A DNA stretch of 32,745 nt. Origin: an uncultured Erysipelotrichaceae bacterium. Lineage in GTDB: Bacteria > Bacillota_I > Bacilli_A > RF39 > UBA660. A model generated the notes under the pieces. The model was not told the DNA's origin. It ran no database searches and saw only the letters and a program-made list of their open reading frames with translations. Positions 1 to 32,745 of the stretch are shown one piece after another; within the stretch, counting starts at the first letter, position 1, and each line of letters begins with the position of its first letter. The stretch covers positions 1 to 32,745 of the forward strand of contig CACZFH010000018.1 of assembly GCA_902780395.1 (NCBI GenBank), written 5' to 3'. Both the position numbers and the translations under genes were made by a program.

Positions 1-82
1 ATCTATAACAACCAAATGTTTTATGAATTAAAACAATTTGATTATCATTAGGATACATACGAAATCTAAATGTTTTATACAT
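1..82 (-). CDS. tnpB: TnpB (IS200/IS605 OrfB-type) nuclease, 5' end only
   Basis: Only the first 27 codons are inside the window; the gene continues past its left edge. The translated start, MYKTFRFRMYPNDNQ and then KTFGCYR, has the typical look of the TnpB N-terminus, in which a basic strand (K-x-F-R-x-R-x-Y-P) is followed by a helix ending in F-G-C-x-R. TnpB is the RNA-guided RuvC-type nuclease carried by IS200/IS605 and IS607 elements. A strong AGGAGG lies 9 bases before the ATG, and a consensus promoter lies upstream at 103-131. No tnpA-like gene is found between it and the spore protein gene, so any partner transposase would have to lie beyond the window. Whether the gene is intact, or a domesticated derivative, cannot be judged here. 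Confidence 0.8.
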   Translation of the reverse strand, partial: MYKTFRFRMYPNDNQIVLIHKTFGCYR

Positions 83-84
83 AT

Positions 85-125
85 ACCAAACCTCCTAAAC
101 TTAAAATATAATACATTTGTTTGGT
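85..125. repeat. Short inverted repeat around the tnpB start region
   Basis: ACCAAAC (85-91) is an exact inverted copy of GTTTGGT (119-125). The pair spans the predicted -10 element and the ribosome binding site of tnpB. It could be an operator or part of the element's end; its function is not known. Confidence 0.4.
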
Positions 126-131
126 TGTCAA
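103..131 (-). promoter_or_regulatory. Promoter of tnpB
   Basis: On the minus strand TTGACA (131-126), a 17-base spacer and TATTTT (108-103) form a sigma-A type promoter. It would start transcription about 15 bases before the AGGAGG of tnpB. Confidence 0.6.
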
Positions 132-161
132 GTAGTTATTTTAAACGCACTTTCCTTATAA

Positions 162-187
162 ATAAAAAAGATAGGAAAAACCTATCT
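162..187 (-). terminator. Intrinsic terminator after the spore protein gene
   Basis: Read on the minus strand, AGATAGG pairs with CCTATCT (181-187 with 169-175) over a five-base loop and is followed by a T-run. It lies just after the stop codon of the spore protein gene. Confidence 0.8.
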
Positions 188-188
188 C

Positions 189-437
189 TTATGCTTTCTT
201 AGCTTTTTTACCTCTTTTTTTAGATCGTTTAAAAGAAGCTTGTGACCCTTTACTTTTTGCTATTAATCGCTTGGTAATTTCTCCACCAACGATACCATTT
301 TCTCGACTAGAAGCATTTGGTCCCAAATTAACTCCAAACTCATTGGCTATTTCATATTTCATACGATCAATCGATTGCTTAGCACCAGGAGCTTTTACTT
401 TTAGTGCTGCTGTTTGCCTTTTTCGAGCATTAGCCAT
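189..437 (-). CDS. Alpha/beta-type small acid-soluble spore protein
   Basis: This 82-residue protein belongs to the alpha/beta SASP family. These proteins coat DNA in the dormant spore, protect it from UV and heat, and are degraded at germination. The family core is clear: [10 protein letters not shown] at residues 27-36 contains the germination protease site, where cleavage is expected between Glu29 and Ile30. [11 protein letters not shown] follows at residues 48-58 and is the second conserved helix. A perfect GGAGGTGAT precedes the ATG. It lies 53 bases downstream of thiI, the same neighbour as sspA in Bacillus subtilis. The C-terminal 20 residues are unusually rich in Lys and Arg, which classic family members lack. 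The gene implies that the organism makes, or descends from makers of, endospores. Confidence 0.93.
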
Positions 438-490
438 TTTATCACCTCCTAGTAATAGGTTGTTAAAAAATAGCTAATTAATACCTCTTT

Positions 491-1678
491 TTATAGTAAA
501 TCAGAAAACTTATGCTCTTCCTCACTATTTACAACTATATCCATAACTGATTCAACTGCTTGATCAATATAAGAAGAATAATCAAATTTTTCTTCCTCAC
601 CAATAACAACATCAAGACGTGGATTAATAACAGGATGTCTAGGTACAAAAACCGTACAACAATCTTCAAATGGAATAATACTAATATCATATGTATCTAT
701 TTTTCTAGCAATATCCATAATTTCCAATTTATCAAAACAAGCTAAAGGACGAATAACTGGAATAGACGTTACTTGATTAATTACATTCATACTAGTTAAA
801 GTTTGACTAGCTACTTGACCAATACTCTCTCCATTTACAATAACTAATCCTTGATACTTATAAACCAATCTTTCCATAATCCGATACATCATACGCCTCA
901 TAATCGTAATAACATAATCTTCTCGACAGTTTTTATAAATCTCTTCTTGAATAGGAGTAAAATTAACAACGTGTAAAATAATAAAAGGACAATATTGAGC
1001 TAATTTCTTAGACAACTGAATAACCTTATTACGAGCCTCAACACTAGTATGAGGCATAGCTTCAAAATAAACCGCTTCTAAAGTCATTCCTCTCTTTAAA
1101 GCTAAATATCCCGCAACAGGAGAATCAATACCTCCTGAAAGCATTAATAAACCTTTTGGTTGAGTACCAACTGGATAACCACCACTACCATTATATGAAT
1201 GATAATAAATAAAACTTTCTTTTTCCCTAATTTCAACCTTAATCCACAAATCAGGATGATGAACATCTACTTTAATATTAGAAATATTTTTCAATAATAA
1301 TCCACCTAATACTTTATTATAATCTTGACTATGAATAGGAAAATTTTTATCACTACGCTTTGTCTCAATTTTAAAGGTACTAAATTTTTCTTTTTCAACA
1401 CATTCTAGTAAAGTACTCTGAATCATAGAATCATCAGTATCTACAATATAAGCTATATGGTAAGAATGAATACCAAAAATTTTATCAATAATATTCTTAA
1501 TAAAATCTAAGTCTTTATCCATAAATTCAATATACATTCGAGCTCGATCTTTATGAATCTTAACATCAAAATTCTTTAATTTTTCACGAATATTTTGATA
1601 CAAAGTATTAATAAAAAAATTACGATTAGCCTTTTTGGTAGACAATTCCCCATACTTTATTAAAATAACACGTCTCAT
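491..1678 (-). CDS. thiI: tRNA 4-thiouridine synthase ThiI
   Basis: This 395-residue enzyme makes 4-thiouridine at position 8 of tRNA and may supply sulfur for thiamin thiazole. It has an N-terminal ferredoxin-like/THUMP region (about residues 1-165) and a PP-loop ATP-binding domain with the signature MLSGGIDSPVAGY near residue 180. It ends soon after the PP-loop domain, so it lacks the C-terminal rhodanese domain of the E. coli protein, as in Bacillus. I place the start at 1678 because GGAGG lies 7 bases before that ATG; an upstream in-frame ATG at 1699 has no good site. An extended -10 (TGATAAAAT, minus strand, 1708-1700) could serve it. The cysteine desulfurase gene nifZ, usually adjacent in Bacillus, is absent here. 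Confidence 0.93.
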   Translation of the reverse strand: MRRVILIKYGELSTKKANRNFFINTLYQNIREKLKNFDVKIHKDRARMYIEFMDKDLDFIKNIIDKIFGIHSYHIAYIVDTDDSMIQSTLLECVEKEKFSTFKIETKRSDKNFPIHSQDYNKVLGGLLLKNISNIKVDVHHPDLWIKVEIREKESFIYYHSYNGSGGYPVGTQPKGLLMLSGGIDSPVAGYLALKRGMTLEAVYFEAMPHTSVEARNKVIQLSKKLAQYCPFIILHVVNFTPIQEEIYKNCREDYVITIMRRMMYRIMERLVYKYQGLVIVNGESIGQVASQTLTSMNVINQVTSIPVIRPLACFDKLEIMDIARKIDTYDISIIPFEDCCTVFVPRHPVINPRLDVVIGEEEKFDYSSYIDQAVESVMDIVVNSEEEHKFSDLL

Positions 1679-1711
1679 AAGTATCCCTCCAACATGCATA
1701 TTTTATCATAG

Positions 1712-1743
1712 AAAAGAAAAAAAAATAAGCCCAAAGACCTATT
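1712..1743 (-). terminator. Intrinsic terminator after the pilin-like gene
   Basis: On the minus strand AATAGGTC (1743-1736) pairs with GGGCTTATT (1732-1724), allowing two G-U pairs, and is followed by a long T-run. It overlaps the stop codon of the pilin-like gene and separates it from thiI. Confidence 0.65.
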
Positions 1744-2371
1744 TTTCTTTATATTCTTCACGAGTACGATAAAAAGTATTAGATACAACCGTACAACTAG
1801 TTGTTTTTATATCAGCAATATTACGATAGTTCTGACTATATATTTTATTATAACCATACAAGAAAGAATACTCTTCACGATATTTAGGGAAAACTAAAGA
1901 TCCATCTGCTCTTTGACAATTATATAAAACTCCTTCATCAACATTTTCACCCTCAGGTCTTTCCAAAGTCCAATCAGAAACTTCATAAATAGTAACATGA
2001 CTTAAATCACTTGTTTTTTCACGATAAATTAAAAATTGATCACATTTTAAAGTAACAAATCTTGATGATAATCCTTCCGTCTCAACTTTTGATTCAGAAT
2101 AATCACAAGTTTCAGTAGAAAAAGGACTTTTTGTTTTTTCAATAAATCCTTGATCAACAACTTCCTCTAAATATACAGCACTAGGATTTTTATAAGAATC
2201 TATATTCATATAAACAGCTTTAGAAAAAGTAACAGAAAAATCTTTAAACTTATTCAATTGTTTTTTAGAAACTCCTCCCAAGGTGGAGTGTAAAAAAAAT
2301 GCCATAACTCCAATAAGAATAACAAAAACTGTTAAACTTTCAAATTTTCCAAATCCACGATTATTTCTCAT
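1739..2371 (-). CDS. Type IV pilin-like protein (class III signal peptide), function unknown
   Basis: The 210-residue product starts MRNNRGFGKFESLTVFVILI. A short basic leader ends in Gly, followed by Phe and then Glu five residues on, leading into a hydrophobic helix. This is the prepilin peptidase pattern seen in type IV pilins and ComG-like pseudopilins (compare the classic GFTLIE). The rest is a soluble extracytoplasmic domain with four Cys residues that I cannot assign to a family. The ATG at 2371 overlaps the end of ezrA by 11 bases, and a GTG at 2377 is also possible. No prepilin peptidase or assembly ATPase lies in this window, so it would need machinery from elsewhere, such as the competence locus. 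It could instead be a single-pass membrane protein that only resembles a pilin. Confidence 0.55.
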   Translation of the reverse strand: MRNNRGFGKFESLTVFVILIGVMAFFLHSTLGGVSKKQLNKFKDFSVTFSKAVYMNIDSYKNPSAVYLEEVVDQGFIEKTKSPFSTETCDYSESKVETEGLSSRFVTLKCDQFLIYREKTSDLSHVTIYEVSDWTLERPEGENVDEGVLYNCQRADGSLVFPKYREEYSFLYGYNKIYSQNYRNIADIKTTSCTVVSNTFYRTREEYKEK

Positions 2372-4073
2372 ACACACTCATCAACTTTCTATAAATATTT
2401 TCATCTACTGCAGAAGTAGATTTAATGGATATATCCAAAGCTTCTTTATATTTTCCTTTATAAAATGCTTTTTCAGCATCTATTAAAGCCCTATCAATTT
2501 CTTCAAACTTAGAACGATAACGATTAGCATAAACCATTACTTTTTCAGCTAATTCAGCCGTCTTTATCATATCCGTAGTAGTATTATAAAGCTTCAAAAC
2601 TAAATCACGAGCAGTATCCACTCTAGTATTTAATGTCTTAATAACAATTGGTTTCTTATTAAGTTCTTTTTCAACTTCTCCAATTGCTTCCTTAGCCTCA
2701 GCTAATTGAACAAAATAATGATCAGTAATAACAGGTAATTTATAATGTCTCATTTTATCCTTACAAGACTTTAAGAAGCCCTGAATCTCTTCTAACTGTT
2801 CCCTAGCTCTAACTTCATCATCATACATGTTTCCTAATGATTTTAAAGCAAAATCAAAATCTTCTTCCATTGTTATCAAACGATTTGATAAATTATCAAC
2901 TTCTTCATGCAAAGTTGAATAAGGAGTTGACTTAGTCTCTTCCTTAGCCTTTGTCTTCTTAAAATCATCATTAATAACAATTAATGTTCGATTAACTTCA
3001 TGAATAGTTTGAATATCCTCATCATTTAAATCATACATATTCTTAATATCATCTAGTTGATCATATACTTCTTTAACCAAAGTATTAGTCTTCTCCAATC
3101 GCTTTTGAAAGTCACCAACAGATTCTTCATATACTTTTCTAGATAAGCGTTCTTTTTCAAAATCAACAAACAATGAATCATAATACTCCAACATTGTCTT
3201 CAAATCAAACATAGAGTTTTCCAAATTTAAAACTTTGACTTTATCAAGTATTTTATCAATATTCTTTTTAGATTCCTCAATATTATAATCAATATTTAAA
3301 TAATCTAAAACATATCCTTCATCAACCATTTCTTTATGAAGTTTTTGAATCTCATTCATCCGATTAGGAATAACTTTATTAGCCATTAATAAAACATCTG
3401 GCAACTCACTAATAATAATCTCCATATGATCAATCATAGCATCCAATGCCTTACAAATCTGTACCACTTCATTGTATTCATTAGATTCCATGACTTTTTC
3501 AAAATCCAAAAATCTTTTTTCTATATTTTCTAATTGTAATTCAACAGCATCTTGCATAAAATCATATAAATCACGATGTTCTTGAAATTCTTTATTAAGA
3601 GAACGATACTTTGTTTTCAATTTAGTAACAATAGCTCGATACTTCTCTTCACTCAAAGTAATATCTTTTATCTCTTCTAACAAATGTTCTGCAGCTTCTC
3701 TAACCTTATAAATTTCAATTTCTGCAGTAGCAATACGATAACCACAAGATTTATAGTCTCTTTTTTCTACATAAATATCTAAGTCTATTAACATATCATC
3801 AATAATAGTTAATCTTCTCTCTTTAATATCCGTAAATCGATCTTGCCATCTATTATATTTTTCTTCCATCTTATCATTCTTTATAATAGGCTCAATCTTA
3901 GATAATTCCACTAATACAGGAGTTGAAGCTACCATATTTCTTTGTATTTCTAAGTTTTTTACTTTATTACGATAATATTTCATTTCAGCTTTTTTTACGA
4001 AATGAAGTATAACAATTACAATAATAATCGCAATAACAAAACTAGAACCTATGATTAAAAATTGTCCTTGCAT
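2361..4073 (-). CDS. ezrA: Septation ring formation regulator EzrA
   Basis: EzrA is a membrane-anchored spectrin-like protein that restrains FtsZ ring assembly and links division to peptidoglycan synthesis. The 570-residue length is close to the roughly 560 of Bacillus EzrA. A single N-terminal transmembrane helix (about residues 5-27) is followed by a long coiled-coil cytoplasmic part rich in Glu, Lys and Leu. The segment KYYRNKVKNLE followed by the PV-x-EL-x-KIE region is typical of the family. GAGGTGAAGTT precedes the ATG. It diverges from rpsD, as part of a gene order also known from Bacillus. Its last codons overlap the start of the pilin-like gene, which suggests translational coupling. 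Confidence 0.92.
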   Translation of the reverse strand: MQGQFLIIGSSFVIAIIIVIVILHFVKKAEMKYYRNKVKNLEIQRNMVASTPVLVELSKIEPIIKNDKMEEKYNRWQDRFTDIKERRLTIIDDMLIDLDIYVEKRDYKSCGYRIATAEIEIYKVREAAEHLLEEIKDITLSEEKYRAIVTKLKTKYRSLNKEFQEHRDLYDFMQDAVELQLENIEKRFLDFEKVMESNEYNEVVQICKALDAMIDHMEIIISELPDVLLMANKVIPNRMNEIQKLHKEMVDEGYVLDYLNIDYNIEESKKNIDKILDKVKVLNLENSMFDLKTMLEYYDSLFVDFEKERLSRKVYEESVGDFQKRLEKTNTLVKEVYDQLDDIKNMYDLNDEDIQTIHEVNRTLIVINDDFKKTKAKEETKSTPYSTLHEEVDNLSNRLITMEEDFDFALKSLGNMYDDEVRAREQLEEIQGFLKSCKDKMRHYKLPVITDHYFVQLAEAKEAIGEVEKELNKKPIVIKTLNTRVDTARDLVLKLYNTTTDMIKTAELAEKVMVYANRYRSKFEEIDRALIDAEKAFYKGKYKEALDISIKSTSAVDENIYRKLMSVYEK

Positions 4074-4097
4074 AACTTCACCTCTATTCTCACTTTC

Positions 4098-4106
4098 ATT
4101 TTATCA
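4098..4106 (-). promoter_or_regulatory. Probable extended -10 promoter of ezrA
   Basis: On the minus strand TGATAAAAT lies 25 to 33 bases before the ezrA start. The surrounding 17 bases (4095-4111) recur exactly at the -10 region of the tyrS operon (9352-9368). No good -35 hexamer is visible. Confidence 0.45.
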
Positions 4107-4175
4107 CAAATATAATCTATAATTCTACATTTTAAGATAATAATCTATTTTTTTTTACGATAAAACAACAATTCC

Positions 4176-4204
4176 TTGACATAAAAGCATTTTTAACATA
4201 TAAT
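4176..4204 (+). promoter_or_regulatory. Consensus sigma-A promoter of rpsD
   Basis: TTGACA (4176-4181), a 17-base spacer and TATAAT (4199-4204) match the vegetative consensus perfectly. Transcription should start near 4211, leaving a leader of about 145 bases before rpsD. Confidence 0.9.
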
Positions 4205-4210
4205 TAATAG

Positions 4211-4354
4211 TGCAAATTTCTTGAAACAGCAGATTTAGAATTAATTAATGTGTTTTCAAAATAAAGTAGCGATTAGGCTGTTTAGTGAAAGAATAACTCC
4301 CTAATTAATGGCTAAATCATTCAAGACTTTGTAATATAGGAAAGGAGAATAAGT
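4211..4354 (+). promoter_or_regulatory. rpsD leader, candidate S4 autoregulatory pseudoknot
   Basis: The leader can form two crossing helices. AAACAGC (4224-4230) is complementary to GCTGTTT (4277-4283). GATTTAG followed by AATTAATTA (4232-4247) is complementary to TAATTAAT and CTAAATC (4302-4309 and 4312-4318), with two unpaired G between them. The order of the arms makes this a pseudoknot if both form together. Known Firmicutes rpsD leaders bind S4 and repress translation when S4 is in excess, so this is very likely that element. The ribosome binding site AAAGGAG (4342-4348) lies just outside the second helix. I have not run a covariance search. Confidence 0.75.
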
Positions 4355-4957
4355 ATGGCAAGATATACAGGACCAAGTTACAAACAAGCTCGTCGTGTAG
4401 GATTTTCAATTGGTGAAACTGGTAAAGAAATAGCTCGTCGTCCATATGGACCAGGACAACATGGTCAAGATCGTAAAGGAAAATTATCAGATTACGGATC
4501 TCAATTAAAAGAAAAACAAAAAGTACGTTTCATGTATGGGGTAAACGAAAGACAATTTAGAAAAACTTTCGAAGAAGCTGCTAAAATGAAAGGTATCCAA
4601 GGTACAAATTTCTTAAGATTATTAGAGTCTAGATTAGATAACTTAGCATTCCGTATTGGTTTTGCATCAACTCGTCGTGGAGCTAGACAATTAGTAAACC
4701 ATGGACATGTTACTGTAAATGGAAAGAAAGTTGATATTCCTTCATACAGATGTAAACCAGGAGATGTTATTTCTCTTAAAGAAGATGACAAGAACTTAAA
4801 AGTAGTAGAAGAAGCTTTATCAAAAGTAACAAAGAGAGTAGAATTTATTACTTATGATGAAGGCAAGAAAGAAGCTACTTATGTACGTTTACCAGAAAGA
4901 AATGAATTAAATGCTGATATCGATGAAGCATTAATAGTTGAATTCTATAACAAATAA
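4355..4957 (+). CDS. rpsD: 30S ribosomal protein S4
   Basis: S4 is a primary 16S rRNA-binding protein that nucleates assembly of the small subunit, and it is usually its own translational repressor. The 200-residue product begins [19 protein letters not shown], a typical S4 start, and the S4 RNA-binding domain (about residues 91-155) contains [20 protein letters not shown] and the [13 protein letters not shown] loop. The N-terminus has no Cys cluster, so this is the zinc-free form. AAAGGAG precedes the ATG. It is transcribed alone from a strong promoter and ends at an intrinsic terminator. The codon usage is noticeably richer in CGT arginine codons than its neighbours, as expected of a highly expressed gene. 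Confidence 0.98.
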
Positions 4958-4982
4958 AAAACTCTTAAAAAGAGTTTTTTTT
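4957..4982. terminator. Bidirectional terminator between rpsD and the 4987 operon
   Basis: AAAAACTCTT (4957-4966) and AAGAGTTTTT (4970-4979) form a perfect ten-pair stem with a three-base loop. It is flanked by A-runs and T-runs, so it can stop transcription from both sides of this convergent junction. Confidence 0.85.
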
Positions 4983-4986
4983 ATTG

Positions 4987-5514
4987 TCAAATAAGTGACA
5001 AAAAATGTTCCCATTCAAAAGAATAACCATCCTCATCTAAATCACTGAAAAACAATAATTCATAAGGTATATTTACTTTTACTTTCTTTTTAGATTCTTT
5101 ATAAGCAATTTTAACAGTAACATAACCACTAGCCTTTAAAGAAGAATAAGAAACAACATCTTCCTTCGTTATAGATGTAATAGACTCAACTTTTTTATTT
5201 TTCAATTCGGAAGCAATATGTTTATCAATCATTTCAATAGTATCTATATCATCAATACACTCAACAACATATTGCCTCCATTCATCTTGATGCCCCACCA
5301 AAAAGTTCCCATAAGTCAAGTCGTTTTTCCTAAGAAAAACACTTAACACAAAAATAAGCATCTCAAAAATAACAATAACACATAAAAAAGCTCCCATATA
5401 TTGTAAAAGCCTACCAACCTTTTTATTAAGTTTTATTTCAACTAATAATCCTATAAAAGCTAATGGTAAACACATAATAAAAGGAACAGCAATTAGAATA
5501 TTAATAAAATTCAT
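4987..5514 (-). CDS. Two-helix membrane protein with an extracytoplasmic or cytoplasmic tail, unknown
   Basis: The 175-residue product has two predicted transmembrane helices, at about residues 5-26 and 39-62, joined by a short basic loop (KLNKKVGR). The remaining 110 residues are a soluble, mixed-charge domain. The pattern VTVKIAYKESKKKVKVNIPY looks like paired beta strands. I recognise no family. It is the last gene of a three-gene operon: AGGAGG precedes the ATG and only 17 bases separate it from the histidine phosphatase gene. The short basic loop between the helices suggests that both termini face outside, but this is only the positive-inside rule applied by eye. Confidence 0.6.
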   Translation of the reverse strand: MNFINILIAVPFIMCLPLAFIGLLVEIKLNKKVGRLLQYMGAFLCVIVIFEMLIFVLSVFLRKNDLTYGNFLVGHQDEWRQYVVECIDDIDTIEMIDKHIASELKNKKVESITSITKEDVVSYSSLKASGYVTVKIAYKESKKKVKVNIPYELLFFSDLDEDGYSFEWEHFLSLI

Positions 5515-5531
5515 ACTTATTCCTCCTAATA

Positions 5532-6068
5532 TTAATTAATCTCAAATTCCTCATACTGGCAATTCTCAATACGACCATCTAACAAAGGGCCCTTTAAAGT
5601 CTCTTTATTAAGTAAATACCGCAAAGCTCGATATGGTCCAGAATGAGTAACAATCAAAATAGTTTTATCAGCATGTTTATCAGCAATATATTTCAAAAAG
5701 TCTTCACATCTCTTAAAAACATCTTGAACCGGTTCAATTCCAAAGTCACTTCGATTTAGAGTATAGTTCCAAAACTGGTAAGCATTATATTCTGTAAAAG
5801 GCTTTCCTTCTAGTTCTCCCATATTTCTTTCAATTAATCTCTTATCAGGTATTATTTCACAATAATCTCCAACAAGAATAAAAGCTGACTCAACAGCTCT
5901 AACTAAAGGAGACATATAGCAATAATCAAAATGTATTTTATCTATTCTTCTTCGCAAATTCTGACATTGTCTTCGTCCAGTATCATTTAATAAAGAATTA
6001 CTTAATCCTTGTATTTTTCCCAAAAAATTATTCTCTGTTTGACCATGTCTAACTAATACTATTTTCAT
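5532..6068 (-). CDS. Histidine phosphatase family protein (phosphoglycerate mutase-like)
   Basis: The 178-residue protein carries the family signature LVRHGQTENN at residues 5-14, in which His8 is the residue that becomes phosphorylated. RNMGELEGKPF in the middle supplies the usual acidic residue, and VTHSGPYRALRYLL near the C-terminus supplies the second catalytic His. The length fits small cytoplasmic members such as CobC- or PhoE-like phosphatases. The substrate cannot be read from sequence. Its ATG overlaps the stop codon of the upstream propeller gene by four bases (ATGA), so the two are probably coupled in translation. Confidence 0.88.
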   Translation of the reverse strand: MKIVLVRHGQTENNFLGKIQGLSNSLLNDTGRRQCQNLRRRIDKIHFDYCYMSPLVRAVESAFILVGDYCEIIPDKRLIERNMGELEGKPFTEYNAYQFWNYTLNRSDFGIEPVQDVFKRCEDFLKYIADKHADKTILIVTHSGPYRALRYLLNKETLKGPLLDGRIENCQYEEFEIN

Positions 6069-7291
6069 GATTCCACCCCTAATACTTTCAAGGCATCACT
6101 ATAATGAATGAATTTACTTAAATAACTACCATCTTCATAAGAAGAATATCCAACTACCAAATAATCACTTTTATCATAAATAATATCCGTAAAATAATCA
6201 TCTCTTTCATCACCATACATCGCATCAGTAACCATTTCTAAATCCAAATTGTATTTTACAACTAGTCCATCATAATTTACCATATCTATAGTAGGCTCAG
6301 AAGATTTCTTTTCAGTAAAACTAGAACCGATTACAACAATAGAGCTATCTCCATCATAAACTAAATTATGAAAATAGACATTTGGAACTTTATTATATAA
6401 TTGAGAATTTAATATATCGCCATCTTCATTAACCTTATACATAATTGCCCCATCTTCATTCTCTGTTTTAATAGAGCCACTTATATAAAAGGAAGAATCA
6501 GCTTGAAGTATTCCACGTAAACCAGCACCAGAGATTCCCTCTATTTCTTTTTGAAAAACAATATCCCCATTAAACTGATATTTTGCAATTAAACCAATAG
6601 AATCATCTAATAAACCAACTGCATATATTCCAGATTCAGTAATATATAAATCATTGAAAACCCCAGATTTAGCACTTCCAATACTTCTATTCCATTCCAT
6701 TTTACCTTCTTTATTATACTTAACTAAAATTGCTCCACCTGCATCATTTCCTACTTTTGTACTTTTATAAATACTTTGTCCAATAGCATAATACTCATTA
6801 TCATAATAAAAAACACCCATAAACTTAGAATTATCTAATAATTGAAAATCTTGTTCAAACAATAAATTACCATCATAATCATACTTAACAATCAAAGCTC
6901 TTCTAATAGAATTATTATGTTCCTCCTCTGTCTTCTCATAACTACCAACCGCAACAAAACCATTATCATCTAAACATACACTAAAAAAAGCACTATTAAA
7001 TCCAACATTATATAACTTTTCAAAAAGCTTTTCTCTTTTACTATTATAAATAGAAATTTTAGCCTTTTCATAATGCAAATCATTATCATTATTACTACCA
7101 ACCGCAACATAATAATCATCATTTTTCTTAATAGCATTAATCCCATCAAAATACAATGACTCAGTATGTTTAAATAAAAGAGAAGATACAAATACACCAA
7201 GTTCAATAATTAAAATAACAATACAAATAGCAATAACATATTTAATACTCTTATCATTTTTATTTTTTTTCTTTTTACTCTTTTTACTCAT
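6065..7291 (-). CDS. Membrane-anchored seven-repeat beta-propeller-like protein
   Basis: The 408-residue product starts with a very basic stretch (SKKSKKKKNK), then a single transmembrane helix at about residues 18-40, so the bulk should lie outside the cell. That part has seven repeats of about 45-60 residues, each starting with a strand such as VAVGSNN, VAVGSYE, YAIGQSI, YAVGLLD, YISGSIK, VVIGSSF or LVVGYSS. Most continue with a K-Y-x-x-x-G turn. Seven such units suggest a closed seven-bladed propeller, similar in style to SBBP or delta-60 repeat proteins. No enzyme motif is visible. It heads an operon with a histidine phosphatase and a small membrane protein; AGGAGG precedes the ATG. Confidence 0.65.
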   Translation of the reverse strand: MSKKSKKKKNKNDKSIKYVIAICIVILIIELGVFVSSLLFKHTESLYFDGINAIKKNDDYYVAVGSNNDNDLHYEKAKISIYNSKREKLFEKLYNVGFNSAFFSVCLDDNGFVAVGSYEKTEEEHNNSIRRALIVKYDYDGNLLFEQDFQLLDNSKFMGVFYYDNEYYAIGQSIYKSTKVGNDAGGAILVKYNKEGKMEWNRSIGSAKSGVFNDLYITESGIYAVGLLDDSIGLIAKYQFNGDIVFQKEIEGISGAGLRGILQADSSFYISGSIKTENEDGAIMYKVNEDGDILNSQLYNKVPNVYFHNLVYDGDSSIVVIGSSFTEKKSSEPTIDMVNYDGLVVKYNLDLEMVTDAMYGDERDDYFTDIIYDKSDYLVVGYSSYEDGSYLSKFIHYSDALKVLGVES

Positions 7292-7313
7292 GTATAAATC
7301 CTCCTATATTTAT

Positions 7314-7322
7314 ATTGTATCA
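7314..7322 (-). promoter_or_regulatory. Probable extended -10 promoter of the propeller operon
   Basis: On the minus strand TGATACAAT (7322-7314) is an extended -10 element placed 23 bases before the ATG at 7291. The -35 region is only a T-rich stretch. Confidence 0.45.
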
Positions 7323-7332
7323 AATTTAACTT

Positions 7333-7363
7333 CAAATAAAAAGGAAATACTAAATATTTCCTT
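7333..7363 (-). terminator. Intrinsic terminator of the tyrS operon
   Basis: On the minus strand AAGGAAATA (7363-7355) pairs with TATTTCCTT (7349-7341) over a five-base loop and runs into a T-rich tract. It overlaps the tyrS stop codon. Confidence 0.8.
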
Positions 7364-8594
7364 ATTGATAAATACCTATATAATATTTCTTCTTACCCCT
7401 ACGAATAACAATAAATCTAGAGTCAATACACTTATCTTTTGAAACAACAAACTCAAGATCAGTAATTTTTTCTCCATTACAAGTAATAGAACCATTTCCT
7501 ACAAATTCCCTAGCTTCCCTTTTACTAGAACAAATACCACCTTGTACTAATAAGTCAACAATTGATAAATCTTCAGTAATCTCAAATGGTTTTAATCCTT
7601 TAAACGCAACTTCAATATCCTTAGAAGTAAAAGAACGAATATCCCCACTAAATAAAGATTCACTAATCTTAACAGCTTCTAAATAACTATCTTCACCATG
7701 TAAATCAGTAATAATTTCACGAGCTAAAGCCTTATGAGCCTCTCTTAATTCTGGATGTTCTTTATTCTTTTTATCCAATTCTTCTATCTCTTCAACACTT
7801 AAGAATGTAAAAATCTTTAAGTAATCAACAACCATTTCATCATCTACATTTATTAAAAATTGATATAACTCATAAGAAGAAGTTTTATTTTCATCTAACC
7901 ATAAAGCATTTCCTTCACTCTTACCAAATTTATTACCATATTTATCAAGAACTAAAGGCATAGTAAAAGCATAAGCATCTTTTCCTAATTTTTTCTTAAT
8001 TAAATCAATACCAGTTGTAATATTTCCCCATTGATCAGACCCTTCAACTTGCATAATACAATTTTTATTTTCATATAACCATAAAAAATCATATCCTTGA
8101 ATTAACATATAAGCAAATTCTGCAAATGTAATACCTGTTTCTAATCTTCTCTTAATAATATCTTTATCTAACATATAGTTTACAGTAATATACTTGCCAA
8201 TATCACGTAAAACATCTGTAAACTCATATCCCTTAAACCAATCATAATTATTAACAACTTCCGCTTTTCCTTCAAATATTTTACTAACTTGAGCTTTTAT
8301 ACCATCTAAGTTTTCATTAAGTTTCTCTTTACTAATAATTTCTCTTTCAGCTGTAGGTCTAGGATCACCAATTAACCCAGTAGCCCCACCACATAATAAA
8401 ATTGGATGATGTCCAGCTTTAGCCAATCTTTTAGCTGTAACCAAGCTAGAATAATGACCTAAGTGTAAACTATCTGCTGTAGGATCAGTACCCCAATAAA
8501 AAGTAATCTTCTCATTGTTTAACTTATCCGCAATATCCTCTCCTGCAACATCTTTAACTAAACCTCTCCAAACTAATTCTTCAAATAATGTCAT
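7362..8594 (-). CDS. tyrS: Tyrosyl-tRNA synthetase
   Basis: This 410-residue class I synthetase charges tRNA-Tyr. It has the HLGH motif at residues 44-47 (the HIGH equivalent) and KFGKS near residue 222 (the KMSKS equivalent). The tyrosine pocket segment YMLIQGYDFLWLY and the QVEGSDQWGN motif are typical of bacterial TyrRS. The C-terminal S4-like RNA-binding domain begins near residue 340 (SIVDLLVQGGICSSKREARE). Its ATG overlaps the stop codon of the CYTH gene by four bases, and both lie under a T-box leader with a tyrosine specifier. The very C-terminus, GKKKYYIGIY, is basic and aromatic. Confidence 0.97.
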   Translation of the reverse strand: MTLFEELVWRGLVKDVAGEDIADKLNNEKITFYWGTDPTADSLHLGHYSSLVTAKRLAKAGHHPILLCGGATGLIGDPRPTAEREIISKEKLNENLDGIKAQVSKIFEGKAEVVNNYDWFKGYEFTDVLRDIGKYITVNYMLDKDIIKRRLETGITFAEFAYMLIQGYDFLWLYENKNCIMQVEGSDQWGNITTGIDLIKKKLGKDAYAFTMPLVLDKYGNKFGKSEGNALWLDENKTSSYELYQFLINVDDEMVVDYLKIFTFLSVEEIEELDKKNKEHPELREAHKALAREIITDLHGEDSYLEAVKISESLFSGDIRSFTSKDIEVAFKGLKPFEITEDLSIVDLLVQGGICSSKREAREFVGNGSITCNGEKITDLEFVVSKDKCIDSRFIVIRRGKKKYYIGIYQ

Positions 8595-9136
8595 TTTCTC
8601 TCCTCCTCTAATTTCAAATCATATATTTCTTCCAAATTATAACCATAATCTAAATAAATACCTTCAACATCAGTAGTAACACAATCTTCTTTTGAATAAC
8701 CTAATAACCCCAAAATTTCATAAACAGCTTCTTCACTAGGGCCTTCAATTTCCAAATAGGTAGGAATCATAGGCCAAGAATCAATATCAATCTCTACTCC
8801 ATTTAAAGAATATTGAATTCTTCTATTTTCTTGATATCCTTTTGCTTCATACCCAAGTTCATTTAATATTTGATTACATTTCAAAAAATCATCCACTTCA
8901 ATTTCTAATTCTTGAGTTCCATCAATTTCTGAAGAAACTAAGTTTTTAATAGTTAAAGTAGTTTTCTCTCCATTTGTCCGAAGACGAATCCATTTTCCTT
9001 CAACTTTAGGAATAAAGTCATAAACATAACGTCTTTGTAATAAATCCCATTCCTTTTTAGCACCCAACTTTTCTAATTTAGCTATTATCTCATCTTGATC
9101 AATTTCTAGTATTCTTACCTCATATTCTGTATGCAT
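8591..9136 (-). CDS. CYTH domain protein (class IV adenylate cyclase or triphosphatase-like)
   Basis: The 181-residue protein is a CYTH-fold tunnel enzyme, a family that acts on triphosphates such as thiamin triphosphate, inorganic triphosphate or, in some members, ATP. The N-terminal EYEVRILEID is the E-x-E-x-K signature with Arg in place of the usual Lys. Further on, WIRLRT, TLTIKNL, ELEIEVDD and PTYLEIEGPS give the expected alternating acidic and basic residues lining the tunnel. I place the start at 9136, where AGGAGG lies 4 bases before the ATG; an ATG at 9166 would fall inside the T-box terminator. It is the first gene after the tyrosine T-box and overlaps tyrS by four bases. Its cellular substrate is unknown. 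Confidence 0.82.
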   Translation of the reverse strand: MHTEYEVRILEIDQDEIIAKLEKLGAKKEWDLLQRRYVYDFIPKVEGKWIRLRTNGEKTTLTIKNLVSSEIDGTQELEIEVDDFLKCNQILNELGYEAKGYQENRRIQYSLNGVEIDIDSWPMIPTYLEIEGPSEEAVYEILGLLGYSKEDCVTTDVEGIYLDYGYNLEEIYDLKLEEERK

Positions 9137-9348
9137 AAATCCTCCTAAAAAAAAGCGAATAATCATCCTAAGGACGAAATATTCGCGGTACCACCTTAAT
9201 TCATGTAAAACATGCTCTTAATCTCTTAACGCGAGTAACGATTTTTCTCCAAGCCTGTATTTCAAAATAATAATACTCTTAGTTTTCACCAATCACTAAG
9301 TCTCTATAAAATATTATTAATTCTACTAAAAACTCTTCCTTGAAAATT
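9137..9348 (-). promoter_or_regulatory. Tyrosine T-box riboswitch (UAC specifier)
   Basis: The minus strand carries the T-box core AAGGTGGTACCGCG (9196-9183), which forms the antiterminator bulge that contacts the uncharged tRNA acceptor end. Stem I includes AGAGA and GGTGAAAAC motifs, and the specifier loop reads GAAATACA, with the UAC tyrosine codon at 9259-9257. The competing terminator pairs GCGAATA (9186-9180 region) with TATTCGC (9161-9155) and is followed by eight T. The T-run leads directly into the AGGAGG of the first gene. Uncharged tRNA-Tyr should therefore raise expression of the CYTH-tyrS operon. Confidence 0.95.
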
Positions 9349-9354
9349 AAATTC

Positions 9355-9383
9355 ATTTTATCACAAATAATAAAGGAATGCAA
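9355..9383 (-). promoter_or_regulatory. Promoter of the T-box CYTH-tyrS operon
   Basis: On the minus strand TTGCAT (9383-9378), a 17-base spacer and TAAAAT (9360-9355) with an extended TGA before it form a good sigma-A promoter placed just before stem I. Confidence 0.8.
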
Positions 9384-9401
9384 TAAGTCTTTAGAATAGG
9401 T

Positions 9402-9430
9402 TTGACATAATAATCATTATTTAGTAAGAT
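9402..9430 (+). promoter_or_regulatory. Promoter of the 118-residue protein gene
   Basis: TTGACA (9402-9407), a 17-base spacer and TAAGAT (9425-9430) form a near-consensus sigma-A promoter, divergent from the T-box operon. The start point should be near 9437, leaving a leader of about 20 bases. Confidence 0.8.
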
Positions 9431-9458
9431 AATATACTAAGAAATGAGAGGAATAAAC

Positions 9459-9815
9459 ATGACAAAAGAGCAAGAAATAATTAGAGAAAAAAAATTAAAC
9501 ATTATTAAACAAGAAATAAAAAAATCACAATATATGGCAAGTATTTTATTTTTAAATGCAACAGATACACTAAAATTAATAAATAAGAATATTAATAAAT
9601 TACTTAAATATACAGACTTACCATCAGATCAAGATTTTATCGATAGAATTAATGAATTAAAAAAACCATATATAGAAGCTGCTAAAAAAGAAATGGAAAA
9701 AAATGAGAACAACAAAAGAAAGGATTTAATTACTACACCATCCGAAGAGAAACAGCAACAATTTCAATTAAGCAAGCAAAAAGAAGAAGGCACAAAAAAA
9801 ATGATTAAAAAATAA
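9459..9815 (+). CDS. Small basic, mostly helical protein, unknown
   Basis: The 118-residue product is rich in Lys and Glu and has no signal peptide or transmembrane helix. Residues 1-75 look like two or three amphipathic helices (for example QYMASILFLNATDTLKLINK), and the last 35 residues look disordered and carry Gln and Lys runs. I recognise no family. The start at 9459 is preferred because GAGAGG precedes it at proper spacing; an in-frame ATG at 9444 lies too close to the predicted transcription start. It is a single-gene unit with its own strong promoter and a shared downstream terminator, so it is likely expressed. Its job is not evident. Confidence 0.65.
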   Translation: MTKEQEIIREKKLNIIKQEIKKSQYMASILFLNATDTLKLINKNINKLLKYTDLPSDQDFIDRINELKKPYIEAAKKEMEKNENNKRKDLITTPSEEKQQQFQLSKQKEEGTKKMIKK

Positions 9816-9828
9816 TCATTTTTTTATT
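9796..9828. terminator. Bidirectional terminator
   Basis: AAATGATTA (9799-9807) pairs with TAATCATTT (9813-9821), with extra A-T pairs on both ends and a T-run on each strand. It ends both the 118-residue gene and the YtxH operon. Confidence 0.8.
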
Positions 9829-10222
9829 TTTCTAATTTCTTTAATGCTTCTTTAGATACTTTAATAACATTATTTAAAACATCTTCAGCAGTACTTTTCA
9901 AAGCAGGAGTTCCTTTTTCTTTAGCTAAATCAACTAATTCTTCTGCTTTAACCTTTAATTCTGCTCCTTTATTCTTAGCAAAATCCATTACTTTTTCTTT
10001 ATCTAAATCTTCTAATCCTTCTTTAATTTCTTTAACTTTAGCATCAAATTCTTTTTTTACATCATCAATGTCAATCTTTTTTGCTTGATTAACCATTTCA
10101 TCTAATTTAGCTTTTAACTCTTTTCTAGTCTCTTCCCCAGATTTAGGTGCAAATAACAAACCAGCACCAGCTCCTAAAAGAGCACCAGCTAAAAAACCTC
10201 CAAATTTCTTTTTCTTACTCAT
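9824..10222 (-). CDS. YtxH-like protein
   Basis: The 132-residue protein has a short basic start, then a Gly/Ala-rich membrane segment, FLAGALLGAGAGLLFAPKSG, at about residues 10-29. This is followed by ETRKEL and a long charged helix. This layout is the YtxH family signature, a group of small membrane-associated proteins found across Firmicutes and linked to general stress in Bacillus. The helical tail is built of Lys/Glu-rich repeats and is probably a coiled coil. GGAGG precedes the ATG, and only four bases separate it from the DUF948 gene. YtxG (DUF948) and YtxH are also neighbours in Bacillus. Confidence 0.85.
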   Translation of the reverse strand: MSKKKKFGGFLAGALLGAGAGLLFAPKSGEETRKELKAKLDEMVNQAKKIDIDDVKKEFDAKVKEIKEGLEDLDKEKVMDFAKNKGAELKVKAEELVDLAKEKGTPALKSTAEDVLNNVIKVSKEALKKLEK

Positions 10223-10226
10223 AATT

Positions 10227-10502
10227 TTAATCCTCCTCTTTCATTTTCTTATTAAATATTTTTGATACTGCAGAACTAACACCAAATACCATAGAATTAC
10301 TGATATTAGCAAGTCCATTTGCTGCTTTACTAAAAGTTGAGATTGCTCCACTAAAAGAATCAACTTTATTGGAAACATCATCTGTAATTTTATCTACTTT
10401 ATCTAAAATCGTAATTAGTTTTATTCCAACAATAATAAACACAATAATTAAGACAATAGCAGATACATAAAGTAGTACAGATAAAAAAGTATTAATATCC
10501 AT
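10227..10502 (-). CDS. DUF948 (YtxG-like) membrane protein
   Basis: The 91-residue product starts MDINTFLSVLLYVSAIVLII and has one N-terminal transmembrane helix. A heptad-like segment follows (KLITILDKVDKITDDVSNKVDSFSGAI), with hydrophobic residues spaced as in a helical bundle. This matches DUF948/YtxG proteins. The start at 10502 is chosen because AAAGGAG lies 6 bases upstream; the longer in-frame reading to 10544 overlaps the preceding gene and has no site. It sits directly before the YtxH gene, its usual partner. The molecular role of the pair is unclear even in Bacillus. Confidence 0.75.
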   Translation of the reverse strand: MDINTFLSVLLYVSAIVLIIVFIIVGIKLITILDKVDKITDDVSNKVDSFSGAISTFSKAANGLANISNSMVFGVSSAVSKIFNKKMKEED

Positions 10503-10515
10503 AGGAATCTCCTTT

Positions 10516-11592
10516 CTATTCGTTTTCTTGATACATCGAATCAATTAAATCAAACAAGTTATCATCATCTGTATCATCATCCTTCTTTTCATCAGGAACA
10601 TCTAATACAGGAGTATCCAATACATCAGCCGATTCTACGACATCTTCAATATCTTGAACAACAGGATTAATCTCTTCTTCTTTTTTTTGCTCTTCTTCTT
10701 TTTCTTTTTTAGGAGCAGCTTTTTCCTTACTAGCATCTACATAATCTACATTATATTCTAACCCTAAATCTTGAAAATATTCCAAAGCATCTCCCATCGT
10801 AATTTCTTTTACCTCTGGTTTAGAATGATCACTTAAATCAACTAATAAATTCTCATCATCTTCTTCATCTACTTCAAATTTAGTATCATCAACTTCTGGT
10901 TCTTCCTCTTTTGGTAATCTTCTTTTTTCACCATAAGCTTTATTTCTAATATCATCTACACTTACATTAGTTCTACTATAAGATGAAATTCTAACATCTT
11001 TTTTCTCTTTAACATCCTCTTTTTTGTAGTTCTTATCTAGAATGCCATATATAGGAGAAATAATTGGACTTGGCTTAAAATAAGTCTTCTCTTCCTTCTT
11101 TTCATATGTACCATACACATGTACAGGGACATTATAAGTTTGATCCATCCCATATGGTTTACTTTCTTTATATACATTTGAAGAAGTTGGATAGAGTTCA
11201 GGCTTTTCCTCTATTTTTCTTTCAGGATATACAGCTACTTCTTCATTTTTTTCATTAAGAACTTCTTCTGACTCATCTAAAACTTGAAGAATTTCAGGTT
11301 CTTCTGGAACATAGTCATCCTCAATTTTAAAATCTTCATCATCCATAAATTTAAATTCTTCATGAGGTTGCTCTTTTACTTCTTCCTTAGGACGAATTTC
11401 AAAATCCTCATCCTTTAATTCTTCCTCTTGTAATTCTTCTATCTTATCTTCTCTTTTACCTGGTAAAACAATCTTCTTAGCAATTGGTTTTTCGGCCTTT
11501 TCTTTTACTTTTTTCTCTTTTTTAGGAGGTTCTTCTACTTCAACATATTCTACCTCAAAAAGAGCATTTTTTAATTTATCCAATAAACCCAT
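10516..11592 (-). CDS. Acidic, largely disordered protein with an amphipathic N-terminal helix
   Basis: The 358-residue product opens with MGLLDKLKNALFEVEYVEVE, a short amphipathic helix like those that tether SepF and other division proteins to the membrane. Nearly all the rest is Glu, Lys and Asp, with many short acidic runs and no obvious fold. A possible small ordered segment lies around residues 265-285 (GDALEYFQDLGLEYNVDYVD). I recognise no family. The neighbours trmB, ytxG and ytxH flank the DNA translocase gene sftA in Bacillus, and that protein also has a charged, flexible N-terminal part. It could be a remnant or relative of that region without the motor, but this is weak. AGAGGTG precedes the ATG. 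Confidence 0.6.
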   Translation of the reverse strand: MGLLDKLKNALFEVEYVEVEEPPKKEKKVKEKAEKPIAKKIVLPGKREDKIEELQEEELKDEDFEIRPKEEVKEQPHEEFKFMDDEDFKIEDDYVPEEPEILQVLDESEEVLNEKNEEVAVYPERKIEEKPELYPTSSNVYKESKPYGMDQTYNVPVHVYGTYEKKEEKTYFKPSPIISPIYGILDKNYKKEDVKEKKDVRISSYSRTNVSVDDIRNKAYGEKRRLPKEEEPEVDDTKFEVDEEDDENLLVDLSDHSKPEVKEITMGDALEYFQDLGLEYNVDYVDASKEKAAPKKEKEEEQKKEEEINPVVQDIEDVVESADVLDTPVLDVPDEKKDDDTDDDNLFDLIDSMYQENE

Positions 11593-11609
11593 GAGTTCAC
11601 CTCTTTTAT

Positions 11610-12269
11610 TTAGTTATCTAAATCTATTTTCTCATCCTCTAAATCTTTCTTATATAGATCTGTTTCCTCTCTCTCAACAACATCTAAAAAGTTTTCTTTA
11701 GAAGGATCAGCTTTAAATAACGAAAAATCTTCTTCTTTATAATCTAAAACATTCTCTCCAATTAAACTATCTAAAATTGCATCATGAAATTTAACGCTTC
11801 TAAGGACAGAACACATATTAGAAACAACATCAACAATTTCATCCTTTGGAACATATGCTTCCATTTTTGCATAATGAAATACAAATTGAACAAAATAATT
11901 AGAATCTACTTCATCAATCTGAATATAGCCTGTTTTCTTACCATAATCTAAACGTTTTGAAAGATAAGATTCACTATTTTCTTCATAATTGTTAGAAATT
12001 TTATGATAATAACTAATTGCATCAACATATAAATAATATCTATTATTATGAAAATCCATCAATACAGCATTATATTCATCTTTATCAACAAACCGAAGCG
12101 TCTTAGGTAAATAATACTTATACCCTTCATAAAATTCATTATACATGGATACTTTCACAGACATAAGCGTATCTAAATTATTCTCAATACTATTATTATC
12201 TAATTTTTTTATGCTACACCCTGTTATGAAAAGTACGGAAATAGAAAGTAAAATAAATAATTTTTTCAT
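11610..12269 (-). CDS. Lipoprotein, unknown
   Basis: The 219-residue protein starts MKKLFILLSISVLFITGCS, a lipoprotein signal peptide with the lipobox ITGC; Cys18 should be lipid-modified and anchored on the outer face of the membrane. The mature part mixes helices and strands, with many Tyr (for example NNRYYLYVDAISYYHK) and an acidic tail. I do not recognise the family. AGTAGGTG precedes the ATG. It has its own promoter after trmB and is followed 17 bases later by the acidic protein gene, so it probably heads an operon running through YtxH. Confidence 0.7.
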   Translation of the reverse strand: MKKLFILLSISVLFITGCSIKKLDNNSIENNLDTLMSVKVSMYNEFYEGYKYYLPKTLRFVDKDEYNAVLMDFHNNRYYLYVDAISYYHKISNNYEENSESYLSKRLDYGKKTGYIQIDEVDSNYFVQFVFHYAKMEAYVPKDEIVDVVSNMCSVLRSVKFHDAILDSLIGENVLDYKEEDFSLFKADPSKENFLDVVEREETDLYKKDLEDEKIDLDN

Positions 12270-12289
12270 ATTTCACCTACTCTTATTAC

Positions 12290-12318
12290 ATTATATCATT
12301 ATTTTTACAATTGGTAAA
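12290..12318 (-). promoter_or_regulatory. Promoter of the lipoprotein operon
   Basis: On the minus strand TTTACC (12318-12313), a 17-base spacer and TATAAT (12295-12290) preceded by TGA form an extended -10 promoter 21 bases before the lipoprotein ATG. Confidence 0.7.
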
Positions 12319-12341
12319 TTTTTTTCTAGTGCTTGACGTTT

Positions 12342-12974
12342 TTACTGACAATCTTTGGAGCAAGAAACATAGTAAATAGGCATCCCATTATTAGAAAACT
12401 TATCTTCATATTCAGTAGTAATAAGAGGTGTATCATCTTGATGATAATCTAAATATACCTTATTCAAAACATACCCTGCTTCACTAAAAGATACTAAAGA
12501 ATATTGAAATAATAACCTATTATCTGTTCTCATCTCAATCCTTTTTTGATCAATGAAAACAGATTCATACTTTTCTAAAAAAAGACTACTAGATAAGCGT
12601 CGCAAATGATGTCTATTTTTAGGCCATGGATCGGAAAAATTTAAATAAATACAAGATATTTCATGATCAAAAATTTCATCAATCATCAAAGCATCAGCTC
12701 TTACAAATACTAGATTATCTAACTTACCATCTAACTTTTGAATAGCTTTTACAATAACACTATCATACTTTTCTATTCCAACAAAATTTATATTTGGATA
12801 TTTCATAGCATTTTCTATAATAAACTTTCCTTTTCCCATTCCAATCTCAACATAAATAGGATTGTCATTTTTAAAATATTCTTTCCACTTACCACAGTAA
12901 GGAAAAGGATCCTTTATTAAAGAATCAGCTTCTTCCATAATTATTTCTTTATTTTTTACATTTCTAAGACGCAT
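12342..12974 (-). CDS. trmB: tRNA (guanine-N7)-methyltransferase TrmB
   Basis: The 210-residue enzyme methylates G46 in the variable loop of tRNA using S-adenosylmethionine. It has the SAM-binding motif VEIGMGKGKF near residue 45, then NFVGIEKYDSV. The family signature LNFSDPWPKNRHHLRRL lies around residue 120, and the C-terminal TEYEDKF motif is also present. The start at 12974 (MRLRNVKNKE) is chosen because GGGTGAT lies 4 bases before it; an ATG at 12986 has no site. An extended -10 (TGCTAGAAT on the minus strand) is visible about 30 bases upstream, divergent from the small coiled-coil gene. Confidence 0.95.
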   Translation of the reverse strand: MRLRNVKNKEIIMEEADSLIKDPFPYCGKWKEYFKNDNPIYVEIGMGKGKFIIENAMKYPNINFVGIEKYDSVIVKAIQKLDGKLDNLVFVRADALMIDEIFDHEISCIYLNFSDPWPKNRHHLRRLSSSLFLEKYESVFIDQKRIEMRTDNRLLFQYSLVSFSEAGYVLNKVYLDYHQDDTPLITTEYEDKFSNNGMPIYYVSCSKDCQ

Positions 12975-13055
12975 AGTATCACCCAATTTCTTATTCTAGC
13001 ATAGTTTCTTTTTTTTTCCTATAGCATATAATAAGAAGAGTAAGAAGGTGATTAG

Positions 13056-13217
13056 ATGAATCAATTTCCTTATCCATATCCTTTCCCAATTAATATAAAC
13101 TATGGATTACTAGAAAAAATAAAGGAATTAGAAGAAAGAATAAAACATCTAGAAGAATTAAATCAAAAAAAAGATAATACTTATCTAAAAAAAATAGATA
13201 CTTATAACATGATTTAA
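13056..13217 (+). CDS. 53-residue coiled-coil small protein
   Basis: An open frame of 53 codons starts at 13056 behind AAGAAGGTGAT, an almost complete Shine-Dalgarno sequence. The product begins MNQFPYPYPFP, a Pro/Tyr/Phe repeat. It continues with LLEKIKELEERIKHLEELNQ, whose Leu and Ile spacing fits a short parallel coiled coil, and ends in a polar tail. No family is recognised. The sequence CATATAATA (13025-13033) upstream resembles the -10 of sporulation sigma factors E and K (CATA-n3-TA), but no matching -35 is clear. A Pro/Tyr-rich head with a coiled coil would suit a small spore coat or scaffold protein; this is a guess. The region from 12975 to 13284 otherwise holds only promoters. Confidence 0.6.
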   Translation: MNQFPYPYPFPININYGLLEKIKELEERIKHLEELNQKKDNTYLKKIDTYNMI

Positions 13218-13248
13218 TAGAAAAAAGACTACTCATTTGAAAAAGCTA

Positions 13249-13257
13249 TGTTATACT
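13249..13257 (+). promoter_or_regulatory. Extended -10 promoter of the FemX pair
   Basis: TGTTATACT (13249-13257) is an extended -10 element 27 bases before the first FemX start codon. No convincing -35 stands at 17 bases; TTGAAA (13237-13242) is too close to serve. Confidence 0.5.
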
Positions 13258-13284
13258 AATTATAAAAGAAAGTGAGGAGTCAAA

Positions 13285-14598
13285 ATGTTAAAATTAACAC
13301 ATGTTGAAAAAGAACAATTCGATTTATTTGTAAAGAATCATCCGACCAAATCTCATTTCCTACAATCACTAGCTTGGGGAGAATTTTCAAAAGTTAAAAA
13401 GAATCTTACCCCATACTACTTAGCCCTAGTAAATGAAAACAATGAAATTGTCGCTGCTACATTATTATTAGAAAAAAAACTACCTATGAATTTTAGTTAT
13501 TTTTATGCACCAAGAGGATTTGTATTAGATTATAAAAAGAAAGAACTATTGAAAACTATGACTAAAAATATAGTTGCCTTTGCCAAACGAAAAAATGCCA
13601 TTTTCGTTAAAATAGATCCAGATATTATTAAAACATCTATTAATTATCAAGGAGAAGAAAAACCAAATCCAGATTATGAATATATTTTTAATTCCATCAA
13701 AGAATGTGGATTTAAACATCAAGGCTTTACCAAAAACTTTGAAACAATGCAACCTAGGTATACTTTCAGAATTGATTTAAATCAGTCTCTAGAAGAGATA
13801 GAAAATCATTTTTCTAAAACAACTAAACAACGAATAGCAAAAAGTCTAAAACTAGATACAGAGGTTACCATAGGAAATCAAGATGATTTAAAAGACTTTT
13901 ACAAATTAATGACTCTTACAGAAAGTAGAAAAGACTTTATTTCTTATAATGAAGATTATTATGAAACTCTATATGAAATATTTAATGGCAACAAAAATAG
14001 TAAAGCAACTTTGTTTTTAGGAAAAGTACACATTCAAAAAACAATCAAAGCTCTAGAAAAAAATCTTAAAGAAATTAATAATCAAATATCAATTTTACCT
14101 ATAGATAATCTAAGTAAGAGTGCCAAATCAAAATTAAATGAATTAACAAAACAAAAAGATAATATTTTAAAAGAAATTGAAAAATATAAAGAATATAAAA
14201 AAGAATATGGAAATGATATTACTCTAAGTGGTCATATGATTATTGAATATGGTGATAAAGCCTGGGTATTATATGCAGGAAATCATAATATTTTACAAGA
14301 AACATATGTAAACTATAATACCTACTTTGAACACTTAAAATATTGTAAAGATAGAGGCTTAAAAATCTATGACCAATTTGGTACAATTGGAGATTTAAGT
14401 GAAGACAACCCAAGACTAGGTTTACATGAATTCAAAAAGAAATTTGGAGGAGACTATATAGAGTTTATTGGAGAATGGGACTATATTACAAATCCTTTAA
14501 TGTACTTCATCTTTACAAAACTAGTACCAATATATAGAAAAATAATAAGACAAAAAAGTAAGAAGGCGCTTAAAAATGAAATTAATAAAACTGAGTAA
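13285..14598 (+). CDS. FemX/MurM-type peptidoglycan bridge aminoacyl ligase, copy 1
   Basis: FemABX enzymes transfer amino acids from aminoacyl-tRNA onto the Lys (or equivalent) side chain of lipid II to build the interpeptide bridge. This 437-residue protein has the two GNAT-like domains of the family. FLQSLAWGEFSKVKK and FYAPRGFVLDYKKKEL lie in the first, and TKQRIAKSLKLDTEV starts the second. A helical hairpin at about residues 250-300 forms the coiled-coil arm typical of FemA. The C-terminal YDQFGTIGDLSEDNPRLGL and the KKFGGDYIEFIGEWD motif are diagnostic. GTGAGGAG precedes the ATG. The amino acid transferred cannot be told from the sequence. Confidence 0.92.
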   Translation: MLKLTHVEKEQFDLFVKNHPTKSHFLQSLAWGEFSKVKKNLTPYYLALVNENNEIVAATLLLEKKLPMNFSYFYAPRGFVLDYKKKELLKTMTKNIVAFAKRKNAIFVKIDPDIIKTSINYQGEEKPNPDYEYIFNSIKECGFKHQGFTKNFETMQPRYTFRIDLNQSLEEIENHFSKTTKQRIAKSLKLDTEVTIGNQDDLKDFYKLMTLTESRKDFISYNEDYYETLYEIFNGNKNSKATLFLGKVHIQKTIKALEKNLKEINNQISILPIDNLSKSAKSKLNELTKQKDNILKEIEKYKEYKKEYGNDITLSGHMIIEYGDKAWVLYAGNHNILQETYVNYNTYFEHLKYCKDRGLKIYDQFGTIGDLSEDNPRLGLHEFKKKFGGDYIEFIGEWDYITNPLMYFIFTKLVPIYRKIIRQKSKKALKNEINKTE

Positions 14599-15877
14599 AG
14601 AGGAATTTAAAAAGTTTGCTGATAATCACGAACAAATAACATTTCATCAAACAGAAGAATGGGCAAACTTAAAAAAGAGAAATGGTTGGGATAGCTATTA
14701 TGTAGGATTACAAAATGGCAAAAAAATAGTAGCTGGAGCCCTAATATTATCTAAAACTCTACCAATTATCAAAAAAAAGATGTTTTACTCTCCAAGAGGA
14801 TTCCTAATAGATTATAATAATAAGGAATTACTAAGAGAATTTACCGAAAAAATAAAAAAATTTGCCAAAAAAGAAAATGCCATATTTATAAAAATCGATC
14901 CTTATGTAGAATATCAAGAACATGATAATAATGGAGAAATAGTAGAAAATGGTTATGAAAATAAAAAAGCTGTAGATAATTTAAAAGCATTAGGATATAA
15001 ATTTTTTGGCTTTAACACTATGCAAGAATCTCTTCAACCAAGATGGATGCATGTCATTGAGATTAATAATCGAAGTGAAGAAGAAGTACAAAAAGATATG
15101 GAATCTAAAACTAGACAAATTCTCAGAAAAAACGAAAAGTCAAGTATTAAAACACGTGAAATAACAAGAGAAGAGTTACCTTTATTTAAAAGCATAATGG
15201 AGCATACTGGAGATAGAAGAGATTTCATTGATAGACCACTATCCTATTATGAAGCAATGTGGGATAATCTCCATGAATCAGGAATCCTAAAAATATTAAT
15301 TGCCGAAATTGATTTTAAAGAATATTATGAAAACACCAAGAAAGAAAAAGAAGAAACAGAGAAAAACTTAAAAGATAGGATTTACAAGCATGATAATCAA
15401 CTACTAAAAATGAATGAAAAAAAATATTTATCATCCAATAAACAAGATCAAGATTCAATCGAAAGACTTGAAAATCAACTAACTAAAATAAAAGGATATC
15501 AAAAAGAATATGGAGATAAAAAAGTACTAGGTACCATACTTTTCTTAATTTATGGTAACGAAGTATTATCCCTATTTGGTGGAACAGATGATAACTTAAT
15601 GCAATTTCAATCAGCCTATACAGTTCACTATGCTGGGATAAAATATGCAATTGATAATCATTATAAAAGATATAACTTTTATGGAATTACCGGTGATTTT
15701 CGAAAAGAAAATCCATTATATGGATTATACCTTTTTAAAAAAAGTTTTGGTGGACATGTCGTTGAACTAATCGGAGAATATGATTTAGTAGTTTCAACAT
15801 TTTGGTATAATACCTACAAACTAGCCTTTAAACTATATCATGGATTAAAACAAATAAAAAATAAAGTATTTAAATAA
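14576..15877 (+). CDS. FemX/MurM-type peptidoglycan bridge aminoacyl ligase, copy 2
   Basis: This is a 433-residue paralogue of the preceding gene, overlapping its 3' end by 23 bases and so almost certainly co-translated. It shares the same landmarks: TFHQTEEWANLKKRN, MFYSPRGFLIDYNNKEL, a coiled-coil arm near residues 245-305, and RYNFYGITGDFRKENPLYGLYLFKKSFGG near the end. AGAAGG precedes the ATG. Pairs such as MurM/MurN and FemA/FemB add successive residues of one bridge. Two copies here therefore suggest a bridge of at least two residues, or alternative first residues. The second copy is clearly diverged from the first rather than a recent duplicate. Confidence 0.92.
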   Translation: MKLIKLSKEEFKKFADNHEQITFHQTEEWANLKKRNGWDSYYVGLQNGKKIVAGALILSKTLPIIKKKMFYSPRGFLIDYNNKELLREFTEKIKKFAKKENAIFIKIDPYVEYQEHDNNGEIVENGYENKKAVDNLKALGYKFFGFNTMQESLQPRWMHVIEINNRSEEEVQKDMESKTRQILRKNEKSSIKTREITREELPLFKSIMEHTGDRRDFIDRPLSYYEAMWDNLHESGILKILIAEIDFKEYYENTKKEKEETEKNLKDRIYKHDNQLLKMNEKKYLSSNKQDQDSIERLENQLTKIKGYQKEYGDKKVLGTILFLIYGNEVLSLFGGTDDNLMQFQSAYTVHYAGIKYAIDNHYKRYNFYGITGDFRKENPLYGLYLFKKSFGGHVVELIGEYDLVVSTFWYNTYKLAFKLYHGLKQIKNKVFK

Positions 15878-15894
15878 TACTTTATTTTTTTATT
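15857..15894. terminator. Bidirectional terminator between the FemX pair and murJ
   Basis: AAAAATAAAGTATT (15857-15870) pairs perfectly with AATACTTTATTTTT (15876-15889) over a five-base loop, overlapping the last codons of the second FemX gene. T-rich tracts follow on both strands. Confidence 0.8.
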
Positions 15895-15901
15895 TTACAA
15901 T

Positions 15902-17554
15902 TTATTTAGAGAAAAAATTAATACGAATATTTTTAAAAAATTGTTTCCCTAAAATATTTTTAGTAAGTCCTGTTATATTACCATAAAAGAAATAAATAAC
16001 TATTCCAACAATACCATAAAATAGAATAATAAATAAGTTAACAATTCTTGAAGATGAATAAACAGGAACAAGCAATTTAATTATAAATAAACAAAAAATC
16101 ATTAAAAAAGAAGCAACCATAATATTAATCAAATCTTGAACCATATTTTCAAACTGAATATGATATTTTTTCTTTAAAGCAACAATACAAATAATAGAAG
16201 AAACAAAATATCCAAGAATACTAGCAGTTATAAAACCATAATATGGAGGTAATCCCATTTGATAAAAAGCTTTCATAAAATTAATATTCAATAATACTTT
16301 ACAAAATACCCCTATAAATAAGCTAATAAAGACAACCTTGTAATCTTTTAATGTTTGCAAAATAGTAACCATTGATGTAAAAAGACCAATAAAAAAACCA
16401 ACAAATATAAAATAACATAAAACATTAGGTCCATATAAACTATTTCCATAAAACAAAGACCAAACAGCCTTAGCTAAAAAACTAATCCCCATTGTTAAAG
16501 GAATAGTAAAATAAAGTAGCATACTAAAAGCCTGATGTATTTTCTTTTGTACTTCATCTTTTTCATTCTTTACTAAACTTTCTGTCAAGGAAGGAATTAA
16601 ACTAACCACAATACCTGTGGAAATAGACAAGATAATCATATTAAATTTAGCACCCCAAGTAGAAAGAATAGAATAAATATATTCTGCATCATAAGCTTCA
16701 AAACTAGCATAATGAACGAGTCCTTTTACTACAGTAGCCATATCAACAAAATTATAAAATGACTTAAAAATATCAATTAAAATAAATGGAAAAGCATAAA
16801 TACATATTTTTTTTATAATTGTTTTATCAGTAATTTTCGGTTCATTCACAGGACGAATTTTCTCATTGAACTTTAGAGGATTCTTTTTTTTCTTATAAAA
16901 TAAATAAAGGAAAGAAAAGAAAGCTCCAATAGTTGCTCCTAACAAAGCTACACTAACAGCCTCAGCTAATGATAAATGAAATATCTTCACTGTACAATAA
17001 CTTCCAAAAATAATAATAAACACCCGAATCAATTGCTCAATAACCTGTGAAATAGATGGTGGACTCATAAACCGATGCCCTTCAAAATAACCTCTATAAA
17101 CACTCAATAAAGGTACTATTAAAATAGAAGTACCAATAACCCGAATAACTAAAGTAACATCTTCTATAGTATTTCCACCACTAACATCACCCAATACTAC
17201 TTTAGCTAACAAAGAAGCAAAAACCATAACAATCATAAAACAAACAAAACCTAATAAAAGAGAAACTTTTTTTCCTAAATAAAACACTCTTTTTTTAGCC
17301 TGATAATAACCTAAAGTTTGAAACTCTGAAACAAGTTTACTAATAGCTAAAGGAATTCCAGCAGTAGCAATAGACATAAAAACAGCATAAATCGTATAAG
17401 CATATCCATAAAGAGCCCCACCCTTTTCTCCAATCATAGCATGAAAAGGGATAACATATAGAACTCCCAATAACTTAGAAATAATAATTCCAAAAGTAGT
17501 AATAAAAGCACCCTTTACAAAATTAGTTTTTCTCATAGTAACATCTTTCTTCAT
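15902..17554 (-). CDS. murJ: Lipid II flippase MurJ/YtgP (MOP superfamily, SpoVB-like)
   Basis: The 550-residue polytopic membrane protein belongs to the polysaccharide transport branch of the MOP exporters. It starts MKKDVTMRKTNFVKGAFITT and continues with IISKLLGVLYVIPFHAMIG and GGALYGYAYTIYAVF, closely matching the layout of YtgP, the Bacillus MurJ that moves lipid II across the membrane. About 14 transmembrane helices can be counted. Related SpoVB proteins act in spore cortex synthesis, so a sporulation role cannot be excluded. The start at 17554 is set by GGAGG 5 bases before the ATG. A long in-frame extension upstream of it runs through the transpeptidase gene in another frame and is not coding. 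TATAAT (minus, 17576-17571) just after the preceding terminator may be its -10. Confidence 0.9.
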   Translation of the reverse strand: MKKDVTMRKTNFVKGAFITTFGIIISKLLGVLYVIPFHAMIGEKGGALYGYAYTIYAVFMSIATAGIPLAISKLVSEFQTLGYYQAKKRVFYLGKKVSLLLGFVCFMIVMVFASLLAKVVLGDVSGGNTIEDVTLVIRVIGTSILIVPLLSVYRGYFEGHRFMSPPSISQVIEQLIRVFIIIFGSYCTVKIFHLSLAEAVSVALLGATIGAFFSFLYLFYKKKKNPLKFNEKIRPVNEPKITDKTIIKKICIYAFPFILIDIFKSFYNFVDMATVVKGLVHYASFEAYDAEYIYSILSTWGAKFNMIILSISTGIVVSLIPSLTESLVKNEKDEVQKKIHQAFSMLLYFTIPLTMGISFLAKAVWSLFYGNSLYGPNVLCYFIFVGFFIGLFTSMVTILQTLKDYKVVFISLFIGVFCKVLLNINFMKAFYQMGLPPYYGFITASILGYFVSSIICIVALKKKYHIQFENMVQDLINIMVASFLMIFCLFIIKLLVPVYSSSRIVNLFIILFYGIVGIVIYFFYGNITGLTKNILGKQFFKNIRINFFSK

Positions 17555-17576
17555 AGCATCCTCCAATAACATTATA

Positions 17577-17606
17577 CAAAAAAAAACTCTCTTAAGAAAG
17601 TTTTTT
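17577..17606 (-). terminator. Terminator after the L,D-transpeptidase gene
   Basis: On the minus strand AAAACTTTCTT pairs with AAGAGAGTTTT, using one G-U pair, followed by more T. The same site has a C-A mismatch on the plus strand, so it works better for the minus direction. Confidence 0.75.
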
Positions 17607-17612
17607 AATAAA

Positions 17613-19007
17613 TTACCAAGGATTAGAATAATCATCATCCGTAGGATCCCATCCTCTATTAGGATTAGAACCATCAATCTTTGGAGTATAAGGTTTTGCC
17701 ACTCCATTTGGTATACTACCATCATAAATATGTACAGCTGTTCCCACAGGTATATTATAAAAAATCCATTTGGCATCACGTACAGTTAATCTAACGCATC
17801 CCATTGAAGCTTGAGTCCCAAGTTTATTATATTCCTCCCACTCCAAATTACCTTTATCACGAGAATAATAAGGAACTGAATGAAACAAAATACTACCAAC
17901 AATCCTTGTCGTATATTGACCCCATACACCACCAAACAAAGCTCCCCAAACAGCTCCCTTAGAAGTAGTATAATTACCAGTTGGAGTACCATTGTTACTA
18001 CCAGTAGAACAAGTAAAAACCTTAATAATTTTTGTATACTCACCTTCATCATCTAAACCATATACTATAACTACATTTTGATTTCTAATAACATCAATAG
18101 AATAAGGCTTTTGATTAACCTTTTTAATCACTTTAACAACAAAAGATGATTCACTACTATTACCACTTTGGTCAACAGCTTCAACATTAATAGGATATTC
18201 TCCAACCTTAGAAGAATCATAAGAACCATCAACCCAACAAGTGACCTCATCATCAACTTCATCATAACAATTAACATAGTTTTCTAATGAAACTTTTTGA
18301 TTAAGATAAATAGTAACATTCTTTGTTTCTATCACAGGACCAGTAGAATCATTTATCAATTTAACAGATATTTCTTCTTTTAAGTGAGAATTCTTTACAT
18401 TCTGATACTCATCAAACACTCTTCTTTTTTTAATAATTATAGTTTCATTTTCTAAATACCAATAATCTTTATTTTGATTTAAAAACTCCAAAGTGCCAGC
18501 ATCCAATACCATATTATCAGACACTCTAGATACTTTTTTTACATAACAATCTATTTCTTTTTTATTCAATAAACTAACAATTTCAGTATATTTTTTTGTC
18601 CTATGCTTATTATCTTCAGAAAGAATTTTCTTAAAAGAAGAAAGATATCTATTTAATTTATTTGATTGAGAATTAATAGCAACAATACTATCAAACAAAT
18701 AAGTATCTTCTTCTATTCTATTAATATCAAAAGAAGAAGATTTCGAAAGAATAGACTCAATAATCATCCTAGTATTCAAAATAGAGTCTAAATAAGATGA
18801 TATCTCTTTATCTAATTCCCTTTTTGTTGAATGATGATTGATTTGTATATCTCTCATAGCCGAAAAAGAATCAACTTGCTTTAAAAACACTTGATTTACT
18901 AGTTTAACTTTATCTTCTATACTGTCATAACCATCATCATGAAAATATATAACTCCTATAATGGTAAAAACAAGTATAAATATGAAAAAAAGCAAATATT
19001 TTTTCAT
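17613..19007 (-). CDS. L,D-transpeptidase (YkuD) with Ig-like domain, membrane-anchored
   Basis: The 464-residue protein has an N-terminal transmembrane anchor (about residues 4-22) and a helical, probably coiled-coil region to about residue 195. An Ig-like domain follows (LINDSTGPVIETKNV through VEAVDQSGNSSESSFVVKV), of the kind often placed before wall enzymes. The YkuD catalytic domain fills the C-terminal part, with SILFHSVPYY supplying the conserved His and QASMGCVRLT supplying the nucleophile Cys404. Such enzymes make 3-3 crosslinks in peptidoglycan or attach proteins to it. The tail after the domain is polar and repetitive (GSNPNRGWDPTDDD). The ATG at 19007 is preferred over a GTG at 19010 because it is better spaced from AAGGGG. 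Confidence 0.92.
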   Translation of the reverse strand: MKKYLLFFIFILVFTIIGVIYFHDDGYDSIEDKVKLVNQVFLKQVDSFSAMRDIQINHHSTKRELDKEISSYLDSILNTRMIIESILSKSSSFDINRIEEDTYLFDSIVAINSQSNKLNRYLSSFKKILSEDNKHRTKKYTEIVSLLNKKEIDCYVKKVSRVSDNMVLDAGTLEFLNQNKDYWYLENETIIIKKRRVFDEYQNVKNSHLKEEISVKLINDSTGPVIETKNVTIYLNQKVSLENYVNCYDEVDDEVTCWVDGSYDSSKVGEYPINVEAVDQSGNSSESSFVVKVIKKVNQKPYSIDVIRNQNVVIVYGLDDEGEYTKIIKVFTCSTGSNNGTPTGNYTTSKGAVWGALFGGVWGQYTTRIVGSILFHSVPYYSRDKGNLEWEEYNKLGTQASMGCVRLTVRDAKWIFYNIPVGTAVHIYDGSIPNGVAKPYTPKIDGSNPNRGWDPTDDDYSNPW

Positions 19008-19031
19008 CACTATTCCCCTTCAATTGACCAT

Positions 19032-19059
19032 ATTATATCAAAAATAGCAAATAATTCAA
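19032..19059 (-). promoter_or_regulatory. Promoter of the L,D-transpeptidase gene
   Basis: On the minus strand TTGAAT (19059-19054), a 16-base spacer and TATAAT (19037-19032) form a sigma-A promoter about 25 bases before the start codon. It begins immediately beside the stop codon of the Cse60-like gene. Confidence 0.75.
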
Positions 19060-19236
19060 CTAATTATCATAATAAATAACCATAGCTGAAAAGCAAAAAA
19101 CTTGCTCCTCACTAAAAATCCCCACACTAACTTGATATTTAATATCAACAATTTTTAAAGATTGATTAGCTAAAAAACCATTAACATCTTCTTCTAAATC
19201 ACCCTCATCTTCACAATCAAACAATTTAACTTTCAT
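19060..19236 (-). CDS. Cse60-like sporulation protein
   Basis: The 58-residue protein MKVKLFDCEDEGDLEEDVNG... resembles the small Bacillus sporulation protein Cse60 as I remember it. Shared marks are the VKLF start, the acidic DLEEDVNGFL helix, a VDIKYQV strand and the ending QVFCFSAMVIYY. In Bacillus cse60 is expressed in the mother cell under sigma E, and its function is unknown. The start at 19236 is chosen because GGTGAG lies just before it; a frame extending to 19272 has no site. It sits between leuS and the L,D-transpeptidase gene, after a leuS terminator, so it should have its own promoter. Together with the SASP it supports a spore-forming host. Confidence 0.7.
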   Translation of the reverse strand: MKVKLFDCEDEGDLEEDVNGFLANQSLKIVDIKYQVSVGIFSEEQVFCFSAMVIYYDN

Positions 19237-19283
19237 AATCTCACCATTAAGAGTATAAAAAGAAACTCCCACAAAAAATGACG

Positions 19284-19306
19284 AAAAAAAAGGAGAAAAT
19301 CTCCTT
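19284..19306 (-). terminator. Intrinsic terminator of the leuS operon
   Basis: On the minus strand AAGGAGA (19306-19300) pairs with TCTCCTT (19296-19290) over a three-base loop and is followed by a run of T. It overlaps the leuS stop codon. Confidence 0.85.
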
Positions 19307-21716
19307 ATTTTACAACAACATTAACAATTTTTCCTTTTATGACAATAATTCTAACAATTTCTTTTCCTTCAATATGTTTCATTACATTCTCACATTCCAA
19401 TGCTTTTTCCTTAATAGATTGTTCATCATCATCAATATGAATAGTAATTGTACCACGTAATTTACCATTTACTTGAACAGCAATTTCTTTTGTATTTTCT
19501 ATAATCTTTTCTTCATCATAACTTGGCCATTCTGCCTCACATAATGGAGTACAACCAATCATTTCATTTAACTCCTCGGTAATATGTGGAGCAATTGGAT
19601 TCAATAGCAATAGCAATAATCGATAATCATCTTTAGTAATAGAATCTAAATCATCATATGCATTTGCTAAAATCATTAATCCTGAAACTACTGTATTATA
19701 ACCCATATGAGTCAAATCATATTCAATTTTCTTAATAGTTTTATTTTGAATTACTTCTAATGACTGAGTAAAACCAGTTTGATCGTTTACTTTATCTTTT
19801 AACCTTTCAACTTTATCCAAGAATCTTTTACATCCTCTTAAAGATTCTGTACTCCAAGGTGCATCCATTTGATAATCACCCATAAACATTTCATAAGTAC
19901 GTAAAGCATCTGCTCCATATTCTTTAACAATATCATCTGGATTAATAACATTTCCTTTAGATTTACTCATTTTTTGATTATCACTACCTAAGACCATACC
20001 ATGAGATACTCTTGTCCAAATCATTTCTTTATTAGGAACTAATCCAATATTAAAAAGAAATTGTACCCAGAATCTAGCATATAGTAAATGTCTTGCTGTA
20101 TGCTCCATTCCTCCATTGTACCAATCTACTCTATTCCAATATTTCATAGCTTCCATGGAAGCAAATTCTTTATCATTTTTAGGATCCATAAATCTTAAAA
20201 AATACCAAGAAGATCCAGCCCAGTTAGGCATAGTATCAGTTTCTCTCTTAGCATCATGACCACATTTTGGACATTTACAATTAACCCATTCAGTAATATT
20301 AGCTAATGGACTTTCTCCATCTTCAGTAGGCTCATATTCAGCAACATCAGGAAGTAATAAAGGTAAATCTTCTTCATTCATAGGAACCCAACCACATTTT
20401 GGACATTGAATCATAGGAATAGGTTCTCCCCAGAATCTTTGTCTAGAGAAAATCCAATCTCTCATTTTATAATTATTAACTCTTCGACCATAGCCCTTTT
20501 CCTCAATCATATCAGAAATCTTTTCACGAGCTAAATCAACAGTCATTCCATTAAATTCTTCTGAGTTAATCATTTTATAATCATGTCCCATATATTCTGT
20601 TTTTTCAATAGCATGCTCACTAATATCTCCACAATCAATTACTTTAATAATTTCAAGTCCATGTTCTTTAGCATACTCAAAATCTCTTTGATCATGAGAA
20701 GGAACAGCCATAACAGCTCCAGTACCATAATCACCTAAAACAAAATCACCTAAGAAGATTGGCACTTCTTTTCCATTAACAGGATTAATTGCTTTAACAC
20801 CTTTTACTTCAACACCGGTTTTTCCTTTATTAAGCTCGGTACGATCCATAGCTGATTTTAAAGACGTCTCTTTAATATAAGCATTTACTTCATCTTTATT
20901 CTCAACTCTCTCCATTAACTCTTTAATTAATTTTCCATCAGGTGCAATTACAAAAAAAGTTATACCATAAATTGTTTCAGGACAAGTAGTAAATATACTA
21001 AACTTCCCTCCACCAACAATATCAATATCAACCTCTACTCCTTGGCTCTTTCCAATCCAATTAATTTGACCTAATTTAACCCTATCAGCAAAATTAGTAT
21101 CTTCTAATCCCTTCAACAAATCCTCAGAATAATCACTCATTCTAAGCATCCATTGACTCTTTTCTTTTTGTTCAACTTGAGAACCACATCTCTCACATAC
21201 TCCCCCAGCTGCATCTTCATTAGAAAGAACACTCTTACAATGAGGACACCAATTTACTGGAACTGTATCTTTATAAGCCATACCATGTTTATAAAACTGC
21301 AAAAATTGCCACTGAGTCCACTTATAATAATCAGGATCTGTTGTAGAAAACTCACGATCCCAATCAAAAGAAAATCCTAATGACTTCATCTGGCCTTTAA
21401 AAGTCTTAATATTTTCTTTAACTGCTTCCTTTGGATGAATATGATTCAAAATAGCATATTGCTCAGCAGGAGCCCCAAAAGCATCCCATCCCATAGGATA
21501 CAAAACATTATATCCCTGCATTCTCATCATTCTAGCAATTGCATCTTGAGCTGTATAACTACGAACATGCCCAACATGTAATCCAGCCCCAGATGGATAA
21601 GGAAACTCTACTAATATATAATAAGGCTTCTTATCTCCCCCATTTATCGCCTTAAAAGACTTCTTTTCATCCCAATACTTTTGCCATTTTTTTTCTATTT
21701 TATTTATGTTTTCCAT
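19305..21716 (-). CDS. leuS: Leucyl-tRNA synthetase
   Basis: This 803-residue class I synthetase charges tRNA-Leu. It has PYPSGAGLHVGHVRSYT at residues 39-55 (HIGH motif at 47-50) and KMSKSKGNVINPDD near residue 582. The editing domain includes the conserved TCPETIYGITFF and GTGAVMAVPSHDQRDFEYA segments. Two Cys-x2-Cys zinc-ribbon pairs are present (CPHC with CERC, and CPKC with CPKC). The length is normal for bacterial LeuRS of the short type. It overlaps the upstream small membrane protein gene by 17 bases, and both are controlled by a leucine T-box. GAAAGG lies upstream of the start codon. Confidence 0.98.
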   Translation of the reverse strand: MENINKIEKKWQKYWDEKKSFKAINGGDKKPYYILVEFPYPSGAGLHVGHVRSYTAQDAIARMMRMQGYNVLYPMGWDAFGAPAEQYAILNHIHPKEAVKENIKTFKGQMKSLGFSFDWDREFSTTDPDYYKWTQWQFLQFYKHGMAYKDTVPVNWCPHCKSVLSNEDAAGGVCERCGSQVEQKEKSQWMLRMSDYSEDLLKGLEDTNFADRVKLGQINWIGKSQGVEVDIDIVGGGKFSIFTTCPETIYGITFFVIAPDGKLIKELMERVENKDEVNAYIKETSLKSAMDRTELNKGKTGVEVKGVKAINPVNGKEVPIFLGDFVLGDYGTGAVMAVPSHDQRDFEYAKEHGLEIIKVIDCGDISEHAIEKTEYMGHDYKMINSEEFNGMTVDLAREKISDMIEEKGYGRRVNNYKMRDWIFSRQRFWGEPIPMIQCPKCGWVPMNEEDLPLLLPDVAEYEPTEDGESPLANITEWVNCKCPKCGHDAKRETDTMPNWAGSSWYFLRFMDPKNDKEFASMEAMKYWNRVDWYNGGMEHTARHLLYARFWVQFLFNIGLVPNKEMIWTRVSHGMVLGSDNQKMSKSKGNVINPDDIVKEYGADALRTYEMFMGDYQMDAPWSTESLRGCKRFLDKVERLKDKVNDQTGFTQSLEVIQNKTIKKIEYDLTHMGYNTVVSGLMILANAYDDLDSITKDDYRLLLLLLNPIAPHITEELNEMIGCTPLCEAEWPSYDEEKIIENTKEIAVQVNGKLRGTITIHIDDDEQSIKEKALECENVMKHIEGKEIVRIIVIKGKIVNVVVK

Positions 21717-22077
21717 ATTTTATCATTCCTTTCTTTTTATAAAATAAATATATAAAGTAATAAGACACAACAATAACAACAAATGTCAATATAATACCAA
21801 CCAGGAGAATTAATAAAAAAGAATCCAATCTTGTAATAATACTAACAATCAAAGCAATATCAAAAGAAGACACTAAAGCTACTAATTGCAATAACTGATT
21901 ATAAGAAACTTTACTCATATCTAAATGATATCTTTTTATTAAATATTGTATTTCAAATGGTTCTTTTTCTTTAACCTTACTTTTTCTGTCATCGATACGA
22001 TATTTTCTAACTACAAACAACTCATAAATCACTAATACTAATAAAAAGGTTAATAAAAATAATATAATCTCTTCCAT
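21700..22077 (-). CDS. Small membrane protein with three helices, co-regulated with leuS
   Basis: The 125-residue product has an N-terminal transmembrane helix (about residues 3-22) and a basic cytoplasmic loop (RKYRIDDRKSKVKEKE). A short amphipathic region follows (EIQYLIKRYHLDMSKVSYNQLLQLVAL), then two more helices near residues 70-112 and a basic tail. I recognise no catalytic motif; the region YLIKRYHLDMSKV recurs in small uncharacterised Firmicutes membrane proteins as far as I recall. AGGAGG, directly after the T-box terminator, drives its start. It overlaps leuS by 17 bases, so leucine starvation should induce it together with LeuRS. Confidence 0.65.
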   Translation of the reverse strand: MEEIILFLLTFLLVLVIYELFVVRKYRIDDRKSKVKEKEPFEIQYLIKRYHLDMSKVSYNQLLQLVALVSSFDIALIVSIITRLDSFLLILLVGIILTFVVIVVSYYFIYLFYKKKGMIKYGKHK

Positions 22078-22287
22078 AAATCCTCCTAAAAAAAAACAAC
22101 TCCCCCATAAGGACGAATTGTTCGTGGTACCACCTTAATTTATAAGTAAACTTAACTCTTTAATTGATAACGGAATCACCCATTTGCTCCCAAGACAAGT
22201 TCATATATTAATATAATCTATTTTCACCAACCATAGACTCTCTATGTATAATTAATATATTACTACTTCTCGTTCATCACAAAAACT
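22078..22287 (-). promoter_or_regulatory. Leucine T-box riboswitch (CUU specifier)
   Basis: On the minus strand the T-box core AAGGTGGTACCACG (22136-22123) is clear. Stem I carries AGAGAG and GGTTGGTGAAAA elements, and the specifier loop reads GAACTTG, placing a CUU leucine codon at 22199-22197. The terminator pairs AACAATTCGTCC (22122-22111) with GGGGGAGTTGTT (22106-22095), with one mismatch, and ends in nine T before the AGGAGG of the first gene. An extended -10, TGTTATAAT (minus, 22302-22294), lies upstream. Uncharged tRNA-Leu should turn on the small membrane protein and leuS. Confidence 0.94.
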
Positions 22288-22324
22288 ACAATTATTATAA
22301 CACAAAAGACCAAAAAGAAAAGAT

Positions 22325-22359
22325 TTTTAAGAAAAAAGAATAGTTTTTTCTATTCTTTT
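22325..22359 (-). terminator. Intrinsic terminator of the GH31 operon
   Basis: On the minus strand AAAAGAATAG (22359-22350) pairs with CTATTCTTTT (22343-22334) over a six-base loop, followed by T-rich sequence. It sits right after the stop codon of the 261-residue protein. Confidence 0.8.
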
Positions 22360-22360
22360 C

Positions 22361-23146
22361 TTATCTAAAAGGATTTCTATAATTTTTTTCATTATTTTTA
22401 CTATTTAGAAAAACATCAATAACAGTATTTTCAAACAAATCACCAGCAGCAAGCACAGAACTCATTTTTGCAAAAGAGTCATATTCAGCAACAATTGTCC
22501 CAAAATAAGACAATTGCAAACGATGAATTAACTCTGTTGGAGATATTAATTTATATTCGTCTCCACTACGCTGATACAAAACATTTTGTGGATAAACACA
22601 TAATATCTCTTTTTGATGATTATTTAGCTCTTTAAACTGACCATCCTTCTTTGCCATTTCTAATAATACATCTTCTAAAATATTATCATTTTCAAAATTA
22701 GTTCTTAATTGACCAACAACTAAATTATCCTCAGTAATAAATTCATCTTGAAAAGAAGATAATAAATTTAGAACATCTTTCCCACCCTTTTCAACAAGTC
22801 CTAATAAAAAATCATAATTATCTAACAATTTCATACATATATAATCATAGTCTTCACTATAAGTATTACCTATAGAAAAATCCCAACTAGAAATATTTCC
22901 TGAGAACAATAGCAAAGAAAGATGCTCTCTTACCATTAGAAATACTTCTTCTTGTTTTTCTCTATCCACATTTTTAAAGGATTTAATAGGTATAATAGAA
23001 TCAAATTCCCCAGAAAAAACACATTTAATTAAATAATCATATAAACATTTATGATTATTAAAATCAATTTCTTCACAATAGTTATCAATTGTAGCTTGTT
23101 TTAAAAACTCTAATCGAGACAACCAAAATTTTTCCTTTTCTTCCAT
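22361..23146 (-). CDS. Uncharacterised 261-residue cytoplasmic protein
   Basis: I do not recognise this family. The protein has no signal peptide or membrane helix. It is rich in Asp, Glu, Leu and Phe and looks mostly helical, with segments such as YLIKCVFSGEFDSIIPIKSF and LLLFSGNISSWDFSIG that hint at a helical-repeat or small globular fold. No metal-binding or nucleotide-binding motif is visible. GGAGG precedes the ATG. It lies 12 bases after the GH31 glycosidase gene and shares its terminator, so the two should be expressed together, but nothing in the sequence shows how they might cooperate. Confidence 0.55.
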   Translation of the reverse strand: MEEKEKFWLSRLEFLKQATIDNYCEEIDFNNHKCLYDYLIKCVFSGEFDSIIPIKSFKNVDREKQEEVFLMVREHLSLLLFSGNISSWDFSIGNTYSEDYDYICMKLLDNYDFLLGLVEKGGKDVLNLLSSFQDEFITEDNLVVGQLRTNFENDNILEDVLLEMAKKDGQFKELNNHQKEILCVYPQNVLYQRSGDEYKLISPTELIHRLQLSYFGTIVAEYDSFAKMSSVLAAGDLFENTVIDVFLNSKNNEKNYRNPFR

Positions 23147-23158
23147 CAGACAAACCTC

Positions 23159-25579
23159 CTAAAATTCACCAATATAATCCAATAATTTCAAGAATAACTT
23201 AATATTTTCAATAGACAAACCTTTCTTCTTAAGCTTTCTAAGCTCAATTCTTTTCTTATTCAAAGGTAAATCTCCAAATATAATATCTCCTATTTCTTCT
23301 TTTAAATAAGTATTAATCTTTAAATCCATTAAAATACTATCCAAATCATCATTAATTAAACGAACTGCATCTATTTCAATATCTTTTCCTTTACAATTAA
23401 TAGTTAATTGTCCAATAGTTGGAACATTCCTTATTTCAACTACAAAGTCATTTCCATCTACATAATTTTCACTATCTAGTTTATCAGCATTAAAGTAAAC
23501 TGTAACATTTTCAGCTTCTTTAGTATTCCTAAAAACCATTTTATAATTACGTCTCTCAGGAGCAATACCACTCTTACCATCAATAGAACGTATAATAACA
23601 GTATAATTATTACGTAAATAGTTATAGTCAATAGATGTTTTTAAATAATATCCTTCCTTATATAAAGAAGTAATTCCATCATCTTCATATAAAGTATATG
23701 TATTACTTGCTCCTGGAAATATTTGAATTTCTAAATCTGTTGGAAGACCAATATTATTATAATCACTTCTATTAGAGAAAGGAATAATTGAACCAGAATG
23801 AGCAAATACTGGATAATCATCTTCTTTAAAGAAAGATACATACTTTTTATTTCCTGGGAATTTCTTTCCAGTAACAAAGTCATACCACGTACCATCTGGA
23901 ACAAAGAAACGATGAATTGTACGATTCATAATAGGATCTTTAGGTTCCAAAATAGGACAAACTAATAATTGAGAACCTAAATAGTATTGATTTCTATATA
24001 AATCATCATCATAAACCCACATATAATTATAATAAAATGGTTGAATCAAAGGAGTTCCAGATTTTGTATAATTATAAGCTTCCGTATATAAATAAGGAAT
24101 TAAACGATGACGAAGTCTTAAATAATCAGCTGCAATGTTTTCTGTCTTAGCATCCCACAACCATGGTTCCTTCTTGTAATATCTTCCTCGAGCACCATGA
24201 AATCTAAAGATAGGTCCAAAAGTACTCAATTGAACATATCTTAAATACAATTCTCCATCTTCCATACCACCATGATTACCACCAACATCATGACTCCACC
24301 AACTAACTCCAATATTAGCGGCATTTAGATATAAAAATGGTAATTCTTTTAAATGCTGCCAACTAATTTCACTAGAGCCACCATACAATACAGGATAAAG
24401 ATGTGGAGCATAAACACTTCCTCGAGCTAGTAATAAACCTCTCTTATTACTATTTCTACCAGAATCTAAATACATATAATGATTCAATGCCCATAGCTTT
24501 GTAACATCCATTCCACCTTTAGAATCATTCCAAAAGAAATCAACACCTAAAGCTTCCAAAGGATGCAAAAACATTTTAAATAACACATCCATAAGTTTTG
24601 GATTCAAGGGATCAAACTGAATAATAGCCGGAGCTTTTATTTTTAAATACTCACTAGCTTGCTTATAATATTGTTCATGAGGATAAATTCCATCAGTCGG
24701 ATTTACACAAAGTCCTACCCGAATACCTCTCTTATGAAATTCTCCAATCGTTGCTTCTGGATTCGGAAATAACTCCGGATTGAAAGTAAATCCCGTTTTA
24801 AGGCCCTGATAATCACCAATATCTCTTAGATGCCAATCATGGTCAAACACCATAACAGAAATAGGAATTTTTTTACGTTCAAAATGACGAATTAATTCCA
24901 TAACACTTTTTTCATCATATAGAACATTTCGACTCCACCAGTTTCCTAATGCATAACGCGGAATTAATGCTGGTGCTCCAGTCATTTTAAAATAATCAAA
25001 TAGAGCTTGTTTAAAATCTCTATCATACATAAAAACATAAATATCCAAATGATTCTCTAATGGATTACCTAAAGTACCATCTTCCATAATAACTTTACTA
25101 TAAGAATCATCTATTGAAACAAAACCATCTAAAGAATATAATCCTTTTTGTAACACATCAGAAATAGGGAAATCCACTCCAACCATATTACCCTTCATAT
25201 TTCTAGCTTCAGGATGACCAACATACCAATCTTTACAACGATCTCTTTCTCTAGATAATAAAGATATTTTTAAATTTTTCATTGGGTCAACCTTAGTACC
25301 AATAAAAGGTTGTTCCTTAATATAATTCAAAGAAAAATATTTAGTAGTAACTTCTACAATATTGGCATCTTGACGAACTGAAAAATCCGGTAGCCCAACA
25401 TTTCTCTTTTTTATCAACTGAGTAGGTCTATCGTTAAATTGTCCATTAGGAGAAAATTCAAGTCGCACTACCCTCTCCGTAATAACAGAAATTCGATAGT
25501 TTGAACCTTGAACAACTGCTTTTCGATCACACGTTGCCTTAGCATAATCTACTTCAAATTGTTTTCCAAGTGGATACAT
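23159..25579 (-). CDS. Glycoside hydrolase family 31 (alpha-glucosidase-like)
   Basis: The 806-residue protein has the GH31 layout: an N-terminal beta-sandwich, a TIM barrel (about residues 215-560) and C-terminal beta domains. Barrel marks include YALGNWWSRN, MVFDHDWH, FWNDSKGG with the expected nucleophile Asp352, SWWSHDVGG and FGPIFRFHGARG. At the position where related enzymes carry the acid/base Asp (G-D-N or G-D-T before the W-E-S/H-L motif), this protein reads YGGSSEISWQHL, with Ser402 instead. No signal peptide is present, so it should act in the cytoplasm on imported sugars. The start at 25579 is set by AGAAGGTG; a GTG nine bases upstream lies inside that site. The last 60 residues form a helical, Lys-rich extension. 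Confidence 0.88.
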   Translation of the reverse strand: MYPLGKQFEVDYAKATCDRKAVVQGSNYRISVITERVVRLEFSPNGQFNDRPTQLIKKRNVGLPDFSVRQDANIVEVTTKYFSLNYIKEQPFIGTKVDPMKNLKISLLSRERDRCKDWYVGHPEARNMKGNMVGVDFPISDVLQKGLYSLDGFVSIDDSYSKVIMEDGTLGNPLENHLDIYVFMYDRDFKQALFDYFKMTGAPALIPRYALGNWWSRNVLYDEKSVMELIRHFERKKIPISVMVFDHDWHLRDIGDYQGLKTGFTFNPELFPNPEATIGEFHKRGIRVGLCVNPTDGIYPHEQYYKQASEYLKIKAPAIIQFDPLNPKLMDVLFKMFLHPLEALGVDFFWNDSKGGMDVTKLWALNHYMYLDSGRNSNKRGLLLARGSVYAPHLYPVLYGGSSEISWQHLKELPFLYLNAANIGVSWWSHDVGGNHGGMEDGELYLRYVQLSTFGPIFRFHGARGRYYKKEPWLWDAKTENIAADYLRLRHRLIPYLYTEAYNYTKSGTPLIQPFYYNYMWVYDDDLYRNQYYLGSQLLVCPILEPKDPIMNRTIHRFFVPDGTWYDFVTGKKFPGNKKYVSFFKEDDYPVFAHSGSIIPFSNRSDYNNIGLPTDLEIQIFPGASNTYTLYEDDGITSLYKEGYYLKTSIDYNYLRNNYTVIIRSIDGKSGIAPERRNYKMVFRNTKEAENVTVYFNADKLDSENYVDGNDFVVEIRNVPTIGQLTINCKGKDIEIDAVRLINDDLDSILMDLKINTYLKEEIGDIIFGDLPLNKKRIELRKLKKKGLSIENIKLFLKLLDYIGEF

Positions 25580-25671
25580 ACCAAACACCTTCTTATTATT
25601 CTATTAACATAATAGCACATCTCTTACAATTTTGAAAGAAAAAAAGATATATCAAAAAAAAGTGTACACTA

Positions 25672-26799
25672 CTACTGATCTAAAAATAAAGCCCAGTATT
25701 CCTCAAAAGACATATTATTTTCCTTCATATAAGTAGCTATATCTACCCCAACATATCGATAATGCCATGGCTCACTTCTAAATCCAGTAATAAATTCATA
25801 GGATTTTGTAAATCGATGTATAAAGCCATATTCATGAGCATGATCTTGCATCCATTGATATTCCTTACTATTTCCAAATACATTTACAGTTCTACTACCT
25901 ATATCAAAAGCAAGTCCCGTTTGATGCTCAGAATAACCTGGTTTAGCAACATACTTATTAACATATTCTTGACCATAAGATTTCAAATATACATCAGATA
26001 ACTCCACCTGATCAGCATAACTACGATAAGCCGAATTAATAACAATCTGATATCCTTCTTTACTAGCCGCTTCACTCATTTTCTTAAAAGCATTAAAAGC
26101 AATATGACTACATTGCAAATCATCGGAAGAAGCATATTCTGAATCAATTGTTATTAAATCATCCGGAACAAAATCCTCACTCAAATGATGATGTTTATTA
26201 ACCAACATATCAATAGAAAACTTATCTACCAATTTAGAATCAGAATAATCAGGTAAATCCATATCAAGATTAACAAATAAAACAGTAACGTTCTCATCTT
26301 CTCCTGTATCATCTGAATACTTAACATACCGATCATATAAATCTAATTTTGCATAATCAACACTAAAGAACTCCTCTAAGTAACGAACCTTCTCCCTTTT
26401 ACTAAAGCGAGTAACTGCCTCATCATCACCATGAGCAAAAATAATATTCATATCAGATACACTATACCCAACTTTAACTAATTGATTAATATTCTTAATA
26501 AAGTGTTTATGAGGAACATAATCAATCTTACGATAAGTATCTAAATTATCTACTACAAAATCATCACTTTCAAAAGCAGCATTTAAAGTAGCGTTCTCAC
26601 CAACTGACATAATATAATTTTTTTGAAAAGAAAATAAAATATTTTTAGCTGCCATATTACTATACCCAAGTCTTTTTAAATCATTAACTTGTTTATAATA
26701 AAAAAGAAAAACACCTAAAAAAATACAAAAAACAACACCTAATATTTTTAAAAATAATCCAAATTTTGGTTTTACCTTTATTTTCTTTATTTTTTTCAA
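25672..26799 (-). CDS. D-alanyl-D-alanine carboxypeptidase, VanY/LAS family, membrane-anchored
   Basis: The 375-residue protein has an N-terminal transmembrane anchor after a very basic start. A region with two related segments follows, and the VanY zinc peptidase domain occupies about residues 185-375. Its motifs are SAYRSYADQ, PGYSEHQTGLAFDI (metal ligands His292 and Asp299) and EPWHYRYVG (His346). These enzymes trim the terminal D-Ala from peptidoglycan stem peptides outside the membrane. No ATG starts the frame. I prefer TTG at 26799, which has GTAGGTGG 5 bases upstream; GTG at 26808 is the alternative. The neighbouring FemX, MurJ and L,D-transpeptidase genes fit a cell wall role. Confidence 0.9.
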   Translation of the reverse strand: MKKIKKIKVKPKFGLFLKILGVVFCIFLGVFLFYYKQVNDLKRLGYSNMAAKNILFSFQKNYIMSVGENATLNAAFESDDFVVDNLDTYRKIDYVPHKHFIKNINQLVKVGYSVSDMNIIFAHGDDEAVTRFSKREKVRYLEEFFSVDYAKLDLYDRYVKYSDDTGEDENVTVLFVNLDMDLPDYSDSKLVDKFSIDMLVNKHHHLSEDFVPDDLITIDSEYASSDDLQCSHIAFNAFKKMSEAASKEGYQIVINSAYRSYADQVELSDVYLKSYGQEYVNKYVAKPGYSEHQTGLAFDIGSRTVNVFGNSKEYQWMQDHAHEYGFIHRFTKSYEFITGFRSEPWHYRYVGVDIATYMKENNMSFEEYWALFLDQ

Positions 26800-26832
26800 G
26801 CATACCACCTACTTTAATAATAACATAAATAA

Positions 26833-26861
26833 TTGCAAAAAACCATAAGATATGGTACAAT
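26833..26861 (+). promoter_or_regulatory. Promoter of the radical SAM gene
   Basis: TTGCAA (26833-26838), a 17-base spacer and TACAAT (26856-26861) form a good sigma-A promoter 33 bases before the start codon. Confidence 0.8.
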
Positions 26862-26894
26862 GAGAACGATTTTAGAACAGGAAGGAATAAGTAT

Positions 26895-27827
26895 ATGAAA
26901 GAATTCAAGTATTCCAATACAAACAAAAGATATCATACCCTAGATTATTATTATAAACAAAAATATGGAACTAAAATCATGAAAATAAGTTTAAACGGTA
27001 ATTTTTCTTGTCCAAATTTAGACGGAACTGTTGGCTATGGTGGTTGTATTTATTGCTCCAAAACTGGAAGTGGAGAATTTGCAGGGAAAAAAGAAGATTC
27101 AATACAAGAACAATTTATAAAAGTAAAAGAGAAAATGAATAAGAAATGGAAAGATGGTAAATATATAGCTTATTTTCAAGCAAGAACAAATACTTATGCC
27201 CCAACAAACAGATTGAAAGAATTATATGAAGAAGCCCTAAAACAAGAAAATGTAGTAGGCATTAACATTGCTACAAGACCAGATTCTATAACAGAAGACT
27301 GCCTAGATTATCTAGAAGAATTAAATGAAAGAACAGATGTAACTATTGAATTAGGTCTTCAAACTATTAAGGAAGAAACTTCAAAACTAATTAATAGATG
27401 TCATACTCTTGAATGTTTTGAAAACATGGTAAAAAAACTAAGAAAAAGAAAGATACCAGTAGTCGTTCATATTATTAATGGACTTCCCTATGAAACAAAA
27501 GAAGATATGTTAAATACCATCAAATATCTAAATAATTTAGATATTCAAGGAGTAAAAATACACATGTTAAGTATTATCAAAGATACTAAATTGCAAAAAA
27601 TCTATGAAAAAGAACCATTCCATATATTAACAAAAGAAGAATATATCGACATTGTAATTAATCAGTTAGAATATCTTCGACCAGAAATTGTTATTCATAG
27701 AATTACAGGAGATCCTGATAAAGAAGAATTAATTGAGCCAAAATGGCTTATCAAAAAATTTTGTGTCCTAAATGATATTGATAAAGAAATGGTCAAAAGA
27801 AACACCTATCAAGGAGCTAAATTATGA
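26895..27827 (+). CDS. Radical SAM protein, YtqA/YhcC-type (TIGR01212)
   Basis: The 310-residue protein belongs to the TIGR01212 group of radical SAM proteins. The iron-sulfur cluster Cys residues are Cys39, Cys51 and Cys54, spaced C-x11-C-x2-C, the widened form typical of this group. The start (YSNTNKRYHTLDYYYKQKYG) and IGLQT-like segment TIELGLQTIKEET are also family marks, as is the C-terminal VIHRITGDPDKEELIEPKW. The reaction catalysed is not established; tRNA or small-molecule modification has been suggested for relatives. GGAAGG precedes the ATG. Its last codon overlaps the start of the DUF1294 gene by four bases. Confidence 0.9.
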   Translation: MKEFKYSNTNKRYHTLDYYYKQKYGTKIMKISLNGNFSCPNLDGTVGYGGCIYCSKTGSGEFAGKKEDSIQEQFIKVKEKMNKKWKDGKYIAYFQARTNTYAPTNRLKELYEEALKQENVVGINIATRPDSITEDCLDYLEELNERTDVTIELGLQTIKEETSKLINRCHTLECFENMVKKLRKRKIPVVVHIINGLPYETKEDMLNTIKYLNNLDIQGVKIHMLSIIKDTKLQKIYEKEPFHILTKEEYIDIVINQLEYLRPEIVIHRITGDPDKEELIEPKWLIKKFCVLNDIDKEMVKRNTYQGAKL

Positions 27828-28078
27828 TATTACAAATCTACTTAATAGGTATAAATTGTCTTTCTCTATTATTAATGGGCTTGGATAAACTAAAAGCTCT
27901 TAGAAACAACTATCGAATCAGCGAAAAAACCCTAATCTTCATAGCCCTAATAGGAGGAGCAATTGGAATCATCCTAGGAATGCTTATATTTCACCATAAA
28001 ACCAAAAAAATCCTCTTCAAAGTAGGAATACCCATCATTATAATGATTCAAATTATCTTATGTATTACCACTTCGTAA
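27824..28078 (+). CDS. DUF1294 family membrane protein
   Basis: The 84-residue product has the DUF1294 pattern: a first helix ending in MGLDKLKALRNNYRISE, a second helix with IALIGGAIGIILGMLIFHHK, and TKKILFKVGIP leading into a third helix. The conserved DK, RI-x-E, GG-x-x-G and HKT-x-K residues are all present, so the call is secure although the function of the family is unknown. It is coupled to the radical SAM gene by an ATGA overlap. Its stop codon lies inside the terminator hairpin. Confidence 0.88.
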   Translation: MILQIYLIGINCLSLLLMGLDKLKALRNNYRISEKTLIFIALIGGAIGIILGMLIFHHKTKKILFKVGIPIIIMIQIILCITTS

Positions 28079-28090
28079 TACTTTTTTTTT
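28062..28090 (+). terminator. Intrinsic terminator after the DUF1294 gene
   Basis: GTATTAC (28062-28068) and GTAATAC (28075-28081) form a seven-pair stem with a six-base loop and are followed by nine T. The stop codon of the gene lies in the right arm. Confidence 0.85.
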
Positions 28091-28107
28091 AGTTAAAGAA
28101 AAAAATC

Positions 28108-28136
28108 TTGAGAAACATATAAAGATAGTTTATAAT
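28108..28136 (+). promoter_or_regulatory. Promoter of the anchored two-repeat surface protein
   Basis: TTGAGA (28108-28113), a 17-base spacer and TATAAT (28131-28136) form a strong sigma-A promoter 26 bases before the start codon. Confidence 0.85.
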
Positions 28137-28162
28137 AAATATTAGGATAAGGAGTTTCGCTT

Positions 28163-28897
28163 ATGGTGAATTTCAATAATAAACAAAAACGAATTATTTC
28201 CATCATTTTAGCTAGTTGGAGTATTTTCTTAATAATAAGTGGTATCATTATGAATCATCAAGTGAAACCAATTATAAATACTACCTATACATTAAAAATA
28301 GAAACCAAAAAAATTGCAGAGCAACAAGCTAAAACAAACGAAATAAAATTAAAAGATATTGAAATAGAAATAAATAATCCAATCAGCGTAGATATAAGAG
28401 ATTATTTAGAAAATAGTGATAAAATAAGTGATACAGCCCTTAAAGCCTTAAAATTAGATACTTCCTTAGTAAATATTAATCAAGCAGGTACCTATCAATA
28501 TAAAATATCTTATAAAAAGAAAACTTATGTAGGAAGCATAAAAGTAAAAGAAAAAGAGCTACCTAATGTTAGCTTCACATTAAAAAGAATAGAAATTACA
28601 ACCTTTAAAGAAGGTGAATCTTTATCAGCAAATCCAAGAAGTTATATTGAAGAATATATTACCGATGAAGTTTATAACAACATAACACTAGATATTTCAC
28701 AAGTTAAACCTACTATTCAAGGAGATTATCCATATTATATTATTTATAAAGGTGTTACCTACCAGGGAAAAGTAATTGTTAGAAACCCAGGGCCAACAGT
28801 ATATACACCAAATAACAATAATCCAGAAGAAGAAACACCAGACAATAGTAGCCTAGAGACACCTCAAACACCGGAAGAAAAAATTCCAACAACATAA
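28163..28897 (+). CDS. Membrane-anchored surface protein with two Ig-like repeats
   Basis: The 244-residue protein has an N-terminal signal anchor (about residues 10-30) and should face outward. Two related modules follow. The first runs through VDIRDYLENSDKISDTAL to GTYQYKISYKKKTYVGSIKVK, and the second through NPRSYIEEYITDEVYNN to GDYPYYIIYKGVTYQGKVIV. The Y-x-x-x-Y-K-G/K-x-T-Y-x-G-x-I/V-x-V pattern is a bacterial Ig-like strand pair. The last 40 residues are a Pro/Thr/Glu-rich spacer (NNNNPEEETPDNSSLETPQ) with no sorting motif. The family is not otherwise recognised. AAGGAG precedes the ATG, and the gene has its own promoter and terminator. Confidence 0.65.
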   Translation: MVNFNNKQKRIISIILASWSIFLIISGIIMNHQVKPIINTTYTLKIETKKIAEQQAKTNEIKLKDIEIEINNPISVDIRDYLENSDKISDTALKALKLDTSLVNINQAGTYQYKISYKKKTYVGSIKVKEKELPNVSFTLKRIEITTFKEGESLSANPRSYIEEYITDEVYNNITLDISQVKPTIQGDYPYYIIYKGVTYQGKVIVRNPGPTVYTPNNNNPEEETPDNSSLETPQTPEEKIPTT

Positions 28898-28922
28898 AAA
28901 ACCACCAATGTGGTTTTTTTTT
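28896..28922. terminator. Bidirectional terminator between the surface protein and fhs
   Basis: AAAAAACCAC (28896-28905) pairs with GTGGTTTTTT (28910-28919) over a four-base loop. The A-run and T-run allow it to serve both converging genes. Confidence 0.85.
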
Positions 28923-30531
28923 AACTTAAATTTACTATTTCTCCATCAATAACATCAATTATTTCAAAATTAGGTTTCCTTGATAACCCAGGCATTACCA
29001 TAATATCACCCAATAATACAGTAATAAAATTAGCTCCACCATAAAGACGAATATCCTTAACAGTAACATCAAAATTCTTTGGAACGCCTAACTTTTTAGC
29101 ATCATCAGAAAACGAATACTGTGTCTTAGCAACACAAACTGGAAGATTAGCCTTACCATTTTTTTCAAAAACATGTATTTTTTCTAGAATCTCATCACTA
29201 ATATGAACAGTTTTAGCACCATAGATTTCTTGACAAATAATATTTATTTTATCAACAATAGAATCATTTAAAGAATATAAGAAATGAAAATCTCCCTTTT
29301 CACAAGCTAAAACCTTATTAGCTAAATCTCTTGCTCCTTCACCACCATCAACATAAGCGGTACTAATAGCACATAAATAACCCTTTTCTCTACAATGTTC
29401 CTTAAAGATTTCTATCTCTTCATCTGTATCAGTATTATAACGATTTAAACAAACTACAACAGAAACACCATATTTTCTCAAGTTTTCATAATGCTTATCT
29501 AAATTTTCAAAGCCCTTCTTAAACGCCTCAAGATCTTCTTCAAAAATTTTATCTTTTGGAACACCACCATGATATTTTAAAGCTTTAACAGTAGCTACTA
29601 AAACAACAGCATCAGGAGTAAGATTTCCCACTCTACATTTTATATCTAAGAACTTTTCAGCACCTAAATCAGCTCCAAAGCCAGCTTCCGTAACAACATA
29701 ATCTGCCAATGACAAAGCCGTTTTAGTTGCTACAATACTATTACAACCATGAGCAATATTAGCAAATGGTCCTCCATGAATAATAGCTGGAGTATTCTCC
29801 AAAGTTTGTACAAGATTTGGATAAAAAGCATCCTTTAATAAAGCAACTAGAGACCCTTCTAATTTCAAATCTCTAACAGTTACAAATTCTTTTTTACTAT
29901 TAATTCCTACAATAATATTACCCAGACGATTTCTTAAATCATCTAATGAAGTTGCTAAACAAAATAAAGCCATGATTTCACTAGCAGAGCTAATTGAAAA
30001 GGCATCATGTCTTGTACCTAAATCAACATCTCTTAAAGCCCTATCATTTACATCTAAACAACGATGAAAAGTCACTTCTTGAATATCAAGTTCATTTCCA
30101 AAATAAATATGATTATCAATAGCTGCACATATCAAATTATTAGCTGATGTAATAGCATGAAAATCACCAGTAAAATGAAGATTAATATCTTCCATCGGAA
30201 CTACTTGAGAATACCCTCCACCAGTAGCTCCACCTTTCATACCAAATACAGGTCCCATAGAAGGTTCTCTTAAAGCAACAATTGTTTTCTTATTCATCCT
30301 AGTTAAAGCATCTGCAAGTCCAATACTTACAGTCGTTTTTCCCTCTCCAAAAGGAGTAGGACTAATAGCCGTTACTAAGATTAATTTTCCCTTAATATCA
30401 TCTTTAATCATCTTAATCTTAGCTTTATACTTACCATATAATTCTAAGTCATCTTCATTAAGCTCCAACTTCTTAGCAATATCTCTTATATCTAATTTTT
30501 TACTATTTCTTGAAATTTCTATATCGGTCAT
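28921..30531 (-). CDS. fhs: Formate-tetrahydrofolate ligase
   Basis: The 536-residue enzyme makes 10-formyltetrahydrofolate from formate, ATP and tetrahydrofolate and so feeds one-carbon units to purine and formyl-Met-tRNA synthesis. The ATP-binding motif TPFGEGKTTVSIGLADAL is at residues 59-76. REPSMGPVFGMKGGATGGGYSQV, HFTGDFHAITSANNL and the C-terminal GDIMVMPGLSR are family marks. It is slightly shorter than the usual 555 or so residues, with no key segment visibly missing. AGAGGTGAT precedes the ATG. It is a single gene here, with no other folate gene next to it. Confidence 0.97.
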   Translation of the reverse strand: MTDIEISRNSKKLDIRDIAKKLELNEDDLELYGKYKAKIKMIKDDIKGKLILVTAISPTPFGEGKTTVSIGLADALTRMNKKTIVALREPSMGPVFGMKGGATGGGYSQVVPMEDINLHFTGDFHAITSANNLICAAIDNHIYFGNELDIQEVTFHRCLDVNDRALRDVDLGTRHDAFSISSASEIMALFCLATSLDDLRNRLGNIIVGINSKKEFVTVRDLKLEGSLVALLKDAFYPNLVQTLENTPAIIHGGPFANIAHGCNSIVATKTALSLADYVVTEAGFGADLGAEKFLDIKCRVGNLTPDAVVLVATVKALKYHGGVPKDKIFEEDLEAFKKGFENLDKHYENLRKYGVSVVVCLNRYNTDTDEEIEIFKEHCREKGYLCAISTAYVDGGEGARDLANKVLACEKGDFHFLYSLNDSIVDKINIICQEIYGAKTVHISDEILEKIHVFEKNGKANLPVCVAKTQYSFSDDAKKLGVPKNFDVTVKDIRLYGGANFITVLLGDIMVMPGLSRKPNFEIIDVIDGEIVNLS

Positions 30532-30548
30532 AATATCACCTCTTCCAT

Positions 30549-30577
30549 ATTATATCATCTTTCATAATAAATATGAA
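30549..30577 (-). promoter_or_regulatory. Probable promoter of fhs
   Basis: On the minus strand TATAAT (30554-30549) preceded by TGA stands 18 bases before the ATG. A weak TTCATA (30577-30572) lies 17 bases upstream. The leader would be very short but keeps the ribosome binding site. Confidence 0.5.
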
Positions 30578-30680
30578 AACTATTTTTTTTATCCAATTAA
30601 TTCTATTAAAAAAAATATAATCACTAAGCGAAAAAGAAAGAATAACATTCAAAAAACTAAGAAAAATAAAAAAGTACAAT

Positions 30681-30709
30681 TTGCTATCTAATAAAAGACA
30701 TGATAAGAT
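30681..30709 (+). promoter_or_regulatory. Promoter of the thioester adhesin-sortase operon
   Basis: TTGCTA (30681-30686), a 17-base spacer and TAAGAT (30704-30709) preceded by TGA form a sigma-A promoter. The start point should be near 30716, about ten bases before the strong ribosome binding site at 30726-30733. Confidence 0.75.
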
Positions 30710-30738
30710 GAGCCTCATTAAGAAAAAGGAGGGATATT

Positions 30739-32154
30739 ATTAAAAATAAAATAATTTTCTTAATAACAATTATATGCTTACTATTACCATGTTTAAATGT
30801 AAAAGCAGAAAGTGCATCTTTTTATGAAGCAGAGTATATTGATGGAATTTATATGAGTAAATATAATTTTACTACTAGAATTACTTATTATCAGAAAGCT
30901 AGATTCTTTAGAAAAACTGGTACTGATGAATTTGCTTATTGTATTGAACCATTCCAATTCTTTGAAGAAAATGAATCATATCAATCTACTTCTAACCCAA
31001 ACTTAACTCAAGAAAAACTAGATAGAATATCTAAGATAGCTTATTATGGATATGGTTACAAAAACCACACAGATAAAAAATGGTATGCTATTACTCAATT
31101 AATGATATGGCAAGCATCTGATTCTGGAGGAAACTACTATTTTACTGATACGTTAAATGGTAGTCCTATCAATCGATTCCTAGAAGAAATAAATGAAATA
31201 AACAACCTAGTAAATACAGCTACTATAACTCCAAGTTTTAACAACCAAACTATTCACATAATAGAAGATGAAACTTTAAGACTAGAAGATAAAAATCAAG
31301 TCTTAAATCAATATATTGCATTGAATGAAAATCAAATAATTGAAGATAATTCTATTATCATCGAAAACCTAAAAGAAGGTACCTATACCTTCCAGTTATT
31401 AAAAGAATTTGATAATTACCACAAACCACTCATTTTTTATCAATCAAACAATAGTCAAAATCTAGTAAAAACTGGAGATATAAATAATATTACATCATCA
31501 TTTCAAGTAGAAGTAATTAAAACCAACTTACAAGTAACAAAAATAGATAAAGACACCAAATCAACCATACCATCAGGAGAAGGTACTTTAGATGGTGCTA
31601 TCTATGAACTATATGATGATAATAATAACAAAATATCAGAACTAGAAATAATAGAAAACCAAGCTATAGTAGAAAATTTACCATTTGGAAAATATTATTT
31701 AAAAGAAATAAAACCAGGTAATGGTTACTTATTAGATAATAGTATTTATGAAATAATCATAACAAAAGAAAATCCTAAAGTCGAAATCACTTTAGAAAAC
31801 GAAATAATAAAGAAAATAATTACTATCAATAAAAAATATGGAGAAGAAAACAATCTATATAATGAACAAAATATTACTTTTCAAATTCTTAATAACAATC
31901 AAGATGAAATAAAAGAAATAACAACCAATGAAGAAGGTATAGCAACAATAACCCTTCCTTATGGTAAATATACTATTATTCAAGATAATACTACACCTGG
32001 ATATCAAAAAGTAGAACCAATCTATATAGACGTAACAAATACCGAAAAAGAGATTATTGAATTAAAAGATTTAAAAATACCTGTTCCTAATACCCACACT
32101 GAACAAAATAATTATCTAGAATTATTACTATTAATCTTAATCATATTATTATGA
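30739..32154 (+). CDS. Thioester-domain (TQXA) / Cna-B surface adhesin with an AUU start codon
   Basis: The 471-residue protein begins with a signal peptide (IKNKIIFLITIICLLLPCLN, then VKA before the expected cleavage site). No ATG, GTG or TTG lies in frame before 30853, but AAGGAGGG (30726-30733) sits 5 bases before an ATT codon at 30739, so AUU initiation is the best reading. The thioester domain follows, with YCIEPF (Cys68) and AITQLMIWQ (Gln120) able to form the Cys-Gln bond used for covalent host attachment. Two Cna-B domains come next; the first has the isopeptide residues (VTKID, LKEIKPG, LEN). The end is a sorting signal, PVPNTH, plus a hydrophobic helix without a basic tail. It overlaps the sortase gene by four bases. 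Confidence 0.85.
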   Translation: MKNKIIFLITIICLLLPCLNVKAESASFYEAEYIDGIYMSKYNFTTRITYYQKARFFRKTGTDEFAYCIEPFQFFEENESYQSTSNPNLTQEKLDRISKIAYYGYGYKNHTDKKWYAITQLMIWQASDSGGNYYFTDTLNGSPINRFLEEINEINNLVNTATITPSFNNQTIHIIEDETLRLEDKNQVLNQYIALNENQIIEDNSIIIENLKEGTYTFQLLKEFDNYHKPLIFYQSNNSQNLVKTGDINNITSSFQVEVIKTNLQVTKIDKDTKSTIPSGEGTLDGAIYELYDDNNNKISELEIIENQAIVENLPFGKYYLKEIKPGNGYLLDNSIYEIIITKENPKVEITLENEIIKKIITINKKYGEENNLYNEQNITFQILNNNQDEIKEITTNEEGIATITLPYGKYTIIQDNTTPGYQKVEPIYIDVTNTEKEIIELKDLKIPVPNTHTEQNNYLELLLLILIILL

Positions 32155-32636
32155 AAAAAAGTTTATTCTTATTAATCATAGTAGTATTATTATTATCATT
32201 AAAAATAACTAATGATACAAAATATATAATAGAAAAAAAAGAAGAAATAGGATATATAATAATACCAAAAATTAATCTAAAAAGGCCATTATACCCTATC
32301 AACAGCAAAGAAAATACTATTGAGAAAAACATTACAATTCTAAAAGAATCTATTATGCCAGATGAAACCAATAGTATTCTAATTCTAGCAGCTCACTCAG
32401 GAACAGGCAAAATTGCTTTCTTTGAACAATTAGATCAATTATCGATTAATGATGAAATAATAATTAGCTACCATAACAAAAAATATACCTATCAAGTAAA
32501 AAATCTATGGGAAGAAAAGAAGAATGGTTATATTAATATCAATAAAGAATTAAAAAAACAACTAGTTTTAACAACCTGCAGTCCTAAAAAAGATAATACT
32601 CAACTCATAATTAATTGCACAATAAAAGAGTCTTAA
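32151..32636 (+). CDS. Sortase (class C/D-like), dedicated to the upstream adhesin
   Basis: The 161-residue protein has an N-terminal signal anchor (residues 4-18) and a compact sortase domain. LAAHSGTG carries the catalytic His82 and LVLTTCSPKKDNTQLIINC carries Cys143. In most sortases an Arg stands about nine residues after the Cys (T-C-x6-8-R-L-x-V); here the aligned position is Gln151. The short length and the TTCSP motif are nearest class C/D sortases. The substrate should be the thioester adhesin, whose sorting motif is PVPNTH and whose stop codon overlaps this ATG (ATGA). No separate ribosome binding site is visible, which fits translational coupling. Confidence 0.85.
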   Translation: MKKSLFLLIIVVLLLSLKITNDTKYIIEKKEEIGYIIIPKINLKRPLYPINSKENTIEKNITILKESIMPDETNSILILAAHSGTGKIAFFEQLDQLSINDEIIISYHNKKYTYQVKNLWEEKKNGYININKELKKQLVLTTCSPKKDNTQLIINCTIKES

Positions 32637-32649
32637 GACTCTTTTATTT
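32622..32649 (+). terminator. Intrinsic terminator of the adhesin-sortase operon
   Basis: ATAAAAGAGTCTT (32622-32634) and AAGACTCTTTTAT (32635-32647) form a perfect 26-base inverted repeat that contains the sortase stop codon and ends in T-rich sequence. Confidence 0.8.
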
Positions 32650-32665
32650 GGGTTGTATAATTTTT

Positions 32666-32695
32666 AGTGTGTGTGACTTATATGGCATACACACT
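32666..32695. repeat. Ten-pair inverted repeat of GT/AC type
   Basis: AGTGTGTGTG (32666-32675) pairs with CATACACACT (32686-32695), using one G-U pair, over a ten-base loop. TTTTCTTTC follows. It could be a second terminator, an operator or the end of a mobile element; nothing decides between these. Confidence 0.45.
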
Positions 32696-32715
32696 TTTCT
32701 TTCGTAAAAATATAA

Positions 32716-32745
32716 AAGACATATAAGTATAATTCCTGATACAAT
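32716..32745 (+). promoter_or_regulatory. Possible promoter of a gene beyond the right edge
   Basis: AAGACA (32716-32721), an 18-base spacer and TACAAT (32740-32745) preceded by TGA could form an extended -10 promoter reading out of the window. The gene it would serve is not visible. Confidence 0.35.

Follow-up and report, generated by a model that had tools for sequence, protein, structure and literature searches.

An AUH start codon in the loop of a predicted 5′-terminal mRNA hairpin is conserved among adhesin genes of a gut-bacterial genus

The window, by which we mean the whole stretch of DNA analysed (32,745 nucleotides), carries a gene for a thioester-domain/SpaA-repeat surface adhesin (30739–32154; this and all other features lie on the plus strand) whose predicted start is an AUU codon at 30739–30741. 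We think it likely that this codon is a real, conserved near-cognate start that lies, together with its Shine-Dalgarno (SD) sequence, in the loop of a hairpin at the 5′ end of the mRNA; weak initiation and a response to initiation factor IF3 would be expected from precedents. A conserved AUH start (AUA, AUC or AUU) with a strong SD is of a known kind, and what is new is its occurrence in a surface adhesin gene together with a conserved 5′-terminal hairpin. Conserved non-AUG starts besides that of infC are few, and the literature examples found include no surface proteins; here AUH is present across most of a gut-bacterial genus, in a covarying 5′-terminal hairpin absent from Rfam.

The genome to which the window belongs measures 1.8 Mb in 73 contigs, one of which is the window; its genus is represented by 39 genomes and belongs to a large family. 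We take the related metagenome-assembled genomes to be RF39-type Bacilli, and many of their record labels mention goat, sheep, deer or yak gut. The adhesin frame contains no ATG, GTG or TTG between the upstream in-frame stop, a TGA ending 27 nt upstream of 30739, and position 30853, where the first in-frame ATG lies exactly 38 codons (114 nt) from the ATT. In this frame the codons read GCC TCA TTA AGA AAA AGG AGG GAT ATT ATT AAA AAT AAA and so on. The SD AAGGAGGG (30726–30733) is located five bases 5′ of the ATT, and its GGAGG is present in all members of the clade described below. Translation from the ATT yields a signal peptide of 23 codons (30739–30807; IKNKIIFLITIICLLLPCLNVKA, followed by ES), with a hydrophobic stretch that is conserved in orthologues. 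The original prediction of an AUU start had been built on the same elements, i.e., the lack of NUG codons over 38 codons, the SD five bases before the ATT and the signal peptide, all of which were confirmed. Gene finders restricted to NUG starts would set the adhesin start at 30853, and the signal peptide would be lost.

Start codons of orthologues were read in register with the SD and the signal peptide. A tree of 97 adhesins, from which the signal peptide was excluded, placed the window in a clade of 38 rows with a support of 100. At one fixed place after the SD, members of this clade carry ATA (19), ATC (8), ATT (5) or ATG (6); this is the comparison that the original prediction had proposed, and it supports initiation on AUU in the window. 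In the 38 orthologues that match the hairpin pattern described below, the counts are ATA 18, ATC 8, ATT 5 and ATG 7, the seventh ATG (L015) being outside the clade and one ATA (L113) inside it. The start codon is always found 6–8 nt after GGAGG and is AUH in 32/38 clade members and ATG in the other six, with AT as the first two bases in every row (38/38). Such conservation of an AUH start speaks for low-level translation, whether deliberate or tolerated, and against a broken gene.

Every row outside the clade carries ATG or TTG in the same register as the AUH codon; thus, the ancestral start was probably AUG or UUG, AUH being the derived state, and, judging by the tree, a subclade of five and L010 have probably retained ATG or returned to it. 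TTG is found in L082, L085, L087, L089, L101, L107, L125, L133, L143, L163, L165, L169 and L181. Since several relatives use TTG for the adhesin, it may be that on more than one occasion this leader has favoured or allowed a weak start. The natural series of AUA, AUC, AUU and AUG, with UUG in relatives, in one and the same leader offers a test of the parts played by SD, structure and IF3 in start-codon choice. We also observed that GGAGGG (30728–30733 in the window) accompanies weak starts (TTG or AUH) in 44/45 leaders and ATG in 5/47, the remaining ATG leaders (42/47) having GGAGG followed by A, C or T; in a phylogeny-corrected test, the association of weak starts with GGAGGG gave p values of 0.25–1, with too few independent tree pairs.

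In E. coli and Bacilli, the AUU, AUC or AUA start of infC is autoregulated by IF3. In the genus studied here, GGAGGTG precedes an AUC codon in infC (AUA in two of the sequences read), and no suitable NUG was seen there apart from one ATG within the SD stretch and another internal to the gene. AUH initiation is thus in use by these cells. Upstream of the infC loci (L050–L079, the copy of the window's genome being L077) there is a terminator-like inverted repeat, AGCGGATATAAA...TTTATATCTGC, with a T run; such repeats are typical of attenuated infC-rpmI-rplT leaders. We have surveyed start codons by comparing about 0.83 Mb of the window's genome with about 0.80 Mb of a congener through reciprocal best hits, which gave 284 loci (including a few shadow frames), and 35 loci without an SD-preceded NUG were judged by eye. 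At the conserved N-terminus, only infC and the adhesin were without a NUG start. In the 21 genomes that yielded an initiator tRNA, the window's among them, it is of the standard kind with a CAU anticodon. A variant initiator tRNA with another anticodon was considered and rejected, as only CAU was found.

The parallel with infC drawn in the original prediction therefore holds in that infC starts at AUC or AUA here, and it was too narrow in treating infC as the sole known AUU case: further cases are reported for cvfC1, ccpN and citZ of Staphylococcus aureus (PMC13009471) and for rnhC of Listeria (PMC13068326). According to the former paper, cvfC1 (AUU) and ccpN (AUA) have conserved starts and long SDs and yield about 10% of AUG output (PMC13009471); according to the latter, Listeria infC starts with ATT and rnhC with ATC, and rsbW reporters rank ATG > ATA > ATT (PMC13068326). 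By analogy with infC, rnhC, ccpN and cvfC1, the adhesin AUH start is probably weak and IF3-sensitive. The likeness to infC extends to the strong SD and cross-species conservation; in contrast, infC encodes the factor that reads its codon, whereas the adhesin is a surface protein with its start in a 5′-terminal hairpin loop. The staphylococcal genes share with the adhesin a conserved AUH start in Firmicutes and long SD pairing, but ccpN is a metabolic repressor and cvfC1 encodes a small protein, and the portions of that paper at hand mention no enclosing hairpin and report no shuffling among A, C, T and G in the codon (PMC13009471). Listeria rnhC and the evolved rsbW variants (ATG to ATA or ATT, with a reduced rate) likewise present AUH in a Firmicute; the rsbW changes, however, arose under laboratory selection, and no 5′ hairpin is mentioned for the Listeria cases in the available text (PMC13068326).

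The third base of the adhesin start has undergone about 10 changes among A, C and T on the tree, and close sisters differ (L011 has ATT and L017 has ATA). Fixed AT with a variable third base matches the behaviour of IF3 in vitro, where the first two codon bases must form Watson–Crick pairs and the third may pair more weakly (PMC10158994). These facts are also compatible with a selectively neutral third base, with the SD, spacing and hairpin setting the site and frequency of initiation and AT-biased mutation turning AUG into AUA, AUU or AUC to no regulatory purpose. Base composition agrees with this: G occupies 2.8% of fourfold sites of the adhesin genes, and ATG at 6/38 starts is not rarer than G at these neutral third positions. 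AUG is therefore not required, avoidance of AUG is not demonstrated, and the idea of its active avoidance is unsupported. Against neutrality, AUU and AUA lose most expression in S. aureus and Listeria reporters (PMC13009471, PMC13068326), and every surveyed gene but infC and the adhesin has retained NUG. We regard the neutral explanation as a serious but less probable competitor of a weak, IF3-responsive start.

An inverted repeat that the original prediction had missed, ATTAAGAAAA (30717–30726) and TTTTCTTAAT (30755–30764), encloses the SD and the start codon. In the predicted mRNA hairpin, the 5′ arm is AUUAAGAAAA (30717–30726) and the 3′ arm, UUUUCUUAAU (30755–30764), falls within signal-peptide codons. 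The arms, RTTAAGAAA upstream and TTTCTTAAY downstream in DNA, form the two-arm pattern, which occurs exactly once per genome in 38/39 genomes of the genus, the exception being a genome that is 58% complete; a reversed-pattern control gave no matches in the 39 genomes. A 5′-terminal hairpin (RUUAAGAA...UUCUUAAY) with the SD and start in its loop is predicted in all 38 pattern-matched orthologues. The stem has roughly 9–10 bp, is rich in A-U pairs and, at about −4 to −8 kcal/mol, is of no more than moderate stability. The 3′ arm is read as NTT TTC TTA ATN, and TTC and TTA are used there in 38/38 genes vs. 29% and 56%, respectively, elsewhere in the same genes; the pattern itself required TTCTTAA, a condition that excluded none of the genomes with the adhesin leader.

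Since the MAFFT alignment of the leaders misplaces the A-run, pairing was tested by arm swapping. Inside the clade, the arms are too nearly invariant for swapping to be informative (217/2000 permutations). Across genera, 43 representatives clustered at 55% identity had a mean of −8.06 kcal/mol with their own arms vs. −6.33 with swapped arms (0/5000 permutations, kinship being partly uncorrected); with kinship likewise partly uncorrected, the values were −7.65 vs. −5.37 (0/5000) for the 27 representatives outside the clade and −6.05 vs. −3.95 (14/5000) for the 13 representatives without TTAAGAA. As a control, the own 5′ arm paired with a later window averaged −3.24 kcal/mol in the 43 representatives. 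The hairpin arms thus co-vary computationally in other genera. Compensated arms include GUCA/UGAC extensions (L093, L095, L177 and L187), AUAAAAA/UUUUUAU (L083) and ACAAAAC/GUUUUGU (L102); no clear stem was seen in some distant relatives (L098, L103, L105 and L106). Rfam covariance models matched the leader only at chance level (E 4.1, well below the gathering score). Control of the GGA-rich loop by CsrA was rejected, as a CsrA profile gave no matches over the cut-off in the 39 genus genomes and did give matches in control genomes.

The promoter expected just upstream is predicted from an extended −10 element, TGaTAAGAT (30701–30709), preceded at an 18-bp spacer by a −35-like TTTGCT (30680–30685), an arrangement shared by dozens of orthologues: TGnTANNNN is present in 63/75 orthologues with the core arm, and TTTGNN at the 18-bp spacer in 50/57 that were scored. 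A generic promoter scan did not list this −35/−10 pair of the window. The distance from the −10 end to the hairpin is 6–8 bp in 63/63 orthologues and 7 bp in 53 of them. The predicted transcription start is the A at 30717, as judged from this constant distance and from a C followed by A or G in 69/75 orthologues. Since this purine is the first base of the arm, the stem is expected at the very 5′ end of the mRNA, whose predicted 5′ UTR would be 21–27 nt and in the window about 22 nt. An upstream mini-ORF with an ATG at 30708 was rejected, as it overlaps the −10 box and its frame is not conserved.

We propose that translation of the adhesin would begin at AUU 30739 with fMet brought by the ordinary CAU initiator tRNA through a third-base mismatch, the strong SD setting the site of initiation. 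The mRNA would start at 30717, and its first bases would pair with signal-peptide codons, leaving the SD and start codon in the loop. Judging from the precedents, initiation would be weak, about a tenth of that at AUG, and high IF3 would lower it, so that adhesin levels would stay low and depend on the initiation machinery. The probable role of the hairpin is to adjust initiation or to shield the 5′ end of the mRNA. A bolder scheme, to which we give rather little credence, is that a 5′-terminal hairpin with the SD and start in its loop permits initiation at AUN, the third base being left to drift; it would then be a gene-specific device spread over many genera of the family, with AUG unneeded.

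The repeat could also be read as a DNA operator for a dimeric repressor that overlaps the promoter start. This is improbable: inverted repeats do fit DNA-binding dimers, and the repeat starts at the predicted +1, but the distance spanned by the two arms ranges between 42 and 51 bp and so does not keep helical phase; moreover, the downstream arm is part of the coding sequence, and there is a single site per genome. Translation from an upstream NUG, instead of the AUH codon, is very unlikely. In-frame NUGs do exist somewhere upstream in 16/32 AUH species (in some, an ATG at −33 to −42), but all of them are 5′ of the predicted mRNA start, many in or beside the −10 box, and their frame shifts with A-run length; in the remaining 16, among them the species of the window, an in-frame stop lies 18–30 nt upstream, with no NUG back to it. 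Thus, none of the 32 species has an in-frame NUG in the stretch from the predicted mRNA start to the AUH codon, and in 20/32, as in the window, the next NUG comes only after the signal peptide. A pseudogene or a one-base assembly error has nothing but the odd codon to recommend it and can be set aside, since the same state is seen in 32 species-level assemblies from separate projects, with the reading frame intact and the SD and hairpin conserved; the suggestions that an ATG-to-ATT mutation had silenced the gene in one strain, or that related strains would show ATG and expose a sequencing error, are refuted by AUH at the same codon in these genomes.

The adhesin, 471 amino acids long from the AUU, has a reading frame conserved in orthologues and matches Pfam TED PF08341 (E 1.6e-10, 41.8 bits vs. 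a cut-off of 22) and SpaA PF17802 (E 1.8e-21). C68 and Q120 are invariant in 36 sequences, as befits membership in the TED family. Known TED/TIE adhesins of Gram-positive bacteria similarly combine a TED with conserved Cys and Gln, a signal peptide, a SpaA-like repeat and their own sortase, and no non-NUG start was found for them in the literature at the level of titles and abstracts (PMC4450167, PMC8092201). The C-terminus carries a sorting-type motif, IPVPNTHT, and a membrane segment (32085–32154); the motif differs from LPXTG, 36 orthologues share its Pro and Thr without exception, and a sortase gene adjoins. This gene (32151–32636; Pfam Sortase PF04203, E 2.9e-17) has an ATG start that overlaps the adhesin stop by 4 bases; in most orthologues, too, an ATG overlaps the end of the adhesin gene. 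The overlap makes translational coupling of the two genes probable, and the sortase would in that case be kept low along with the adhesin.
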